From: an uncultured Ulvibacter sp.
GTDB taxonomy: Bacteria; Bacteroidota; Bacteroidia; Flavobacteriales; Flavobacteriaceae
Direction of reading: 5' to 3'
Assembly (NCBI GenBank): GCA_938041335.1
Contig: CALIAF010000036.1
Location: forward strand, 1 to 64,000
Length of the DNA stretch: 64,000 bases
In this document: positions 1-64,000 of the stretch, piece by piece
How the letters are laid out: the number at the start of each line of letters is the position of its first letter
Position numbering within the stretch: position 1 is the stretch's first letter
Position numbers and translations under genes: made by a program
Notes under the pieces: generated by a model
What the model saw: only the letters and a program-made list of their open reading frames with translations
The model's database searches: none
Told to the model about the DNA's origin: nothing

Positions 1-122
1 CTCATAAATCTTTAGGAAACATATCTCCTAAAGAATATATGCCCAGATTTAATGAAGAATTTAAATTCTTCATTAAATCTGACCTAAATAATAATTATTT
101 GTCGAATTTTAAGGTGTCCTAA
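1..122 (+). CDS. IS3-family transposase OrfB, C-terminal end (partial)
   Basis: The reading frame is open from the window edge to a TAA at 120-122. It encodes about 40 residues containing HKSLGNISPKEY, the 'RPHxSLGxxSPxxY' block that closes the DDE integrase-core (rve) transposase of IS3-family elements. The rest of the gene, with its DDE residues and the upstream OrfA, lies outside the window. The frame stops 16 bp before the inferred right end of the element. Family assignment rests on this short C-terminal motif and on the terminal sequence next to it, so the subgroup cannot be given. Confidence 0.8.
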   Translation, partial: HKSLGNISPKEYMPRFNEEFKFFIKSDLNNNYLSNFKVS

Positions 123-138
123 AAGGGGGAAGCCTACA
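1..138 (+). mobile_element. Right end of an IS3-family insertion sequence inserted in hsdR
   Basis: After the transposase stop, the sequence ends in AAAAGGGGGAAGCCTACA; read inward it starts TGTAGGCTTCCCCC. TG...CA termini are typical of IS3-family elements. The boundary is fixed by the neighbour: from base 139 the minus strand reads in frame as HsdR, and the final leucine and TAG stop of that gene are contributed by the element. The left end and target duplication lie outside the window. Confidence 0.78.
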
Positions 139-1396
139 GCACGCTTAAATTATAATCATTGTTTTTTATAACATCTGGATCATCTTTAAACTTTTGGATA
201 TTAACAACTGTAATTTCTGCTTTCCCAGAATCATTGTGTATTACTTTTGTAGACTTAATGTCTTTACTAAAAGCCTCTCTAGTATCTATTTTATGCACCA
301 CTAATCCACGCGCATTAAACTCTTTTGCTGCTTGTGTTAACAGATCTAGTCTATCTACAATAAAGTAAAACTTAGGTATTACATTTTTCTTCTGAAAATA
401 GTGTGTAAGGTGCTTTACATTAAAAAATGCTAAAGCGGTTTTACCAGAACCCTGTGTATGCCAGATAATCCCTTTTTTAATTCCGTTTTCTAGTTTGTTT
501 TCTATTGCTTTTGTTGCGAAAAGTTGTGGATAACGCATCACGTGTTTCTCTAAACCTTTTTCTTCTTCTACATAAGCAAAAGCATATTGTAGAATAAACT
601 GTAAACGCTCTCTACTGAAAAGTGATGTAGCGATAGAGTTTGTAGCACTATTTGGGTTTTTGTTAGAGAGATACTCTTTGTTACTTTTAATACTCAACAA
701 GTTGGTGTCTTTTAAAACAAAGTTCTCTGTTTCTTCTGTGAGTGGTTGTAAGAGTTTATTTAAATCAAATGTCTCTTCTTCTCTAAAAAAATTAAAGATA
801 GGTTTATAGTAATTGGTAGTACTATAAAAAGCCCCTTCTAGCATTTGGGTGTCTTCATCACTATATTTCATGTTGTTAGAAAACACCATGAGTTGGGTCA
901 AGTTAATAAACTTTCTAAATTTTTTATTCTGAAAACGGCGTTGCATTCTTCTATGTTCATCTTGAACACCGTCTCTGTTATTTGGTTTTTTAACTTCTAT
1001 AAAAACCAGCGGCATCCCATTTATTAATAGAATGATATCTGGCCTAAAGGTTTCATCATCTTTTTTATAAGGTAGCTCTGTGACAACGTGAAAAGAGTTA
1101 TTGTCAAAATTCTCAAAGTCAATGAGTTTAACACCAGATTGATCTACAAGTTTGTTAAAAAAAGCACGACCAAGATCTTCATTTTCTAAAGAGATAGAGA
1201 TATCATCATACACCTTTTGAATATCCTTCTCAGATAAGGTGCTATTTATTTTCTGTAACTGCTCTTTAAATATGGAGGTGAAGATATTGGTGTTTTCATC
1301 CCAAGCACTGTCCTTCAGTGAAATATAAGTGTACCCTAATTGCATTAAATGCAAAATGGAAGGTATTTTTACTCTTGAGTCTTCGTTGAAAAGCAT
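134..1396 (-). pseudogene. hsdR: Type I restriction enzyme R subunit (HsdR), truncated by IS insertion
   Basis: This encodes the N-terminal 420 residues of HsdR, the ATP-driven DNA-translocating and cutting subunit of a type I restriction system; intact proteins are about 1000 residues. It keeps the HSDR_N nuclease domain with PD-(D/E)xK residues D120, E134 and K136, and the first helicase lobe with the Walker A motif near 312-320 (WHTQGSGKT). The frame stops right after NNDYNLSV, ahead of the DEAH box, because the insertion sequence supplies the last codon and TAG stop. The remaining helicase lobe and coupling domain would lie beyond the element. The product cannot translocate DNA, so restriction from this locus is probably lost unless the element excises. 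The hsdM and hsdS genes are not in the window. Confidence 0.88.
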
Positions 1397-1509
1397 TTAG
1401 ATTTTTTAGAAAATGATCAATATTCTTTTTAAACGGGGAGAACTCAAATATACCATAAAGCCAAAAGAAAGCCCATAGGTATATTCACTTAATTTAAACA
1501 ATGAGAAAA

Positions 1510-2190
1510 CTATTCCCCCATCCCAAACTTCGCACTATAATTAGCCTCTAGCACATAATGGATGGCGATAGCGATTAAGGCGATCCACTCTGCGATAAAC
1601 AAGGTGTACCAAGGTATAGTAGCAAAGGACAGCCCTAAACTCGCCGCAGAGATGATGGCAAGCAGTATGCCTGTTTTTCTAAACTTTTTATTACCGGCAA
1701 AAGCCATGAGCACGATACTCCCCACAAAAAAGATGATGGCACTTACATAATGCGGGATAGGAAACTCGCAATGCGGGAACAACAAAACGCCCAATAAGCT
1801 CACGCCAAAAATGATGTTGTAAAACTTACCCCCGTGTGGCTTGTCCTTTTCTTTTGTATCCATCGCCTTGACCATCTCCACACTGCGAGAAGCCGCATGT
1901 TGCATGCGCATGAGTTCTACTTCGGTCTTAAAATAGATGATCCCATTATAAATAAACATCATGGCAGCCAATGCTAAAAACATCCCAAAAACCTGCGCCT
2001 GGTCCATATACACGTAATTACTAATGCTATCCCTAAACCCCGGTATGGCATTTAAGGTTTTGCCATCACAATCATAAAACTTCGTGCCATTATCTACGGC
2101 AAAAAGAATTAGGGGCATAAAAACAAGAATAACGGCAAGCCCTATTTCTAGCTGTGCAAGTCTTTTAATGTAACTGGTGGCTTTGTTCAT
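1510..2190 (-). CDS. Multi-pass membrane protein of unknown function
   Basis: A 226-residue protein with about six hydrophobic segments: near 15-32, 66-85, 125-140, 146-165, 172-190 and 195-212. A charged cytoplasm-like stretch (residues 88-120, with EVELMRMQ and KEKDKPHGGK) follows the second segment. I recognise no family motif and no catalytic residues. The gene stands alone between the broken hsdR and a repeat-rich spacer, with no operon partner. Its base composition looks slightly more GC-rich than the neighbouring AT-rich spacers. Integral membrane location is a sound inference from the sequence; function is unknown. Confidence 0.7.
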   Translation of the reverse strand: MNKATSYIKRLAQLEIGLAVILVFMPLILFAVDNGTKFYDCDGKTLNAIPGFRDSISNYVYMDQAQVFGMFLALAAMMFIYNGIIYFKTEVELMRMQHAASRSVEMVKAMDTKEKDKPHGGKFYNIIFGVSLLGVLLFPHCEFPIPHYVSAIIFFVGSIVLMAFAGNKKFRKTGILLAIISAASLGLSFATIPWYTLFIAEWIALIAIAIHYVLEANYSAKFGMGE

Positions 2191-2562
2191 AGTAGTGAGT
2201 TGTTAGTTGTTAGTCGTTAGTCAATGGGTATAGAAGAAAGAGGTAAGATCATTCGCTTTGCTCATTGAAAGAAGAAAGAGAAAAAATGCATTCGTATCAC
2301 TTCACTCTCTTTCTTCTTTCAGTCAAGGGGGTTGACGGTCTTGCATCTTGCTTCTCTCTTCTTGGTCTTTCAGCAAAGCGGTCTTTCTTCTTTCAGAGCG
2401 CGAAGCGATCGGTCTTAAGTCGTAAGTCCATATTCTATACTCCATATTCTATATTCAAACTTTTTGGTCCTACGTCATTCAGAGAGCGAAGCGAACGGTC
2501 CTAAGTCGTACGTCCATATTCCATACTCCATATTTTTTAGTCAAAATCCCAAAACGCCCCCC
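2191..2562. repeat. Spacer built from short diverged repeats
   Basis: No gene is credible here. The stretch starts with degenerate heptads (TAGTGAG / TTGTTAG / TCGTTAG, 2191-2222), then an inverted repeat with arms of about 14 nt (near 2265-2320, TTGAAAGAAGAAAGAG against CTCTTTCTTCTTTCAG), then two direct copies of a 65-bp unit. Unit one spans 2392-2457 and unit two 2478-2541; each runs TTCAGAG..CGAAGCGA..CGGTC.TAAGTCGTA.GTCCATATTC and ends in repeats of CCATATTC/CTATACT. Confidence 0.75.
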
Positions 2563-4008
2563 CTAGAGATTATCCTCCAAAAACCGCTTCCCATTTAAAA
2601 ACATGAACTTTTCAATAATCGTCTCGGCATCCAGTGCAGCGTAATCCCGCAATGCTTTTGCTCTTGGCATCGTCAAGAAGAACTCGGCTTGTTTTACTAG
2701 AAACCCTCTTAAAAAAGGCATTTCTGCGTGGGTCCAAAATCCATCTAAGGGGTCTACTATACCATCAAAATCGGTGCCCAGCACCTGAAAACTCCAAGGG
2801 TCTACCAGTGTGCCATCTCTGTGCTTCGCTTTTTTATCATATACCGCTAAGGCACTTGCCTCTACTTGCCGCCACACGTAAAAAGAACGCTTTAAAAACC
2901 GTTTGTCTTCTCCATTTTTAACGCCTCTTTTAACCGAGCCATAGCGCCCTTTTTTTAGTCTTCGCGCATCGAGTTGCACGCCAAAGATGCCACGAGATTC
3001 GGCTATTTTTAGTACCTCTTCTGTATAGAGATTGATCTCATCTGTATCTGTATTGGGATAATTGGTGAACGTCATTGCGCCGTGACTTGCCACAATAGGC
3101 ACGTCTTGGGCGGCGTATTTTGCGGCGTGAAGCTGATAAAAATGACGGCGGGAACGCACGTTCATGTGTTTGATATCTATCAAAATACGACGACCGTTTG
3201 TATGGTCTAATAAGGCGTCTATTAGTTGGAGTCCTAAAGGTTGTATTTTTTGTTTGGCGTCGAGTTTTTGGTCATAGGCCATTTTGCCGGCACTCCCAGA
3301 AGTCAAACTGGCTGCCCTGCCGCAATAGCCATAATCAAAATGATGCACAGGCGCCACAAAAAAGGGTTTGATGCCCCAAGCGGGATCTTTTACCTTTTTT
3401 ACATTAGCCAACACCTGTTGTTCAATGGTTGCTTTATCTGTTGTGGCTAAGAGGGATCTAAACACATGAGCGCCTTCCATGGTCACCACGATATACACGG
3501 TGTCATCAGCGTCAAAATCTATAGCACTGGCGCTATCCACCACTTTATAGGTGACTTGCTTTCCGCCAACATTTACTTTCTGGCCAGAGATACTCAGTAG
3601 AAAATCGCGGGTTTGCTCCAGGTCTTCAAAGTAGTTTTTAAGTTGAAACAAGTGGTCAATTCTGGGTTGTCCAATGCCTATCATTAGATTTTTAAGAAGC
3701 TTCCCATCCTTTTTTTGTGCTTTGCCTTTTTTGCTCAGTATCAATTCGCGCTCCATCGGGTCAATAGAGAGCATCAAGACTTGGGCTCCGCCGGTATAGG
3801 CCGAGCTAAAATCTGCTTGTGTAAATTTTGTGATTGAGGTCAACGAATTGATGATCTTCTTAACAAGGGAAACCTTTTCTTTATACCAGATACTGCGTTG
3901 TAGGTTTGTGCTTGTGCTATTTTGGCCCACCGTGCTTTTCTTATTATAACTCCGGCTATAGGGTTTAAGGGAGGCGTGACAATGAAAGTCAATGAATTTA
4001 TGTTTCAT
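2563..4008 (-). CDS. Membrane dipeptidase (peptidase M19)-like metallohydrolase
   Basis: A 481-residue predicted metal-dependent hydrolase of the amidohydrolase fold. It follows the M19 (renal dipeptidase) order of motifs: an N-terminal metal site DFHCH (residues 7-11), EGAHVF, APVHHFDY, DIKHMN, ASHGAMTF and the C-terminal GTDFDG signature. The first site reads HxH where M19 enzymes usually have HxD, so exact metal chemistry and substrate are open. The protein is longer than typical M19 enzymes (about 330-400 residues), with an insertion between residues 15 and 150. No signal peptide is seen, so it is probably cytoplasmic. It stands alone, flanked by a repeat-rich spacer and the M43 protease gene. 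Confidence 0.75.
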   Translation of the reverse strand: MKHKFIDFHCHASLKPYSRSYNKKSTVGQNSTSTNLQRSIWYKEKVSLVKKIINSLTSITKFTQADFSSAYTGGAQVLMLSIDPMERELILSKKGKAQKKDGKLLKNLMIGIGQPRIDHLFQLKNYFEDLEQTRDFLLSISGQKVNVGGKQVTYKVVDSASAIDFDADDTVYIVVTMEGAHVFRSLLATTDKATIEQQVLANVKKVKDPAWGIKPFFVAPVHHFDYGYCGRAASLTSGSAGKMAYDQKLDAKQKIQPLGLQLIDALLDHTNGRRILIDIKHMNVRSRRHFYQLHAAKYAAQDVPIVASHGAMTFTNYPNTDTDEINLYTEEVLKIAESRGIFGVQLDARRLKKGRYGSVKRGVKNGEDKRFLKRSFYVWRQVEASALAVYDKKAKHRDGTLVDPWSFQVLGTDFDGIVDPLDGFWTHAEMPFLRGFLVKQAEFFLTMPRAKALRDYAALDAETIIEKFMFLNGKRFLEDNL

Positions 4009-4191
4009 AGCGTCGTTGTTTAAATTAATTTAATTGGCTATTGCTAAGATACAAAATTGCGCCGCTGGTTGTTGTACGAGCTAGTAGGGATATTTTTGCC
4101 GAAATATTAACTATTTAAAATCTCGGCAATGAAAAACTATTTTAGCAGTAATAAACCACAGACCGCGATCTATTAAAAGTGAAATCACTAT

Positions 4192-4236
4192 AAACAAACA
4201 AAGGGCGTTATTTTCATAACACCCTTTGTTTATAAG
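4192..4236 (-). terminator. Hairpin terminator after the M43 protease gene
   Basis: Read on the minus strand, a 12-bp stem AAAGGGTGTTAT / ATAACGCCCTTT with a GAAA loop is followed by T-rich sequence. The one non-Watson-Crick pair is U-G on this strand but C-A on the other, which supports minus-strand transcription. Confidence 0.7.
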
Positions 4237-4246
4237 ATTTATCAAA

Positions 4247-5296
4247 TTATGGCATAAATGTATCGCGAGGTCCACCTGGGAAAAAGATGGTTCTCATACG
4301 TACCTTTTGACCTTCAGAAAACATGTACATACACTCATCATATACATAATCCATGTAATTCATAGTCATGTCATTCGATCTACAGTTTTCTGTTGGGTAG
4401 TTAGGGCATCCATAATTAGGAGCGTCAGATCTTGGAGTATCGCTCACAAAATCATCTTTATTACATCTTCCATCACCCCAAATATGTCTTAAATTTAAAT
4501 AGTGACCCACTTCGTGAGTTGCCGTTCTTCCACCATCAAAAGGTGCCTGGGCAGTACCGTTTGTACCAAAATATTGTGGTGAAACCACCACACCATCTGT
4601 ACTTGCACTTCCGCCAGGAAATTGAGCATATCCTAAAATCCCTCCACCTATATTACACACCCAAACATTTAAATGTGTGTCTGGAGTCACTACATCAGAA
4701 CCTCCATTTGAAGAAAACTTCATCGCATCATTAGTACCCCAATTTGCAGTATTTGCCGAAACTCTAATCACTTGATCCAATGTAAAATTAACATCTACAT
4801 CACCTACTACTCCTTGAAATTCTGAAGGCAACTGGCTCAAGTCAGAATTTGTAGCATTAAAATCGTTATTTAACACATCAATTTGTGAGTTGATTTGCGA
4901 GTCGCTAATATTTTGAGCGCTGTTCGCATAAATCACGTGGACAATCACTGGAATATCAATACTACCTAATTCATCAATTACAGGATCGCCGCCGCCGCCG
5001 CCATTGTTTCCATTTCCATTTCCGCCTCCAGGAGGCATTCTATTTTGAATTGAAGTTCTTGAAAACAGTTCTATTCTTCTCATTCTCTCAGCTAAAGATG
5101 GGTCTTTTGCAAGGTTTTCAGATAAGACTTCCATAGAATGACATTGTCGCCCAGCTGTAAGAGAAGGGGTAGTCTCTGCAACCAGTGTGAAATTTGACAT
5201 ATCTACTTGTTCTTCCGGTGTGTTGATTGTTCCTTCTTTTTCACAAGAAATAAATAAGAAGGTTGCACCAATAATAGTAAAAATAATTTTTTTCAT
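4247..5296 (-). CDS. Secreted M43-family zinc metalloprotease lipoprotein
   Basis: A 349-residue exported protease of the M43 (cytophagalysin/pappalysin) metzincin family. The N-terminus is a lipoprotein signal with lipobox cysteine C18 (LFISC), so it should be anchored at the cell envelope. A glycine/asparagine-rich linker at about 89-103 separates a short pro-region from the catalytic domain. The extended zinc site HEVGHYLNLRH places ligands at H261, H265 and H271, and the Met-turn is NYMDY (M315). There is no T9SS C-terminal sorting domain, unlike many flavobacterial M43 enzymes. It is a single-gene unit with its own long upstream region and a hairpin terminator. Proteolytic activity is well supported; the substrate is unknown. 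Confidence 0.88.
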   Translation of the reverse strand: MKKIIFTIIGATFLFISCEKEGTINTPEEQVDMSNFTLVAETTPSLTAGRQCHSMEVLSENLAKDPSLAERMRRIELFSRTSIQNRMPPGGGNGNGNNGGGGGDPVIDELGSIDIPVIVHVIYANSAQNISDSQINSQIDVLNNDFNATNSDLSQLPSEFQGVVGDVDVNFTLDQVIRVSANTANWGTNDAMKFSSNGGSDVVTPDTHLNVWVCNIGGGILGYAQFPGGSASTDGVVVSPQYFGTNGTAQAPFDGGRTATHEVGHYLNLRHIWGDGRCNKDDFVSDTPRSDAPNYGCPNYPTENCRSNDMTMNYMDYVYDECMYMFSEGQKVRMRTIFFPGGPRDTFMP

Positions 5297-5647
5297 TATA
5301 AGGGTTTGTTAATTGTTAATAATGCTTGAAAATAATGTTAAATGTTAATGTTTTCCTAAAAAAATTAACATTAATTATAAAAAGATATGAACCCGAATAA
5401 GTACTCGGCTAAAAATCAGTGATTTACCTAAATATAAGGTTCGTGCTGAAATGGTCTGATTATGAGAATATTGAAAAGAAAATAGACTAAGATGACCTAT
5501 TATTGTGGCAACCTCTTTATAAATTAAAAAGAAAACAATACGAATCAAAAAAGCTGAACAATCATATGACTGTTCAGCTTTAATTAATAAATTTAATCCT
5601 TTAATAATCTGTATGGTTTATTTAGGACTAGACCGTATTATTTAATT
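5297..5647. other. Intergenic region upstream of the M43 protease gene
   Basis: No gene is supported in these 351 bp. On the minus strand it holds the long AT-rich upstream region of the M43 gene, with repeated GTTAA/TTAAC motifs (5300-5375) and an imperfect 16-bp palindrome CCGAATAAGTACTCGG at 5393-5408, about 100 bp before the gene, which could be an operator. The left-reading terminator of the next gene lies at 5547-5582. Confidence 0.5.
5547..5582 (-). terminator. Rho-independent terminator after the lipoprotein gene
   Basis: Minus-strand hairpin with a perfect 8-bp stem GCTGAACA / TGTTCAGC around a 10-nt loop, followed by six T. It lies about 65 bp downstream of the lipoprotein stop. 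Confidence 0.85.
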
Positions 5648-6721
5648 TTACTCAAACACAGATAAATCCGGTGTGTTTAAGACATGTTGCGGGTTAGCCA
5701 GGAGGTTCTCCGATACATTTGTGATAGATACTGACGTTGGTTCAGATGGTGGTGGTGGTGGTGGTGCAAATGCATCTACGAAAGTAGCTGATCCTTCTCT
5801 TCCATTCCAAGACCAAATACCTTGAAGTCCATTTACGAAGACATAACAACCAGGTACAGGAGGATCAGCAAAATCATTATTATGGAATCCTGGATTTACA
5901 GCGGTTGGATTAGCATTGTGCACAGAAGTGCTTTGCCCTAATGAATAAGTTGCGTCAAGCCCTACCCAATTTGCAGTTTGATCCTGCGCTATAAACTCGT
6001 TAATACCTCCAAAAGAACCACCTGCGGCATGAAAGACAGGCCCAACGCCCATAACTCCAAAACATGGATAGTCAAAAGTCTCAAACACCTCATCTACAAA
6101 CATCGCTCCACCAGGTCCTAACACACATACTTGAGTAAGATTAGGAAGGTCAAAAAATGTTGGGTTAGTGGTTCCATCTGTAATTAAATCCCAAGTTCCT
6201 GTAAAGGTAGCGTCATTAAAATCTACATAAGTACCTAGCACTGCCGAGGCACGTTGCGTGCTACGATCTTTCACTGATTGAATAAAACCAGGTATATTGT
6301 TAATTATCACCTCAGTTGCTATAGGGCGATTTAAATCACTATTGTCAAAAACAAACGATCCTCGTTCTCCTTTAAACAAAATACCCCTTTCTTTTGCTGT
6401 ATCAACACTAGGATGATTAGCAAAAAAGGCAAGCTCCTTTCCTTGATCTGTCACAACGGTGGCATTATAATTACCATCATTTCCTAAATTTATCCATATT
6501 TTACCGTGTAAGGACAAATCTTGAGTAACAATAATACCGTGATACATGCCTTTATTTGAGGTGTCGAAATCACGATTAGGCACTTCAGTTAATTGATTAA
6601 CTGATCTTTGGGATGAATTTATAACTAACGATGCATCTGTTGCATCCGCAGTAGAGCCTTCGTCTTGACTACATCCAAAACATACCGCCAATGCAAGCAT
6701 GCTAAACATAAACTTTTTCAT
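5648..6721 (-). CDS. Lipoprotein of unknown function
   Basis: A 357-residue protein with a lipoprotein signal (MKKFMFSMLALAVCFGC, lipobox cysteine about residue 17). The first part has hydrophobic beta-rich stretches (HGIIVTQDLSLHGKIWINL, about 62-80). The middle and C-terminal part (about 165-310) is rich in G, N, D and aromatics, with four cysteines that could pair. A run of seven prolines (about 320-326) leads to a short tail. I do not recognise the family. No sorting domain or catalytic motif is visible. It lies between the M43 protease and the RNA-like units, with its own terminator. An envelope location is the only firm inference. Confidence 0.72.
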   Translation of the reverse strand: MKKFMFSMLALAVCFGCSQDEGSTADATDASLVINSSQRSVNQLTEVPNRDFDTSNKGMYHGIIVTQDLSLHGKIWINLGNDGNYNATVVTDQGKELAFFANHPSVDTAKERGILFKGERGSFVFDNSDLNRPIATEVIINNIPGFIQSVKDRSTQRASAVLGTYVDFNDATFTGTWDLITDGTTNPTFFDLPNLTQVCVLGPGGAMFVDEVFETFDYPCFGVMGVGPVFHAAGGSFGGINEFIAQDQTANWVGLDATYSLGQSTSVHNANPTAVNPGFHNNDFADPPVPGCYVFVNGLQGIWSWNGREGSATFVDAFAPPPPPPSEPTSVSITNVSENLLANPQHVLNTPDLSVFE

Positions 6722-6830
6722 TGTTTTTTAATTTATTTGATTAGCTGGCGAATGTAACCTTAATTTTGACATACTTTTAACTTTAAAACGGTTTTATTGT
6801 AAAGCACCTCAATTGAGTTAAAACCACCCT

Positions 6831-6939
6831 AAAACAAAAAAAGCTCATTCGCCAAGGGCGAATAAAGCTTCTCATCGGTCTTCCCGATAGCTATCGGGAC
6901 TTAATCCACGAGTTACATTTCTGTAACTCAACACAACTT
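6831..6939 (-). ncRNA. Structured RNA-like unit, copy 1 of a tandem pair
   Basis: Read on the minus strand, the unit has three ordered hairpins. The first is GAGTTACA-GAAA-TGTAACTC. The second is the palindrome TCCCGATAGCTATCGGGA (6882-6899). Then comes a single-stranded core AGACCGATGAGAAGCTT, and the third hairpin is an intrinsic-terminator shape, ATTCGCC-CTTG-GGCGAAT, followed by seven T. It shares core and order with a second unit 155 bp away, while both flanking stems differ in sequence but keep pairing. That covariation argues for a real RNA. It could belong to a catalogued flavobacterial motif such as Flavo-1, which I cannot confirm. No open reading frame is seen. Confidence 0.5.
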
Positions 6940-6986
6940 CTTTGTAATATTTTATACAACCGAAGAACGAATAAACAAATCACTCC

Positions 6987-7090
6987 AAAACAAAAAAAGC
7001 CCATCCGTTTGGATAAGCTTCTCATCGGTCTTCCCGATAGCTATCGGGATTAAACCACAAGCCCTATTTCTAGGACTCAACACAACATTT
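6987..7090 (-). ncRNA. Structured RNA-like unit, copy 2 of a tandem pair
   Basis: Same architecture as the unit at 6831-6939. On the minus strand: stem AGTCCTA-GAAA-TAGGGCT with one U-G pair, the palindrome TCCCGATAGCTATCGGGA (7032-7049), the identical core AGACCGATGAGAAGCTT, and a 10-bp terminator-like stem AAGCTTATCC-AAAC-GGATGGGCTT with two G-U pairs followed by T7. Both stems differ in sequence from copy 1 yet still fold, which is compensatory change. It lies just downstream of the tRNA-Asp terminator and so could have its own promoter or be read through from the tRNA. Confidence 0.5.
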
Positions 7091-7091
7091 T

Positions 7092-7118
7092 ACAAAAAAC
7101 TCCGCTAAATGCGGAGTT
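7092..7118 (-). terminator. Terminator of tRNA-Asp
   Basis: On the minus strand, stem AACTCCGC-ATTTA-GCGGAGTT runs straight into TTTTTT, starting 9 nt after the tRNA 3' end. Confidence 0.88.
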
Positions 7119-7126
7119 CTTTTTTG

Positions 7127-7200
7127 CGGTCTGGACGAGACTCGAACTCGCGACCCCCTGCGTGACAGGCAGGTATTCTAACCAACTGAACTACCAGACC
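7127..7200 (-). tRNA. tRNA-Asp (anticodon GTC)
   Basis: The minus strand folds as a standard tRNA of 74 nt before CCA. The acceptor GGTCTGG pairs with CCAGACC and the discriminator base is G. The anticodon loop CTGTCAC carries GTC, and the T arm is GTCGC-GAGTTCGAGT-CTCGTC-like with the TTCGA loop. The 3' CCA is not encoded (the next bases are CAA), so it must be added after transcription. The gene has its own promoter (7348-7377) and terminator (7092-7118). A broken copy of its 5' half lies between promoter and gene, at 7238-7287. Confidence 0.97.
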
Positions 7201-7237
7201 GTGCTTGATATTTTTGGACCTAAGCGCGTCCTTACTC

Positions 7238-7287
7238 TTCATCTGGTATTCTAATCATCCCGATTACTATCGGGAGAACTACCAGAC
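7238..7287 (-). pseudogene. tRNA-Asp 5' fragment carrying an inserted palindrome
   Basis: On the minus strand this reads GGTCTGGTAGTTC, then TCCCGATAGTAATCGGGA, then TGATTAGAATACC. The two outer pieces match bases 1-13 and the D-arm to anticodon-stem portion (TGGTTAGAATACC) of the intact tRNA-Asp next to it. Only the AGT between them is missing, and the 18-bp palindrome sits in its place. No anticodon or 3' half follows, so it is not a functional tRNA. It lies inside the predicted leader of the real tRNA-Asp. Confidence 0.85.
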
Positions 7288-7347
7288 CGTGCTACTATTT
7301 TAAAGACTTTACTAGCATGTCTTTGCAACCATTGCTGGAAGCGAGTG

Positions 7348-7377
7348 CAAATATAAAACTACCTATGATATCTACAA
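7348..7377 (-). promoter_or_regulatory. Promoter of tRNA-Asp
   Basis: On the minus strand TTG (7377-7375), a 19-bp spacer and TATATTTG (7355-7348) match the Bacteroidota consensus TTG-N17-23-TAnnTTTG. Transcription would start near 7340 and cross the tRNA fragment before the tRNA. Confidence 0.65.
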
Positions 7378-7457
7378 ACAATTAATTTAAAATATTTCAA
7401 TTATTTTTCACTCCTTCTTCAGAAGGTCTAGAAATCAACTGAAAAGGGTTCCATACA

Positions 7458-8387
7458 TCACCCAAACTTTCCACGTTCCACTAAATAAGTGGTCAGTATT
7501 TTATTAAAATGTTCATTGATATCTACTGGTACATACTTAATACGGTATTGCCCGCATTTTACAGATAGATCATCAAAGTATCCCTTTACAGCAGCCTCAT
7601 AGTTTTCTTTAATATTATCTGCATACACATTTACGTGTTCGCCGGTCTCTACATCTACAAACTTTTTAGGACGATTGTTAAAATCAAACTGCAGCTCTTT
7701 CTCCTTATCATACGTATGGAACAACACCACCTCGTGTTTATTATACTTTAAATGCTGTAGCGCCTCAAATAATTTTTCTTCTTCTATATCACTCTGAAAC
7801 ATATCTGTAAAGAGAAAGACGAGACTTCTGCGTTTTAACTTTTCGGCAATCAAATGAAGATGCTCGTACGATTTTGTCTGCACCTCTTTCCTGGTAGACG
7901 CCAGTGCATTACTCATATGACTTAATAATTGCTGGTGATGTCGCTCACTCCCTTTCTCGCCACTGTAATATTCATATACATCACTATAAATACTAAGCCC
8001 AACGGCGTCGCGCTGGCGTTTCATTAAGTTCATGATGGCAGCACCCGCTAATACCGAAAAGCCAATTTTATTAAGTTGATTGATATCCATCTGCTTCAAG
8101 GGGGGATAATGCATAGAGCTACTGTTGTCAATAATTAAATGACAACGAAGATTGGTTTCTTCTTCATAGCGCTTGGTATATAACTTATCTGTCTTGGCAA
8201 ATAGTTTCCAGTCTATATGCTTGGTACTCTCGCCATTATTATAAATTTTATGCTCTGCAAATTCTGCAGAAAAGCCATGAAAAGGAGACTTATGCATCCC
8301 AGAAATAAACCCCTCCACCACTTGTGTGGCTAAAAGCTCTAGGTTTTTAAACCCTGTGATTTCGTTTATTTCTTTTTCAATGTTCAT
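7458..8387 (-). CDS. DUF58 domain protein (MoxR/VWA-associated)
   Basis: A 309-residue cytoplasmic protein of the DUF58 family, usually encoded with MoxR-type AAA ATPases and VWA membrane proteins in Bacteroidota aerotolerance-like operons. The hallmark block STKHIDWKLFAKTDKLYTKRYEEE is near residues 55-78, followed by a VWA-like fold starting LIIDNSSSMHYP (DxSxS metal site, about 87). The start is placed at 8387 (MNIEKE), where the family begins; the frame stays open a further 17 codons into a hairpin repeat, which I take as non-coding. No moxR gene adjoins: upstream is the repeat cluster and clpP. That separation from its usual partners is a little unusual. Confidence 0.88.
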   Translation of the reverse strand: MNIEKEINEITGFKNLELLATQVVEGFISGMHKSPFHGFSAEFAEHKIYNNGESTKHIDWKLFAKTDKLYTKRYEEETNLRCHLIIDNSSSMHYPPLKQMDINQLNKIGFSVLAGAAIMNLMKRQRDAVGLSIYSDVYEYYSGEKGSERHHQQLLSHMSNALASTRKEVQTKSYEHLHLIAEKLKRRSLVFLFTDMFQSDIEEEKLFEALQHLKYNKHEVVLFHTYDKEKELQFDFNNRPKKFVDVETGEHVNVYADNIKENYEAAVKGYFDDLSVKCGQYRIKYVPVDINEHFNKILTTYLVERGKFG

Positions 8388-8388
8388 G

Positions 8389-8448
8389 CTTCGGTACAAT
8401 TTTAAATGTATTCGCTTCACGATTACATTTAAAATCACTCAGCAACCT
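8389..8448 (+). repeat. CTTCGRTACAAT hairpin repeat, copy A
   Basis: Bounded by GCTTCGGTACAATTTT and AAAATCACTCAGCAACCT. The inside forms a long stem (ATTTTAAATGTA with TACATTTAAAAT) capped by a short loop. It sits immediately upstream of the DUF58 start codon. Confidence 0.7.
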
Positions 8449-8475
8449 TAGATGGTTATGTTTAATAAAAAAATA

Positions 8476-8534
8476 TCGCGATACAATTTTTATAGGATCA
8501 CTTTGCGATTACATAGATATCACTCAGCAGCCCT
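8476..8534 (+). repeat. CTTCGRTACAAT hairpin repeat, copy B
   Basis: Same ends as copy A (CGATACAATTTT ... ATCACTCAGCAGCCC) in the same orientation, with a different and weaker internal stem around TTGCG. Only the outer 15-18 bp on each side are conserved between copies. Confidence 0.6.
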
Positions 8535-8582
8535 TGACTTTGTCTGTTTAAATAACAATGATTAATGGAATTTTAGAATCTC

Positions 8583-8643
8583 AGGTTCCTGAGTGATTTT
8601 CATTTTAATAGCCGTAGGCTATAAAATGAAAATTGTATCGAAG
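8583..8643 (-). repeat. CTTCGRTACAAT hairpin repeat, copy C (inverted)
   Basis: Inverted relative to copies A and B: the minus strand reads CCTTCGATACAATTTT ... AAAATCACTCAGGAACCT. The centre is a strong stem (ATTTTCATTTTA with TAAAATGAAAAT) around an AGCCTACGGCT cap. It ends 13 bp before the clpP stop. Confidence 0.7.
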
Positions 8644-8655
8644 GACCGGTCGATA

Positions 8656-9204
8656 TTAAAGAATTCCATCCACAATACCATACTTGACACTTTCTTCTGC
8701 ATCAAGCCAGTGATCACGGTTAAAGTCTTTCATTATCTTGTCAAAATCTTGACCACAGTTATCTGCTAAGATTTTTGCACTAAGTTCTTTTGTTTTTAGA
8801 ATCTCTTGAGCGCTAATCTCAATATCACTTGCAGGACCTCTAGCACCACCGCTAGGCTGATGTATCATCACCTTAGCATTAGGCTGTATAAAACGACGCC
8901 CCTTCTCTCCTACCGAAAGTAATATACTACCCATAGAAGCCGCAAGACCTGTGCATATTGTAGAGACAGGACTCTTGATACTCTTAATCGTATCATACAT
9001 CGTAAAACCAGAAGTCACATAACCACCTGGGCTATTAATGTAGAGTTTAATCTCTTCATGATTTATACTGTCTAGATACATTAAACGATCTACCACATGA
9101 CGTGCACTGCGATCATCTACTTGCCCCCATAAAAAGATCGTGCGATCTTCTAATTGTTGGTTTTCTATTTTATCCTGTACTTTTTGTTTTTTTGCTGTAC
9201 TCAT
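8656..9204 (-). CDS. clpP: ClpP-family serine protease
   Basis: A 182-residue ATP-dependent Clp protease proteolytic subunit; it would form tetradecamers that degrade proteins unfolded by ClpX or ClpC. The catalytic triad is visible: S90 in GLAASMGS, H115 in MIHQPSGG, and D164 in the NRDHW region. The oxyanion strand YINSPGG (about 55-61) is intact. The usual GQAASMG reads GLAASMG here, and there is no clpX or tig beside it, so this is probably the second, stand-alone ClpP paralogue that many flavobacteria carry. A promoter lies about 120 bp upstream (9325-9356), giving a long leader that contains a palindrome. Confidence 0.92.
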   Translation of the reverse strand: MSTAKKQKVQDKIENQQLEDRTIFLWGQVDDRSARHVVDRLMYLDSINHEEIKLYINSPGGYVTSGFTMYDTIKSIKSPVSTICTGLAASMGSILLSVGEKGRRFIQPNAKVMIHQPSGGARGPASDIEISAQEILKTKELSAKILADNCGQDFDKIMKDFNRDHWLDAEESVKYGIVDGIL

Positions 9205-9270
9205 TTTTTATTATGCTGTCTTCCAGTGATCAACTGGATAGTTAATTAAGGTGTCCTGAAAAAGTTATTG

Positions 9271-9288
9271 TCCCGATAGCTATCGAGA
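9271..9288. repeat. Palindrome TCCCGATAGCTATCGAGA (one mismatch)
   Basis: A degenerate copy of the dispersed 18-bp palindrome, in the leader between the clpP promoter and start codon. It sits between GGTGTC (9251-9256) and GACACC (9300-9305), which can pair as an outer stem. Confidence 0.7.
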
Positions 9289-9324
9289 GTGCTCTAACAG
9301 ACACCACTATCATTTTCATTTCTT

Positions 9325-9356
9325 CAAATATACTAATTTTACCTCCTAAACTACAA
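9325..9356 (-). promoter_or_regulatory. Promoter of clpP
   Basis: On the minus strand TTG (9356-9354), a 21-bp spacer and TATATTTG (9332-9325) fit the Bacteroidota promoter consensus. Confidence 0.6.
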
Positions 9357-9415
9357 TGAAAAAGAGTGGGTTTGCACCTGTAGTATTTCCGAAGTGAAAA
9401 TGGAATATCTTAAAC

Positions 9416-9450
9416 TAAAAAGACCCAACGAGAAGTCGGGTCTTTTAATA
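9416..9450 (-). terminator. Terminator of trxA
   Basis: Minus-strand stem AAAAGACCC / GGGTCTTTTT around an 11-nt loop, with its own T tract, about 35 bp after the trxA stop. Confidence 0.85.
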
Positions 9451-9481
9451 ATACTGCAACATTACAGCATCTGTTTTTAGC

Positions 9482-9799
9482 TTACAAAAGCTTATCTATC
9501 GCCTCTGCATACGTTGCTTTTGGTGCTACACCTACCTGGCGGCCTACTAATTCTCCTTTATGAAAAACTAATACCGTTGGGATGTTACGCACGCCATATT
9601 TAGCTGCGAACTCTTGGTTTGCATCTACGTCCATTTTTCCTACTACCGCTTTACCTTCGTAGTCATTACTTAGCTCGTCGATTACTGGTCCTACCATACG
9701 GCAAGGTCCACACCACGCTGCCCAGAAGTCTACTACTACTGGCTTATCGCTGTTTAATACTGTTTCTTGAAAAGTTGCGTCTGTTATTTCTAATGCCAT
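9482..9799 (-). CDS. trxA: Thioredoxin
   Basis: A 105-residue cytosolic thioredoxin that reduces protein disulfides, recycled by thioredoxin reductase. The active site WCGPC has cysteines C30 and C33, and the cis-proline loop RNIPTVLVF is present, with the usual single-domain length. The gene is monocistronic: a -7 box TACTTTTG lies at 9868-9875 on the minus strand and a hairpin terminator follows. No truncation or fusion is seen. Confidence 0.97.
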   Translation of the reverse strand: MALEITDATFQETVLNSDKPVVVDFWAAWCGPCRMVGPVIDELSNDYEGKAVVGKMDVDANQEFAAKYGVRNIPTVLVFHKGELVGRQVGVAPKATYAEAIDKLL

Positions 9800-10201
9800 C
9801 TTTTTACTTTTTTACTATTCTTTGCTTCGTTTATATGAAGCAAAAAATTTAATTAATTATTGTTACACAAAAGTAGTCAATTTTTATACCAAACCTTACA
9901 GCGAGTATATCAACTTCATCAATGTATATATAGGTTGTGTTTATAAGGCGGGTTGCCTTTAAAAAGACTTTGAAAAATTTTACAACAACTAAAACACATT
10001 AAAAACGACACCCATTTGTTGACACGTAGATTAAAGGCACCGGGCTATCCGTTGCAATTCCTCGTTTCTCAGTACTAGAGCCATCGCACACTGCGGGATT
10101 TCCACTGCTATCCCTACCCGGAGCTTGTCACAACTTTAAAAGAAACCCATTTATATTCCAAATAGTATCTTTATATCGATGAAACAAAGACGCGAAAAAT
10201 T
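9800..10201. other. Intergenic region with trxA promoter and a GC-richer repeat block
   Basis: The left part holds the trxA upstream region, with -7 box TACTTTTG at 9868-9875 on the minus strand. From about 10020 to 10130 the composition turns GC-richer. This block contains GGGCTATCCGTTGCAATTCC and, 50 bp on, GGGATTTCCACTGCTATCCC, two related phrases typical of a dispersed flavobacterial intergenic repeat that I know from memory. No gene is supported. Confidence 0.5.
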
Positions 10202-10822
10202 TTGATAACAGAAGCACTTACAAAAAAAATAGTAGCCATAAGAAACCCACAATCATTAGCAGTAGTGGCTATTTGCGGCGCGGCAGATTTGGGCAAATCT
10301 TTTCTATCAAAAAAAATCTCCAATCTTTTAAAGAGACGAAACCTAACTACAAATCATTTGACCTTGGATTCCTATCTTATAAATAGAGCAACCAGAAAAG
10401 AAAAAGGGCTTAGTGGTTATCATATCGAAGCCTATAAACTTAATGACGCACTTAAAGATTTTATTTCCTTAAAAAATGGAATGCCTATAGATTTTGCACC
10501 TTACGATCACAGTGAAGGAAAAACAAGCGCCGATTCTTTTCAAATGAATCCCTCAGACATATTGATTCTTGACGGACTTCATGCCATGCACGACTCCTTC
10601 TTGCCCTTTATTAATTTATCCATTTTCATTGATACCGCAGATACCGATTTAAAAAATATAAGAACCGAAGCAGACCTCACAAAACGAAAGTATTCTTTAG
10701 CTTATTCGCAGTCCATTTCGGAAAGTGAATTTAAATTATACAAGTCTAAAATCGAACCTTATAAAAAAAGTGCAGATTATATACTTCGACTTAAAGACAA
10801 ATGGAATTATCAACTCGTATAA
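10202..10822 (+). CDS. P-loop kinase of the uridine kinase/phosphoribulokinase type
   Basis: A 206-residue soluble protein with the uridine-kinase-like fold. The Walker A motif CGAADLGKSFLSK is near residues 25-37. LTLDSYLIN (about 54) aligns with the substrate-binding DxxY/F region, and LILDGLHAMHD (about 121-131) with the DGxHA strand of this superfamily. The phosphate acceptor cannot be told from sequence. The only plausible start is TTG at 10202: an in-frame stop lies at 10163 and no ATG or GTG occurs between them. The next gene begins 11 nt after the stop, so the two are probably co-transcribed. Confidence 0.7.
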   Translation: MITEALTKKIVAIRNPQSLAVVAICGAADLGKSFLSKKISNLLKRRNLTTNHLTLDSYLINRATRKEKGLSGYHIEAYKLNDALKDFISLKNGMPIDFAPYDHSEGKTSADSFQMNPSDILILDGLHAMHDSFLPFINLSIFIDTADTDLKNIRTEADLTKRKYSLAYSQSISESEFKLYKSKIEPYKKSADYILRLKDKWNYQLV

Positions 10823-10833
10823 AGAAAAGTAAT

Positions 10834-11247
10834 ATGGAAACTAGCGGCTACTCTAAAACACCACTTGCCAAAAAACTCGGACTGAAAGAAAACTATACCT
10901 ATACAACATACAATACACCAAAACGATACATAGATTTTTTTCAAGAATTTCCTGAGAACACCTCACATATAGAGAACCCCGCTGCAGACTCCTTAGACTT
11001 TATTCATGTGTTCTGTAAGGGACAAAATTGTCTCATCCAGCACATTTCCGAAGTAAAAAAAGCACTCAAAAAATCTGGAATCCTATGGGTAAGCTGGCCC
11101 AAACAAGCGTCTACTATTGTTTCAGAAATAAATAGAGAGGACGTACGTGATTTTGTACTAAAGGTAGGGCTCGTAGACATTAAAGTCTGCGCCATAGACA
11201 AAGACTGGAGTGGACTCAAGTTTATGTATCGCAAAAAGGACCGTTAG
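10834..11247 (+). CDS. DUF3052-family protein
   Basis: A 137-residue protein that begins GYSKTPLAKKLGLKE, the conserved opening of DUF3052, whose C-terminal half resembles a methyltransferase-like sheet without an obvious SAM motif. The block SGILWVSWPKQAS (about 79-91) is the family's second signature. The ATG at 10834 is preferred because it places the family motif at residue 5; an in-frame ATG at 10801 would overlap the upstream kinase gene by 22 nt. The stop overlaps the stop of dnaE on the other strand by 3 bp. Function is unknown. Confidence 0.75.
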   Translation: METSGYSKTPLAKKLGLKENYTYTTYNTPKRYIDFFQEFPENTSHIENPAADSLDFIHVFCKGQNCLIQHISEVKKALKKSGILWVSWPKQASTIVSEINREDVRDFVLKVGLVDIKVCAIDKDWSGLKFMYRKKDR

Positions 11248-14200
11248 TTTAATCGATACTTCACTTGCTCTTTATCCAATTGCCCTAGTAAAGCTGCACT
11301 TATAGCGATTTTATGGGTCCTACTTGGCATCTGTACTTTAATCTTATCTGCCATCTCATAGATGGTAAAATGCAATTGATGATTCCCAGGATTTTCTTTA
11401 AAGAGTGTTTCTAAAAAATCGATTCTATCATCTAGTACCTCTTTTATTGGCATCTGTATGGTCAGTTTTCTAGCGTGACTTTCCATCACATCGTGTAAGA
11501 GCTGCATACTATTGTATTGCATACGAGGGTCTCCACGCTTTCCTGTCTCACGATTAGTCCAACCCGCTTTTACGTATACTTTACCGTAGACAAAACTATT
11601 AGGCACCAGAAAATGGCGGAGCTTTAGGTACTCTTCGCCAAATATTTTAAAATCATAACTATCGTCATAATCTTCAATGGTAAAAATAGCCCAGCCTTTT
11701 CCTGCTTTTGATTCTCGATGTTGCACATCTGCCACAATACCACCAAAGGTCATCTCCTTACCTACGTGCTGTTCTAGCTCATTAAAATCTGCTACGCGAC
11801 AATTGGTAAAAGATTTCATCTCTATTTTAAAATCGTCAAGCGGATGTCCAGAAATATAAACCCCTACCACTTCGCGCTCTTGCTTTAGCTTTTGCATGGT
11901 TCCCCACTCTTCGCAAGGTGGCACTTCTGGCTCCGGAATCTGCACGTCGCTGGACTCACCAAACAAACTCACCTGGCTGCTATTTTCAGAATCTTGAAAT
12001 TTACTGGCATACTTTAACACTTTTTCTAAGAAGGTTTGCCCATCATTATCTTGATGCAAATATTGCGCACGGTGCGCATTAAAACTATCAAAACCTCCCG
12101 CAAGCGCAAGATTTTCAAATGCCTTTTTATTTGCCGCACGTAAATCTATACGTTTTGCCATGTCAAAAATAGACTTGTACTTTGCTTCATCTCTGTGCTC
12201 CACAATAGTGGCAACGGCATTACCACCAACCCCCTTAATCGCACCCATCCCAAACCGAACTGCACCACGATCATTTACAGAAAACTTGTAAAAAGATTCA
12301 TTTACATCTGGGCCCAGAATTTCAAGTCCCATACGTTTGCACTCTTCCATGAAGAACGTCACTTGCTTAATATCCCGCATATTATTACTTAATACCGCCG
12401 CCATATACTCTGCAGGATAGTGGGCTTTTAGATAGGCTGTTTGATACGCAATCCAAGCATAGCAGGTAGAGTGACTTTTATTAAAGGCATAACTTGCAAA
12501 AGCTTCCCAATCTTTCCAGATTTTTTCTAGCTTTTCTGAATCATGTCCTTTAGCAACGGCATTCTCAATAAAACGAGGTTTCATCTTATCGAGTACAGAT
12601 TTTTGTTTTTTACCCATCGCCTTACGCAAAACATCTGCATCACCTTTACTAAAATCTGCCAGCTTTTGTGACAACAACATTACCTGCTCTTGATACACGG
12701 TAATCCCATACGTCTCATCCAAATATTCTTCCATGGCAGGAAGGTCATACTCAATATCTTCTTCACCATTTTTACGTCTAATAAAACTAGGGATATACTC
12801 TAATGGTCCTGGCCTATACAAAGCGTTCATGGCAATTAGATCTGCAAACACCGTTGGCTTCAATTCTTTCATGTATTTCTGCATCCCAGCAGATTCATAT
12901 TGAAATATCCCCACCGTTTCTCCGCGCTGGAACAGCTCGTAGGTCTTCACATCATCTAATGGAAAGGTATCTGGGTCAAGTAGTATATCATGTTTATGTT
13001 TCACCAGCTTCACCGTGTCCTTAATTAAGGTCAAGGTCTTCAGCCCCAAGAAGTCCATTTTTAAGAGACCCGCATCTTCTACAACAGAATTGTCAAACTG
13101 CGTTACATATAAATCTGAATCCTTTGCGGTTGCAACGGGCACAAAATCTGTTATATCACTAGGTGTGATAATCACACCACAGGCGTGAATACCTGTGTTT
13201 CTAACAGAGCCCTCTAATTTTTTTGCTTGATTAATGGTCGCTGCAGTCAGGTCACTACCCTCACTAATGGAGATTAGCTCTTGCACTTTAGGCAACTCAT
13301 CACTCCTAAATTTTTTGCGTAATTCTTGATCGGTATACCCAAAAACCTTTGCGAGTTTGGTCATATTTGGGATCAACTTCGCTACCCGATCTGCTTCATT
13401 TAAAGGCAGATCTAAAACGCGAGCCGTATCTCTAATAGAAGACTTAGCCGCCATTGTACCATAGGTAATAATCTGCGCCACTTGATTGCTCCCATATTTA
13501 TCAATAACATACTGCATTACACGCCCTCTCCCTTCATCATCAAAATCAATATCAATATCGGGCATACTCACACGATCTGGATTTAAGAAACGCTCAAAAA
13601 GCAGGTCGTATTTAATGGGGTCAATATTCGTGATCTTTAAACAATATGCTACCACGCTACCCGCAGCAGAACCACGTCCCGGCCCTACAGAAACATCCAT
13701 CTCGCGTGCCTCTCTAATAAAATCTTCCGTAATCAAGAAGTAACCCGGATAGCCCGTATTTGCAATAACATCAAGTTCAAAATCAATACGTTCCCGTATT
13801 TCATCTGTAATCTCTCCGTACCGCTTTTCTGCTCCTATATACGTAAGATGTTTTAAAAAAGCATTTTCACCGCGTTTTCCACCATCCAATTCATCTTCTG
13901 CTATTTTAAACTCCTTAGGGATATCAAAAATAGGCAGTAGCACATCACGCTGTAAACTGTAAGGTTCAATTTTTTCTACAATTTCTTCTATATTAACTAT
14001 AGCTTCTGGCAAGTCTTTAAAGATCGCCTTCATTTCATCTTGCGACTTAAAGTAATACTCTTGATTAGGCAAACCATAACGATAACCTCGACCCCGACCT
14101 ATAGGTGTCGCCTGTTTTTCGCCATCTTTAACACAAAGTAAAATGTCGTGTGCATTTGCACTTTCCTTTTCAATATAATAGGTGTTGTTTGCTGCAATTA

Positions 14201-15674
14201 ATTTGACCTCGTGTTTTTTAGAGAATTCGATCAATGTTTGGTTCACACGATTCTCATCTTCCTGATCGTGGCGCATTATCTCTAAATAAAAATCATCACC
14301 AAACTCTTGTTTCCACCAGAGTAAAGCATCTTCGGCCTGTTTTTCTCCTATATTTAAAATCTTACTAGAAATTTCACCATACATACCTCCAGAAAGGATT
14401 ATAATATCATCTCTGTATTGTTTGATCACTTCGCGATCTATTCGCGGCACATAATAAAAGCCTTTTGTAAATGCGATGCTTGACATTTTTGCCAAGTTGT
14501 GATATCCTGCTTTGTTTTTTGCTAGGATTACAACCTGATACCCATTGTCTTTATTTGATTTATCTAAGTGGTCTTGACATACAAAAAACTCGCAACCTAC
14601 TACAGCCTTTAATGGTTCCGGCTGCTCTGGTTTATCTGGCACCTCGCCCTCAAAGTCAGTCGCAGTATCATCTACTGCCTCATAAGCTGCAACTGCTGCC
14701 TCATATTCTTTTACTTTTGCTTTGTTATGATTATTCACCGCTCTCGAAAAATGGAAAGCACCCATCATATTACCGGTATCTGTAAGGGCGACCGCACATT
14801 GATTATCTGCAATAGCGGCATTCACAAGATCTTGCGTACTTGAAGTAGATTGTAATATAGAAAACTGCGAGTGGTTATGCAGGTGTGCAAAAGGTACCGC
14901 TGCAAGTTCGGCTAAATTGTCTGCAATTTCTGTAGTTGATATTTCTTCGGAAACGTTTAATTTTTCAAGCTCCCTTCTTATTTTTTCTGAAGCTTTCTTG
15001 AGATTAATATGTTTTAATCCAATCAACTCAATAGTGGCAGGATTTTCTTTGCTGAAATTTTCAAAATAATCAGGCTGTGCTTCTAGTTCAGAAACAGTGA
15101 AAATTTGGCGACGAATCAGCTCTAAAAAACAACGCGTGGTTGCCTCAACATCTGCTGTGGCATTATGCGCCTCGCCAAAAGGTGCATTAAATAAATACTT
15201 ATGCAACTCTGTAAGGGTTGGTAACTTAAACTTACCACCTCTACCTCCAGGAATCTGGCATAATTGCGCCGTTGTTTCTGTACAAGTATCAAGCAGTGGC
15301 ATTGCTGGCAATGGATTTTCCATTCCGAGACGTAAAAATTCTGCTCCCATAATACTGAGATCGAAGCCTACATTCTGCCCCACAAGAAATTTGGTTTTAC
15401 CAAGTACTTCTTGAAACTTGCTTATCATTTCTTCTAGCGAAATACCTTTTGCTGCCGCTAACTCTGTAGATATCCCATGAATCTTTTCTGCATCAAACGG
15501 TATATTAAATCCTTCAGGTTGCACCAAATAATCTTGATGCTCAAGCACATTCCCCATCGCATCATGAAGTTGCCAAGCGATCTGGATACAACGAGGCCAG
15601 TTATCACTATCAGATAGTGGAGCTTTCCAATTACGTGGCAGGCCAGTAGTCTCGGTATCAAAGATTAAATACAT
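11244..15674 (-). CDS. dnaE: DNA polymerase III alpha subunit fused to a DEDDh exonuclease
   Basis: A 1476-residue replicative polymerase. Residues 1-190 form a DnaQ-like 3'-5' proofreading exonuclease with D6 and E8 (FDTETTG), D105 in NVGFD, H170 and D175 (HNATADVE). The PHP domain starts near 262 (FAHLHNHSQFS). The catalytic palm follows, with MPDIDIDF, and then the helix-hairpin-helix and OB regions. Fusion of exonuclease and DnaE is typical of Bacteroidota and supplies proofreading in cis; a linker of about 60 residues (195-255) joins the two. It is one long intact frame, convergent with the DUF3052 gene and with a terminator hairpin behind its promoter region. Confidence 0.95.
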   Translation of the reverse strand: MYLIFDTETTGLPRNWKAPLSDSDNWPRCIQIAWQLHDAMGNVLEHQDYLVQPEGFNIPFDAEKIHGISTELAAAKGISLEEMISKFQEVLGKTKFLVGQNVGFDLSIMGAEFLRLGMENPLPAMPLLDTCTETTAQLCQIPGGRGGKFKLPTLTELHKYLFNAPFGEAHNATADVEATTRCFLELIRRQIFTVSELEAQPDYFENFSKENPATIELIGLKHINLKKASEKIRRELEKLNVSEEISTTEIADNLAELAAVPFAHLHNHSQFSILQSTSSTQDLVNAAIADNQCAVALTDTGNMMGAFHFSRAVNNHNKAKVKEYEAAVAAYEAVDDTATDFEGEVPDKPEQPEPLKAVVGCEFFVCQDHLDKSNKDNGYQVVILAKNKAGYHNLAKMSSIAFTKGFYYVPRIDREVIKQYRDDIIILSGGMYGEISSKILNIGEKQAEDALLWWKQEFGDDFYLEIMRHDQEDENRVNQTLIEFSKKHEVKLIAANNTYYIEKESANAHDILLCVKDGEKQATPIGRGRGYRYGLPNQEYYFKSQDEMKAIFKDLPEAIVNIEEIVEKIEPYSLQRDVLLPIFDIPKEFKIAEDELDGGKRGENAFLKHLTYIGAEKRYGEITDEIRERIDFELDVIANTGYPGYFLITEDFIREAREMDVSVGPGRGSAAGSVVAYCLKITNIDPIKYDLLFERFLNPDRVSMPDIDIDFDDEGRGRVMQYVIDKYGSNQVAQIITYGTMAAKSSIRDTARVLDLPLNEADRVAKLIPNMTKLAKVFGYTDQELRKKFRSDELPKVQELISISEGSDLTAATINQAKKLEGSVRNTGIHACGVIITPSDITDFVPVATAKDSDLYVTQFDNSVVEDAGLLKMDFLGLKTLTLIKDTVKLVKHKHDILLDPDTFPLDDVKTYELFQRGETVGIFQYESAGMQKYMKELKPTVFADLIAMNALYRPGPLEYIPSFIRRKNGEEDIEYDLPAMEEYLDETYGITVYQEQVMLLSQKLADFSKGDADVLRKAMGKKQKSVLDKMKPRFIENAVAKGHDSEKLEKIWKDWEAFASYAFNKSHSTCYAWIAYQTAYLKAHYPAEYMAAVLSNNMRDIKQVTFFMEECKRMGLEILGPDVNESFYKFSVNDRGAVRFGMGAIKGVGGNAVATIVEHRDEAKYKSIFDMAKRIDLRAANKKAFENLALAGGFDSFNAHRAQYLHQDNDGQTFLEKVLKYASKFQDSENSSQVSLFGESSDVQIPEPEVPPCEEWGTMQKLKQEREVVGVYISGHPLDDFKIEMKSFTNCRVADFNELEQHVGKEMTFGGIVADVQHRESKAGKGWAIFTIEDYDDSYDFKIFGEEYLKLRHFLVPNSFVYGKVYVKAGWTNRETGKRGDPRMQYNSMQLLHDVMESHARKLTIQMPIKEVLDDRIDFLETLFKENPGNHQLHFTIYEMADKIKVQMPSRTHKIAISAALLGQLDKEQVKYRLN

Positions 15675-15815
15675 GTGCTAAATTGTAATTTCAGAGTTCA
15701 GAAAAGAATGAGCGTAAATGTAAAAAATAAAGGTTTTTTATACGTGATAAGTAATTGACTAGTTGTTCACAATTTTGCTTTGTTATCACAAATACCATGA
15801 ATATGAGGGGTAGCA

Positions 15816-15872
15816 TAAAAAAATAACCCAAACTCAACACCTTTAAAAAAGGTATTGAGTTTGGGTTATTAA
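15816..15872 (-). terminator. Long hairpin terminator between the lipoprotein gene and dnaE
   Basis: A stem of about 20 bp (AATAACCCAAACTCAA with TTGAGTTTGGGTTATT, extended inward by CACC/GGTA with one mismatch) around a short AT loop. It insulates dnaE from the upstream lipoprotein gene on the same strand. Confidence 0.85.
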
Positions 15873-15914
15873 TATTTTAGCCTTTTTTATCGTAGGGCAA
15901 ACGCTTTTACTCTT

Positions 15915-16745
15915 TTATTGATCTTGATAAATCACATTAAACTGACCTAAAGCGATCGAGTGATTTTCTGTCATAAAATTAAAAGTACCTTTTATATTTT
16001 TATTCGGCACATCGTGCGAAATAACAATTACTTGACCAGAAATGGCGTTTTCTGTTACTCCTCCCACTCTATAAGATGCTGCAAAACCAGGATCTGTAAT
16101 TTGATAACTCCCTTGTTGCGCAGTATTTGGCACGGTAATAGAAATTGCATCTGTCACTGAGGTACCAGTAATTGTAATGGTCCCATCGCTACTCACTGCA
16201 GAAACTGCAAATGGCGAAAATGCATCATTATCTACCCTTGCGGCAAATGTACCTGCATTTGTAACAGGGTCATCATCTGGATTTACTACTGGATCTTCTA
16301 TCGACCCAAATCCATAAGGCACTCTATAAAAAATACCATTAGAAACCCTTACCGTATCAACACCAGGTATTATGGCTGTAAAATCAAATCTACCCGTTAA
16401 CGTTTGGTTGGTAGAATCCCAGTTTGTGATTACAGCTTGCCCCTCACCAAAAGGATTGGTTAAGTAAGTCACATCATTTTCATTTACATAGGTCGCATAA
16501 TTTATCGAATTACCGCCTAAACCATAAGTACCGGCTTGCGGGCTCTCTACATATATAGTAAGGTTCTGGTTTTGTGTAGTTCCTTGAATAAAGAAACTAC
16601 CGTCGTCATTTTCTACTGCTCTGGCATCTAATGCACCAAAAAAGTTTTCATTTATTGTACCTTGCAAAGCCGTTTGTCTATCTTCATGGACAGTACAACT
16701 CGCTATAAAAGCGGTCATTAGTATGATTAATATTCTAGTTTTCAT
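15915..16745 (-). CDS. Lipoprotein, probably DUF6252-like
   Basis: A 276-residue exported protein. The start at 16745 (MKTRILIILM) gives a proper lipoprotein signal with lipobox IASC (cysteine about 17); the frame extends 20 codons further upstream without a signal. Two copies of a beta-rich domain of about 110 residues follow. Each starts with an F-A-A-R-x-D/N-like strand (DARAVENDDGSFFIQGT; AARVDNDAFSPFAVSAV) and ends in ITG/GTF-N-F strands, which resembles the DUF6252 lipoproteins of Bacteroidota. A D/N/P-rich linker separates the copies at about 155-170. Function is unknown and an envelope location is likely. It has a strong terminator. Confidence 0.72.
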   Translation of the reverse strand: MKTRILIILMTAFIASCTVHEDRQTALQGTINENFFGALDARAVENDDGSFFIQGTTQNQNLTIYVESPQAGTYGLGGNSINYATYVNENDVTYLTNPFGEGQAVITNWDSTNQTLTGRFDFTAIIPGVDTVRVSNGIFYRVPYGFGSIEDPVVNPDDDPVTNAGTFAARVDNDAFSPFAVSAVSSDGTITITGTSVTDAISITVPNTAQQGSYQITDPGFAASYRVGGVTENAISGQVIVISHDVPNKNIKGTFNFMTENHSIALGQFNVIYQDQ

Positions 16746-16794
16746 AAGATTGGGGTTGTGATATGTGCGAATGTAAAAAAAATAGTTCGAAGTA

Positions 16795-16826
16795 TTGTCG
16801 TTCAATTACAAAATGCAGTATCTTTG
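16795..16826 (+). promoter_or_regulatory. Promoter of the rpsP-rimM-trmN operon
   Basis: TTG (16795-16797), a 21-bp spacer and TATCTTTG (16819-16826) match the Bacteroidota consensus; the rpsP ATG lies 82 bp downstream, leaving a leader long enough for regulation. Confidence 0.65.
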
Positions 16827-16907
16827 CAAGCCGAAAAACAGCGTATATAATAGTTTTTCGATAAAATTCAATTATAACCGAAGTCGAGTACTTCAAAAAT
16901 TAATGTT

Positions 16908-17432
16908 ATGCCTGTAAAAATCAGACTACAAAGACATGGTAAAAAAGGAAAACCTTTTTACTGGATCGTAGCGGCCGATGGCCGTGCAAAAAGAGATGGT
17001 AAATACTTAGAGAAGCTAGGTACTTATAATCCAAACTTTAACCCTGCAAAGATTGATCTTAATATAGATGGAACTGTAACATGGTTACAAAATGGTGCAC
17101 AACCTACAGACACTGCAAGAGCTATTCTTAGCTACAAAGGTGTTATGATGAAAAATCACCTAGCTGGTGGTGTTCGTAAAGGTGCTTTAACAGAAGAGCA
17201 AGCAGAAGAGAAATTTAATGCTTGGTTAGAAAACAAAGGAAAAACCGTTGATGCAAAGAAAGCTACATTAGCAGACGCTAAAACTAAAGCAGCGGCAGAC
17301 GCCCTTGCAGCAGAAAAAGCAACTAACGAAGCTCGTATAGCAGCAAATGCCCCTGTAGTAGAGGAAGTTGCTCCAGAAGCGGTTGCAGTATCTGAAGAAG
17401 GTGCCGCAGATGCGACTAAAGAAGAAGAATAA
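16908..17432 (+). CDS. rpsP: 30S ribosomal protein S16 with long C-terminal extension
   Basis: The first 80 residues are a standard S16 of the 30S subunit ([21 protein letters not shown], then [19 protein letters not shown]). The protein runs to 174 residues, against about 80-90 in most bacteria. The extra half (about 100-174) is alanine-, lysine- and glutamate-rich and predicted helical then acidic, ending in KEEE; such tails are usual in Bacteroidota S16. The rimM gene starts 11 bp after the stop, and trmN follows with a 1-nt overlap. Confidence 0.96.
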
Positions 17433-17443
17433 AACTATAGGCT

Positions 17444-17968
17444 ATGTTAAAGAAGGACTGTTTCTTCGTAGGCAAAGTCGTTAAAAAATATAGTTTTAAG
17501 GGGGAGTTACTAGTAAAACTAGATACGGATGACCCCGAACAATTTTTAAAAATGGAATCTGTTTTTGTGGAACAACACAAAAATTTGATTCCATTTTTTA
17601 TTGAAAGAAGTCAGTTGCACAAATCTTCATTACTCCGCGTGCAATTTGATGATGTATATGATGAAGCAGCAGCAGATGCCTTAATAGGTAAAGAACTGTA
17701 TTTACCGCTCACCGCATTACCTCCATTAGAAGGTGATAAATTTTACTACCACGAAGTTATTGGTTTTACCGTACAAGATGCAGATTTTGGAGAAGTTGGA
17801 ATCATCACACATATTAACGATCATACCGCCCAACATCTTTTTGAGGTAGACAAAAATGGCACTCAGATTCTCATCCCCATTAATGATGAGATCATCACCA
17901 AGGTAGATCGAGAGAATAACATCATTTTTATAGACGCACCCATAGGTTTGATTGAGTTATATTTATAA
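17444..17968 (+). CDS. rimM: 16S rRNA processing protein RimM
   Basis: A 174-residue ribosome maturation factor that binds S19 and helps assemble the 30S head. The N-terminal RimM barrel (CFFVGKVVKKYSFKGELLVKL) and the C-terminal PRC-barrel (FYYHEVIGFTVQD ... LIPINDEIITKVD) are both present and the length is normal. Its position directly after rpsP is conserved widely. The stop TAA overlaps the next start codon (TAATG). Confidence 0.95.
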   Translation: MLKKDCFFVGKVVKKYSFKGELLVKLDTDDPEQFLKMESVFVEQHKNLIPFFIERSQLHKSSLLRVQFDDVYDEAAADALIGKELYLPLTALPPLEGDKFYYHEVIGFTVQDADFGEVGIITHINDHTAQHLFEVDKNGTQILIPINDEIITKVDRENNIIFIDAPIGLIELYL

Positions 17969-18696
17969 TGACTCAGCCTTTTAAATGTAAACAATTCTCC
18001 GTCTCTCAAGATCGTTGCGCCATGAAAATAGGCACAGATGGCGTCCTTCTAGGCGCTTGGGCATCTTTAGAACACTTACCTAATACTATTTTAGATATTG
18101 GGGCAGGCACAGGAATTATTAGCCTACAGCTCGCACAAAGAGATCAACACACACAAATAGAAGCCGTAGAGATTGATGATGACGCGTTTGAACAATGCAC
18201 AGAAAATTTTGAAAAATCTCCTTGGGCAGATCGCCTTTTCTGCTATCATGCCTCGTTACAAGAATTTGCCCAAGAACTCATTGAAGAAGGTGAACAACAC
18301 AGTTACGACCTTATTATTAGCAATCCGCCGTTTTACACAGAAGATTATAAAACCCAAGATAAACAAAGAGACCAGGCACGTTTTACAGATGCCCTACCCT
18401 TTGAACACCTTATACTTTGTGCCGCCCATTTACTATCTGAAAAAGGCAAATTTTGTTTGATACTCCCTAAAAAAGAGGAAATAGCATTTGTTGCATTAGC
18501 AGCAAAGCAACACTTAGGCCTACTTCGGAAATGTGATGTACGAGGCACTCCTTCTTCTGAAATAAAAAGAGTCTTACTTGAATTTAGCTTTTTGCAAACC
18601 GAGACTATTTCAGACGAAATTGTCATAGAAACCAAAAGACATGAGTATACCGAAAGATATATTGCATTAGTTAAAGATTTCTATCTTAAAATGTAG
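17968..18696 (+). CDS. trmN: tRNA1(Val) adenine-N6 methyltransferase (TrmN6/YfiC type)
   Basis: A 242-residue SAM-dependent methyltransferase. The SAM-binding motif is LDIGAGTGIISLQLA (about 42-56), and the N6-adenine catalytic motif NPPF (about 115-118) is the hallmark of the YfiC family, which methylates A37 of tRNA-Val. The N-terminal FKCKQFSVSQDRCAMKIGTDGVLLGAW matches the family opening. Start and rimM stop overlap by 1 nt, so translation is probably coupled. The target tRNA is inferred from the family. Confidence 0.9.
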   Translation: MTQPFKCKQFSVSQDRCAMKIGTDGVLLGAWASLEHLPNTILDIGAGTGIISLQLAQRDQHTQIEAVEIDDDAFEQCTENFEKSPWADRLFCYHASLQEFAQELIEEGEQHSYDLIISNPPFYTEDYKTQDKQRDQARFTDALPFEHLILCAAHLLSEKGKFCLILPKKEEIAFVALAAKQHLGLLRKCDVRGTPSSEIKRVLLEFSFLQTETISDEIVIETKRHEYTERYIALVKDFYLKM

Positions 18697-18716
18697 GTCT
18701 TTAACGTTGTGGTTTT

Positions 18717-18724
18717 TACATTTG
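18717..18724 (+). promoter_or_regulatory. -7 box upstream of gcdH
   Basis: TACATTTG fits TAnnTTTG, about 105 bp before the gcdH start and 20 bp after trmN, suggesting separate transcription. No well-spaced -33 TTG was found. Confidence 0.45.
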
Positions 18725-18829
18725 CAACTCTTAAAGAACATTTATGAAATGCCCAGTAATAGTTTAAAAACTAATTGAAGATGAACATTTGGGCATACCA
18801 TCTTCCTACTTATTAAATAATTAATAAAG

Positions 18830-20008
18830 ATGAAACCAGACTTATTTGAAGCTCCAGATTATTACAATATAGACGATTTACTAACCGAAGAACACAAGCT
18901 CATACGTGATGCTGCTCGTGCTTGGGTAAAAAGAGATGTTTCGCCTATTATTGAAGAAGCTGCTCAAGAAGCAAAATTTCCTAAATCAATTATTCCAGGA
19001 TTAGCAGATATTGGTGCTTTTGGCCCTTATATACCTGCAGAATATGGAGGCGCTGGATTGGACCAGATTTCTTACGGATTAATTATGCAAGAGATAGAAA
19101 GAGGAGATAGTGGAGTTCGCTCTACCGCGTCTGTTCAATCTTCACTTGTGATGTATCCTATCTGGAAATATGGTAACGAAGATCAGCGCAACAAATACTT
19201 ACCTAAACTCGCTACTGGAGAATGGATGGGGTCTTTTGGTCTTACAGAGCCAGATCACGGGAGCAACCCGAGCGGCATGATCACAAATTTTAAGGATATG
19301 GGCGACCATTACTTATTAAATGGAGCGAAGATGTGGATATCAAATTCGCCATTTTGTGATGTTGCTGTGGTATGGGCAAAAAATGAAGAAGGACGCATAC
19401 ATGGTTTAATTGTAGAACGTGGCATGGAAGGTTTCTCAACACCAGAAACGCATAACAAATGGTCTTTAAGAGCCAGTGCAACTGGAGAGTTGATATTTCA
19501 GGATGTAAAAGTGCCTAAAGAAAATCTTTTACCTAACAAGTCTGGATTAGGAGCACCACTAGGGTGTTTAGACTCTGCCCGTTATGGTATTGCCTGGGGG
19601 GTTATAGGAGCAGCAATGGATTGTTATGACACTGCATTAAGATATTCTAAAGAGCGTATCCAGTTTGGAAAACCAATTGGTCAATTTCAACTACAGCAAA
19701 AGAAATTAGCGGAGATGATCACAGAAATTACTAAAGCGCAATTATTATGTTTACGTTTAGGACAGCTTAAAAATGAGAACAAAGCAACTTCTGCTCAAAT
19801 CTCAATGGCAAAGCGTAATAATGTAGATATGGCATTAAAGATTGCCAGAGATGCAAGACAGATGTTAGGTGGTATGGGAATCTCTGGGGAGTATTCTATT
19901 ATGCGACATATGATGAATCTAGAGAGTGTGGTCACTTATGAGGGTACTCATGATATTCACCTTTTAATCACAGGTCTTGATGTTACTGGTTTAAATGCTT
20001 TTAAATAA
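18830..20008 (+). CDS. gcdH: Glutaryl-CoA dehydrogenase-like acyl-CoA dehydrogenase
   Basis: A 392-residue FAD flavoenzyme. It has the three acyl-CoA dehydrogenase domains: N-terminal helices, a middle beta domain with FGLTEPDHGSNPSGM (flavin/substrate loop, about 136-150), and C-terminal helices with RxQFGKPIGQFQLQQ. The base is E371 in YEGTHDIH. The pattern SLRASATGELIFQDVKVP and overall similarity point to glutaryl-CoA dehydrogenase, which converts glutaryl-CoA to crotonyl-CoA in lysine and tryptophan breakdown. A short-chain acyl-CoA dehydrogenase remains possible. It is a single gene with a -7 box upstream and a terminator after it. Confidence 0.87.
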   Translation: MKPDLFEAPDYYNIDDLLTEEHKLIRDAARAWVKRDVSPIIEEAAQEAKFPKSIIPGLADIGAFGPYIPAEYGGAGLDQISYGLIMQEIERGDSGVRSTASVQSSLVMYPIWKYGNEDQRNKYLPKLATGEWMGSFGLTEPDHGSNPSGMITNFKDMGDHYLLNGAKMWISNSPFCDVAVVWAKNEEGRIHGLIVERGMEGFSTPETHNKWSLRASATGELIFQDVKVPKENLLPNKSGLGAPLGCLDSARYGIAWGVIGAAMDCYDTALRYSKERIQFGKPIGQFQLQQKKLAEMITEITKAQLLCLRLGQLKNENKATSAQISMAKRNNVDMALKIARDARQMLGGMGISGEYSIMRHMMNLESVVTYEGTHDIHLLITGLDVTGLNAFK

Positions 20009-20067
20009 AAGCTTAAAAACCCTCACTTGAACTAAGTGTGATATTACCTTATTAAAAATAAGTACCA

Positions 20068-20101
20068 AGTCGCTATTCTTTTGAGTAGCGACTTTCTTTA
20101 T
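20068..20101 (+). terminator. Terminator of gcdH
   Basis: Stem AGTCGCTA / TAGCGACT around a 10-nt loop, followed by TTCTTTATTT, 60 bp after the gcdH stop. Confidence 0.75.
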
Positions 20102-20136
20102 TTCTTATCGTATCTTTAAACAAAGATTTAAAACAC

Positions 20137-21036
20137 ATGTCTTCTAACAATAGATTAAACAGAGCCTATACTAAAGCCAAGCGGATTGCCTTTGATGACC
20201 ACTCGAAGTTTATCATTTTTAGCGATTGTCATAGAGGAGACAATAGTTTTGCAGACGACTTTGCGAATAATCGTAATATCTATTACCACGCGTTAAAGCA
20301 TTATTATAAAGAAGGTCATACTTATTGCGAATTAGGCGATGGTGATGAATTATGGGAGAACATCTCTTTTAAATCTATTCATGAGACCCATAAAAACGTT
20401 TTTGACCTCATGCAGCTTTTTTACAATGAGGATAGACTGCATCGCGTAGTCGGAAATCATGATATGGTGTATCTAGATGAACATTATGTCAAAAAAAACC
20501 TACATACCTATTTAAATAAAGTGACGGGCTGTGAAGCGCCCTTATTTCCAGGGATTACATTTACCGAAGGGATCGTACTTGAGCACAAGACTACTAAACA
20601 AGAGGTCTGTATGGTGCACGGCCATCAAGCAGACTGGTGGAACTATGTTGCCTGGAAGTTTAACCGTTTTATGGTTAGAGTGCTGTGGAGACAACTTCAA
20701 ATTTTTGGGATTGGTGACCCTACAAGTCCTGCAAAAAATTATCGCGAGCTAATCAAAGTAGAACGGAAGACCAAAAAATGGATTACCGATAACAATAATC
20801 TATTTACCATAACTGGACATACACATCGACCTCGTTTTCCAGAACCAGGAGACATTGCCTATTTTAATGATGGCAGCTGTGTGCACCCAAGAAGTATTAC
20901 TGGAATAGAAATTGAAAACGGTTCTATCTCCCTAATAAAATGGCATATTTCAACTTCAGAAAATGGAACGCTTCAAGTAATACGCACTTTATTAGAAGGC
21001 CCTCAAAAACTAATAGATTATAAAACCGAAGCTTAA
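20137..21036 (+). CDS. Metallophosphoesterase (calcineurin-like fold)
   Basis: A 299-residue phosphoesterase. The dinuclear metal motifs appear in order: SDCHRG (about 31), GDGDELWEN (about 71), GNHDMVY (about 109), VHGHQADWW (about 167) and TGHTHRP (about 229). Here GDGDE replaces the usual GDxxD/E of the family. The set recalls UDP-2,3-diacylglucosamine hydrolase (LpxH-like) enzymes, but the W-rich C-terminal half differs and the substrate is not clear. No signal peptide is present. The SGNH hydrolase gene starts 20 bp later on the same strand, so the two may be co-transcribed. Confidence 0.82.
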   Translation: MSSNNRLNRAYTKAKRIAFDDHSKFIIFSDCHRGDNSFADDFANNRNIYYHALKHYYKEGHTYCELGDGDELWENISFKSIHETHKNVFDLMQLFYNEDRLHRVVGNHDMVYLDEHYVKKNLHTYLNKVTGCEAPLFPGITFTEGIVLEHKTTKQEVCMVHGHQADWWNYVAWKFNRFMVRVLWRQLQIFGIGDPTSPAKNYRELIKVERKTKKWITDNNNLFTITGHTHRPRFPEPGDIAYFNDGSCVHPRSITGIEIENGSISLIKWHISTSENGTLQVIRTLLEGPQKLIDYKTEA

Positions 21037-21056
21037 TTCACTTCGTATATTTAGCA

Positions 21057-21737
21057 ATGAGATTTAAGGGCACACTATTTATAGTTTTCTTTTTTGGAAT
21101 GACACTTTGTATTGCTCAAAGTGAACAGACATTGTATACATATCTTGCCCTAGGCGATAGTTACACCAAAGGAGAAGGGGTTTGTGAAAGGTGCGGTTTT
21201 CCTGAGCTATTAAAAACAAAAATTGAAGAAAAACAGCAACAAGAGATATCATTAAAGCAGATTGCTCGAACCGGATGGACTACTTCCGATTTACTGAATC
21301 AATTGGAGTTTACAGATCTAGATGCAAATTATGATTTAGTCACATTGCTCATAGGGGTAAATAACCAATATCAAGGGCGCTCTTTTTCAAAATTTAAGAC
21401 CGAATTTCCAATAATACTTGACAAAGCAATAGCCGCTGCAAATAATAATGCCCAGCGTGTAATTGTGCTATCCATTCCAGATTACGCCTATACTCCAAGT
21501 ACCTATGGCGCAAGTGATCAAATAAAAGTAACCAGAGAAATTGACAAATATAATGAATGGATAAAGTGGGTGGCACTTAAAAAAGGCGCACACTACTTTA
21601 ACGTTACAGATCTTACCAGATTAGGTATTGCAGATCCAACACTTGTGGCTAAAGATGGCCTGCACATTTCAGAAAAAGCACACGGAAGAGTCGTGGATAT
21701 GATCTATCAAACGGTACAAAAGATTTTACTGGATTAA
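21057..21737 (+). CDS. Secreted SGNH/GDSL hydrolase
   Basis: A 226-residue exported esterase/lipase-type enzyme. The signal peptide ends near TLCIAQ (about 21). Block I is LALGDSYTKGEG (catalytic serine about 34), block III is LIGVNNQYQGR, and block V is KDGLHIS (catalytic D and H, about 201-204). The block II glycine is less clear. The true substrate (acyl ester, acetyl-sugar or phospholipid) cannot be read from sequence. The stop codon overlaps that of the facing TPR gene by 3 bp (TTAA), with no room for a terminator. Confidence 0.85.
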   Translation: MRFKGTLFIVFFFGMTLCIAQSEQTLYTYLALGDSYTKGEGVCERCGFPELLKTKIEEKQQQEISLKQIARTGWTTSDLLNQLEFTDLDANYDLVTLLIGVNNQYQGRSFSKFKTEFPIILDKAIAAANNNAQRVIVLSIPDYAYTPSTYGASDQIKVTREIDKYNEWIKWVALKKGAHYFNVTDLTRLGIADPTLVAKDGLHISEKAHGRVVDMIYQTVQKILLD

Positions 21738-22867
21738 AGCAGCTCAATATCTTGATTTTTATCTGCTTTAAAAGGGTGGGTCTTTTTTATTTTTTTCTCT
21801 CTTATAATAAGCTCTGTTTCTACAAGACGTTTTTGAATGTCGTGAATACCTCGTGTCATTCTCGTGATTTTTACTTGCCTATAAATAAGTAATATTAAAA
21901 GTAGAACCCCTATGGATACTAATATCCAAATGATTTTCATAAAATTTTCTTTCTGTGCAGCAAATGCCAATTGCTCGTTTTTCTCTTTTAACTCATAATT
22001 AAGTTCAATTTTTTCTATTTCATTCTTCTCCTTTGATCTATTTATTTTTTCGGCGTAGCTTATTTGTTTTTTCTGAAACGCTAAGGCCTTTTCATATTTA
22101 GCCTGTTCTTCATAAACATCAGATAAAAATTGAGCAGATTGTGATGCATATTTAAAATCCTGTTGTTGTTCTGAAATATTAAATGATGCTATTCCTTCAT
22201 TTTCCGCCTCAGCTAATTCGCCCAGTGCTTTTAGGGTACGTGCATAAAACAAATGTACGGTAGGAGGATTAAAATTAGTTTCTTTGAGTATTGAAAGTGA
22301 TTCTTCGAATTTTAATTTTGCAGGCTCATATTTCTTATTTACAAATAACGTTTCAGCTATATTCATTGTAGCGATGGCAACAAGGATCTTATCACCCTCT
22401 TTTTGAGCCATTGCAAGGGCTTTGTAATAATTCTCAATAGCCGCATCATATTCTTTAAGTTCAAAGTAAGAGGCACCCATATTATTATAATTCCCAAAAA
22501 GATTGTGTGCATCTTTTAATTTGTAAAACAGTTTCACCGCCTCCTTATAATCGTTTATGGCTATGTTATGATCCCCAAAGTAACTATTTACATTTCCTCT
22601 TATTGACAGAGCTGCCGCTTGTTCTTTAATTAACTTATTGTTCTTGGCTAAAGTGTAGGCTTGATTTACGTAAAAATAAGCACTATCTAAATATGTTTGC
22701 TTTTTATAATATTCATTCCCTATTTTAGCTGAGAGCTGACTCTGTATTTGAGGAGTGGTAGCAGTATCTAAAGCATTTTTAAGACTATCTAAATAGCCTT
22801 GTTGAGCATATACATTATGACAAAAGAGCCCTAAAAATAGAATACAATAAGATTTTAAATTTGTCAT
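21734..22867 (-). CDS. TPR protein with one membrane helix and no output domain
   Basis: A 377-residue protein with a signal peptide (CILFLGLFCHNVYAQ). Six or so tetratricopeptide-like helical repeats follow, for example YDAAIENYYKALAMAQ and YEPAKLKFEESLSIL. Then come a coiled coil (about 270-300), one transmembrane helix (IIWILVSIGVLLLILLIYR) and a basic cytoplasmic tail of about 55 residues. In Bacteroidota this layout normally ends in a histidine kinase or a LuxR-type HTH; here it stops without either. The start at 22867 (MTNLKSY) gives the cleanest signal peptide; upstream ATGs at 22876 and 22888 are possible. The role is unknown; sensing or scaffolding in the envelope is a guess. Confidence 0.72.
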   Translation of the reverse strand: MTNLKSYCILFLGLFCHNVYAQQGYLDSLKNALDTATTPQIQSQLSAKIGNEYYKKQTYLDSAYFYVNQAYTLAKNNKLIKEQAAALSIRGNVNSYFGDHNIAINDYKEAVKLFYKLKDAHNLFGNYNNMGASYFELKEYDAAIENYYKALAMAQKEGDKILVAIATMNIAETLFVNKKYEPAKLKFEESLSILKETNFNPPTVHLFYARTLKALGELAEAENEGIASFNISEQQQDFKYASQSAQFLSDVYEEQAKYEKALAFQKKQISYAEKINRSKEKNEIEKIELNYELKEKNEQLAFAAQKENFMKIIWILVSIGVLLLILLIYRQVKITRMTRGIHDIQKRLVETELIIREKKIKKTHPFKADKNQDIELL

Positions 22868-22915
22868 TACACCCATATAGTTTTCCACAAGGTAGTAAAA
22901 ATCTAGTTTAAAAGC

Positions 22916-23245
22916 TTATTCTTCGGGTGCAATGGTAATTTTCAATTCGTGTAAAGTTTCAGAAACAAAAAGCTGGCAACCTAATCTGCTATTGTCTTTT
23001 ACATGAAAGGCTTCTGCTAGCATGGCTTCTTCATCATAACTTTGCTCAGGCAACTCATTTTCGCTTTCTATATAGCATTGACAGGAAGCACACATAGCCA
23101 TCCCGCCACAAATACCTATAGTCCCTTCTGGAGCCAACTCATAAGAACGAATGACTTCCATTAGATTCATATTCATATCTGTAGGCGCTAAAACCTCGTG
23201 AGTTTTACCTTCCCTATCTGTGATATGTAGAGTTATGTCTTGCAC
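22916..23245 (-). CDS. fdx: [2Fe-2S] ferredoxin, adrenodoxin type
   Basis: A 109-residue electron carrier. The cluster cysteines appear as CGGMAMCASCQC (spacing C-x5-C-x2-C, about 45-53) with the fourth in RLGCQLFV (about 90), the vertebrate/Isc-type ferredoxin pattern. Translation starts at a GTG directly abutting the TAA of the upstream reductase gene (TAAGTG), so the two are translationally coupled. The partner is very likely the reductase encoded just before it; together they would pass electrons from NADPH to Fe-S assembly or oxygenases. Confidence 0.92.
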   Translation of the reverse strand: MQDITLHITDREGKTHEVLAPTDMNMNLMEVIRSYELAPEGTIGICGGMAMCASCQCYIESENELPEQSYDEEAMLAEAFHVKDNSRLGCQLFVSETLHELKITIAPEE

Positions 23246-24298
23246 TTAATTAATTGCTTTTACAACTGCCTTTGGCGCTTCTTTTTTAGTGCCATCAAAT
23301 CCTTCAACACCCCCTACGGTGGTGTACTTCATAACATATCGTTTATCTGGAAAGATGCGCTTATAAGCACTCTGACACATTAGAGTTGCTTCGTGAAACC
23401 CACAAAGAATTAGCTTCAATTTTCCAGGATAGGTGTTCACATCACCAATAGCGTAAATACCCGGTATGTTTGTTTGATAGTCAAGCGCATTATTTACTTT
23501 GATTGCATTTTTCTCAATCTCTAAGCCCCAATCTGCTATAGGACCTAGCTTTGGTGCCAAACCAAACAATGGGATAAAGTGATCACATTCTTTTGTAAAG
23601 ATCTCTTCACCTTGTTTAATTGAAACACCTTCTACACTAACATCACCAAGAATATCAACAATCTGAGCTGGTGTGATTAATTCTATTTTACCAGCGTCTT
23701 TTAGCTCCTGTACCTTATCTACAGAATCTAAAGCACCTCTAAATTCGTTTCTTCTATGAATAAGCGTAACACTCGAGGCAACATCTGATAAGAATATCGC
23801 CCAATCTAAAGCACTATCTCCCCCACCCGCTATTACGACCTTCTTATTTCTGTAAATTTCAGGATCGCGAATAATGTACGCTACACCGTGGCCCTCATAA
23901 TTTGCTATATTAGGGATAGGTGGTTTGCGGGGTTCAAAACTACCTAGCCCTCCTGCTATAGCAACAACTGGTGCGTGGTGTTTTGTCCCTTTATTAGTGG
24001 TCACGATAAAGGTATCATCTTCTAATTTTTCTATAGTTTGCGCCCTCTCGCCTAAGGTAAATCCTGGCTGAAAAGGTTCAATCTGTTTCATTAGATTATC
24101 CACTAAATCTCCTGCGAGTACCTCAGGAAAAGCTGGAATATCGTAAATAGGTTTTTTGGGATAAATCTCACTACACTGACCACCAGGTTGTGGCAAGGCA
24201 TCAATAAGATGACACTTTAATTTGAGTAAGCCAGCTTCAAAAACGGTAAAAAGCCCCGTAGGTCCGGCTCCAATAATTAGAATATCTGTTTTAATCAT
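23246..24298 (-). CDS. Ferredoxin-NADP reductase, thioredoxin-reductase-like type
   Basis: A 350-residue FAD/NAD(P)H enzyme. The FAD-binding GAGPTGLF lies near residues 9-16, the NADPH-binding GGGDSALDWA near 162-171, and the C-terminal FAD contact YAIGDVN near 290. The CxxC redox pair of true thioredoxin reductase is absent, and the C-terminal FDGTKKEAPKA extension fits the TrxR-like ferredoxin/flavodoxin reductases (YumC type) of Bacteroidota. It sits between nfu and fdx on the same strand, which supports ferredoxin as partner. Confidence 0.9.
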   Translation of the reverse strand: MIKTDILIIGAGPTGLFTVFEAGLLKLKCHLIDALPQPGGQCSEIYPKKPIYDIPAFPEVLAGDLVDNLMKQIEPFQPGFTLGERAQTIEKLEDDTFIVTTNKGTKHHAPVVAIAGGLGSFEPRKPPIPNIANYEGHGVAYIIRDPEIYRNKKVVIAGGGDSALDWAIFLSDVASSVTLIHRRNEFRGALDSVDKVQELKDAGKIELITPAQIVDILGDVSVEGVSIKQGEEIFTKECDHFIPLFGLAPKLGPIADWGLEIEKNAIKVNNALDYQTNIPGIYAIGDVNTYPGKLKLILCGFHEATLMCQSAYKRIFPDKRYVMKYTTVGGVEGFDGTKKEAPKAVVKAIN

Positions 24299-24307
24299 AG
24301 TACTTAA

Positions 24308-24550
24308 TTAACCTTCAACATTAATTACCTTTACTATTTGTGGGGCGTGTTTTTTAATGGTCATTTCTACACCACTCCTCAAGGTCATTTGGTTCACAGA
24401 ACATCCCACACAAGCTCCTTGCAGCTGCACTTTTACTATCGTTTCATCTTCAATACTGAGTAGTGCAATATCGCCACCATCTGCTTGTAAAAACGGACGA
24501 ATTTCATCCAGTGCGATTTCTACTTTTGCGGTTAATTCTGTTGCTGTCAT
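24308..24550 (-). CDS. nfu: NifU-like C-terminal domain Fe-S scaffold/carrier
   Basis: An 80-residue stand-alone Nfu domain that carries a [4Fe-4S] cluster between two subunits. The defining LQADGGDIALL (about 19-29) and the CVGCSVN motif (CxxC, about 47-50) are intact. There is no N-terminal A-type or degenerate domain, the minimal form. It lies 1 nt after mrp and 9 bp before the reductase, the centre of the Fe-S cluster operon. Confidence 0.93.
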   Translation of the reverse strand: MTATELTAKVEIALDEIRPFLQADGGDIALLSIEDETIVKVQLQGACVGCSVNQMTLRSGVEMTIKKHAPQIVKVINVEG

Positions 24551-24551
24551 A

Positions 24552-25691
24552 TTAGTTTTTTACGGCGCTACATCCTGCCATCGTTGTTATTTGTATTGCC
24601 TCTGTTGCTGGTAAATTTGTATTTCGTTTTACCGTTTCTTCTACCACATTTCTAGTAATCTCTGTAAACACTTCTGAAATAAGACTGCCGTTTTGTAATG
24701 CCGCAGGATGCCCAACATCTCCTGACTCCCTAATACTCTGTACTAATGGAATCTCTCCTAAGAAAGGAATATCAAGGTCTTCTGCAAGGTTTTTACCCCC
24801 GCCATTTCCGAAGATATAATACTTATTATCTGGAAGCTCTTCTGGCGTGAAGTAAGACATATTTTCTACTACGCCTAAAACTGGAACATCTATATTCTCT
24901 TGCCTAAACATCGCTACCCCTTTGCGAGCATCTGCTAGCGCGACTGTTTGTGGCGTACTTACAATAACAGCACCAGTAATTGGCAAAGATTGCATAATAC
25001 TTAAATGAATATCTCCAGTTCCTGGAGGAAGATCTAATAACATAAAGTCTAACTCACCCCAATCTGCATCAAAAATTAATTGATTTAATGCTTTAGAAGC
25101 CATAGGGCCTCTCCAGATTACAGCCTGATTGGGCTTTGTAAAGAAACCAATAGAAAGCACTTTTATACCGTAATTCTCAACAGGTTTCATTTTGCTTTTT
25201 CCATCTACCGTCACAGATAATGGACGTTCATTAAAAACATCAAACATTAATGGGATAGAGGGACCGTAGATATCTGCGTCAAGGACTCCAACCTTAAATC
25301 CCATTTTTGATAGCGAAATAGCAAGATTTGTAGTCACGGTAGATTTACCTACGCCACCTTTTCCTGAGGCTACTGCGATTATATTTTTTATTCCCGGAAT
25401 TGCCTTTCCTTTAATTAAATTGGGATTACTGGGTTTTGCTGGCGCCTCTACTTTTATATTTACCTGTACTTTTGCGTCTGCAAAGACTTTTTCTTTAACG
25501 GTTGCAATGATATCTGCTTCTGCTCTTTTTTTAATATGTAACGCGGGTGTTGCTATTGTTAGATCGACAACTACCTCATCTGCAAAGGTCATCACATTTG
25601 TCACTGCACCACTATCCACCATATTCGCACCTTCTCCTGCTACAGTTATAGTTTTAAGGGCGTCGAGCACCGCTTGTTTTTCAATTTTCAT
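24552..25691 (-). CDS. mrp: Mrp/ApbC (NBP35-type) P-loop Fe-S carrier ATPase
   Basis: A 379-residue ATPase that transfers Fe-S clusters to apoproteins. An N-terminal FeS-assembly P domain (DUF59/MIP18 type, 1-85) precedes the deviant Walker A IAVASGKGGVGKST (about 105-118) and DADIYGPS. The family's two C-terminal cysteines are not present as CxxC; only single cysteines occur near the end (GCSAVKN). That is unusual and leaves the mode of cluster binding open. A -7 box TATATTTG (25727-25720) lies just upstream, making mrp the first gene of mrp-nfu-fnr-fdx. Confidence 0.9.
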   Translation of the reverse strand: MKIEKQAVLDALKTITVAGEGANMVDSGAVTNVMTFADEVVVDLTIATPALHIKKRAEADIIATVKEKVFADAKVQVNIKVEAPAKPSNPNLIKGKAIPGIKNIIAVASGKGGVGKSTVTTNLAISLSKMGFKVGVLDADIYGPSIPLMFDVFNERPLSVTVDGKSKMKPVENYGIKVLSIGFFTKPNQAVIWRGPMASKALNQLIFDADWGELDFMLLDLPPGTGDIHLSIMQSLPITGAVIVSTPQTVALADARKGVAMFRQENIDVPVLGVVENMSYFTPEELPDNKYYIFGNGGGKNLAEDLDIPFLGEIPLVQSIRESGDVGHPAALQNGSLISEVFTEITRNVVEETVKRNTNLPATEAIQITTMAGCSAVKN

Positions 25692-25719
25692 ATTGCTTAT
25701 TTAGACTATTTCTAAAGTA

Positions 25720-25727
25720 CAAATATA
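25720..25727 (-). promoter_or_regulatory. -7 box of the mrp-nfu-fnr-fdx operon
   Basis: TATATTTG on the minus strand, 29 bp before the mrp start, matches TAnnTTTG. Confidence 0.55.
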
Positions 25728-25837
25728 GGGCTAAGACTTCAAAAAATACAGCGAGTATGATGCAATTTTTTGATGATGGTATCTTAATTATCAATGGGAG
25801 TGAATGGGTGTACGGATACTGAAAATTTCAGGAAAAA

Positions 25838-26173
25838 TTAATCCAAATTTAATTCTTTTGTAGGGTCCCAAAAAAGGGTTTTAAAATCTTGTATTTGTAA
25901 ATCTACCACCACAACACCTTCAGACTCTAATAATTGTTGCATTAGGTTTGTCCCATCAAAGTGGTGTTTCCCGGTTAGCAATCCTTTTCTATTTACAACT
26001 CGATGCGCAGGCACGTCTTCATTATTATGAGAGGCATTCATCGCCCACCCTACCATACGCGCACTCTTAGGCGCTCCTAGATACGATGCAATAGCTCCAT
26101 AACTTGTCACTCTGCCATAGGGTATACGTTGCGCCACCTGATGTACTTTTTTAAAAAAACCTGTATCTGCCAT
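25838..26173 (-). CDS. Alkyltransferase-like protein (ATL)
   Basis: A 111-residue homologue of the C-terminal DNA-binding domain of O6-alkylguanine-DNA alkyltransferase. The active-site motif PCHRV reads PAHRV here (A56), so it cannot accept alkyl groups. ATL proteins bind O6-alkylguanine and hand the lesion to nucleotide excision repair. The helix-turn-helix region (IPYGRVTSYGAIASYLGAPKSARMVG, about 17-42) with the arginine finger is intact. The start overlaps the LysE stop by 1 nt, so the two are co-translated. Confidence 0.9.
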   Translation of the reverse strand: MADTGFFKKVHQVAQRIPYGRVTSYGAIASYLGAPKSARMVGWAMNASHNNEDVPAHRVVNRKGLLTGKHHFDGTNLMQQLLESEGVVVVDLQIQDFKTLFWDPTKELNLD

Positions 26174-26799
26174 TATACCGTAGCGAATATTTTAAATGCA
26201 GTTATTACAGCAATGATTGCGGTGATGAGCCCTATAACCATATTCATATTTGTACGTACACGAGGCTTGTCATTTTTCCTTTTAAAGAATTTGATATAAA
26301 CACCTAGCATGGCTAAGGTTCCGAGGGCACTACCAATAACCGCAGCTACTATACTTGATTGCTCAAAAGAAAACAAACCAAACCCAGCAAAAGTCACTCC
26401 TATATATACCCAATAAGGTAGCGGCAATAAATTGAGTGCGCCAATCATCATCCCTTTTAAAAACCGATTGGTTTTTGCTTTTTCCATCTCTTTAGGGACT
26501 TCTCTTCGGGTATCTTTTGCGATAAACAGAAAATAGATAGTGAGGCAAATAAAAATACCTAATCCTACTTTTTGTAATATGGAAATTACCTCAGGATGAT
26601 TATCTAGATACCGGGCACCTATTAAAGCAATGTAGGTTTGAATTAATACCGTGCAACTTACACCAAAACTAAAAAGAATGGCCTTTCTGCGCCCCTCTTC
26701 ACTACTTATTTTTGCCGCAGACAGATTGAGTAAGCCCGGAGGTATTACTCCAACAAAGGCGGCAACAAATCCAATAATAAAGTTTAAGAGTATAGACAT
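26173..26799 (-). CDS. LysE-family transporter
   Basis: A 208-residue inner-membrane exporter with about six hydrophobic helices. It opens GFVAAFVGVIPPGLLNLSAAKISSEEGRRKA, the LysE/RhtB signature (PPGxxNL... and a basic cytoplasmic loop). Members export amino acids and related small molecules; the substrate here is unknown. It is the first gene of a two-gene unit with the ATL gene (1-nt overlap), a pairing that gives no clear functional hint. Confidence 0.85.
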   Translation of the reverse strand: MSILLNFIIGFVAAFVGVIPPGLLNLSAAKISSEEGRRKAILFSFGVSCTVLIQTYIALIGARYLDNHPEVISILQKVGLGIFICLTIYFLFIAKDTRREVPKEMEKAKTNRFLKGMMIGALNLLPLPYWVYIGVTFAGFGLFSFEQSSIVAAVIGSALGTLAMLGVYIKFFKRKNDKPRVRTNMNMVIGLITAIIAVITAFKIFATV

Positions 26800-26844
26800 T
26801 AATGCTGTTAGTTATGGAAAGATACCTAAAAAAAATAAATGAGC

Positions 26845-27522
26845 TTAGTCTAAAGAAAACTTAATGTAGGTTATCCTTTTGTTGACCTCTAAATACTGGC
26901 TTTCATAAAAGGTCTGAATTCCAACTACCTCATCTGGAGCTTCATCGCCAATACCATACACATCATGATGGGCAAAATGAATAGGAAGTTTTAAACCTTG
27001 CAACAACCCTAATGTATAGCCATGCATAAATTCGCTATCCGTTTTTAAATGCATTATTCCATTTGGTTTTAAAATCTGTCTGTACTTTTCAAAGAAAGCC
27101 TCATTAGTAAGACGGTGCTTTGTGCGCTTGTATTTTATCTGTGGATCTGGAAAGGTAATCCAGATTTCGTCTACCTCATTTTTAGCAAACATATTATCTA
27201 TAAGTTCAATTTGCGTGCGTAAAAACCCAACATTATTCATGCCTTCTTCAATGGCAGTTTTTGCTCCTCTCCAGAAACGAGCTCCCTTGATATCTATTCC
27301 TAAAAAATTTTTATTTGGGTATTTACGGGCCAAACCTACAGCATACTCTCCTTTACCGCAGCCTAATTCTAGCACAATGGGATTGTCATTTTTAAAGAAA
27401 TTTTTATTCCAATTTCCTTTTAGATTAAGACCGTCTGCCACCGCCTCTTCTCTTGTGGGCTGAATGACATTTGCAAATGTTTCGTTTTCCCTAAATCTCT
27501 TTAATTTATTCTTACTTCCCAC
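26845..27522 (-). CDS. trmB: tRNA (guanine-N7-)-methyltransferase
   Basis: A 225-residue SAM enzyme that makes m7G46 in tRNA. The SAM site is LELGCGKGEYAVGLA (about 51-65), followed by NFLGIDIKGARFWRGAK and the catalytic WITFPDPQIKYKR motif (about 120-132), all typical of TrmB. The start is GTG at 27522 (reading MGSKNKLKRF, as in other flavobacterial TrmB proteins). A -7 box TATTTTTG lies 17 bp upstream (27546-27539), implying a very short leader. Confidence 0.95.
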   Translation of the reverse strand: MGSKNKLKRFRENETFANVIQPTREEAVADGLNLKGNWNKNFFKNDNPIVLELGCGKGEYAVGLARKYPNKNFLGIDIKGARFWRGAKTAIEEGMNNVGFLRTQIELIDNMFAKNEVDEIWITFPDPQIKYKRTKHRLTNEAFFEKYRQILKPNGIMHLKTDSEFMHGYTLGLLQGLKLPIHFAHHDVYGIGDEAPDEVVGIQTFYESQYLEVNKRITYIKFSLD

Positions 27523-27538
27523 CGTGACTATTTTAGTG

Positions 27539-27546
27539 CAAAAATA
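27539..27546 (-). promoter_or_regulatory. -7 box of trmB
   Basis: TATTTTTG on the minus strand, 17 bp before the GTG start, matches TAnnTTTG. Confidence 0.5.
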
Positions 27547-27690
27547 AGCATTTAATTAAGGTATTTACCCCAAACTTTAGAGACCGTTTAGGTTTACTTC
27601 GGAAATAAGAATGAAATGATTAAGTATGAACTTGAAACCGAATGCTATTGTTGTATTTTTAACAGCAATTTTATCTAAACTAATTTTACC

Positions 27691-28755
27691 CTGTCAAATT
27701 TAAGCCCTAAAAAGACCATTCTTGTTGCCCCTCTAAATTGGGGCTTAGGTCACGCAACAAGATGTATTCCAATCATTAGCGCTCTATTAGAAAATGGTTT
27801 TGAAGTACTATTAGGCAGCGATGGCCAAGCCTTAAAATTGCTCCAGCAAGAGTTCCCTAAGTTGTCAAGCATTGAGCTTCCTTCTTATAAAATAAGCTAT
27901 CCCGAAGACGGGAAACTTTTCAGAAAAAAAATGCTTGCAAAATTACCGCAAATCTATGCTGCAGCTAAAGAAGAAAAAAAAATAACGAAAAAACTAGTCC
28001 TCGAAAATCGCATACAAGGGATCATTAGTGACAATAGATTAGGTGTAAGAAACAAAAAAGTGCCGAGCGTCTATATAACCCACCAAATTAATGTTTTAAG
28101 CGGCTCATCTACTTTAATGAGTAGTAAGTTGCATCAAAGCTATATTAAAAAATTTGATGCTTGTTGGGTGCCAGATTATGAAAACGAACCTTCACTTAGT
28201 GGGAAATTAGGGCATGTAAACAAGTTTAAAACCAACACCACTTATATTGGCCCTCTTTCTAGAATGAAACATAAAAAAGAAAAAATTGAGAACGACATTC
28301 TTGTGGTACTTTCTGGTCCAGACCCACAGCGAACGCTATTAGAAAAACTACTTCTTGAAAAATTTAAAGCATCTGGAAAGAAGATTTTACTAGTTCAGGG
28401 TATTGTAGAAGAAAGTCAAAAATGGGGGCAAGAAGGATCTATTACCTTAGTGAACTATCTAAAAACAATTGATCTTGAAAAAGCAATAAATGCTAGCGAA
28501 TTAATTATATGCCGTTCTGGTTATACGTCAATAATGGACCTCGCAGCATTAAACAAAAAAACATTTTTTATTCCTACTCCGGGTCAGTTTGAACAAGAAT
28601 ACTTAGCACAGAGATTGCTGGAACAAAATAGAATTTATAGCTGTGCTCAAAAAGATTTTGATTATAACAAGCTAGCCTTAGTAGAAAACTTTTTTGGATG
28701 GGGGGTCTCAGAAAATAAAGCTCCAAATTTCGCTAGCTTATTCCGCATTTTCTAG
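27691..28755 (+). CDS. GT-B glycosyltransferase family protein, MurG-like, with non-standard start
   Basis: The frame encodes a 354-residue GT-B glycosyltransferase-like protein. Its N-terminal motif LVAPLNWGLGHATRCIPII is the donor-fold glycine loop of the family. Acceptor and donor halves are joined near 185, and CRSGYTSIMDLAALNKKTFFIPTPGQFEQ (about 275-303) is the MurG-like nucleotide-sugar site. No ATG, GTG or TTG occurs between the in-frame stop at 27676 and the conserved N-terminus; CTG at 27691 or ATT at 27718 are the candidates, and the first TTG (27838) would delete the glycine loop. The substrate is unknown. The 3' end overlaps the facing histidine kinase by 18 bp. Confidence 0.75.
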   Translation: MSNLSPKKTILVAPLNWGLGHATRCIPIISALLENGFEVLLGSDGQALKLLQQEFPKLSSIELPSYKISYPEDGKLFRKKMLAKLPQIYAAAKEEKKITKKLVLENRIQGIISDNRLGVRNKKVPSVYITHQINVLSGSSTLMSSKLHQSYIKKFDACWVPDYENEPSLSGKLGHVNKFKTNTTYIGPLSRMKHKKEKIENDILVVLSGPDPQRTLLEKLLLEKFKASGKKILLVQGIVEESQKWGQEGSITLVNYLKTIDLEKAINASELIICRSGYTSIMDLAALNKKTFFIPTPGQFEQEYLAQRLLEQNRIYSCAQKDFDYNKLALVENFFGWGVSENKAPNFASLFRIF

Positions 28756-29781
28756 CGTAAAAGAAAACTCACTTCCTATGCCTTGTTGGCTCTCCACATA
28801 TATTTTTTCTTTATGCGCATCAATAATATGTTTTACAATAGCCAAGCCTAGACCACTACCACCTTCTTTGCGAGAGCCACTCTTATCTACCCTATAAAAA
28901 CGCTCAAAAATTCTTGTAAGGTGCTTTTTTTCAATACCCAATCCATTATCTGTAACTCTAACAATCACCTTGTTTTCTATTAAATCTTCGACACCCACTT
29001 CTGTAGTTCCAGACGTTTTACCATATTTAATAGAATTGTCTATTAGATTTGTGAGCACCTGCTGCATGCGCTCAACATCTGCGTGTACATAAACTGGATT
29101 CTCATACTCCTTATCAAAAATTAAAGTGATATCTTTTTTAGCAGCTTTCATCTCTAATAAATCGAAGACATTACGTATTAAATCTATTATATCTACTTTC
29201 TCTTTTTCTAGGGTAAGCCCACCTACTTCTAGTCTTGAAATCATGTCAAGGTCTTTCACAATATACGTGAGTCTTTCTACTCCTTTATTTGCCCTAATAA
29301 GATATTTATCCCTTACTTGATCATCTTCTATTGCGCCATCTAATAATGTTTCAATATAACCTTGTACTGTAAATAAAGGTGTCTTAAGTTCGTGTGAAAC
29401 ATTTCCTAAAAATTCTTTTCTATAAGACTCTCTAATTTTTAAGGTTTCTATCTCCAGCTTCTTATGCTCGGCAAAACGCCCTACTTGTTTTGTGAGAGTC
29501 TCCATATCTGTGGTAATTAGATCTCTCCCAAAACTCGCGGCATCTAGAATAGACATCTCCTTTTGCATTCTTTTTATTTTCTTATAGATAAATTTCTCCA
29601 CTCTTCGCTGAATAACAAAAAACGAAAACAAAAAACATACTAATGCAAAAAGTACTAGAAACCCTATAGAAAAAGTTCCAAAAAAATAAAAAAAAGCGCC
29701 TATCGCAAGCGTTAAAAACAAAGCAATATACAGTGATGTGACTCCTGCAAACTTGTAGGTCTTTTTTAAGTTTTTACTCAT
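28738..29781 (-). CDS. Sensor histidine kinase, PhoR-like
   Basis: A 347-residue membrane kinase. Two adjacent N-terminal helices (about 12-32 and 34-52) leave almost no periplasmic domain, so any signal is probably sensed in or near the membrane. A coiled segment leads to HisKA with the phospho-acceptor in NVSHELKTPLFTVQGY (about 128-143) and to HATPase_c with N, G1 (VTDNGLGI), F and G2 (GGSGLGLAI) boxes. The start overlaps the response regulator stop by 1 nt, so they form a coupled pair. The overlap and domain order resemble the PhoR/PhoB pair; the stimulus is not known. Confidence 0.92.
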   Translation of the reverse strand: MSKNLKKTYKFAGVTSLYIALFLTLAIGAFFYFFGTFSIGFLVLFALVCFLFSFFVIQRRVEKFIYKKIKRMQKEMSILDAASFGRDLITTDMETLTKQVGRFAEHKKLEIETLKIRESYRKEFLGNVSHELKTPLFTVQGYIETLLDGAIEDDQVRDKYLIRANKGVERLTYIVKDLDMISRLEVGGLTLEKEKVDIIDLIRNVFDLLEMKAAKKDITLIFDKEYENPVYVHADVERMQQVLTNLIDNSIKYGKTSGTTEVGVEDLIENKVIVRVTDNGLGIEKKHLTRIFERFYRVDKSGSRKEGGSGLGLAIVKHIIDAHKEKIYVESQQGIGSEFSFTLENAE

Positions 29782-30464
29782 TAGCCTACTATTTTATAAC
29801 CAACACCTTTTACGGTTTTAAAACGCTCATCTCCAATTTTTTCTCGTAGTTTTCTAATGTGCACATCTATAGTTCGCCCACCTACAACTACATCATTTCC
29901 CCAAACAGAATCGAGGATAACATCTCTTTTAAAAACTTTACCCGGTTTTGATGCCAATAACCATAGTAACTCAAACTCTTTGCGCGGTAAAATCAATTCT
30001 TTCTTTCCCACCAAAACTTTATACTCTTCTCGATTAATAACAATATCGCCGGTTTTTATAATGGTCCCGGCGGCTTCAGTTGTTTTAAATCTACGCAGTA
30101 ATGCCTTCACCTTACTTAGTAACACTTTAGGTTTAATGGGTTTTGTAATATAATCATCTGCTCCAGCTTCAAAACCAGCAACCTGAGAATAATCTTCACC
30201 TCTAGCGGTTAAAAAGGTTATTACTGTTTCTGATAACTCGGGGATACTTCTAATTTTCTCGCAGGCTTCAATTCCATCCATTTCTGGCATCATCACATCT
30301 AGAATAATTAGATGCGGTTTGTGTTTTTTAGCTTGCGCCACACCTAAAAGACCGTTTTCTGCAGTAAATACTTGATATCCCTCATTAGTTAAGTTATAGC
30401 CGACAATTTCAAGAATATCTGGTTCATCATCTACCAGCAATATTTTTATTTCTTTTTTCTTCAT
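29781..30464 (-). CDS. OmpR/PhoB-family response regulator
   Basis: A 227-residue transcription factor. The receiver domain has acidic pair DDEPD (about 11-12), phospho-acceptor D in LIILDVMMPEMDG (about 54), and switch residues in TFLTARG and KP (about 104). The C-terminal winged helix (about 125-227) ends in VRKLREKIG...KGVGYKI, typical of OmpR/PhoB. ATG at 30464 is preferred over a frame opening 7 codons earlier because it starts directly before the first strand. It is encoded first, followed by its kinase with a 1-nt overlap. Confidence 0.94.
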   Translation of the reverse strand: MKKKEIKILLVDDEPDILEIVGYNLTNEGYQVFTAENGLLGVAQAKKHKPHLIILDVMMPEMDGIEACEKIRSIPELSETVITFLTARGEDYSQVAGFEAGADDYITKPIKPKVLLSKVKALLRRFKTTEAAGTIIKTGDIVINREEYKVLVGKKELILPRKEFELLWLLASKPGKVFKRDVILDSVWGNDVVVGGRTIDVHIRKLREKIGDERFKTVKGVGYKIVG

Positions 30465-30628
30465 TTTAATCCTCAGAATAAGCAATAAAGATACTCAAAT
30501 AATGAAAGGAGACATACTCAAAACATTATCTTAACCTTTACTTAATATAAAGACCTCTTTTCAACAATTATTTATTAACTTTTTGATAAATAGCACACTT
30601 AGCATCAAAAAAAAGTCTCAATAATTAG

Positions 30629-30636
30629 TATTTTTG
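30629..30636 (+). promoter_or_regulatory. -7 box of the lamin-tail T9SS protein gene
   Basis: TATTTTTG, 22 bp before the ATG at 30658, matches TAnnTTTG; it also supports that ATG over an upstream TTG that falls inside this box. Confidence 0.6.
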
Positions 30637-30657
30637 CAAAAACTAAAAATTTTAACA

Positions 30658-32388
30658 ATGAAAAAAATCACTTTACTTTTTACCTTATTAGTAGCAGGCG
30701 TAATGTTTGCTCAAAATGGCAACTCTGTTAGAAATTCTAATGGCGTAAATATTGTAATCAACGAAATAGATGCAGATCAAGAATCTACAGATGTATTAGA
30801 GTTTATAGAACTATCCTCTTTTGGAGTAAGTGCTAGTCTGGACGGATTAGTTTTGGTGCTTTTAAATGGTAGTGACGATGCTTCTTATAATGCGATTGAT
30901 TTAGATGGTTTTTCTACAGATGCCAACGGTTTCTTTTTAATAGGTGGTGATGCTGTCCCAGGTGTTGATATTGCTCTTGGCGCAGACAATGTGATACAAA
31001 ATGGTGCTGATGCTGTAGCACTCTATGTAGGTAATGCCGTTGATTATCCAAATGATACTCCGGCTACAGAAACAAGCCTACAAATGGCGGTTGTTTATGG
31101 AACTAGTGATGCAGACGACACAGACTTATTAATGGCCTTAGGAGAAACCACTCAGTATGATGAGAACATCAACGGCATGAAAGACGTTGAGTCTATTCAA
31201 AGAGGGACTGACGGTTCTTATTGTGTAGGAACTCCAACTCCAAGAGCAACAAATATTGATTGTACGGCAACTTGCCCACTGTCTGTTTTTGTGATGAGCG
31301 TTGAGTGTGATGCCGTTACAGACGGCGTAGACACGTATACAACAACGCTTGGATTTACTGGTGGAGGAACTGGAACTTATGTCGTTACAACTACAGAAGG
31401 AACTATTTCTGGTGATGACCCTTCTGCAGTAGCAGATGGTTCTATTGTAATCTCTGGTGTTAATGAAGGTGTAGATTTTGACTATACTGTTGCGGGTGGA
31501 AATTGCGATATCAACAATACCATTAATGCCCAAACTTGTGCTCCAGCTGCTCCAATAAATACTATAGCAGAATTAAGAGCAGGAGTTGTTGGCCAAGAAT
31601 ATACATTGGAAGGTGAGGCTTTCTTAACTTTTCAGCAAGATTTTAGAAACCAGAAGTTTATTGAAGATGCTACCGCAGCAATTCTTATTGATGATGTGAA
31701 TGGCAACATCACTTCTACATATGCAATAGGTGATGGTATTACGGGTATCTCTGGATTTTTAGGTGACTTTAACGGGATGATGCAGTTTTCTGTAACTGCA
31801 GATTCTGGAGCAGCTACTTCTACTGGTAACAGCATTGTACCTCAAACAATAACGGTAGCAGAATTAACTGCTAACCCAAATGACTATGAGTCTGAACTTG
31901 TGCAACTAGATATCTTTAACATTGACACTAATGGAGAGACGGAGTGGTCTACAGGAGCAGAATATTTAATGATAGAAAATGGTTCTGGTGACAACTATGT
32001 ATTTAGAACATCGTTTTTTGATGCAGACTATATAGGCACACCATTTATGCAAGAAGTTTTTATTACAGGTATTATTACAGAAAGAAATAATGGCAGCTAC
32101 TTTATTACGGCGCGCTCTCTAGCAGATTTTTCAACAACGGCTGGTGTATTAGAAAACAATATTGCTGGCTTTACAGTAACACCTAACCCAGCATCGTCAC
32201 AAGTAACTTTTAGAACGATTGCTTCTGAAACGTTACACGTTACTATTTATGACGTCGCAGGAAAACAAGTGATGAACATTGCAGATGCACAAGGCACTAT
32301 CAACGTATCAGAACTCGCAACAGGTTTATACGTAGTAAGAGCTACAGAAAATGGCCAAACTTCTATTGCTAAATTAGTGATTGAGTAA
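30658..32388 (+). CDS. T9SS-secreted lamin-tail/DUF5689 protein
   Basis: A 576-residue secreted or surface protein. The signal peptide ends near VMFAQ (about 18). A lamin-tail domain follows (VINEIDADQESTDVLEFIEL ... DGFSTDANGFFLIG, about 28-185). Next is a short threonine-rich beta repeat, and then a DUF5689 domain (TIAELRAGVVGQEYTLEGEAF, about 300-500). The last 75 residues are a type A T9SS sorting domain (TVTPNPASSQVTF, YDVAGKQVM, ATGLYVVRA, KLVIE). Lamin-tail plus DUF5689 proteins in Bacteroidota are often linked to secreted nucleases; no nuclease motif is visible here. The ATG at 30658 is fixed by the signal peptide and promoter. Confidence 0.88.
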   Translation: MKKITLLFTLLVAGVMFAQNGNSVRNSNGVNIVINEIDADQESTDVLEFIELSSFGVSASLDGLVLVLLNGSDDASYNAIDLDGFSTDANGFFLIGGDAVPGVDIALGADNVIQNGADAVALYVGNAVDYPNDTPATETSLQMAVVYGTSDADDTDLLMALGETTQYDENINGMKDVESIQRGTDGSYCVGTPTPRATNIDCTATCPLSVFVMSVECDAVTDGVDTYTTTLGFTGGGTGTYVVTTTEGTISGDDPSAVADGSIVISGVNEGVDFDYTVAGGNCDINNTINAQTCAPAAPINTIAELRAGVVGQEYTLEGEAFLTFQQDFRNQKFIEDATAAILIDDVNGNITSTYAIGDGITGISGFLGDFNGMMQFSVTADSGAATSTGNSIVPQTITVAELTANPNDYESELVQLDIFNIDTNGETEWSTGAEYLMIENGSGDNYVFRTSFFDADYIGTPFMQEVFITGIITERNNGSYFITARSLADFSTTAGVLENNIAGFTVTPNPASSQVTFRTIASETLHVTIYDVAGKQVMNIADAQGTINVSELATGLYVVRATENGQTSIAKLVIE

Positions 32389-32409
32389 TCTGTTTTTAAA
32401 AACAATTCT

Positions 32410-32440
32410 AAAGCCTCTACTGCAGTAGGGGCTTTTTTTA
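32410..32440 (+). terminator. Terminator of the T9SS protein gene
   Basis: A self-complementary 24-nt stem (AAGCCTCTACTG with CAGTAGGGGCTT, one U-G pair) followed by T7, about 20 bp after the stop. Confidence 0.85.
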
Positions 32441-32468
32441 TGCTTATTTTTGTCATGCAACAGTAGCT

Positions 32469-33449
32469 ATGACGCCATCTATATCATCTATTTTTTCAAT
32501 TAAAAATCAAACCGATTTTGAGTCTGTGGCACTTCAAGTATTTAGGTACCAATATGAGCATTGTGAGGCCTACAAAAGATATTGCGATTTACTCAAAGTG
32601 AACATTTCAGCAATAAACAAGATAGAAAAAATACCATTTCTACCTATCACATTTTTTAAACAGCAGCCTATCATTTCAGGCAATACCGTTTCCGAAGTCA
32701 TTTTTACAAGTAGTGGTACAACGGGTGCTATCACCAGTAAACATTACGTAACAGACCTATCTATTTATGAAACCAGTTTTAAAAAAGGTTTTGAGTCTTA
32801 CTACGGAAATGTGCAGAAATTTACCATCTTAGCGTTGTTGCCATCGTACTTAGAACGTGAAGGTTCTTCGCTCGTTTATATGGTTGACCAACTTATTAAA
32901 GACAGTAACACTGCAGATAGTGGCTTTTACCTTAACAACTTGGATGCGCTCATTGAAAAATTGCATGCGCTAGAATCTAAAGGAAAAAAGACATTATTAA
33001 TTGGGGTTTCTTATGCCTTGCTTGACCTAATTGAAAAAAGAACATTCCAACTAAAAAATACCATTGTGATGGAAACCGGCGGGATGAAAGGCAAAAGAAA
33101 AGAACTTATCAAACCCGCTTTACATGGGTTGTTACAAGAAGGTTTTGGTATTTCTACTATACATAGCGAGTATGGTATGACAGAACTTCTATCTCAAGCC
33201 TATAGCAAAAAAGACGGTGTGTTTTCGTGCCCGCCTTGGATGAAAGTACTTACAAGAGATACCGAAGATCCACTTACATTGATTGATAATAAAACTGGAG
33301 GAATAAATATCATTGACCTGGCTAATATTAATTCTTGCTCTTTTATTGCTACCCAAGATCTAGGTATTGTTAAAGACAATGGTGATTTTATGGTCATGGG
33401 GAGATTTGATGATAGTGATATTCGTGGCTGTAATTTAATGGTACTATAA
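32469..33449 (+). CDS. LuxE-like acyl-protein synthetase/acyltransferase
   Basis: A 326-residue member of the LuxE branch of acyl-adenylate-forming enzymes. The short ATP-site motif FTSSGTTGAITSKHY (about 79-93) equals the phosphate loop of ANL enzymes. METGGMKGKRKEL (about 200) and ISTIHSEYGMTELLSQAY (about 227) match the LuxE signature, where the family's acylated residue lies in a more C-terminal segment. There is no lux operon here. It is followed by a transglutaminase-like gene (1-nt overlap) and a DUF350 gene, so a role in envelope or cell-wall modification is possible but unproved. Confidence 0.82.
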   Translation: MTPSISSIFSIKNQTDFESVALQVFRYQYEHCEAYKRYCDLLKVNISAINKIEKIPFLPITFFKQQPIISGNTVSEVIFTSSGTTGAITSKHYVTDLSIYETSFKKGFESYYGNVQKFTILALLPSYLEREGSSLVYMVDQLIKDSNTADSGFYLNNLDALIEKLHALESKGKKTLLIGVSYALLDLIEKRTFQLKNTIVMETGGMKGKRKELIKPALHGLLQEGFGISTIHSEYGMTELLSQAYSKKDGVFSCPPWMKVLTRDTEDPLTLIDNKTGGINIIDLANINSCSFIATQDLGIVKDNGDFMVMGRFDDSDIRGCNLMVL

Positions 33450-34477
33450 TGGCAACAAGGACTAAAAAAAATACCGGAGGCTGTTTTTTTATACTGGTCG
33501 CATTCTTTCTAGCTATTGGCATCTTTTTATTTATTAGTATTGCCTCTTCATTACCCGAGAGCGTTGCCCTTATCATTGCAATTATTGGCGCGGGCTTCTT
33601 AACTATAAAATGGCTAGGAGTCCCTGCCAGAAAATCAGCAGTACAGATAGCTGGTTCGCTAGTAGTTTTGATTGTTGTTTTCAGGATTGGTGTCTCTATA
33701 CTAACTTCTTTATCATCAAACTCAGAACATCGCTTTATTCCAGAAGAAGGGGTGACAAAAACAATGCAACTCATTGAAAACGATTCTGTATTAGTCTATG
33801 CAAGTAACAGAGTGTGGCAAGACAACTATGGTAGCAGATACAGCGCCTCATTGACCGTTAGAGATACGGATTACACCACTTTACGTAATCACATTGATGA
33901 TTATCCGTATACAGATCCCGTAAACTTTTGGGGGAATCTCTACAGCTATATTGACAAAAAAGATGGCCCGCACCTCGATCTAGTGGTGGCAGAATTTGCA
34001 CGCATAAACAAAGAGCGAAACTTGAACCAAATGGAATTTGCAGAAATGGTAGTTACTTGTGTACAGGACATTCCGTATTCATTAGTTTTCTCTGAAACCT
34101 GCTTACCAGCATCAAATTATGAAGACAGTATTAAACAAGTGTTAATAGATTGTCCTGAGTGTTGTATAGGCAATGTAGCCTACGGAATTCAAAACCCAGT
34201 TTCATTTTTACAAAACCTAAAAGGAGATTGCGACACGCGTACCGTATTAATTTACAGTATTTTAAAACACTTTAATTATGACGTTGCGATATTAAATAGC
34301 GACTTTTATCGTCATTCTATTATTGGTATAAATATCCCAGCAAAGGGCAAGCATAAAATTTACAATGGTAAAAAATACAAAGTTTGGGAAACCACTACCA
34401 AGTATTTTGAAGCTGGTGAGCTTCCGTATTCATTTAATGACATCACACACTGGAATGTAGTATTAACTAGTAAGTAG
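33449..34477 (+). CDS. Membrane-anchored transglutaminase-like protein
   Basis: A 342-residue protein with three hydrophobic helices at the N-terminus (about 11-33, 36-58 and 66-88) and a soluble C-terminal half. The second half has a transglutaminase-like core: the nucleophile in NLKGDCDTRTVLIYSIL (C261) at the start of a helix, H289 in YRHSIIG, and a W-E/T strand (KVWETTTKYFE, about 318) in place of the third residue. Several extra cysteines (C220, C235, C238, C239) precede it. Families of this fold act as amidases, cross-linkers or peptidases. It overlaps the LuxE-like gene by 1 nt. Confidence 0.75.
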   Translation: MATRTKKNTGGCFFILVAFFLAIGIFLFISIASSLPESVALIIAIIGAGFLTIKWLGVPARKSAVQIAGSLVVLIVVFRIGVSILTSLSSNSEHRFIPEEGVTKTMQLIENDSVLVYASNRVWQDNYGSRYSASLTVRDTDYTTLRNHIDDYPYTDPVNFWGNLYSYIDKKDGPHLDLVVAEFARINKERNLNQMEFAEMVVTCVQDIPYSLVFSETCLPASNYEDSIKQVLIDCPECCIGNVAYGIQNPVSFLQNLKGDCDTRTVLIYSILKHFNYDVAILNSDFYRHSIIGINIPAKGKHKIYNGKKYKVWETTTKYFEAGELPYSFNDITHWNVVLTSK

Positions 34478-34506
34478 GTAAAAAATCTAAATTAAACAAA
34501 AGACAT

Positions 34507-35022
34507 ATGAACACTTCCCTTTTTTTCTTAGCATTATTTGAGATTGTCCTTTCTATTATTGTGACCGTAATGATTGTTTATTTATCCTATGGTATTCTTA
34601 AAAAATTATTTTTTAAAGATCAAGAAATGAAAGGCAGCAATATGGCATTTACTGTCTTTATGTCTGGGACTATTATGTCTTTGGGCCTTATTTTAAGTGA
34701 GATTCTACCTTCTATAACAAACGTAGTTCGATTATCCGTTACACAGCAAGAAAGCATTGATTTTATGACGGTGGCTAAGTATTCTGGCCTATACCTCATT
34801 ATTGGCTTTCTCATCGCACTCTTTATCAATACTGCGGTTTTTGTGCTCTTTAGCTTTTTAACTAAAGGAGTCAATGAGTTTAAAGAAATACAAAAGAATA
34901 ACCTAGCCGTTTCCATTATGGTGGTTTCGCTATTATTGAGTATCACCCTTATCGCAAAAGACAGTATTGCTTTACTTATTAGTTCTCTTGTACCGTATCC
35001 AGAGGTGACCAATTTTTTATAG
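34507..35022 (+). CDS. DUF350-like membrane protein
   Basis: A 171-residue integral membrane protein with four to five hydrophobic helices arranged as two related halves (about 5-33 and 48-70; 92-118 and 130-160). The C-terminal NNLAVSIMVVSLLLSITLIAKDSI resembles the DUF350 (UPF0719) repeat, where an N-x-A-x-A motif starts each half. Function of the family is unknown. It is third in a co-directional cluster with the LuxE-like and transglutaminase-like genes, 29 bp after the latter, and is followed by a shared terminator. Confidence 0.68.
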   Translation: MNTSLFFLALFEIVLSIIVTVMIVYLSYGILKKLFFKDQEMKGSNMAFTVFMSGTIMSLGLILSEILPSITNVVRLSVTQQESIDFMTVAKYSGLYLIIGFLIALFINTAVFVLFSFLTKGVNEFKEIQKNNLAVSIMVVSLLLSITLIAKDSIALLISSLVPYPEVTNFL

Positions 35023-35151
35023 CAACTGCTAATTTTACGTTAATTAAAAACAAAAGTGTAAGCAAGATGAAAAATGACCGACTCATTTGCTAATTAATGA
35101 CAGGTGTTGCTTCTCGCAACAGCTATTCATAATTGGTTGGTTTTTAGTATG

Positions 35152-35192
35152 AAAAACCCTCTCATTTCATTTTTTGAAATGGAGGGTTTTTC
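35152..35192. terminator. Shared terminator of the DUF350 gene and tyrS
   Basis: Stem AAAAACCCTC / GAGGGTTTTT extended inward by TCATTTCA with TGAAATGG, flanked by A and T tracts on both sides, so it can act in both directions between two converging genes. Confidence 0.85.
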
Positions 35193-35218
35193 TTTGTGTT
35201 CTATCTAAACTAATACTA

Positions 35219-36511
35219 CTATATCACAGAAATTATAAAATAGTTTTTCTTACCGCGTTGTAGCAAAACAAAGCGATCATTTAATAGATCTTCTTCAGAA
35301 ATGCTATACCCTTCCTTCACTTTCTCTTTATTTACAGAAATGCTATTCTCTTTTAGCGCCCGTCTGGCTTCACCGTTAGATTTTAAGAATCCCGTTTGCT
35401 CTGCCAGTCCGCCAATTATGTCAAGACCTTCTTTAATTTGAGCTCTTGAAATTTCAGCTTGTGGTACACCTTCAAAAATATCTAAGAATGTATCTGCATC
35501 AATTTTCTTTAAATCATCTGAAGTAGATTTTCCAAATAATATTTCCGAAGCAGAAACAGCCGTGTTATATGCTTCTTCGCTATGCACGGTAGTCGTCACT
35601 TCTTGTGCGAGTCTTTTTTGCAAAGCCCTTTGGTGTGGTGCCTCTTTATGGGCCTCAACTAATTTATCTATCGTTTCTTTATCTAAAAAAGTGAAAATTT
35701 TAATGTATTTCTCAGCATCATCATCACTTGTATTTAACCAATACTGGTAAAACTTATACGGCGAAGTTCTTTTTGCATCTAGCCATACGTTGCCTCCTTC
35801 ACTTTTACCAAATTTACTCCCATCACTCTTGGTAATCAAAGGACAAGTAAGCGCGTACCCTTTGCCACCGCCTATGCGTCTAATCATTTCTGTACCTGTA
35901 GTGATATTTCCCCACTGGTCACTTCCACCCATTTGCAAGGAGCAATCGTGGTTTTGAAACAAGTGTAAAAAGTCATACCCCTGCACCAATTGGTAGGTAA
36001 ACTCTGTAAAAGACATCCCATCTGCGTTCTCACCCGTGAGCCTGTTTTTCACACTGTCTTTAGCCATCATATAGTTTACCGTGATGTGTTTACCCACATC
36101 GCGAATAAAGTCTAAAAAGGTAAATTCTTTCATCCAGTCATAGTTATTTACCATCAATGCTTCATTCTTAGCACCAGAGGTAAAATCTAAAAACTGACTT
36201 AATTGCTTACGCACACAATCTTGATTATGTTGTAGTGTTTTTTCGTCCAATAGATTACGCTCGCTAGATTTACCAGAGGGATCTCCTATCATACCCGTTG
36301 CGCCACCCACTAGTGCCACTGGCCTATGGCCCGCTCTCTGAAAAAAGGACAATAACATAATAGGCACTAAGTTTCCTATATGTAAAGAGTCTGCCGTAGG
36401 ATCAAAGCCCACATAAGCTGCTCTCATTTGCTCCAAAAGATGGGTTTCTGTATCTGGCATCACATCGTGCACCATTCCTCGCCATTGTAGTTCTTCAACA
36501 AAGTTTTTCAT
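35219..36511 (-). CDS. tyrS: Tyrosyl-tRNA synthetase
   Basis: A 430-residue class I synthetase that charges tRNA-Tyr. The ATP motif HIGN (about 42-45, for HIGH) and the KMSKS-equivalent KFGKS (about 232-236) are in place, with the tyrosine pocket motif [26 protein letters not shown] (about 178-203). The C-terminal S4 RNA-binding domain ([21 protein letters not shown]) is complete. A single gene, it converges with the DUF350 gene through a shared terminator. Confidence 0.97.
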
Positions 36512-36581
36512 AGGTATTCATAGGTATTTCAGCAAAGATAGTTGGAAGCTAAAGAAGATAAAAGAGTATTGCTAAAAAGAG

Positions 36582-36589
36582 TATTTTTG
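36582..36589 (+). promoter_or_regulatory. -7 box abutting the epimerase start codon
   Basis: TATTTTTG ends 4 bp before the ATG at 36594. If used, the start site falls at or within a few bases of the ATG, giving a leaderless or nearly leaderless mRNA. Confidence 0.5.
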
Positions 36590-36593
36590 CACT

Positions 36594-37601
36594 ATGATTT
36601 TAGTAACTGGTGGCACAGGACTTGTAGGCTCGCATCTATTGCATTTTCTTCTTAGAGAAAATGAAAATGTACGTGCAATAAAGAGAGTAACTAGTGATTT
36701 AAAGCAGGTGAAAACTGTTTTTGAAACGTATAATGGCACTGCCCTTTTTAATAAAATAGAATGGGTCAATGCAGACATCTTAGATGTTCCTAGTCTTGAA
36801 GATGCGTTTTTAGGGATTACCCAAGTTTATCATTGTGCAGCTTTGGTTAGTTTTTCTGTCCCAGCCTATCAGGAACTATTGAAAGTAAATATAGAAGGAA
36901 CGGCAAATGTAGTGAACCTCTGCCTTGCCAACGGTATTAAAAAATTATGCCACGTAAGCTCTGTTGCTGCGCTAGGCGAATCTTTAAATGGTTCTCCCAT
37001 TTCAGAAGAAAACCACTGGAATCCAGAAGAAGATAATAATGTATATGCGATATCAAAATTTGGCGCAGAAATGGAAGTCTGGAGAGGCTCTCAAGAAGGT
37101 CTGGAAGTAATTATAGTGCAACCCAGTGTCATTATAGGTGAAGGACATTGGAAAGGTGCATCTGGCTCATTTTTCACTAAGGTAAAAAAAGGAATTCCTA
37201 AATACCCGCAAGGAGGAACAGGTTTTGTAGATGTTCAAGATGTAACTAAGGCCATGTGCTTACTCATGCAATCTGAACTAAAGAATGTATCATTTATTAT
37301 ATCTGCCGAAAACCTTAGCTTTCAAGAAGCTATAGCAAAAATTGCAGATAACGTTGGCGCAAAAGCACCTAAGACCCCTGCTAAAAACTGGCAATTGTCT
37401 TTACTGGGGGTTTTTCAGAAACTAGCTGGATATATTACGGGTAAAAGCCAAAGTTTAAATACCGATAGTATACGCTCGTTACAGCATATTTCAGAATACG
37501 ACGGGAATAAAATAACTACAGTTATCCCTTTTAAATATAGCCCAATAAATAGCACACTTAAAAGAGTATGTGCCGCTTTTAACACAAAACAAAGGCACTA
37601 A
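36594..37601 (+). CDS. NAD-dependent epimerase/dehydratase (extended SDR)
   Basis: A 335-residue short-chain dehydrogenase of the extended class. The cofactor site VTGGTGLVGSHLL lies at residues 4-16. The catalytic serine is in HVSSVAALG (about 122) and the YxxxK pair in YAISKFGAE (about 147-151). VQPSVIIGEGHWKG is the usual motif after the active site. It resembles the dihydroflavonol-reductase/sugar epimerase branch; the substrate is not clear. Its stop overlaps the stop of the facing DUF4296 gene by 4 bp. Confidence 0.87.
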   Translation: MILVTGGTGLVGSHLLHFLLRENENVRAIKRVTSDLKQVKTVFETYNGTALFNKIEWVNADILDVPSLEDAFLGITQVYHCAALVSFSVPAYQELLKVNIEGTANVVNLCLANGIKKLCHVSSVAALGESLNGSPISEENHWNPEEDNNVYAISKFGAEMEVWRGSQEGLEVIIVQPSVIIGEGHWKGASGSFFTKVKKGIPKYPQGGTGFVDVQDVTKAMCLLMQSELKNVSFIISAENLSFQEAIAKIADNVGAKAPKTPAKNWQLSLLGVFQKLAGYITGKSQSLNTDSIRSLQHISEYDGNKITTVIPFKYSPINSTLKRVCAAFNTKQRH

Positions 37602-38119
37602 TTACCTCGATTTTCTTGATCCTTAATAGCTGGAATTAATCTAGACAAAATAGCTGGGTCATCAACCGTAATAATTGAGGTATTACCTTGAATGGAATCT
37701 TCGAGTCTTTCCATTTCAGCACTCCGCAAACTATCCTTTCGAATAGAATCTTGAATGTGCCGGAGCTCTGTATATCGCGCTTTTAATGTATCTGCCTTTA
37801 CTTTCAACACTTCAAGGTTTGCTTTTACTTTTTCAAAAATCAAGGCATACTTATCCAAATCTGCCGCATAATACGCATGGCTTTTCGCAAATTGCAAACT
37901 GTCTATTGTAAATTTTTTATACAACATAGAATCCAGTTTATACCCACTATCTCGAATTAATCGAACATTAGATGTGCGTACAGCATTACTCAAATACACT
38001 TCGGTTAATACCTCAATCATCTTATCCTGTTGGATGAGATTATCTGGCTTTTCTGGGTACTTCACGTTCTGGCATCCTACAACCAACAATAAAAATGCTA
38101 TGATATACCCTATTTTCAT
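37598..38119 (-). CDS. DUF4296 lipoprotein
   Basis: A 173-residue lipoprotein with lipobox VVGC (cysteine about 16). The body starts PEKPDNLIQQDKMIEVLTEVYLSNAV, the DUF4296 opening (P-x-x-L-I-x-x-x-x-M). The second half is a charged helix/coiled coil (about 90-150). The ATG overlaps the dihydroorotase stop by 1 nt. Function is unknown; the position after the Dpm1-like and dihydroorotase genes is conserved in flavobacteria as I recall. Confidence 0.82.
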   Translation of the reverse strand: MKIGYIIAFLLLVVGCQNVKYPEKPDNLIQQDKMIEVLTEVYLSNAVRTSNVRLIRDSGYKLDSMLYKKFTIDSLQFAKSHAYYAADLDKYALIFEKVKANLEVLKVKADTLKARYTELRHIQDSIRKDSLRSAEMERLEDSIQGNTSIITVDDPAILSRLIPAIKDQENRGN

Positions 38120-39459
38120 TATCTATTAAATGTGATTCGTTCTGCGTTTGGTTTTGTTGCATATCTTCCTCCTTCATAACAAAGAGTACCATTGACAAAA
38201 GTATGTGTAACCCTAGATTTAAATGTGGTCCCTTCAAATGGAGACCAGCCACATTTATAAACAGTGTTTTCTTTTGAAACCGTCCAAGGTGCATTAGGAT
38301 CAATTAATACTAGATCTGCTTTATAACCCTCTTTTACATAACCTCTATCCTTAATTTCAAAAAGAATAGCTGGATTATGAGCTATCTTTTCTACTAGTTT
38401 TTCTACAGAGATTCTCCCTCTATGGTGCATTTCAAATAAAGCTTCAACGGCATGCTGCACTAATGGGCCACCAGAAGGTGCTGTTAAATATCCATTATCT
38501 TTTTCTTCTTTAGTATGTGGCGCATGATCTGTTGCTATCACATCAATCTTATCATTTAATAAAGCCTCCCAGAGTCCGTCGCGATCCTTCTCTGTTTTTA
38601 CAGCAGGATTCCATTTAATCTTTGTGCCTTTTGTAGCATAATCTTTGTCTGTAAACCATAAGTGATGGACACAAACCTCTGCCGTAATTTTTTTATCCTT
38701 AAGCGGTTTTTTATTGCTGAAAAGTGCCGTCTCTTTGGCCGTAGACAAATGAAACACATGTAATCTTGCTCCTGTTTTTTTAGCCAATGCGATGGCTCTT
38801 GAAGAAGAAATATAACACGCTTCTTCACTTCTTATTATAGGATGTTGATCAATAGGAATATCATCTCCAAACTCCGCTTTTGCCTTTGCTAAATTTTCTC
38901 TAATGGTCGCCTCATCCTCGCAATGGGCGGAGATAAGCAGGTTCGTTTTGCTAAATATTTTTTCTAAGGTGTCAGGGTCATCCACTAACATATTACCCGT
39001 TGATGATCCAAGAAAAAGTTTTAACCCAGCAACTTTGGTTGGATCCACTTTTAAAATCTCTTCAAGATTGTCATTGGTGCCACCAAACATAAAACTATAA
39101 TTGGCCCAAGAATCTTCTGCAGCAATGGCAAACTTATCTTCAAGCAAGTCAATTGTAGTAGCTTGAGGCACTGTATTTGGCATCTCTATAAATGTGGTGA
39201 TACCACCTGCTACGGCCGCCTTAGATTCTGTAGCAATAGTTGCTTTATGTGTTAAACCTGGTTCTCTAAAATGAACCTGATCATCTATCATCCCAGGAAT
39301 GAGATAATGCCCGTCTGCATCTATCACACGGACTGCGCTACTTTTTACGCTTATACTTGCTGCAATTTCAACAATAAGGTCATCCTTTATTAATACGTCT
39401 CCCGTAAAAATAGTTCCTTCGTTTACAATGTTTGCATTTTTAATTAAATAGCTATTCAT
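38119..39459 (-). CDS. pyrC: Dihydroorotase
   Basis: A 446-residue class I amidohydrolase of the dihydroorotase/allantoinase/hydantoinase group, expected to close carbamoyl-aspartate to dihydroorotate in pyrimidine synthesis. The first metal site reads DDQVHFREPG (about 58-67), where DxHxH is usual, so the first histidine is replaced by Q-V. FLGSSTG (about 149), HCED, HHLWF and ATDHAPH (about 300) follow. The bridging lysine of other enzymes is not obvious. It is flanked by Dpm1-like and DUF4296 genes with 1-nt overlaps. Confidence 0.88.
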   Translation of the reverse strand: MNSYLIKNANIVNEGTIFTGDVLIKDDLIVEIAASISVKSSAVRVIDADGHYLIPGMIDDQVHFREPGLTHKATIATESKAAVAGGITTFIEMPNTVPQATTIDLLEDKFAIAAEDSWANYSFMFGGTNDNLEEILKVDPTKVAGLKLFLGSSTGNMLVDDPDTLEKIFSKTNLLISAHCEDEATIRENLAKAKAEFGDDIPIDQHPIIRSEEACYISSSRAIALAKKTGARLHVFHLSTAKETALFSNKKPLKDKKITAEVCVHHLWFTDKDYATKGTKIKWNPAVKTEKDRDGLWEALLNDKIDVIATDHAPHTKEEKDNGYLTAPSGGPLVQHAVEALFEMHHRGRISVEKLVEKIAHNPAILFEIKDRGYVKEGYKADLVLIDPNAPWTVSKENTVYKCGWSPFEGTTFKSRVTHTFVNGTLCYEGGRYATKPNAERITFNR

Positions 39460-40199
39460 TAAATCTCGTATCGATTAAAAAAACTTTTTATCTTCATTTT
39501 TAGCACCCCAAAAATGGCTTCAGAGATAATCCCTGTACTCATTTTTGATTCTCCTTTAGTTCTATCTGTAAAAATTACAGGAACTTCAACTATTTTAAAT
39601 TTGCTCTTATAAGCCTTAAATTTCATCTCTATCTGAAACGCGTATCCTAAGAACTGTATTTTATCCAGATGTATTGTTTCTAGCACCTTTCTTTTGTAAC
39701 AAATAAACCCAGCTGTGGTGTCATGAATCTTCATTCGAGTTACAAATCGCACATATTTTGAAGCTCCCCACGACAATAAGACCCTGCTCATAGGCCAGTT
39801 CACAACATTTACACCCGTTGCGTACCTAGAACCAATGGCTAAATCATTTCCTTCTTTATGGCAGGCATTATATAATCTAATCAAATCTTTTGGGTTGTGA
39901 GAAAAATCGGCATCCATCTCAAATATATACGCATAGGTCCTGGCCAGCGCCCATTTAAATCCTGCAATATAGGCTGTACCTAGTCCTAACTTCCCTTTCC
40001 GTTTAATGAGATGAAGCTTTTCAGGAAATTGTACTATCAATTCTTCTACAAGCATCGCGGTACCATCTGGTGAGTTATCATCTACTACGAGTATGTGAAA
40101 ATCACCCGCGACAGAAAACACGCTACGTACTAATAGATCGATGTTTTCAATCTCATTATAGGTAGGTATTATTATTACCGCATTTGAGGTGCTGCTCAT
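39459..40199 (-). CDS. Polyprenol-phosphate mannose synthase (Dpm1-like GT2)
   Basis: A 246-residue family 2 glycosyltransferase. The nucleotide site VIIIPTYNEIENIDLLVRSV (about 7-26) and DDNSPDGTA (about 40-48) are followed by the DAD-type motif EMDADFSHNPKDL (about 96-108), all typical of dolichol-phosphate mannose synthases. The protein ends without C-terminal membrane helices, the soluble form. ATG at 40199 is preferred over a TTG three codons earlier. It would make polyprenyl-P-mannose for membrane mannosyltransferases such as the one starting at 63679. Confidence 0.88.
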   Translation of the reverse strand: MSSTSNAVIIIPTYNEIENIDLLVRSVFSVAGDFHILVVDDNSPDGTAMLVEELIVQFPEKLHLIKRKGKLGLGTAYIAGFKWALARTYAYIFEMDADFSHNPKDLIRLYNACHKEGNDLAIGSRYATGVNVVNWPMSRVLLSWGASKYVRFVTRMKIHDTTAGFICYKRKVLETIHLDKIQFLGYAFQIEMKFKAYKSKFKIVEVPVIFTDRTKGESKMSTGIISEAIFGVLKMKIKSFFNRYEI

Positions 40200-40305
40200 A
40201 GGGTACAAAGGTACTTTTTTTAACCGAAATTAATCAGGATATCTAAAGGATTAGACGACACTTTTTCAACGTATTCTTGTACCTTTATCGTCATAAAAGC
40301 GACCT

Positions 40306-40959
40306 TTGGAATTTTTAGAACGACATAGCATCTTGACGGATTGGATTACACTTGTTTTTCTAGTCTGTATCTTATTAATGACCATGACAAAGTTGTTTTT
40401 CCCTAAACGCTTTTTAGAGTTTATTTATTTGCCCATAAACAATAAATACTTTCTTGTACAGGGTAAAGATGACTCTTTAACTCATGGATTTAATGTGTTG
40501 TTGTTTGTCGTCCAATTATTATCCATTTCATTTTTCATATACCTTATCTTAGTAGAAGTAGGGCATAGTTCAAGCAACAGTCCATGGCTGCTATACATTC
40601 AAATTTGTGCCGTGTATTTTGTTTTTATCGGCTTTAAGCTCTTTATTGAGAAAATTGTAGGAAATGTCTTTAACATAGAGTCGTTAACTAATCAATATCT
40701 CTATCAAAAATTAACGTATAGAAACTATATTGGCATTTTTATCCTTACTTGTAATATTTTAATCGTCTATTCTTTCGGCTCAAGCCAGACAATACTACTA
40801 ATCATTCTTGGTTTAACAGCAGCTTTTAATGGGTTAGGCTTGATCTTGAGTTATAAAAATTTCCGAAGTACACTAATACCACATTTCTTATATTTTATTT
40901 TGTATCTTTGCGCTCTCGAAATTGCACCCTATGTGATTCTGTATAAAGCAGTAACATAG
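40306..40959 (+). CDS. DUF4271 membrane protein
   Basis: A 217-residue integral membrane protein with about six helices. The opening DWITLVFLVCILLMTMTKLFFPKRF and LPINNKYFLVQGK match DUF4271, a Bacteroidota family of unknown function. Translation must start at TTG 40306: the in-frame stop TAA is at 40294, and the first ATG would delete the first helix. The hemD gene follows 24 bp later on the same strand; DUF4271-hemD is a recurring pair in flavobacteria. Confidence 0.85.
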   Translation: MEFLERHSILTDWITLVFLVCILLMTMTKLFFPKRFLEFIYLPINNKYFLVQGKDDSLTHGFNVLLFVVQLLSISFFIYLILVEVGHSSSNSPWLLYIQICAVYFVFIGFKLFIEKIVGNVFNIESLTNQYLYQKLTYRNYIGIFILTCNILIVYSFGSSQTILLIILGLTAAFNGLGLILSYKNFRSTLIPHFLYFILYLCALEIAPYVILYKAVT

Positions 40960-40983
40960 CAATAAAGAAAAAATAAAACGTGT

Positions 40984-41730
40984 ATGAAAGTGAAAACTAT
41001 TTTAGTTTCTCAGCCCGAACCTAAGGTTGAAAACTCTCCTTATTTTGACTTAATAGATAGACAGAAAGTCAAGATTGATTTTGTGCCATTTATACACGTA
41101 GAAAGCGTACCTGGAAAAGAAGTTCGTAATCAAAAAGTAGATCTTACTGAGTATACTGCTATTATACTTACAAGTAGAAACGCAGTAGATCATTATTTTA
41201 GAATCGCAGAGGAGCTTCGATTTAAAGTACCTGACTCTATGAAGTATTTTTGTCAGAGTGAAGCTGTAGCTTATTATCTTCAAAAATATGTGGTGTACAG
41301 GAAGCGTAAAATTTATGTAGGCAAGCGCACCTTTACAGAGCTTTCGCCTTTGATTAAAAAATATAAAAACGAAAAATTTTTACTCCCATCTACAGATAAG
41401 CTAAAGGAAGAAGTGCCTAGGGTTCTTGACGATTTAAAAGTATCTTGGAAACAAGCAATACTTTATAGAACAGTGGTAAGTGACCTAAGCAATCTTAGAG
41501 ACGTATTTTACGATATTCTAGTGTTTTTTAGTCCAAGCGGCATTGAATCTTTACTACATAATTTTCCAGATTTTAAACAAAACGATACACGTATCGCGGT
41601 TTTTGGGAACACAACAGTAAAAGCTGCTGCAGATAGCGGCCTTCGCGTAGATATAAAAGCTCCAACACCAGACACGCCCTCTATGACTATGGCACTCGAG
41701 AAGTATATCAAAGAGAATAATAAGAAATAG
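40984..41730 (+). CDS. hemD: Uroporphyrinogen-III synthase
   Basis: A 248-residue enzyme that cyclises hydroxymethylbilane with inversion of ring D in haem synthesis. The two-lobed HemD fold is seen as DLTEYTAIILTSRNAVDHYF (about 51-70), the hinge, and VFFSPSGIESL (about 180-190), plus AVFGNTTVKAAADSGLRVDI near the end. HemD is poorly conserved in general, but SPSGIES and TSRNAV are the recurring motifs. It sits behind DUF4271 and before a shared terminator. Confidence 0.88.
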   Translation: MKVKTILVSQPEPKVENSPYFDLIDRQKVKIDFVPFIHVESVPGKEVRNQKVDLTEYTAIILTSRNAVDHYFRIAEELRFKVPDSMKYFCQSEAVAYYLQKYVVYRKRKIYVGKRTFTELSPLIKKYKNEKFLLPSTDKLKEEVPRVLDDLKVSWKQAILYRTVVSDLSNLRDVFYDILVFFSPSGIESLLHNFPDFKQNDTRIAVFGNTTVKAAADSGLRVDIKAPTPDTPSMTMALEKYIKENNKK

Positions 41731-41820
41731 TAGTGAGTTGTGAACAAGAATAAATTCTTGCCGCTGATCATATTTATTTTAAGCGCTCATTCAACACGAA
41801 CCCATCAAAATATTTGAACA

Positions 41821-41858
41821 AAAAAAAGAGCTGAATTTTTAATTCAGCTCTTTTTTAT
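41821..41858. terminator. Shared terminator of hemD and pckA
   Basis: Stem AAAAGAGCTGAAT / AATTCAGCTCTTTTTT around a TTTT loop, with A and T tracts on both sides; bidirectional between converging genes. Confidence 0.9.
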
Positions 41859-41879
41859 TTTTAATAAACTTAACGATTA

Positions 41880-43484
41880 TTACGCTGGAGGGCCTCCAGC
41901 TAAAATCTCATCATTTGCAAATTCTTCAAACTGCTTAAAGTTCGCTTTAAAAGACGCTGCTAATTTATGAGCTGTCTTGTAATACCCTTCATCATTATTC
42001 CAAGTACCTCTTGGGCTTAAAACAGCCGTTGGCACATTAGGACATGTTCTAGGCTGAGCTAGACCAAAAACAGAATGAATATGGTAATTTTCTTTATTTG
42101 CAGCATCAAGACTTCCATCCATTGCGGCGGTAATCATTGCTCTTGTATATTTCAATTTCATTCTTGTCCCAACTCCATAAGGTCCACCTGTCCAGCCCGT
42201 ATTCACCAACCAGACGTTCACACCAGAATCTTTCATTTTTTTACTTAGCATCTCTGCATATTTAGTAGGATGCAAAGGCATAAATGGCGCCCCAAAACAG
42301 GCCGAAAAGCTTGGCATTGGCTCTGTCACACCCGCTTCTGTACCTGCAACTTTAGCAGTATATCCACTAATAAAATGATAGGCAGCTTGTCCAGGAGTTA
42401 GCTTAGTTATTGGAGGCAAAACACCAAAGGCATCTGCCGTTAAGAAAAATATATTTTTCGGGTTCTTCCCTACAGAAGGCACCTTAATATTATCAATATG
42501 ATCAATAGGGTAACTTACACGTGTATTTTGTGTAATACTTGTGTTCGCAAAATCTACAACGCCATTTTCATCCATTACTACATTCTCCAAGATTGCCCCT
42601 GGTTTTATAGCACCATAAATATCCGGCTCATTTGCTGCAGAAAGGTTGATCACCTTTGCATAACAACCGCCTTCAAAATTAAATATCGTGTTTTCTGCGG
42701 TCCAACCATGTTCATCATCACCAATTAACTTACGATCTGGATCTGCAGACAGTGTTGTTTTTCCTGTACCAGAAAGACCAAAAAATATCGCGGTCTCTCC
42801 ATTCTCCCCAACATTTGCAGAACAGTGCATAGGCAGCGTGTTCTTCTCCACTGGAAGTATAAAATTAAGCGCAGAAAAAATTCCTTTTTTGATTTCACCA
42901 GTATAGCCAGTACCACCAATTAAAGCAATCTTCCTTGTAAAATTTAAAATGGCAAAATTATGCTGGCGCGTTCCATCTATTGCCGCATCTGCCATAAAGC
43001 CAGGTGCATTAATGATCAACCACTCAGGATCAAAACTATTTAATTCTTGCTCCGTAGGGCGTAAGAACATATTATAGGCAAACATATTAGACCAAGGATA
43101 CTCGTTTACTACGCGTATATTCAACTTATAATCTGTATCTGCACAAGCATAACTGTCACGAACGTAAAGTTCTTTATCAGAAAGATAAGCTGTCACCTTA
43201 TTATAAAGCGCATCAAACTTATCTGCTTGAAATGGGATATTAATGTCACCCCACCACACCTTATCTTTAGTCACCTCATCTTTGACAATAAACCGGTCCA
43301 TAGGAGAACGTCCAGTAAACTCACCTGTATTTACAGCAAGTGCGCCGTTGTCCGCTTCTTTTCCTTGTCCCTTATCTAGTGTCTCTTTGTGAAGTGCTTC
43401 CGAAGAAAGTTGGTAGTGCACTTTAGCATTATTAATGCCGTATTGATTTATAGAAATCGTTTTAGTAGTTTGGTTTTGGGCCAT
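41880..43484 (-). CDS. pckA: Phosphoenolpyruvate carboxykinase (ATP)
   Basis: A 534-residue gluconeogenic enzyme converting oxaloacetate and ATP to PEP. The kinase P-loop FGLSGTGKT lies at about 235-243, followed by the Mg-binding LIGDDEHGW (about 254-262). The Mn and substrate site includes MHCSANVG (about 219) and RSPMDRF (about 59). Length and motifs are those of the ATP-dependent form. It is a single gene with a promoter box upstream and a shared terminator. Confidence 0.97.
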   Translation of the reverse strand: MAQNQTTKTISINQYGINNAKVHYQLSSEALHKETLDKGQGKEADNGALAVNTGEFTGRSPMDRFIVKDEVTKDKVWWGDINIPFQADKFDALYNKVTAYLSDKELYVRDSYACADTDYKLNIRVVNEYPWSNMFAYNMFLRPTEQELNSFDPEWLIINAPGFMADAAIDGTRQHNFAILNFTRKIALIGGTGYTGEIKKGIFSALNFILPVEKNTLPMHCSANVGENGETAIFFGLSGTGKTTLSADPDRKLIGDDEHGWTAENTIFNFEGGCYAKVINLSAANEPDIYGAIKPGAILENVVMDENGVVDFANTSITQNTRVSYPIDHIDNIKVPSVGKNPKNIFFLTADAFGVLPPITKLTPGQAAYHFISGYTAKVAGTEAGVTEPMPSFSACFGAPFMPLHPTKYAEMLSKKMKDSGVNVWLVNTGWTGGPYGVGTRMKLKYTRAMITAAMDGSLDAANKENYHIHSVFGLAQPRTCPNVPTAVLSPRGTWNNDEGYYKTAHKLAASFKANFKQFEEFANDEILAGGPPA

Positions 43485-43508
43485 CTTACATTTTTAATTG
43501 TTGCAACG

Positions 43509-43516
43509 CAAAAATA
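43509..43516 (-). promoter_or_regulatory. -7 box of pckA
   Basis: TATTTTTG on the minus strand, 25 bp before the pckA ATG; a TTG lies 16 bp further upstream, slightly short of usual spacing. Confidence 0.5.
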
Positions 43517-43638
43517 ACAAAATAGCAATACACAACGACCCTATATCCTCTTAATTATCACTAGAAATTGTTAATAAATACAACATTACCTATACATTAC
43601 TGTACAATTTTCGCTTACGCGAAAATATTCTAGACGGA

Positions 43639-44022
43639 CTATTTGCTCCTTAACACGCCCATAGCCAACAAAAGCCATCCTGTAATAAAGAGCAAACCTC
43701 CTAATGGCGTCAAAAAAGCAATGCCACTAACGGAAAACGACAATACTTCTTGAAGTGATAACAAATAAATCGAGCCCGAAAAAAGAAATATCCCTAAACA
43801 AAAAAGCCACAAAACGCGACGCTTTACTATTTCAGAAATACTAGGAGATAGACCTATAACAAACAAGGCAAGTGCGTGATACATCTGGTACCTAACCCCT
43901 GTTTCAAAACTCGCAAGGGACGAAGCATCTACCAGTTTTTTGAGACCGTGTGCTCCAAAAGCACCTATCGCAATAGTTGCTGCCAAAAGAAATGCTGCGG
44001 TGACTACTATTTTTTTGTTCAT
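43639..44022 (-). CDS. DUF423 membrane protein
   Basis: A 127-residue membrane protein with four helices. AIGAFGAHGLKKLVD (about 19-33) followed by ETGVRYQMYHALAL (about 41-54) is the DUF423 signature (A-F-G-A-H-x-L and YxxxHxLAL). Function is unknown. The facing saccharopine dehydrogenase gene begins 80 bp away, leaving room for two promoters. Confidence 0.9.
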   Translation of the reverse strand: MNKKIVVTAAFLLAATIAIGAFGAHGLKKLVDASSLASFETGVRYQMYHALALFVIGLSPSISEIVKRRVLWLFCLGIFLFSGSIYLLSLQEVLSFSVSGIAFLTPLGGLLFITGWLLLAMGVLRSK

Positions 44023-44102
44023 TTTTTATAATTTCTACGCGGTGGTTTTAGTATTTTTACAGCACCAATTTTCACCCCATAAAGGTAACCAAAACCCATT
44101 AC

Positions 44103-45473
44103 ATGAGAAACATTTTAATCATAGGTGCAGGGCGTTCTGCTACAAGTTTAATCAAATATTTGTTAGACAAAAGTGAAGCAGAAGAGTTATTTCTAACTAT
44201 TGGGGATCTCAATATACAGAACGCTCAAAAATTTACAAGTGGACATCCAAACGGACGAGGTATATTACTTGATGTTTTTAATGAACCTCAGCGTCGTAAG
44301 GCGGTAGAGAATTCAGATCTAGTAATCTCAATGTTACCTGCACGTTTTCATATTGAAGTTGCAAAAGATTGTGTTGAGTTTGGCAAACACCTTGTAACCG
44401 CATCTTATATTAGTAACGAGATGCAATTACTAGACCCTAAAGCAAAAGCAAAAGGTCTCGTTTTCATGAATGAAATTGGCTTAGACCCAGGTATTGATCA
44501 TATGAGTGCGATGCAGATAATAGATCGCATAAAAGACCAAGGTGGAAAAATGCTTTTGTTTGAAAGCTTTACAGGCGGACTTGTAGCGCCAGAGAGCGAT
44601 AACAACCTCTGGAATTATAAATTTACTTGGAACCCGCGTAACGTAGTTCTAGCTGGTCAAGGCGGTGCTGCCGAGTTTGTCCAAGAAGGAAAATATAAAT
44701 ACATCCCATACAACCGCCTCTTTAGAAGGACAGAGTTCATCAAAGTAGAAGGTTACGGAAAATTTGAGGTATACGCAAACAGAAACTCTCTGAAATACCA
44801 ATCTATTTATGGCCTTAAAGACGTACTTACCTTATATCGAGGCACCATACGTCGCGTAGGATTTAGTAAAGCCTGGAATATGTTTGTACAATTAGGGATG
44901 ACAGATGACAGTTATAAACTACCAGATAGTGAGACATTAACCTATAGGGACTTTGTAAACTGCTTTTTACCGTACTCTCCAACAGATAGCGTAGAGCTCA
45001 AATTGCGACACAGTTTAAAAATTGATCAAGACGATTTAATGTGGGAAAAATTGCTCGATCTTGATATCCTAAACGGTGATAAAATAATTGGTCTTAAAGA
45101 TGCCTCACCAGCACAATGTTTGCAAAAAATATTAATGGACAGCTGGACTTTAGAAGAAGACGATAAAGATATGATCGTAATGTACCACAAGTTTGGTTAC
45201 GAACTTGATGGCAAGAAACACCAAATAGACAGCAATATGATTTGTATTGGCGATGACCAAACCTATACCTCCATGGCAAAAACAGTTGGCCTTCCAGTGG
45301 CCATTGCAGCGTTAAAAATATTAAACGGAGATATAACCACTCCAGGCGTTCAGCTTCCTATTAAAAAAGAAGTGTACGAGCCTATCTTAAAAGAATTGGA
45401 AGACTACGGCATTCACTTTACAGAAACAGAGGTGCCTTATTTAGGATACAACCCTGATAGTGTGGTGGGGTAA
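44103..45473 (+). CDS. Saccharopine dehydrogenase family protein
   Basis: A 456-residue NAD(P)-dependent enzyme. The Rossmann motif IIGAGRSATSLIKYLL starts at residue 5, and NEIGLDPGIDHMSAMQ (about 122-137) is the substrate-domain signature of the Lys9 type. Such enzymes split saccharopine to glutamate and aminoadipate semialdehyde in lysine degradation. Together with the glutaryl-CoA dehydrogenase at 18830, a lysine breakdown route is conceivable, but the pathway is not shown by this window. A 23-bp perfect inverted repeat follows the stop. Confidence 0.87.
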   Translation: MRNILIIGAGRSATSLIKYLLDKSEAEELFLTIGDLNIQNAQKFTSGHPNGRGILLDVFNEPQRRKAVENSDLVISMLPARFHIEVAKDCVEFGKHLVTASYISNEMQLLDPKAKAKGLVFMNEIGLDPGIDHMSAMQIIDRIKDQGGKMLLFESFTGGLVAPESDNNLWNYKFTWNPRNVVLAGQGGAAEFVQEGKYKYIPYNRLFRRTEFIKVEGYGKFEVYANRNSLKYQSIYGLKDVLTLYRGTIRRVGFSKAWNMFVQLGMTDDSYKLPDSETLTYRDFVNCFLPYSPTDSVELKLRHSLKIDQDDLMWEKLLDLDILNGDKIIGLKDASPAQCLQKILMDSWTLEEDDKDMIVMYHKFGYELDGKKHQIDSNMICIGDDQTYTSMAKTVGLPVAIAALKILNGDITTPGVQLPIKKEVYEPILKELEDYGIHFTETEVPYLGYNPDSVVG

Positions 45474-45485
45474 ATAGTAGTGAAA

Positions 45486-45532
45486 AATAGAAGCCTCACA
45501 AAAGTCTTTAAGACTTTTGTGAGGCTTCTATT
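45486..45532. terminator. Shared terminator: 23-bp perfect inverted repeat
   Basis: AATAGAAGCCTCACAAAAGTCTT is followed, after one base, by its exact reverse complement. It lies between two converging genes and could stop transcription both ways; the perfect arms are unusually long. Confidence 0.8.
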
Positions 45533-45550
45533 AATTCTCGATTTCTTAAA

Positions 45551-46243
45551 CTAACTCCTTCTACTAAAAAACATACTAATAAAATATAGAAGCGTCGCTA
45601 GCGACCCTAATGCGGCTACAAGATAAGTTCTTGCTGCCCACTTTAATGCGTCTTTTGCTCCTGCGTGTTCTTCTTGCGTCACCATATTCTCACTTTCTAA
45701 CCAAGCCAAAGCACGGTTACTAGCATCGTATTCTACAGGTAACGTAATCATTGTAAATGCCGTTGTTACAGCAAACAAAGCAATTCCAATAAGAAATACC
45801 GTATTACCAAAAGCGGTTCCCGCAGCAGATAAACCCAGCCCAGCCATGATCACTACATTTGAAATCTTCCCAGAAAAACCTACCATAGGCACAATAGCAG
45901 ATCGCAATTTTAACCAGCTGTATGCTGTAGCATGTTGTATTGCGTGCCCTACTTCGTGAGCAGATACTGCAGCAGCAGATGCGTTACGTTCACTGTAAAC
46001 TACTTCGCTAAGATTTACAGTTTTATCTCTTGGATTGTAATGATCTGTTAATTGTCCTGTTACAGCCAATACTTGCACATCTGTAATCCCATTATCAGCG
46101 AGCATTTTTTCTGCAATTTCCTTACCGCTCATTCCATTTTGTAAAGAGATTTGAGAATAGTGTTTAAATTTGCTTTTTAGTTTTCTACTTACAAAAGTAC
46201 TTAGCAAGAAAACAGCTCCCGCTATTATGTAATATCCAATCAT
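45551..46243 (-). CDS. Neutral zinc metallopeptidase, YugP-like
   Basis: A 230-residue membrane-bound peptidase. The zinc site AVSAHEVGHAIQH (HExxH, about 93-97) follows one N-terminal helix (about 2-18), and two or three hydrophobic helices lie C-terminally (about 115-165 and 205-225). The glutamate ligand is probably in ASNRALAWLES (about 175-185). Substrates are unknown. It is a single gene that converges with the saccharopine dehydrogenase gene. Confidence 0.87.
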   Translation of the reverse strand: MIGYYIIAGAVFLLSTFVSRKLKSKFKHYSQISLQNGMSGKEIAEKMLADNGITDVQVLAVTGQLTDHYNPRDKTVNLSEVVYSERNASAAAVSAHEVGHAIQHATAYSWLKLRSAIVPMVGFSGKISNVVIMAGLGLSAAGTAFGNTVFLIGIALFAVTTAFTMITLPVEYDASNRALAWLESENMVTQEEHAGAKDALKWAARTYLVAALGSLATLLYFISMFFSRRS

Positions 46244-46357
46244 TTTTTATAATTTTTAGGTTTCTAAAGATAATAAAACAATAATTAAGCCTAAAATTAA
46301 TTAGACGGCATACATTCCTATTTTAATAGGTATTTTTATACTTTATAAATCAAAATC

Positions 46358-46837
46358 ATGGCTCAAGACACACCACCATTTACTGCAAAAGGGTTTTTAA
46401 AGACCTTCTCCATCATACATCTCGCTTTACTCGCAGGTCCTGTATTATTCATGGTTGTTAGCTATGCACAACACACTAATAACACATTCTCTTTAGAACT
46501 GGGTGAAAATATGTTCGCCTATCTTCTTCCTGGATTAACGGTCGCCAGTGTTTTCGTCGGAAATATGCTTTTCAAGAAAAATATGAAGGAATTAAACACA
46601 ACAGAAACACTGCAAAGTAAGCTGGCAATCTATCAAACCTCGAGCATTATACGATATGCACTATTGGAAGGAACAGCACTTTTAGCCATCGTAACTTTTA
46701 GCAACGAAAACAATTTATACTACCTTATTTTTGCAGTAATACCGCTTGGATATCTACTGTTACTTAGACCTACTAAAGATAAAATCACCACAGACCTCAA
46801 TCTTACAGCACAAGAAGTACGTCAGTTTGATAATTAA
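46358..46837 (+). CDS. Small four-helix membrane protein of unknown function
   Basis: A 159-residue protein with four hydrophobic segments (about 13-34, 47-68, 95-116 and 119-136) and a C-terminal tail LNLTAQEVRQFDN. I recognise no family; similar short proteins with an ETLQSKLAIYQTSSIIRYALLEGTALLAI block occur in flavobacteria as I recall. The gene ends 13 bp before the leuS stop on the other strand, with no terminator hairpin between. Confidence 0.7.
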   Translation: MAQDTPPFTAKGFLKTFSIIHLALLAGPVLFMVVSYAQHTNNTFSLELGENMFAYLLPGLTVASVFVGNMLFKKNMKELNTTETLQSKLAIYQTSSIIRYALLEGTALLAIVTFSNENNLYYLIFAVIPLGYLLLLRPTKDKITTDLNLTAQEVRQFDN

Positions 46838-46849
46838 AACTAAATAACC

Positions 46850-49675
46850 CTACCCTACGAGATTCACAATCTTACCAGGTACTACAATTACCTTTTTAGG
46901 TGTTCTACCATTAAGGTATTGTTGCGTTTTTTCGTTTGCCATTACTGCAGCCTCAATCTCATCTTTACTTAAATCTAAGGACAACTCCATAGTAAACTTC
47001 ATCTTTCCATTAAAAGAAATAGGATACTCTTTACTGCTTTCTACTAAGTGACTTGCATCAAAAACAGGAAATGAAGCTGTTGCGACACTCTCGTTATTGC
47101 CCAACTTATTCCACAACTCTTCTGCAATGTGCGGTGCGTATGGTGATATCAAAACCGACAATGGTTCTAAAATCTCACGAGAATTACATTTCATGGCCGT
47201 CAACTCGTTCACTGCTATCATAAAAGTAGAAACAGAGGTGTTAAAACTAAAGTTCTCTATATCGTCCTGTACTTTTTTAATGGTTTTATGCAACACTTTT
47301 AGCGCCTCTTTACTCGCCGCATCATTAGAAACAGTAAAGCTTTCATCTGCACCAGAATGAAACAAGCGCCACATCTTTTTTAAGAAAGAATGCACGCCGG
47401 TTATGCCTGCCGTATTCCAAGGCTTTGCTTGTTCTAATGGACCTAAAAACATCTCATACATACGCAAAGTATCGGCGCCAAAATCGTCGCAAATATCATC
47501 GGGATTAACTACGTTAAACCATCTCTTAGACATTTTCTCAACTTCACGAGTTACTTTAAACGTCCCATCATCGCACGTAATAAACTCCGCATCTTTAAAA
47601 TCTTTTCTCCAATTTTTAAAACCTTCAACATCTAGTTCATTAGACACATTTACTAACGAAACATCTGCGTGTATAGGCTCCGTTTTTCTGCCATCTATTT
47701 TCTTAGCACAAACAAATACATTTTCACCTTCTAATCTATGAACTAAAGCACTCTCCCCAAGAATCATCCCTTGGTTTATCAATTTTTTAAATGGTTCATC
47801 TACAGGCACAACACCTCTATCATATAAGAACTTCACCCAAAAACGGCTGTACAACAAATGTCCTGTGGCGTGCTCGCTACCTCCTATATATAAATCTACA
47901 TTCTCCCAATATTTTAAAGCTTCTTTGCTAGCAATGGCTTCATCATTATTGGCATCCATATATCTAAACATGTACCAACTACTCCCCGCCCATCCTGGCA
48001 TGGTGTTTAATTCTAGTGGAAAAACAGTTTTGTTATCTATCAACTCATTAGGCACCACCTCGTTCTTCCCGGTATCCCAAGCCCAAACGTCTGCACGACC
48101 TAATGGCGGTTCACCTTCTTCTGTAGGCAAATACTTTTCTACTTCTGGTAGCGTGATAGGCAAGTGTTTCGCATCTATCAATTGTGGCATTCCGTCCTTA
48201 TAAAATATAGGAAACGGCTCTCCCCAATAGCGCTGTCTACTAAAAACAGCATCACGAAGTCTAAAATTTATCTTTCCTTCGCCAGCCCCTAATTTTTCTA
48301 AAGCTTCAATAGCTTTAAACGAGGCTTGCTTATAAGGCAAGTCATTTAAAAAATCACTATTTGTGATCACTACATTACTTTTGTCTGCATATGCTTCTTC
48401 AGAAATATCAATGTCCTTAAATATGTTAGGAATCTCAATATCAAAATGTTTTGCAAAATCATAATCCCGCTGGTCACCACAAGGTACTGCCATTACAGCT
48501 CCTGTACCATAACCCGCTAATACGTAATCTCCAATCCAAATAGGTATTGGTTCTTTTGTTAAAGGATGCTCAGCATACGCACCTGTAAATACACCAGAAA
48601 TAGTTTTTACATCTGCCATACGCTCGCGCTCACTTCTCTTTGCAGAAGCAGCAACATAGGCATCAATCGCATCTTTTTGTTCCGGTGTTGTAATTTGATT
48701 AACCAACTCATGTTCTGGCGCCAATGTCATAAAGCTCACACCATAAATAGTGTCTGGGCGAGTAGTAAATACAGGAATCTTAAAATCTGACTCTTGAACA
48801 TTAAATGTCACCGTCGCTCCCTTTGATCTTCCTATCCAGTTGGTTTGAGAATCTTTTAAAGGTTGTGGCCAGTCTATCGTGTTTAAATCGTCTAATAATC
48901 GCTGGGCATATGCCGTAATACGCATACTCCATTGTTTCATTTTTTTGCGAACTACTGGATATCCTCCTCTTTCAGAAACACCATTTACAATCTCATCATT
49001 GGCAAGTACAGTTCCTAATTTTGGGCACCAGTTTACTTCTGTTTCGGCTAGATAGGTTAAACGATAATCTAACAAGATTTCTTGTTGGCGCGTTTCAGAA
49101 AAAGAATTCCACTCTTCTGCTGAAAAACGAATGGCATCAACCTCGCAAGCTGCGTTAAGATTAAAATTTCCTTCTTCCTTAAAAAAGTCAACTAGAGCGA
49201 CAATTGAAAAGGCCTTCTCGAGAGTTTTACAATACCAGCTCTCATACAACATCCCAAAAATCTCCTGTGTCCATTTATAATAAGATGGATCTGAGGTACG
49301 TACTTCTCTACTCCAATCAAAAGAGAAACCTATTTTATCAAGTTGCTCTCTATAGCGTGCAATGTTTTCTTTAGTAGTTTTTCTAGGGTGTTGCCCTGTC
49401 TGGATGGCGTACTGCTCTGCTGGCAATCCAAAAGAATCGTAGCCCTGTGGGTGCAAAACATTAAAACCTTGATGGCGTTTGTAACGCGCGTAAATATCAC
49501 TTGCGATATACCCTAATGGATGCCCAACATGTAGTCCCGCACCACTTGGATAAGGAAACATATCTAGTACATAATACTTAGGTTTCTCACTGTCATTCTT
49601 GGCGGCAAAAGTCTGGTTTGTTGCCCAGTAATCTTGCCACTTTTTCTCGATATCGTTAAAATGATATTTGCTCAT
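46850..49675 (-). CDS. leuS: Leucyl-tRNA synthetase
   Basis: A 941-residue class I synthetase. HIGH-like HVGHPLGY (about 48-55), the editing domain CP1 (about 230-430, with TRPDTIYGVSFM at about 310) and the KMSKS-like EKMSKRW (about 706) are all present, followed by the anticodon-binding domain. The length exceeds the about 860-880 residues of most bacterial LeuRS, owing to insertions such as residues 157-200 and 640-690. A -7 box TATTTTTG lies 23 bp upstream. Confidence 0.97.
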   Translation of the reverse strand: MSKYHFNDIEKKWQDYWATNQTFAAKNDSEKPKYYVLDMFPYPSGAGLHVGHPLGYIASDIYARYKRHQGFNVLHPQGYDSFGLPAEQYAIQTGQHPRKTTKENIARYREQLDKIGFSFDWSREVRTSDPSYYKWTQEIFGMLYESWYCKTLEKAFSIVALVDFFKEEGNFNLNAACEVDAIRFSAEEWNSFSETRQQEILLDYRLTYLAETEVNWCPKLGTVLANDEIVNGVSERGGYPVVRKKMKQWSMRITAYAQRLLDDLNTIDWPQPLKDSQTNWIGRSKGATVTFNVQESDFKIPVFTTRPDTIYGVSFMTLAPEHELVNQITTPEQKDAIDAYVAASAKRSERERMADVKTISGVFTGAYAEHPLTKEPIPIWIGDYVLAGYGTGAVMAVPCGDQRDYDFAKHFDIEIPNIFKDIDISEEAYADKSNVVITNSDFLNDLPYKQASFKAIEALEKLGAGEGKINFRLRDAVFSRQRYWGEPFPIFYKDGMPQLIDAKHLPITLPEVEKYLPTEEGEPPLGRADVWAWDTGKNEVVPNELIDNKTVFPLELNTMPGWAGSSWYMFRYMDANNDEAIASKEALKYWENVDLYIGGSEHATGHLLYSRFWVKFLYDRGVVPVDEPFKKLINQGMILGESALVHRLEGENVFVCAKKIDGRKTEPIHADVSLVNVSNELDVEGFKNWRKDFKDAEFITCDDGTFKVTREVEKMSKRWFNVVNPDDICDDFGADTLRMYEMFLGPLEQAKPWNTAGITGVHSFLKKMWRLFHSGADESFTVSNDAASKEALKVLHKTIKKVQDDIENFSFNTSVSTFMIAVNELTAMKCNSREILEPLSVLISPYAPHIAEELWNKLGNNESVATASFPVFDASHLVESSKEYPISFNGKMKFTMELSLDLSKDEIEAAVMANEKTQQYLNGRTPKKVIVVPGKIVNLVG

Positions 49676-49697
49676 TGCTTCGGAAATTTTAAGGGTG

Positions 49698-49705
49698 CAA
49701 AAATA
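49698..49705 (-). promoter_or_regulatory. -7 box of leuS
   Basis: TATTTTTG on the minus strand, 22 bp before the leuS ATG, matches TAnnTTTG. Confidence 0.55.
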
Positions 49706-49758
49706 GGGCTATTGATTTAAAAAACAGACCAAAATGAGAATAAGGTGATCGTAGTTTA

Positions 49759-50622
49759 CTAAAATACTGGAGCTAATAATTTTCCCGAATACAAAACCCA
49801 AAGCATCGACAAGAGTGCCGAAAGGTTCATTGCCCAACCAAATAGTTTCATTTGGGCAACGGTATACGATGTATCTTTAAAGAACACAAATACATCAAGT
49901 ACTAACCAAGCTGCAAATACTGCTAAAAATCCGGCGAGCACGTAATCTTGAAAACCAATACCTAAAACAAGAACCTCTACAATTAGAAAGACAAGCATTA
50001 ACAATTTGGCTTTTTTTCTACCAATGCGGGTGGCAGTTGTTTTCTTCCCCGCCTTTCTATCGGGCTCGATATCCATAATTTCGCCAGCAATATGGGCTTG
50101 AAAAGCAAACAATGATAGATAAGCCATTGTTAGCCAAGGGAGCATGGGGAGCTTATTAAGCAACAAACTAAACAAGGCCGTAACCACATATCCTATTTGT
50201 ATGAGAATCTCAAAAGGAGGTCGTTCTTTAATACGGAAAGGTTTAAAATTATAGATATAGTTAACCGCAACCATAAAAAACAAGACGATAAACATCTGTA
50301 ATCCCGCCTCAAAAACAAAGTAGATGGCAAACGGAAGATTTATTAGCGCAATCCACAAAGGAACTCGTTTTAAAATGGCAGTACTTGCCTTTGCTCCAAA
50401 GAGAAAGTTTCCCTTTCTATCGTTTACTTTATCTGCCGCAACATCATTATAGTCATTGAGCCCATACACGAGATAATTTAATGGAAAAGTGACAAACACA
50501 AGCCCAATCCAAAAATTAGCGGACTCCCAAAACACAGTATTAAAGGTAAAAGGAACGAGGTAAATCCAAAGGGTAGGAAACCAAAGTCCGGGGCGAGATA
50601 TTTTTAAATGTTTTAGTATCAA
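49759..50622 (-). CDS. UbiA-family prenyltransferase
   Basis: A 287-residue integral membrane enzyme with about eight helices. The two aspartate-rich motifs are LNDYNDVAADKVND (about 55-68) and GEIMDIEPDRKAGKKT (about 182-197), which bind the prenyl diphosphate. The aromatic acceptor cannot be told; quinone, haem O or carotenoid-type roles are all possible. Translation starts at TTG 50622: an in-frame TGA lies 12 bp before it and no earlier ATG exists. There is no co-transcribed neighbour. Confidence 0.87.
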   Translation of the reverse strand: MILKHLKISRPGLWFPTLWIYLVPFTFNTVFWESANFWIGLVFVTFPLNYLVYGLNDYNDVAADKVNDRKGNFLFGAKASTAILKRVPLWIALINLPFAIYFVFEAGLQMFIVLFFMVAVNYIYNFKPFRIKERPPFEILIQIGYVVTALFSLLLNKLPMLPWLTMAYLSLFAFQAHIAGEIMDIEPDRKAGKKTTATRIGRKKAKLLMLVFLIVEVLVLGIGFQDYVLAGFLAVFAAWLVLDVFVFFKDTSYTVAQMKLFGWAMNLSALLSMLWVLYSGKLLAPVF

Positions 50623-50659
50623 AGGCGCATTTCAGAAATACAAATTTAGATATAATTTA

Positions 50660-50830
50660 TATGTAATCGTGAGTTGCATTTCGACAAGCTGAGAGTGACT
50701 GCTAAGTAATGAAAAAACAGTAGTTGTCATGCGGAGCCTGTCGAAGCTAATGGCCTGATAATACACTTCCAATATTCTACTAATAACAACGTTGTTAATT
50801 AAACGATGTCCGCTACGGACATCTGTTAAA
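50660..50830. repeat. Inverted TTCGACAAGCT / AGCCTGTCGAA repeat and small hairpin
   Basis: TTTCGACAAGCTGAGAGTGAC (from about 50678) and GTCATGCGGAGCCTGTCGAAG (to about 50748) face each other about 30 bp apart, a pattern I know as a common dispersed intergenic repeat in flavobacteria. Just before ftsX, GATGTCC-GCTAC-GGACATC (about 50805-50823) forms a perfect 7-bp hairpin. The translation of this region gives no credible protein. Confidence 0.65.
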
Positions 50831-50839
50831 AAATCTGTG

Positions 50840-50847
50840 TATTTTTG
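50840..50847 (+). promoter_or_regulatory. -7 box of the ftsX operon
   Basis: TATTTTTG, 25 bp before the ftsX ATG, matches TAnnTTTG. Confidence 0.55.
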
Positions 50848-50871
50848 CGTTTCTAACGGCAGCCACCATCT

Positions 50872-51750
50872 ATGAGCAAATCTTACGAATCTTATCAAAA
50901 ACGAAGACTCTTTACTTCTTACTTTTCTGTAGTATTAAGTATCTCATTAGTATTATTTTTATTAGGATTATTAGGCTTATTGGTACTCAACAGCAAAAAA
51001 GTGGGTGATTACTTTAAAGAACAAATTCCTATTGTGGTTTTCTTAAAAGACAGCGCAAAGGAGGTGGAAGTTACACAATTAAAGCAAAGTCTCGCATTGG
51101 CAGATTATACAAAAGATGCCACTTATGTCACTAAAGAAGAAGCAGCAGAAGAACATAGCGAAGTGATAGGTGAGGACTTTATGGAGTATCTAGGTGACAA
51201 CCCATTACAAAATAGTATTGATGTAAGAGTAATGGCCTCTTTTGTGACGCCTGATAAAATTGAAGAAATTGTCAGTGACATTAAAAGTAAATCTTTTGTA
51301 GACGATGTCGTTTATGACAAGCCGCTCATAGAAAAATTGGATAGTAATGTGCGTAAAATTAGTTTTTGGATGCTGGTCATTGCCGGTATGTTTTTAATCA
51401 TTGCCATTCTGCTTATTAATAGCTCCATTAGATTATCTGTGTACGCAAAACGCTTTACTATTAAAACCATGCAGATGGTAGGTGCAACCAAGCGTTTTAT
51501 TAGAAGACCCTTTGTGTGGCGCAGTGTTCGTTTAGGTATTATAGGAGCTATCCTAGCGATAATAGGTGTTGCAGGCGTTATTTATTATGCAGATAAGAGT
51601 TTTCCTGAGCTAGAAATTATACAAGACAAATTAATTTTAGGCGGCTTGTTTTTATTCATCTTAATGATGGGCTTGGTGATTACTTGGTTAAGCACTTATT
51701 TTGCAACACAGCGTTTTTTAAACTTAAGAACAGATGACTTATATTATTAG
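50872..51750 (+). CDS. ftsX: Cell division protein FtsX
   Basis: A 292-residue membrane protein that with FtsE forms an ABC-like complex controlling septal peptidoglycan hydrolases. One helix (about 17-40), a periplasmic domain (45-165), and three C-terminal helices (about 168-190, 222-246 and 258-282) match FtsX; the cytoplasmic loop KTMQMVGATKRFIRRPF (about 197-213) is the family signature. ftsE is not adjacent. It heads ftsX-DUF3098-uppP-truB, a gene order conserved in Bacteroidota. Confidence 0.94.
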   Translation: MSKSYESYQKRRLFTSYFSVVLSISLVLFLLGLLGLLVLNSKKVGDYFKEQIPIVVFLKDSAKEVEVTQLKQSLALADYTKDATYVTKEEAAEEHSEVIGEDFMEYLGDNPLQNSIDVRVMASFVTPDKIEEIVSDIKSKSFVDDVVYDKPLIEKLDSNVRKISFWMLVIAGMFLIIAILLINSSIRLSVYAKRFTIKTMQMVGATKRFIRRPFVWRSVRLGIIGAILAIIGVAGVIYYADKSFPELEIIQDKLILGGLFLFILMMGLVITWLSTYFATQRFLNLRTDDLYY

Positions 51751-51773
51751 GCATTAGGCATTAGGCATTAGGC
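51746..51773. repeat. Heptanucleotide tandem repeat (GCATTAG)
   Basis: Four tandem TTAGGCA-type heptads start in the last codon and stop of ftsX (TAG belongs to the first unit). A 7-bp unit could change in number without a length limit, but it lies just outside the reading frame. Confidence 0.75.
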
Positions 51774-51852
51774 AAAAATAAAATTCATTTTAATTGGCAT
51801 ACACATTATTGCAACATCTTGAATTTTGAATATTAAATTTTGAATTGAAAAA

Positions 51853-52116
51853 ATGGGAGAGAAAAAACAAAAAGAACAGCAGCAAAAAAGACACTTTGTG
51901 TTTCAGCGTAAAAATTATAAATTCATGCTTATTGGGATTGCTTTTATTGCGGTAGGCTTTATACTAATGACAGGTGGTGGTAGTGATGACCCAACGGTTT
52001 TCAATCCAGAAATCTACAACTGGAGACGCATCCGTCTTGCACCGGCTCTTATCTTAATTGGTTTTGGTATTGAGATATATGCGATTTTATTGAACCCGGG
52101 GAAAACCGAAGAATAA
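51853..52116 (+). CDS. DUF3098 small membrane protein
   Basis: An 87-residue protein with a basic N-terminus and two helices (about 26-41 and 61-77). FQRKNYKFMLIGIAFIAVGFILMTGGGSDDP and YNWRRIRLAPALILIGFGIE are the two DUF3098 blocks. Function is unknown, but the family sits between ftsX and uppP across Bacteroidota, which suggests a link with division or lipid carrier recycling. The uppP ATG follows the stop directly. Confidence 0.92.
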   Translation: MGEKKQKEQQQKRHFVFQRKNYKFMLIGIAFIAVGFILMTGGGSDDPTVFNPEIYNWRRIRLAPALILIGFGIEIYAILLNPGKTEE

Positions 52117-52917
52117 ATGGAAGTAATTGACGCGATTCTTTTAGGGATCATACAGGGTTTTACAGAGTTTTTACCCGTTTCTTCTAGTGGACATTTAGAA
52201 ATAGGAAAAGCGATTTTAGGTGATAACTCCGTGCCAGAAGAAAGCCTTTTATTTACGGTGATTTTGCATTTTGCTACAGCACTAAGTACTATTGTCGTAT
52301 TCAGAAAAGATATTATTGAAATACTAAAGGCAGTATTAAAATTTAAGTGGAATGAAGAAACCCAATTCATATTTAAAATAGCAGTCTCTATGCTCCCAGC
52401 AGTTGTTCTTGGCTTATTTTTTGAAGAACAATTAGAAGCTTTTTTTGGTGGTAATATTGCTTTTGTAGGTGCAATGCTAATCGTTACGGCGGCCCTACTT
52501 TACTTTGCAGATAAAGCAAAGGCCACAGAAAAACCAGTGACTTTTAAAAACGCATTTATTATAGGAATCTCACAAGCCATCGCTATGCTCCCAGGGATTT
52601 CAAGAAGTGGTGCAACGATCTCGACTTCTGTATTATTGGGAAACGACAAAAGTAAAGCGGCACGTTTTTCTTTCTTGATGGTCATCCCATTAATTTTTGG
52701 GAAGATTGCAAAAGATATTTTAAGCGGAGATATCACCACAGAATCTACAGATTTCACCATTATGGGCTTAGGCTTTGCAGCTGCATTTGTAAGTGGACTT
52801 ATCGCTTGTACTTGGATGATTAAACTCGTAAAGAAAAGTAAGCTTTCTTATTTTGCTATTTACTGTTTAGTGGTGGGATTAATCGCTATTGGGGTTGGGG
52901 TATATCCTAGTCTTTAA
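52117..52917 (+). CDS. uppP: Undecaprenyl-diphosphate phosphatase
   Basis: A 266-residue membrane phosphatase of the BacA family, which regenerates undecaprenyl phosphate for wall synthesis and can confer bacitracin resistance. The two active-site motifs are GFTEFLPVSSSGHL (about 14-27, with the catalytic E and histidine) and PGISRSGATI (about 160-169, with the arginine). About eight helices fill the rest. It is immediately downstream of DUF3098 with no gap, and truB starts 9 bp after it. Confidence 0.96.
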   Translation: MEVIDAILLGIIQGFTEFLPVSSSGHLEIGKAILGDNSVPEESLLFTVILHFATALSTIVVFRKDIIEILKAVLKFKWNEETQFIFKIAVSMLPAVVLGLFFEEQLEAFFGGNIAFVGAMLIVTAALLYFADKAKATEKPVTFKNAFIIGISQAIAMLPGISRSGATISTSVLLGNDKSKAARFSFLMVIPLIFGKIAKDILSGDITTESTDFTIMGLGFAAAFVSGLIACTWMIKLVKKSKLSYFAIYCLVVGLIAIGVGVYPSL

Positions 52918-52926
52918 AAAAACTTA

Positions 52927-53628
52927 ATGAACAACTCCTTAACCCTAGAAGACTATCAAACTGGCCAAGTCATCCTAATAGACAAGCCGCTCAACTGGAC
53001 CTCTTTTCAAGTGGTAAACAAAGTGCGCTGGTTAATCAAGCAGCAGTTTAAAATTAAAAAAATTAAAGTGGGGCACGCAGGGACGCTAGATCCTTTAGCC
53101 ACTGGACTTCTTATTTTATGTACGGGTAAGTTTACCAAACAAATAGAAACCTATCAAGCGCAGCATAAAGAATATACGGGCACCATTACGTTAGGAGCCA
53201 CAACACCTAGTTATGATTTAGAGACCGAAATTAACAAGACCTTTGACGTTTCGGGAATAAGCAAAGAGGATATCCTTGAAAACACGAAACAATTTATTGG
53301 CGAAATTGACCAACGCCCGCCTGTGTTTTCTGCCTTAAAAAAAGAAGGAAAACGATTATACGAATATGCAAGGGCTGGCGAAACGGTAGCAATACCAACG
53401 CGTAAAATCACAATCTCTACCTTTGAAATTACAGGTATTGAAATGCCAAACGTTCACTTTAGAGTCGCTTGCGGTAAAGGCACATACATTAGATCTTTAG
53501 CACACGATTTTGGCGAAGCCCTCGATAACGGCGCCCACCTTTCTGCCTTACGCAGAACTAAGATAGGCGACTTCTCTGTGGATAATGCTGTTTCTATTGA
53601 AGCTTTTGAGCAATTAATAAACGGATAA
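52927..53628 (+). CDS. truB: tRNA pseudouridine-55 synthase
   Basis: A 233-residue enzyme that makes pseudouridine 55 in the T loop of tRNAs. The catalytic aspartate lies in VGHAGTLDPLATGLL (about 48-62), and RPPVFSALKKEGKRLYEYAR (about 132-151) is the second signature. The C-terminal CGKGTYIRSLAHDFGE block is complete, but there is no PUA domain, so it is a short form. It is last in the ftsX-DUF3098-uppP-truB cluster; the facing thioredoxin-like gene ends 1 bp after it. Confidence 0.95.
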   Translation: MNNSLTLEDYQTGQVILIDKPLNWTSFQVVNKVRWLIKQQFKIKKIKVGHAGTLDPLATGLLILCTGKFTKQIETYQAQHKEYTGTITLGATTPSYDLETEINKTFDVSGISKEDILENTKQFIGEIDQRPPVFSALKKEGKRLYEYARAGETVAIPTRKITISTFEITGIEMPNVHFRVACGKGTYIRSLAHDFGEALDNGAHLSALRRTKIGDFSVDNAVSIEAFEQLING

Positions 53629-53629
53629 C

Positions 53630-54232
53630 CTAGCCAATTAAGCCAGCAATATCGCTCGCAATGGTTTGCCCTTTATCTTTATTATACCAACCTTGTAAAG
53701 ATTCTTTAAATTCTGGAGTTAAACCACCGTGTTCAGCTTTAAATGCATCTACCAATACGGTAGCAGTAGAAGGCCTTGGGCCCCAGGTTGCCGTAACCTC
53801 ACCATTTTGAACCTGTATCAACTTTGGTATAGACATCCCACCATTTGTTAAAAACTGATTCATCAAATCTACATGTTCGTCTCTTAAGACAACTTTTAAA
53901 TCTATGTGCGCATTTAAGTCTGCTAACTTATTAATAACAGGTAAAGCATGTGCAGCGTCCCCGCACCAGGTTTCAGAAATAACCAGCCAAGTTGTTTTCT
54001 TATTACTCCTAGCAATCGTTTGATTGCTCTCTTCTGAAATTTTAACTGTCTTATCAAGTCTTCTCATACGCGCATCACCTAATTTGGTGTAGTTTACAAA
54101 GGCTTCACTTTGATCTGGACCAGAGCTAGATTTGTTTGCCACATGATTTATAGCGAGTGTTCTATATTCTTGATAACTCATTGCTGTTTTTAAACTATCT
54201 GCAATAAGTGTGTTTGTTTTTGTAGTTTCCAT
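53630..54232 (-). CDS. Thioredoxin-like protein with one active-site cysteine
   Basis: A 200-residue cytosolic protein with a thioredoxin fold. The active-site segment WLVISETWCGDAAHALPV keeps the first cysteine (about 102) but the second position is alanine (CGDA instead of CxxC). It therefore cannot form the usual disulfide and may act as a glutathione-type or thiol-binding protein. The N-terminal half (1-75) is helical and unlike thioredoxin. The family (Thioredoxin_9) is of unknown function. Confidence 0.8.
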   Translation of the reverse strand: METTKTNTLIADSLKTAMSYQEYRTLAINHVANKSSSGPDQSEAFVNYTKLGDARMRRLDKTVKISEESNQTIARSNKKTTWLVISETWCGDAAHALPVINKLADLNAHIDLKVVLRDEHVDLMNQFLTNGGMSIPKLIQVQNGEVTATWGPRPSTATVLVDAFKAEHGGLTPEFKESLQGWYNKDKGQTIASDIAGLIG

Positions 54233-54300
54233 ATGCTAGTTTGACGAAGTAATTTACAATTTCTTACTATCTTTAACAATACAAAAAAAGAGGCTAAATT

Positions 54301-54867
54301 ATGACCAAGAAAAGATGTGGATGGTGTGGCACAGATCCGCTTTATATGGCTTATCACGATCAAGAATGGGGAGTACCTGTTAAAGATGACGCCCGCCTTT
54401 TTGAATTTTTAATGCTCGAAACTTTTCAAGCAGGGCTAAGCTGGATCACCGTTTTAAAAAAACGCGAAAACTTTAGAAAAGCTTTTGACGCATTTGATTA
54501 TAAAAAAATCGCCAAATACACAGAGACAAAACAAGAGGCTTTACTTCAAGATACCGGTATCATTAGAAACAAACTCAAAGTAAAAGCTACCATAACAAAT
54601 GCGCAGGCTTTTATAAAAATCCAAGAAGAGTTTGGGAGTTTTAGCGATTACATCTGGGGTTTTGTAGATGGAAAACCTTTACAAACTAAATGTAAAACGT
54701 TAGCAGATGTACCAGCAAACACAGCCCTTAGCGACGCCTTAAGTAAAGATTTAAAAAAGCGAGGATTTAAGTTTGTAGGTAGTACTGTTGTGTATGCACA
54801 TATGCAAGCCACTGGGATGGTGAATGATCACGTAAAAGATTGCTTTAGATATAAAGAATTAAGTTAG
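54301..54867 (+). CDS. tag: DNA-3-methyladenine glycosylase I
   Basis: A 188-residue base-excision repair enzyme that removes 3-methyladenine. The Tag zinc-finger cysteines open the protein (RCGWCG) and close it (HMQATGMVNDHVKDCF, with H and C). The core motif YHDQEWGVPVKDDARLFE (about 18-35) and LMLETFQAGLSWITVLKKRE (about 39-58) are diagnostic. It is a single gene with a shared hairpin region downstream. Confidence 0.94.
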   Translation: MTKKRCGWCGTDPLYMAYHDQEWGVPVKDDARLFEFLMLETFQAGLSWITVLKKRENFRKAFDAFDYKKIAKYTETKQEALLQDTGIIRNKLKVKATITNAQAFIKIQEEFGSFSDYIWGFVDGKPLQTKCKTLADVPANTALSDALSKDLKKRGFKFVGSTVVYAHMQATGMVNDHVKDCFRYKELS

Positions 54868-54879
54868 GAGTTGGAAAAT

Positions 54880-54908
54880 AAAAAACCGCTCCTTATGGAA
54901 GCGGTTTG
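54880..54908 (-). terminator. Terminator of the secreted deiminase gene
   Basis: On the minus strand, stem AAACCGCT / AGCGGTTT around a 9-nt loop is followed by a T run. It could also serve tag from the other side, though the T tract is weaker in that direction. Confidence 0.75.
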
Positions 54909-54931
54909 ATTACATTAGATAGTATTTCTTA

Positions 54932-56677
54932 TTACAGCTTGAGTATCTTTTTAGTCACATTTCCGAAGTCACCACTAAAGGTTACAAATAATGTACCCTG
55001 CCATTGCGCTTGCAAGTCAAGTGTCAACGCTCCTTGAACGTCTTCAAATGTAGTATGGAACAATTCCTGCCCTATGATGTTGGTGATAGTCACATTTATA
55101 TTTGAAAACTGTGCCGTAAAATTAAATTTCACCGCATCTGTTGTTGGATTAGGATATGGTCCAGCAATATGAGACGCTGCAAATTCCTGCGTTGCTAATG
55201 CACCAACATTGATACGCCAGTATCCTTCTGGTGCAACTAAAGGTCGAGCCAGTGATTTTCCAGAATTAGCTTCGGCCCAAATGTAATATTCAACATCTGT
55301 ATTTGTGCTTGGCATATTTAATTCTGCTGTCCACATATCAGCTCCAGCATCGCTCATTACTACTTCTTGGTATGCCGTGTCGCCTTGTTCTCTCCAATAT
55401 ACTTTTGCTTGAGCAACATCTGAAATATGCTTTATTGACGCATCTATTGTTACAGTAGAAGAAGGTGCTGCTTCTGCTACTGGCTGATGTACTATTAAAA
55501 GAGGCTCGTCAACACCAATGGTATGCGTAATACAATGAATAGCACCAAAAGAAGCAATCAAATTCTCTCCTTGGTTATCTACATCAATCCCTACCACATT
55601 ATAACCTGGCATTAACTCTTCATAATACGCTAATGCAGCGGCATCTACTTCTGGTCTATAGGTAGGCACTAAAATAGATTTATTAATAATTAATGAATTA
55701 CTATAGGTTCTATAATACCCATTTGTATCAGGGTATGCACCACTTGTACTTGGAGGAGCATCTATCCATCTCACTTTATATGGCGTACCAAACGTAGAAT
55801 TAAAATTACTCAACACATAATCAATATTCTCTTCTATCTGTGGGCCATCTGCTACACCTTCTGGATATTTACTTACCAGCAGCGTCTCCTCATCTAGTAA
55901 CTTCATATGCATATCAATATGGTGTATTGCGTCATATGGCAAGGATTCCATTTTAATATAATTAGAAATCCCCATATAATCTTCCATAATCTGATCTACT
56001 TGTACCTCAGATTTTGCGGTCACTCCATAAGGATTGCCGGCTTCATTCTCTTCTAAAATAAGGTTAGATGCAAATGCATTCCCTTGTCCATCTGACATAT
56101 AATTACCGCCAGTATTCACTAAATCATTTGGCGCCGTATTGGTCTCATAAAAGTCGATATCTAACAAGGCCGCATGTGCAGACGGAATGGTATCATCATT
56201 AGGTCTTGGTCTATTATAAATCCAATCTACAAGTGCTCGTTCTCCCACATCATCTGAATATACTGTATTACCTGCATAATCACGAATCCAAATACTATCC
56301 CAATTTCTATTTAAATAGGTGATATTTGAGGTATCAATACCATTGCTCTCAAGGTAATTATTAACGCTCGCTTCCTGTTGTGTTACTATTATTACTTTTG
56401 CTTCTTGAACACCAACTGCAACAATTTGACGCAAAATATTAGGGTAAAAATTCTCCCAGGTTACAACTAAGTATTCTACTTCTTCCCATTCTGCTGCCGC
56501 TCTTACAGGTCCTGTAGGAGGAGGTGTACGTTGCGGGTTTGTAAATTGAAAATCTGTAATGAGACCTTTTTCAGTTTCGGTTAGTCCGTTAGGTAAAGGT
56601 TGATCTTGCTGCGCAAAAGTGTGCTGACCAGAAAAAAGGATAGCAAAAAGGAATACTGCGCGTAAAGTAAATTTCAT
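54932..56677 (-). CDS. Secreted agmatine/peptidylarginine deiminase-like enzyme with T9SS tail
   Basis: A 581-residue exported guanidino-group hydrolase of the PF04371 family. The signal peptide ends near HTFAQ (about 22). The catalytic set aligns with Porphyromonas gingivalis PPAD: D133 in WIRDYAG, H253 and D255 in HHIDMHM, N327 in YSNSLI and the nucleophile C382 in AIHCITH. An immunoglobulin-like domain (about 400-495) and a T9SS type A sorting domain (YPNPTTDAVKFNF to KKILKL, about 510-581) follow, the same architecture as PPAD. Substrate (protein arginine or agmatine) cannot be told from sequence. It is a single gene with its own terminator. Confidence 0.88.
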   Translation of the reverse strand: MKFTLRAVFLFAILFSGQHTFAQQDQPLPNGLTETEKGLITDFQFTNPQRTPPPTGPVRAAAEWEEVEYLVVTWENFYPNILRQIVAVGVQEAKVIIVTQQEASVNNYLESNGIDTSNITYLNRNWDSIWIRDYAGNTVYSDDVGERALVDWIYNRPRPNDDTIPSAHAALLDIDFYETNTAPNDLVNTGGNYMSDGQGNAFASNLILEENEAGNPYGVTAKSEVQVDQIMEDYMGISNYIKMESLPYDAIHHIDMHMKLLDEETLLVSKYPEGVADGPQIEENIDYVLSNFNSTFGTPYKVRWIDAPPSTSGAYPDTNGYYRTYSNSLIINKSILVPTYRPEVDAAALAYYEELMPGYNVVGIDVDNQGENLIASFGAIHCITHTIGVDEPLLIVHQPVAEAAPSSTVTIDASIKHISDVAQAKVYWREQGDTAYQEVVMSDAGADMWTAELNMPSTNTDVEYYIWAEANSGKSLARPLVAPEGYWRINVGALATQEFAASHIAGPYPNPTTDAVKFNFTAQFSNINVTITNIIGQELFHTTFEDVQGALTLDLQAQWQGTLFVTFSGDFGNVTKKILKL

Positions 56678-56745
56678 AACAACTATTTTTTATTGGGAAG
56701 TCAAATATACCGAAATAGTCGCATTTTAAAGGGGGAGTTAACATT

Positions 56746-57387
56746 TCAATCATCCAAATATGATAAAAATGTGAGTCTATCTATCTCTTTTGCACCCAGA
56801 CTTTCTAGATGTGCAGTATGCATCTGGCAATCAATTAAGTGATACTCGTCCTGTTTCAGTTTTTGCACTAAATGAAACAACCCCACTTTTGATGCATCAC
56901 TCATTACCGCAAACATACTCTCCCCACAGAAGATCTTTTTCTCTTTTAAATCTATACCATACAAGCCACCTACTAATTTTCCTTCAAACCACACCTCAAC
57001 AGAAAGTGCATGTCCTAACTGGTGTAGCTTCATATAAGCGATTAACATTTCTTGAGTAATCCAGGTGCCCGCTTGCCCATCTCTTTTAATCCTTGCGCAA
57101 TTTGCGATTACTTGCTCAAAAGCAGTATTAAATGTGACCGTAAATTTTTTAGATTGGATGGTCTTTCTGAGGGACTTTGAAACCTTTAAAGCTGAAGGAT
57201 ACAAAACCATTCTAGGGTCTGGACTCCACCACATTACAGGTTCATCCTGATTATACCAAGGGAAGATCCCGCTATTATACGCGAGCAATAAACGTTCTGG
57301 AGTTAAATCACCACCATATGCTAAAAGACCATCACGGCTAGCATCTCTTGGGTCTGGAAAAGACAAAGTTGAGATATATGGGATCAT
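56746..57387 (-). CDS. aat: Leucyl/phenylalanyl-tRNA--protein transferase
   Basis: A 213-residue enzyme that adds Leu or Phe to N-terminal Lys/Arg of proteins, creating N-degrons for ClpS/ClpAP. The motifs GLLAYGGDLTPERLLLAYNSGIFPWY (about 20-45), WWSPDPRMVL and LVGGLYGIDLKEKKIFCGESMFA (about 140-160) are diagnostic. ATG at 57387 is chosen; a GTG four codons earlier is possible. The neighbouring genes are unrelated. Confidence 0.95.
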   Translation of the reverse strand: MIPYISTLSFPDPRDASRDGLLAYGGDLTPERLLLAYNSGIFPWYNQDEPVMWWSPDPRMVLYPSALKVSKSLRKTIQSKKFTVTFNTAFEQVIANCARIKRDGQAGTWITQEMLIAYMKLHQLGHALSVEVWFEGKLVGGLYGIDLKEKKIFCGESMFAVMSDASKVGLFHLVQKLKQDEYHLIDCQMHTAHLESLGAKEIDRLTFLSYLDD

Positions 57388-57599
57388 GCATTTCGGCACC
57401 TGTTACGGTAACACCAATTGTTTTATTATTATCAAAACAAGAGTTTTGAAGTTTAAATATATAAAAACAAACATCCCTCTAAAATATGATTCTATTTATA
57501 TCAGATTGGATTTATTTATTTGCTTTAAAAATCATATTCTTAATGCTAATATAGCATTTGGTGAAAAAGTGTTTTCTAGGTACTAGTAAAATAGAATCT

Positions 57600-58022
57600 C
57601 TAACATTCAAGCATAACCATCTTGTTTGTATAATCTAATGTAACTTTGAATTCAGGGTTGAAAAAATTTGTCCCAAGTAATATGTGCGAATCTTTAGCAT
57701 CTACACAATCAATTAAAACATTGCGGGCGTGATAAAATGGTTCATCAGAATTTTCTTTTAAAATCCAAATATCCATTTTTATCTGCCAGACTTTATAAGA
57801 TTGTCCTGCTACACCAATAATTTGGGAAGTACTTATTGCTTCACTTTTACAATCAATCCCTAATGCTTCAAAAAAAACCATTGGAAATACCGTCACATCA
57901 GCACCAGAATCTATTAAAGCATTGATAGCTAAAGTACGTCCTGTCTTAAGATTAGACAACATAACTGTTAGTTCTGGACGATAAACTCCTCTATTTACAG
58001 TAAATGGAAGAATTAAATTCAA
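57600..58022 (-). CDS. Retropepsin-like aspartic protease
   Basis: A 140-residue single-lobe aspartic protease of clan AA. The catalytic DSGAD (D38-S-G-A) sits in ALIDSGADVTVFP, the flap region is IIGVAGQSYKVW (about 68-79), and ILLGTNFF (about 114-121) corresponds to the ILG motif. A homodimer would be needed for activity. Translation starts at TTG 58022, overlapping the stop of the upstream small gene by 4 nt (TTGA). There is no signal peptide. The DNA here is AT-rich compared with neighbours. Confidence 0.82.
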   Translation of the reverse strand: MNLILPFTVNRGVYRPELTVMLSNLKTGRTLAINALIDSGADVTVFPMVFFEALGIDCKSEAISTSQIIGVAGQSYKVWQIKMDIWILKENSDEPFYHARNVLIDCVDAKDSHILLGTNFFNPEFKVTLDYTNKMVMLEC

Positions 58023-58183
58023 AAGACAAATTTTAAATCTGGATTAGGAATAATGTTCATCTTAAACTGAATGCCAGAGTCTATAGCTTTTTTATTTACT
58101 TCTAAAAAATCAGCCCCAACTGCAATTAATTTACCCGTTTTAATAGAAACTGCATTGTAGGTCATTTTATTATTATTTTTCAT
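58019..58183 (-). CDS. Small DUF5678-like protein paired with the retropepsin
   Basis: A 54-residue protein reading MTYNAVSIKTGKLIAVG...EVNKKAIDSG, which resembles DUF5678: a 'GKxIAVG' strand pair followed by an 'EVxKKA' helix. The family is often encoded beside retropepsin-like proteases. ATG at 58183 is preferred over TTG at 58201; ATG at 58165 is also possible. Translation is coupled to the protease gene by a 4-nt overlap. It could be substrate, regulator or partner of the protease; nothing in the sequence decides this. Confidence 0.65.
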   Translation of the reverse strand: MKNNNKMTYNAVSIKTGKLIAVGADFLEVNKKAIDSGIQFKMNIIPNPDLKFVF

Positions 58184-58316
58184 TTTGAACGTTTTAATCA
58201 AGTAAAATTCAAAATTGATGCCAATTATAAATTTAACTATTAAAACACTAATATATAAATTTTATTTTATATGTCTAAATATTAATGTTTAAGAAGTCAA
58301 CATAATAGTTAACACA

Positions 58317-58343
58317 AAACCACGCATTTGCATGTGTGGTTTT
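58317..58343 (-). terminator. Terminator of the DUF3127 gene
   Basis: On the minus strand, stem AAAACCACACATG / CATGCGTGGTTTT (one mismatch-like wobble) followed by TGTG and T-rich sequence, about 75 bp after the stop. Confidence 0.65.
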
Positions 58344-58416
58344 AGGGTTTAATTTTTAAAAGACTCCTTATAAAGCCGGGTTAGTCTACTATGTAAATCA
58401 CAGATTTACTGTCTCA

Positions 58417-58797
58417 CTAAAAAGGAAGATCATCATTATCTTCTGTGTTTAAGTTGTCTGCTGGCTTAAACGTTTCCATAGGCGGCATTGGCGGCATATC
58501 TGGCGCACCTGCTCCTGCTTGCACATTTTCTATTCTCCATCCTTGAATAGAGTTAAAATAACGCGTCGTGTTTGTCTTAGGATCTTCCCACTCTCTACCT
58601 CTAAGGTTGATGCTTACTTTAACTTCTTGACCTATGCCAAAGTTGTTCAACAAATCTGTCTTGTCTTGTACAAATTCAACCATTATAGGTTGTGGGTATT
58701 GCTCTTGCGTTACCACTACCAATTCTCTTTTTCTGAAACCGTTACTACCAAAAGTTTGCGTTTCTCCAATTAGTTTAATCTTTCCTGATACTTCCAT
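58417..58797 (-). CDS. DUF3127 OB-fold protein with SSB-like acidic tail
   Basis: A 126-residue protein. The N-terminal DUF3127 domain (1-95) is a beta-rich OB-fold-like core: KIKLIGETQTFGSNGFRKRELVVVTQEQ, VSINLRGREWEDP and FNSIQGWRIE. A proline/methionine-rich linker (about 98-112) leads to an acidic tail ending DDLPF. That ending equals the C-terminal tip of single-strand DNA-binding proteins, which recruits repair and replication proteins. DNA binding is inferred, not shown. It is a single gene with its own terminator. Confidence 0.85.
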   Translation of the reverse strand: MEVSGKIKLIGETQTFGSNGFRKRELVVVTQEQYPQPIMVEFVQDKTDLLNNFGIGQEVKVSINLRGREWEDPKTNTTRYFNSIQGWRIENVQAGAGAPDMPPMPPMETFKPADNLNTEDNDDLPF

Positions 58798-58859
58798 TTT
58801 GTTTGTGTTTCCATCATAGCTATACGCTTAATGGCAATCTATTTTAGTTATTAATTAAT

Positions 58860-59681
58860 TTACTTATTTATTAAAATTTGCCAAGCTGCCATTACGTCTC
58901 CTTGACTTAATAGTACTTGGGCTTTTTTATGTGTTTCTATTGCTTCGGAAACGTTCGCAGATGGCAATTGAGCTACATTTGCTAGCATTCCTAAATCGTT
59001 ACCCGTTAAGACTTTACTTAAACGAACCGGCTCTGGTAATGCATCAACTCCTATGCCAATTACTGATAATGGTTTTGCTACTTCAAACATTCCTACTTTA
59101 GATCTACTATACCAGTTGCCACCCATTCTTGCTACGGCATCTATTTTTGCAGGATCTATCTTTCCAGACTCATCTAGTATGTTCTCATCTATATGCAGTT
59201 GCACTACCTCGCAGATGACTAAGTTTCCTGCACCGCCTTCTGTACCTAAGGCAACGACCTCATTTACTTTACACTCTAATTGCACCGGCGCTTCTAACAC
59301 TCTTGGAGGGGTTACTTTTACGGAAGCTGCCTCTGTAAAACCTGCTTTAGTAAACTCATTAACTCCCTTTGCATACTCTGTAGAGGATAAGGACATTTGC
59401 TGCACCATATCATAACTTACTATGTTAATGACAACCTCTTTTGTAGCTAAAACGTTTTCTAACGTGTGCTTTGTGGTATTATCTCGTACCCGTCTTGCCG
59501 GCGAAAAAATTAAAATAGGAGGATTCGCACTAAAAACATTAAAAAAGCTATAGGGTGAAAGGTTCACCTTTCCGTCGCTATCCACCGTACTGGCAAAGCA
59601 GATAGGTCTGGGTGACACGGCGCCCAGTAGGTAACCATGTAATTGTGCTGTTTTTATGTCTTTAGGTGAGATACTAAGCAT
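58860..59681 (-). CDS. Flavin reductase-like FMN-binding protein
   Basis: A 273-residue protein of the flavin reductase/flavoredoxin split-barrel family. GYLLGAVSPRPICFASTVDSDGKVNLSPYSFFNVFSANPPILIFSPARR (about 15-63) is the FMN-binding signature. The C-terminal 60 residues, helical, exceed the core domain. ATG at 59681 is preferred over GTG at 59687. It is encoded divergently from the histidine kinase at 59816; a functional link is possible but not shown. Confidence 0.87.
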   Translation of the reverse strand: MLSISPKDIKTAQLHGYLLGAVSPRPICFASTVDSDGKVNLSPYSFFNVFSANPPILIFSPARRVRDNTTKHTLENVLATKEVVINIVSYDMVQQMSLSSTEYAKGVNEFTKAGFTEAASVKVTPPRVLEAPVQLECKVNEVVALGTEGGAGNLVICEVVQLHIDENILDESGKIDPAKIDAVARMGGNWYSRSKVGMFEVAKPLSVIGIGVDALPEPVRLSKVLTGNDLGMLANVAQLPSANVSEAIETHKKAQVLLSQGDVMAAWQILINK

Positions 59682-59815
59682 GAGCACAAATGTAGTTAAA
59701 GGTGCTGCCTTGCAAAAATCGAGTTACACAATAATATTAACAATTTTACTTTATATTTAAAACATAATTGTTGTGGTCCCTTTTTTTAAATATTTCAGCA
59801 ATAAAAATATAATGT

Positions 59816-60961
59816 ATGCTTCAAAATTCTGCATTTGGTAGATGGTTTTTAATCTTAGTTTCATTAGTGATTATCTCACTTGTCTTCTGGAACACCTATT
59901 CATTTTTTAATAGTCTTAAAGAAAATGAACGTGTTAAAATGGAAATCTGGACAGAAGCGCAAAAAGAGGTAGCCAAGGATGACCTCAATAATGCGCAACT
60001 CAAACTATCGCAAACAGTAATGCTAGCAAACACAACTACTCCAATGATTAGTTTTAGTCATGCGGATAGTAGCTATAATAGTCGAAATTTAGACGAAGTA
60101 TTAATGTCTTCTATTGAAAAAAGAGATCAATTAATTAAGGAGTTCACTTCAGAAAACGAACCAATCACTTCAGAGTATGAAGGAGAACCAATAATGACCA
60201 TTTACTACGGAAATTCGCCCTTAATTAACAAACTCAAATATTACCCATTATTGTTATTGCTCATTATTGGGCTATTCATTACCGCCCTTTACTTCTTTTA
60301 CCGTACCTCGCGATCTGCAGAAACCAATAGATTATGGGCAGGTATGGCCAAAGAAACCGCCCATCAGATAGGTACACCGCTTTCCTCACTTTTAGGCTGG
60401 AGCGAGATATTACGCTCTGAAGACGTAAACCCAGAATACCTGGATGAGATGAATAAAGACATCAATAGGCTAGAGACCATTGCAGATCGCTTTGGAAAAG
60501 TAGGCTCTGTACCTGTGCTTAAAGAACATGACATCGTAAAAGAAACAATAGAAGCCTATGAATATCTTAAAAATAGAACGTCTAAATTGGTCGAATTTAA
60601 AATAGAAATTCCAGATCAAAAAATCTTGGTGAACCTCAACCCACAACTCTATAGCTGGACCATTGAGAACTTAGTTAAAAACGGTATTGATGCCATGAGA
60701 GGAAAAGGAATTATCCATATCGGGATGGAACAAAAAGGAAATAATGTGGTCATCAAGATTACAGATGCCGGAAAAGGAATCTCAAAAAAGAACTATAAGA
60801 AAGTCTTTAGACCCGGTTTTACTACTAAAAAAAGGGGATGGGGATTAGGGCTATCACTGGCAAAACGTATTATAGAAGAATATCATAACGGCCGCATCAA
60901 AGTATGCCGAAGTGTCCTTGGCGAAGGCACAACTATGGAGATTGTGATGAAGATTTCTTGA
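59816..60961 (+). CDS. Sensor histidine kinase
   Basis: A 381-residue membrane kinase. Two transmembrane helices (about 10-30 and 138-160) enclose a periplasmic region of about 105 residues. The phospho-acceptor is in AKETAHQIGTPLSSLLGW (H about 183). HATPase_c has N (ENLVKNGIDAM), G1 (ITDAGKGI) and G2 (GWGLGLSLAKRI) boxes. No response regulator adjoins, so it is an orphan here. The 3' end runs into a heptanucleotide repeat. Confidence 0.9.
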   Translation: MLQNSAFGRWFLILVSLVIISLVFWNTYSFFNSLKENERVKMEIWTEAQKEVAKDDLNNAQLKLSQTVMLANTTTPMISFSHADSSYNSRNLDEVLMSSIEKRDQLIKEFTSENEPITSEYEGEPIMTIYYGNSPLINKLKYYPLLLLLIIGLFITALYFFYRTSRSAETNRLWAGMAKETAHQIGTPLSSLLGWSEILRSEDVNPEYLDEMNKDINRLETIADRFGKVGSVPVLKEHDIVKETIEAYEYLKNRTSKLVEFKIEIPDQKILVNLNPQLYSWTIENLVKNGIDAMRGKGIIHIGMEQKGNNVVIKITDAGKGISKKNYKKVFRPGFTTKKRGWGLGLSLAKRIIEEYHNGRIKVCRSVLGEGTTMEIVMKIS

Positions 60962-60965
60962 TGAA

Positions 60966-61013
60966 TAGTGAGTAGTGAGTAGTGAGTAGTGAGTAGTGAG
61001 TAGTGAGTAGTGA
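60966..61013. repeat. Heptanucleotide tandem repeat (TAGTGAG)x7
   Basis: Six full TAGTGAG units and a seventh lacking its last base begin 5 bp after the histidine kinase stop. Related heptads occur at 2191-2222, 41728 and 45475, always directly after or before a stop codon. Confidence 0.85.
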
Positions 61014-61122
61014 AAAATAAAATTACTGTAGAACAATAAAATAAATGTGATGTTTAGTTTTCACGCTATTAAAACGACATAACTACTACTTCAATCAAAA
61101 ATCAGAAATCGTTAATCTCCAA

Positions 61123-62358
61123 TCAAAAAGTCACCTCCACAGTCATCTCTTCTCCATCTCGTAAAAAAGTAACCTTAGTAACATCACCATTATCAAAAGT
61201 AGCAAGCGCCTTCATATAACTCATCATATCTGTCGTTGCTTGATCTCCTAGTTTTATAACGGTATCCCCTTTTTGCATCCCTGCTTTTTGCGCTGGCTTC
61301 TCTTCACTTACACCATCTATTCGCATGCCTTCACCGCTGTATAAATAATCCGGTACTACGCCGAGTGCTACTTTAAAGGCTGGAACCTCTTCGCTTTCGT
61401 TTTTAGTTTTTCTAAAAGCCAATTCTCCCGCACCATCTAAATCTTTCACGATATTTAAAATGTAAGATTTAATCTTTTCCATCCCTTCATAATTTAATTT
61501 CTCTGCATCGTCACCTGGCTTGTGATAATCGCTATGTTGCCCCGTAAAAAAATGAAGTACCGGAATATCTGCAAGATAAAAAGACGTGTGGTCACTTGGC
61601 CCTACTCCACTATCGTGCTCACTAATAGATAATCCTTGATCATTATTTGCAAACAACACTTGCTTAAATCGTGGCGAAGTTCCCACACCATGCACTGCTA
61701 CCACGTTCTCATCATTTAGTCTTCCCACCATATCCATATTAATCATATAGTTTACCTTTTTTGTGTCTATGGTTGGGTTCTTTACGAAATAATTAGAACC
61801 TAAAAGTCCCATTTCTTCTCCCGAGAATGCAATAAAAAGGTAATTAGAATTTGGCGTTTTATCAGTCAGTAACGTTTTCGCGGTAGCTAAAAGAATAGCA
61901 ACGCCACTCGCATTATCATCTGCTCCATTATGAATAGAAGTCTCGTCATCTCTATATAATGAACCTTCGCCACCCGTACCTAAATGATCGTAATGTGCAC
62001 CAATAACCACAGTTTGTTCTGCTTTATTATCTATATAACCTACCACATTAGTACCGGTAACGGCACCTTCTGCTGTAAGGTTGGTAAACTCTGCTTGATC
62101 GTGCGGATTTGAACTTTTCTTGAATGTAAAGGTTTGTGTAAAAGTACCATCAACCCCTTTAGGCAACAACCCAATGGTTCTCATCCTATTCTCTATATAA
62201 GCCGCTGCCATAAGTTCGCCGTCAGTTCCTGTTTGACGACCACCCATTTCATCTGCTGCCAGAGCAACAACATCTTCTTTCATAGAGACTGGTTTTTCAG
62301 TTTCATTTTTACAAGAAATCACAACTAGTGCCATTAAAAGTATTACATATCCGCGCAT
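61123..62358 (-). CDS. M28 aminopeptidase lipoprotein with PDZ domain
   Basis: A 411-residue envelope peptidase. The lipobox is VVISC (about 16). The M28 metal ligands appear in order: GAHYDHLG (about 130), HNGADDNASG (about 152), SGEEMGLLGS (about 187), NMDMVGR (about 211) and the final histidine in GPSDHTSF (about 253). A PDZ domain (about 325-411, VPDYLYSGEGMRIDGVSEEKPAQKAG) follows. ATG at 62358 gives the signal peptide; the open frame runs 54 codons further but overlaps the promoter of the divergent gene. It is likely an aminopeptidase; specificity is unknown. Confidence 0.9.
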   Translation of the reverse strand: MRGYVILLMALVVISCKNETEKPVSMKEDVVALAADEMGGRQTGTDGELMAAAYIENRMRTIGLLPKGVDGTFTQTFTFKKSSNPHDQAEFTNLTAEGAVTGTNVVGYIDNKAEQTVVIGAHYDHLGTGGEGSLYRDDETSIHNGADDNASGVAILLATAKTLLTDKTPNSNYLFIAFSGEEMGLLGSNYFVKNPTIDTKKVNYMINMDMVGRLNDENVVAVHGVGTSPRFKQVLFANNDQGLSISEHDSGVGPSDHTSFYLADIPVLHFFTGQHSDYHKPGDDAEKLNYEGMEKIKSYILNIVKDLDGAGELAFRKTKNESEEVPAFKVALGVVPDYLYSGEGMRIDGVSEEKPAQKAGMQKGDTVIKLGDQATTDMMSYMKALATFDNGDVTKVTFLRDGEEMTVEVTF

Positions 62359-62363
62359 ATCAT

Positions 62364-62371
62364 TATTTTTG
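62364..62371 (+). promoter_or_regulatory. -7 box of the beta-propeller lipoprotein gene
   Basis: TATTTTTG, 18 bp before the ATG at 62390, matches TAnnTTTG. It lies between two divergent genes and shows that upstream extensions of either frame are non-coding. Confidence 0.6.
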
Positions 62372-62389
62372 CGCAAAATTACTTTAAAT

Positions 62390-63526
62390 ATGAGAATTAT
62401 AATTGCCCTCTTGTTTATTTCTGTGCTAGTAAGTTGTAAAAACGATTCTAAAACTACCACTTCGGAAACACTAATTACTGAAACCGTTGCGACAAAAGAA
62501 AGACAAGCCTTCATAGACACTGCTACAAAGGATACGCTAATCTATCCAGAAGAAGGTCACTTTAAAAACATACGACAGGTAACTTTTGGAGGTGATAATG
62601 CCGAAGCCTATTGGAGTTTTGATGACAAACAATTGGTTTTTCAATCTAATTATAAAGATTGGGGTGTGGAGTGTGACCAGATGTTTTTAATGAATGCAGA
62701 TGAAACCTTTAATGGGAAGCAACCTCCTATGATCTCAACGGGTAAAGGGAGAACTACTTGCGCCTACTTCTTGCCAGACAATAAACATTATGTCTACGGT
62801 AGCACACATCTTGTTGACGAAAATTGTCCAGAAGTACCACTGCGTAAAAACGGTAATTATGTATGGCCTGTGTATGATAGCTTTGACATTTTTGTTGCAG
62901 ACTTAGATGGAAACATCACAGACCAACTCACCACAAACATAGGCTATGATGCAGAAGCAACGGTATCACCAAAAGGTGATAAAATAGTCTTCACCTCAAC
63001 TAGAAGTGGTGACCTTGAGCTATGGACCATGAACATTGACGGAAGTGACAAAAAACAAATCACAAACGAGTTAGGCTATGACGGTGGTGCATTTTTCTCA
63101 CCGGATGGAACAAAATTAATCTTCCGGTCTTCTCGCCCAAAAACAGATGCCGAAGTAAAAAAATACAAAGACCTCTTAGCCGATGGTTTAGTAGAACCTG
63201 TGGATATGGAGCTTTACATTTGTGATGCCGATGGTAGTAACTTAAAGCAGCTAACCAATCTTGGTAATGCAAACTGGAGTCCGTTTTTTCACCCAAGTGG
63301 GAATAAAATTCTTTTCAGTAGTAATCACGAAGCGGTAAGAGGATTTCCATTTAACTTGTACCTAATTGACTTGGATGGTAAAAACTTAGAGCGTGTAACG
63401 CACGGAGAGACTTTTGATGCCTTCCCGGTGTTTAGTAATGACGGCAAGTATTTAGCATTCTCATCTAACCGCAATAATGGCGGCGGGAGAGATACCAATC
63501 TGTTTATCGCAGAGTGGCAAGATTAA
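62390..63526 (+). CDS. TolB-like WD40/PD40 beta-propeller lipoprotein
   Basis: A 378-residue envelope lipoprotein (lipobox LVSC, about 16). At least five PD40/TolB-type blades are visible, with motifs such as AEATVSPKGDKIVFTSTRSGDLELWTMNIDGSDKKQIT, GAFFSPDGTKLIFRSSRP and DAFPVFSNDGKYLAFSSNRN. Such proteins scaffold or bind partners rather than catalyse. It is transcribed divergently from the M28 peptidase gene, sharing a 31-bp promoter region; they may act in the same process. Confidence 0.87.
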   Translation: MRIIIALLFISVLVSCKNDSKTTTSETLITETVATKERQAFIDTATKDTLIYPEEGHFKNIRQVTFGGDNAEAYWSFDDKQLVFQSNYKDWGVECDQMFLMNADETFNGKQPPMISTGKGRTTCAYFLPDNKHYVYGSTHLVDENCPEVPLRKNGNYVWPVYDSFDIFVADLDGNITDQLTTNIGYDAEATVSPKGDKIVFTSTRSGDLELWTMNIDGSDKKQITNELGYDGGAFFSPDGTKLIFRSSRPKTDAEVKKYKDLLADGLVEPVDMELYICDADGSNLKQLTNLGNANWSPFFHPSGNKILFSSNHEAVRGFPFNLYLIDLDGKNLERVTHGETFDAFPVFSNDGKYLAFSSNRNNGGGRDTNLFIAEWQD

Positions 63527-63594
63527 AATAATTTGAAATTAACGATTGTGGATTGCTGATTTTTTGAATCATAAAACGATGTCTGGTCGAGCGC

Positions 63595-63612
63595 TCCCGA
63601 TAACTATCGGGA
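63595..63612. repeat. Palindrome TCCCGATAACTATCGGGA inside another repeat
   Basis: A near-perfect copy of the dispersed palindrome. It is embedded in GTCTGGTCGAGCGC ... CGAGACC, a common flavobacterial intergenic repeat that I recall as having AGT at this point instead. Confidence 0.75.
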
Positions 63613-63678
63613 CGAGACCTACTGATAACAGACCAATTTTAAACGAATTCAAGACTGCACATCAAAGCTAATGATATC

Positions 63679-64000
63679 TTGATTCTAGTAAAACAACATA
63701 AAAACCTAATCATACCAATACTAGGTAGTGTTGTTTTATACGCCCTGTTTGCATATTATCTGGAGCGCAGTGATTTCTTATATCTAGTCCTACTCTATGC
63801 TGGATTGTTTTTTTGCGCTTGGCAAATTATAAAAGCCACACAATATAATTTCTGGATCATAGCAGGAATTGGCGTATTCTTTAGAGTACTATTTTTGCCA
63901 GCAATCCCTAATTTAAGTCAGGATTTTTATCGCTTTTTATGGGATGGACGCCTAATGATACAGGGTATTAATCCTTATTTGTTTACACCAGAACAATTTT
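63679..64000 (+). CDS. Membrane mannosyltransferase-like protein, N-terminal part
   Basis: The frame stays open to the window edge and encodes at least 107 residues with three hydrophobic helices (about 10-27, 33-50 and 58-75). LPAIPNLSQDFYRFLWDGRLMIQGINPYLFTP (about 74-105) is the conserved loop of polyprenyl-phosphate mannose-dependent glycosyltransferases of the GT39/GT87 type, with the acidic residue in QDFYR as probable base. The start is TTG 63679; no ATG is available after the stop at 63640. The Dpm1-like synthase at 39459 could make its donor. Confidence 0.75.
   Translation, partial: MILVKQHKNLIIPILGSVVLYALFAYYLERSDFLYLVLLYAGLFFCAWQIIKATQYNFWIIAGIGVFFRVLFLPAIPNLSQDFYRFLWDGRLMIQGINPYLFTPEQF

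Follow-up and report, generated by a model that had tools for sequence, protein, structure and literature searches.

Truncated tRNA-Asp copy with a dispersed hairpin in place of D-loop residues in an uncultured Ulvibacter, and similar copies beside other tRNA genes of Bacteroidota

In a stretch of 64,000 nucleotides from an uncultured Ulvibacter sp. (referred to as the window), a dead 5' copy of tRNA-Asp was found upstream of the intact gene, in which the D-loop residues AGT were replaced by an 18-bp palindrome. This arrangement recurs across Bacteroidota beside many tRNA kinds. The evidence moderately favors, as the best explanation, a partial tandem duplication of the tRNA unit with replacement of the loop by a dispersed hairpin, recurrent in this phylum.

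Anatomy of the tRNA-Asp locus

The anatomy of the locus was read directly on the minus strand (Table 1). From the promoter, the leader is followed by GGTCTGGTAGTTC, TCCCGATAGTAATCGGGA, TGATTAGAATACC, the spacer, and intact tRNA-Asp. The 5' part of the intact gene consists of GGTCTGGTAGTTC, AGT, and TGGTTAGAATACC, and that of the dead copy of GGTCTGGTAGTTC, TCCCGATAGTAATCGGGA, and TGATTAGAATACC. Comparison with the intact gene thus confirmed the statement of a first-pass annotation that AGT of a tRNA-Asp 5' fragment had been replaced by an 18-bp palindrome. The fragment was also said to equal the 5' part of tRNA-Asp except for AGT; this held for the AGT exchange, while one further difference was found after the palindrome, where eight of nine bases match on resumption. 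The span assigned to it, 7238-7287, was a few bases off. TATATTTG is a putative -7 element; the promoter consensus of Bacteroidota is TAnnTTTG.

Table 1. Features of the tRNA-Asp region of the window, and one further RNA leader
Feature	Position	Strand	Basis
RNA-like element, second copy; the same 18-mer as in the first copy at 6882-6899, in the same loop	6835..6937	minus	alignment
RNA-like element, first copy; TCCCGATAGCTATCGGGA at 7032-7049 replacing the loop between GGTTT and AGACC	6991..7086	minus	alignment
Intact tRNA-Asp, anticodon GTC	7126..7200	minus	ARAGORN; Rfam RF00005, 67.9 bits
Direct repeat AGCACGGTCTGGTAGTTC, at the intact tRNA-Asp gene	7188..7205	minus	sequence comparison
Spacer between dead copy and intact tRNA-Asp, 44 bases	7201..7244	minus	sequence
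Dead 5' tRNA-Asp copy: nucleotides 1-13, hairpin, TGATTAGAATACC	7245..7288	minus	sequence, table of copies, collinear match
18-bp palindrome TCCCGATAGTAATCGGGA replacing D-loop AGT; 7-bp stem, 4-base loop	7258..7275	minus	sequence; predicted RNA fold
Direct repeat AGCACGGTCTGGTAGTTC, upstream copy	7276..7293	minus	sequence comparison
TATATTTG, likely promoter -7 element, common to same-genus genomes	7348..7355	minus	region alignment
S16-Flavobacteria ribosomal protein leader	16871..16904	plus	Rfam RF03138, 39.6 bits

An exact 18-bp direct repeat, AGCACGGTCTGGTAGTTC, is common to the dead copy and the gene, and consists of the end of the leader and tRNA bases 1-13. The end of the spacer (AAAAATATCAAGCAC) also resembles the end of the leader (TAAAATAGTAGCAC) by eye, as expected from tandem duplication. 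Insertion of a transposon or MITE, which would give a target duplication around an otherwise unrelated insert, was rejected because of this composition of the repeat and because the insert resumes as tRNA after the hairpin. In a collinear match with tRNA, the dead copy scored 23, in comparison with 13 or less at random positions. It is truncated and adjoins an intact gene of the same kind, as do the copies in all 28 rows of the table of D-loop copies described below, and was therefore classed as a tandem-duplicated tRNA pseudogene.

Clean relatives and the absence of hairpin-free copies

Ten genomes of the same genus were compared, and two of these (G009 and G010) gave no usable match. In all eight readable genomes (G001-G008), the leader was directly observed to run into one intact tRNA-Asp with no fragment. 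The state without the event is, therefore, the absence of the fragment and not a fragment with AGT; an empty site of the latter type, which had been proposed as a check, was not found in these eight genomes. The clean state probably preceded the event, although a copy removed cleanly by way of the 18-bp direct repeat could leave an identical pattern.

Three locus sets (tRNA-Asp of relatives, tRNA-Val of the genus of genome G420, and tRNA-Asp of the genus of locus L075) contained 92 tRNAs with 12 upstream 5' copies, and a hairpin replaces the D-loop or anticodon arm in 12/12. The hairpin was detected by script in 11 copies, and judged by eye in the other (L165), since the 2-base loop of its TCCGCCTCGGCGGA is below the limit of the script. 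No hairpin-free 5' tRNA copy was seen among the 92 tRNAs of the three sets, which were fetched with queries containing the hairpin copy and may favor such loci, although a hairpin-free copy would also match. No intermediate state of the event was seen, so we infer the order of events. Since a fragment with AGT was not found, all 12 copies carry the hairpin, and the arrangement recurs, tRNA copy and hairpin seem to arise, or survive, together. The earlier reading of the event thus stands for the replacement of D-loop residues by a genome-dispersed palindrome; its other part, a move of the palindrome into an existing fragment, is not supported by the eight fragment-free genomes and the 12 hairpin-bearing copies.

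Recurrence at tRNA-Asp and other tRNAs

Recurrence was observed directly by several searches. The junction sequence, used to scan a genome collection, matched at 11 loci. At nine of these, GGTCTGGTAGTTC is followed by TCCCGATAGTTATCGGGA or TCCCGATAGCTATCGGGA upstream of tRNA-Asp, with the intact tRNA present in seven and a contig edge reached in two; they come from records named Cyclobacteriaceae, Flavobacteriaceae, Aequorivita, Bacteroidales, and other Bacteroidetes. The remaining two (Cryobacterium) match the search string and are non-palindromic. The D-loop pattern (TAGYTC followed by the hairpin) occurs at 16 places in 12 of 395 genomes of the class, including the source genome (G000). All 15 places outside G000 are just 5' of an intact tRNA, which is of the same kind in 14 (the copy at L108 corresponds to the 5' end of another tRNA); L103 and L109 represent a single place, where two hairpin copies stand in tandem. 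Among 395 genomes of the order, the exact pattern was found in two, G000 (counted in both sets) and one other. A phage link was rejected, since the pattern had no match in viral_contigs.

The table of D-loop copies has 28 rows for 27 distinct places (L097 is the same as L154) and covers 10 tRNA kinds: tRNA-Asp, Val, Met, Arg, Thr, Asn, Trp, Gly, Leu, and Ala. Left out were L068 and L070 (cut), L108 (other tRNA), L138 (no intact tRNA on the contig), L075 and L109 (the same places as L184 and L103, respectively), and L156 and L165 (other hairpin sequence). In nearly all rows, the copy lacks three or four residues of the stretch from the D-stem to the conserved GG; the exceptions are L131, which loses six, and L074, which has two successive hairpins and a loss that is not assignable. 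AGT in the window is one case of this rule.

Other arms are also affected. Copies of tRNA-Asp (G022 and G047), tRNA-Met (G020 and contig C11 of G000), and tRNA-Leu (G022) have a hairpin in place of the anticodon arm or loop, and a tRNA-Cys copy of G023 has one in place of the T-loop. In G000:C17 (L007, around 1430-1655), a nearly full tRNA-Asn copy with hairpins in the D-loop and variable loop lies upstream of intact tRNA-Asn. In G000:C11, a GIY-YIG gene is directly followed by a 3' tRNA-Met copy in which TCCCGAAAGCTTTCGGGA takes the place of the anticodon loop.

Variation within two genera and GIY-YIG genes

In the G420 genus, all 40 genomes matched, and the tRNA-Val region was read in the first 30 loci (one without tRNA-Val). 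The leaders are clean or contain a D-loop hairpin copy, an anticodon-arm-replaced copy, or a plain leader hairpin. The D-loop hairpins are TCCCGATAGCTATCGGGA in two, TCCCGAAAGCTATCGGGA in one, and TCCGCCTCGGCGGA in one, and the hairpin in place of the anticodon arm is TCCCGAC...GTCGGGA. Across these loci, the position stays the same and the hairpin sequence varies. In G807 (L198), tRNA-Val 5' copies whose anticodon arm is replaced by a hairpin form a long tandem array; GIY-YIG genes and 3' copies come after it. Tandem tRNA-Met 3' copies with a small GIY-YIG gene were also noted at L094 (G000:C11, 230-800).

The copies could be scars of small GIY-YIG homing endonucleases with tRNA genes as their targets, if break repair amplified tRNA and nuclease gene in tandem, and the hairpin marked or blocked the cut site. 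In phage T6, the GIY-YIG homing endonuclease SegB is reported to cause tandem amplification of a tRNA-Tyr/segB segment (PMC13096335), similar to the tandem tRNA and GIY-YIG units in G807, G020, and G000:C11; however, hairpin-substituted loops are not mentioned in the passages of that paper, and the window locus differs in having no GIY-YIG gene within 3.3 kb around tRNA-Asp (L016). A GIY-YIG frame, intact or broken, is present in 5/6 loci with 3'-type hairpin copies, including the tRNA-Met array of G000:C11, but in only 3/27 loci with 5'-type copies, counts that compare the two types with each other. Furthermore, the intact tRNA would stay cuttable. As a general account, this is improbable; a GIY-YIG nuclease is possible as a trigger rather than the explanation.

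The L075 genus (L075 is named Aequorivita vitellina) comprises 28 genomes: the copy is present in two (G836 and G837), 23 are clean by direct reading, and three were not resolvable by script. The spacer of L184 is a second version of the leader, showing that leader and tRNA were duplicated. Between G836 and G837, identity is 18/18 for the hairpin, 13/13 for copy bases 1-13, and 11/13 for the next 13 bases, in comparison with 86/117 for the leader and 49/97 for the spacer; this contrast with spacer and leader (P 2e-5 and 0.006, respectively) is evidence for constraint on the hairpin. The two carriers have homologous spacers, yet are not sisters in a weakly supported tree, whose region includes non-orthologous flanks. 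From these sequences, the copy may be old in this genus and frequently lost by direct-repeat recombination.

This conservation, together with plain hairpins in the same leader in other species of the G420 genus, raises the alternative of a functional leader, in which the hairpin copy is kept by selection for processing, antitermination, or regulation of the downstream tRNA. Regions with the copy are also more stable than shuffles in predicted folding (z -3.5 and -3.8), and in 26/28 cases the prediction pairs the first seven bases of the copy with the intact tRNA's 3' strand, which could be a switch. However, the intact tRNA would suffer from such pairing, which is hardly reduced by the hairpin: the mean probability of the correct acceptor stem at predicted equilibrium was 0.11 with the hairpin and 0.03 with the native loop (Wilcoxon P 0.04 for correct folding and 0.05 for pairing of the copy). 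Because real RNAs fold co-transcriptionally, these predictions call for caution and are not a functional result. The sporadic distribution of the exact pattern in the class and order, and of the copy in the L075 genus, also argues against selection for function, which we consider an unlikely main explanation, if less so than the nuclease scar. With the same two values (0.11 and 0.03), the idea of an insulator, namely, that the hairpin prevents misfolding between copy and tRNA, was unsupported as the main cause. BoxA-like GTTCTTT motifs were seen by eye in some spacers, and are absent from that of the window.

Dispersal of the hairpin family and enrichment in tRNA copies

The hairpins form a family with outer arms TCCCGA/TCGGGA and a variable inside. 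TCCCGATN4ATCGGGA with up to two mismatches has five sites in the window, against 0.11 expected from shuffles; 21 sites in the source genome are exact, against none for a control pattern. The exact 18-mer of the window's dead copy (centre AGTA) occurs once among these 21, which counts against the best reading; near copies with one mismatch exist. No Rfam family reached the gathering score over the palindromes. A pattern search detected 65 sites in 15 of 59 genomes, G000 included, and 62 were retained after removal of an identical tandem copy and of two copies of a single repeat at contig ends. An enrichment in tRNA copies was directly observed: 13/62 sites are collinear in such copies with scores of 22 to 51, in comparison with 0/548 random positions, none scoring above 13 (Fisher P about 4e-14); the number of independent events is smaller, as a single tandem array contributes two of the 13. 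Although G000 is a draft of 63 contigs (96.87% complete, 2.25% contamination), chance resemblance or an assembly artefact is extremely improbable, since the same anatomy is present in unrelated genomes and at other tRNAs, and the tRNA-copy score was never reached at random positions.

At sites other than tRNA copies, the hairpin shows a weak preference for the loops of other hairpins (6/62 sites, against 2.9% of controls at score 8). General targeting of hairpin loops was rejected on this basis, and the claim about loops is kept for tRNA copies and the RNA-like element described below. The hairpin centre did not match the native D-loop in a consistent manner; AGCT centres, for example, stand over native AATT, AAT, or AAC.

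Other contexts were noted in G000. By eye, the hairpin is central in a second dispersed repeat like CCCTGAGCTTGTCGAAGGG at L008, L011, L125, and L126, replacing AGCTT or its reverse. At L003 (G000:C7, 1480-1540), it is mid-way in a longer perfect inverted repeat with TAATGTCATATTGAGCGC on either side. At L004 (G000:C11), two hairpins (1501 and 1706) have matching right flanks that by eye resemble the 3' ends of two similar reading frames, and are perhaps coding.

REP/BIME palindromes are short and dispersed in intergenic DNA, and in REP/RAYT systems they flank a Y1 tyrosine transposase gene. The dispersal of the hairpin in the genome and among the 59 genomes, together with two Y1_Tnp genes in G000, would similarly fit an independent mobile element, moved by a transposase (e.g., RAYT-type Y1) into a pre-existing tRNA fragment. 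However, neither Y1_Tnp locus holds a complete CCCGAT...ATCGGG hairpin (one contains one half motif), on which ground the RAYT link was rejected; a hairpin-free fragment was not seen among the 92 tRNAs, and other hairpin sequences occupy the same positions in the G420 genus. REP/RAYT systems have a GTAG-type tetranucleotide 5' of the hairpin. Such a tetranucleotide is present at the tRNA sites, because tRNAs often read TAG there, and is not evident by eye at the other listed sites. We judge transposition into an existing fragment to be quite unlikely, slightly less so than the nuclease scar and more so than the functional leader.

RNA-like element downstream of tRNA-Asp

An RNA-like element downstream of tRNA-Asp is in tandem in the window and conserved in relatives, in the order GTTGTGTTG, hairpin, GGTTT-loop-AGACC, ATGAGAAGC, hairpin, and T run. 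Its structure was read by eye; the RNAalifold consensus was poor on the mixed alignment, and no Rfam match to the element reached the gathering score. In relatives, the loop between GGTTT and AGACC is short, such as AGAAAT. TCCCGATAGCTATCGGGA is present at the same loop in three of 20 readable loci of the L075 genus, and absent in 17. The first stem differs wholesale between species.

Discussion

The sequences show partial tandem duplication, replacement of a loop by the dispersed hairpin family, and recurrence. According to the best explanation, a tandem duplication would have taken in the end of the leader and the 5' part of tRNA-Asp, so that a dead 5' copy came to lie downstream of the promoter and ahead of the intact gene; the D-loop of this copy would have been replaced by a short hairpin from the genome-dispersed family. 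The case would be one instance of a recurrent process in this phylum, by which redundant tRNA copies, and at least one RNA-like element, exchange loops for dispersed hairpins. A break or stalled fork in the tRNA gene might initiate template-switch repair, which would make the duplicate and capture the hairpin at the loop; alternatively, the hairpin might protect the duplicate from recombinational loss. A tentative and rather doubtful extension is a hairpin-swapping process of Bacteroidota, in which loops of RNA genes receive a minimal hairpin of selfish or module-like nature (TCCCGA...TCGGGA and relatives); a dedicated nuclease, or template switching at single-stranded loops, would carry out the exchange. 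Essential tRNAs would then tolerate the swap only in a simultaneously made copy, and structured RNAs would change stems by replacement of whole hairpins.

Several known systems are partly similar. The hairpins resemble REP/BIME as short dispersed intergenic palindromes, but are not beside the two Y1_Tnp genes, and several hairpin sequences share the same tRNA positions. Rickettsia palindromic elements, of about 100-150 bp, are likewise palindromic units within genes, whereas those described here measure 18 bp and occupy redundant copies of tRNA genes. Mitochondrial double-hairpin elements, GC clusters, and palindromic repeats of fungi, algae, and yeast are also tiny and thought to be mobile, and target loops of RNA genes; the present case differs in its location on a bacterial chromosome and its coupling to partial tRNA duplication. 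tRNA pseudogenes in mitochondria arise from tandem duplication and random loss, and similarly give a dead partial copy beside an intact gene, but here the loop is exactly replaced by a dispersed hairpin, repeatedly. Short mobile palindromes and tRNA duplicates are already known, and their coupling at tRNA loops looks new; no published description of hairpin-replaced tRNA copies was found in the open-licence literature, and they may be described elsewhere.

The spread of short dispersed palindromes is an open question, which the proposed coupling, if true, would tie to tRNA gene duplication, and these loci would offer readable before-and-after sites for the spread of an 18-bp palindrome. Since the coordinates of tRNA arms are known, each event would be exactly mappable, and the G420 and L075 genera, with filled and empty loci, would open the process to tests in evolution experiments or in surveys of strains.
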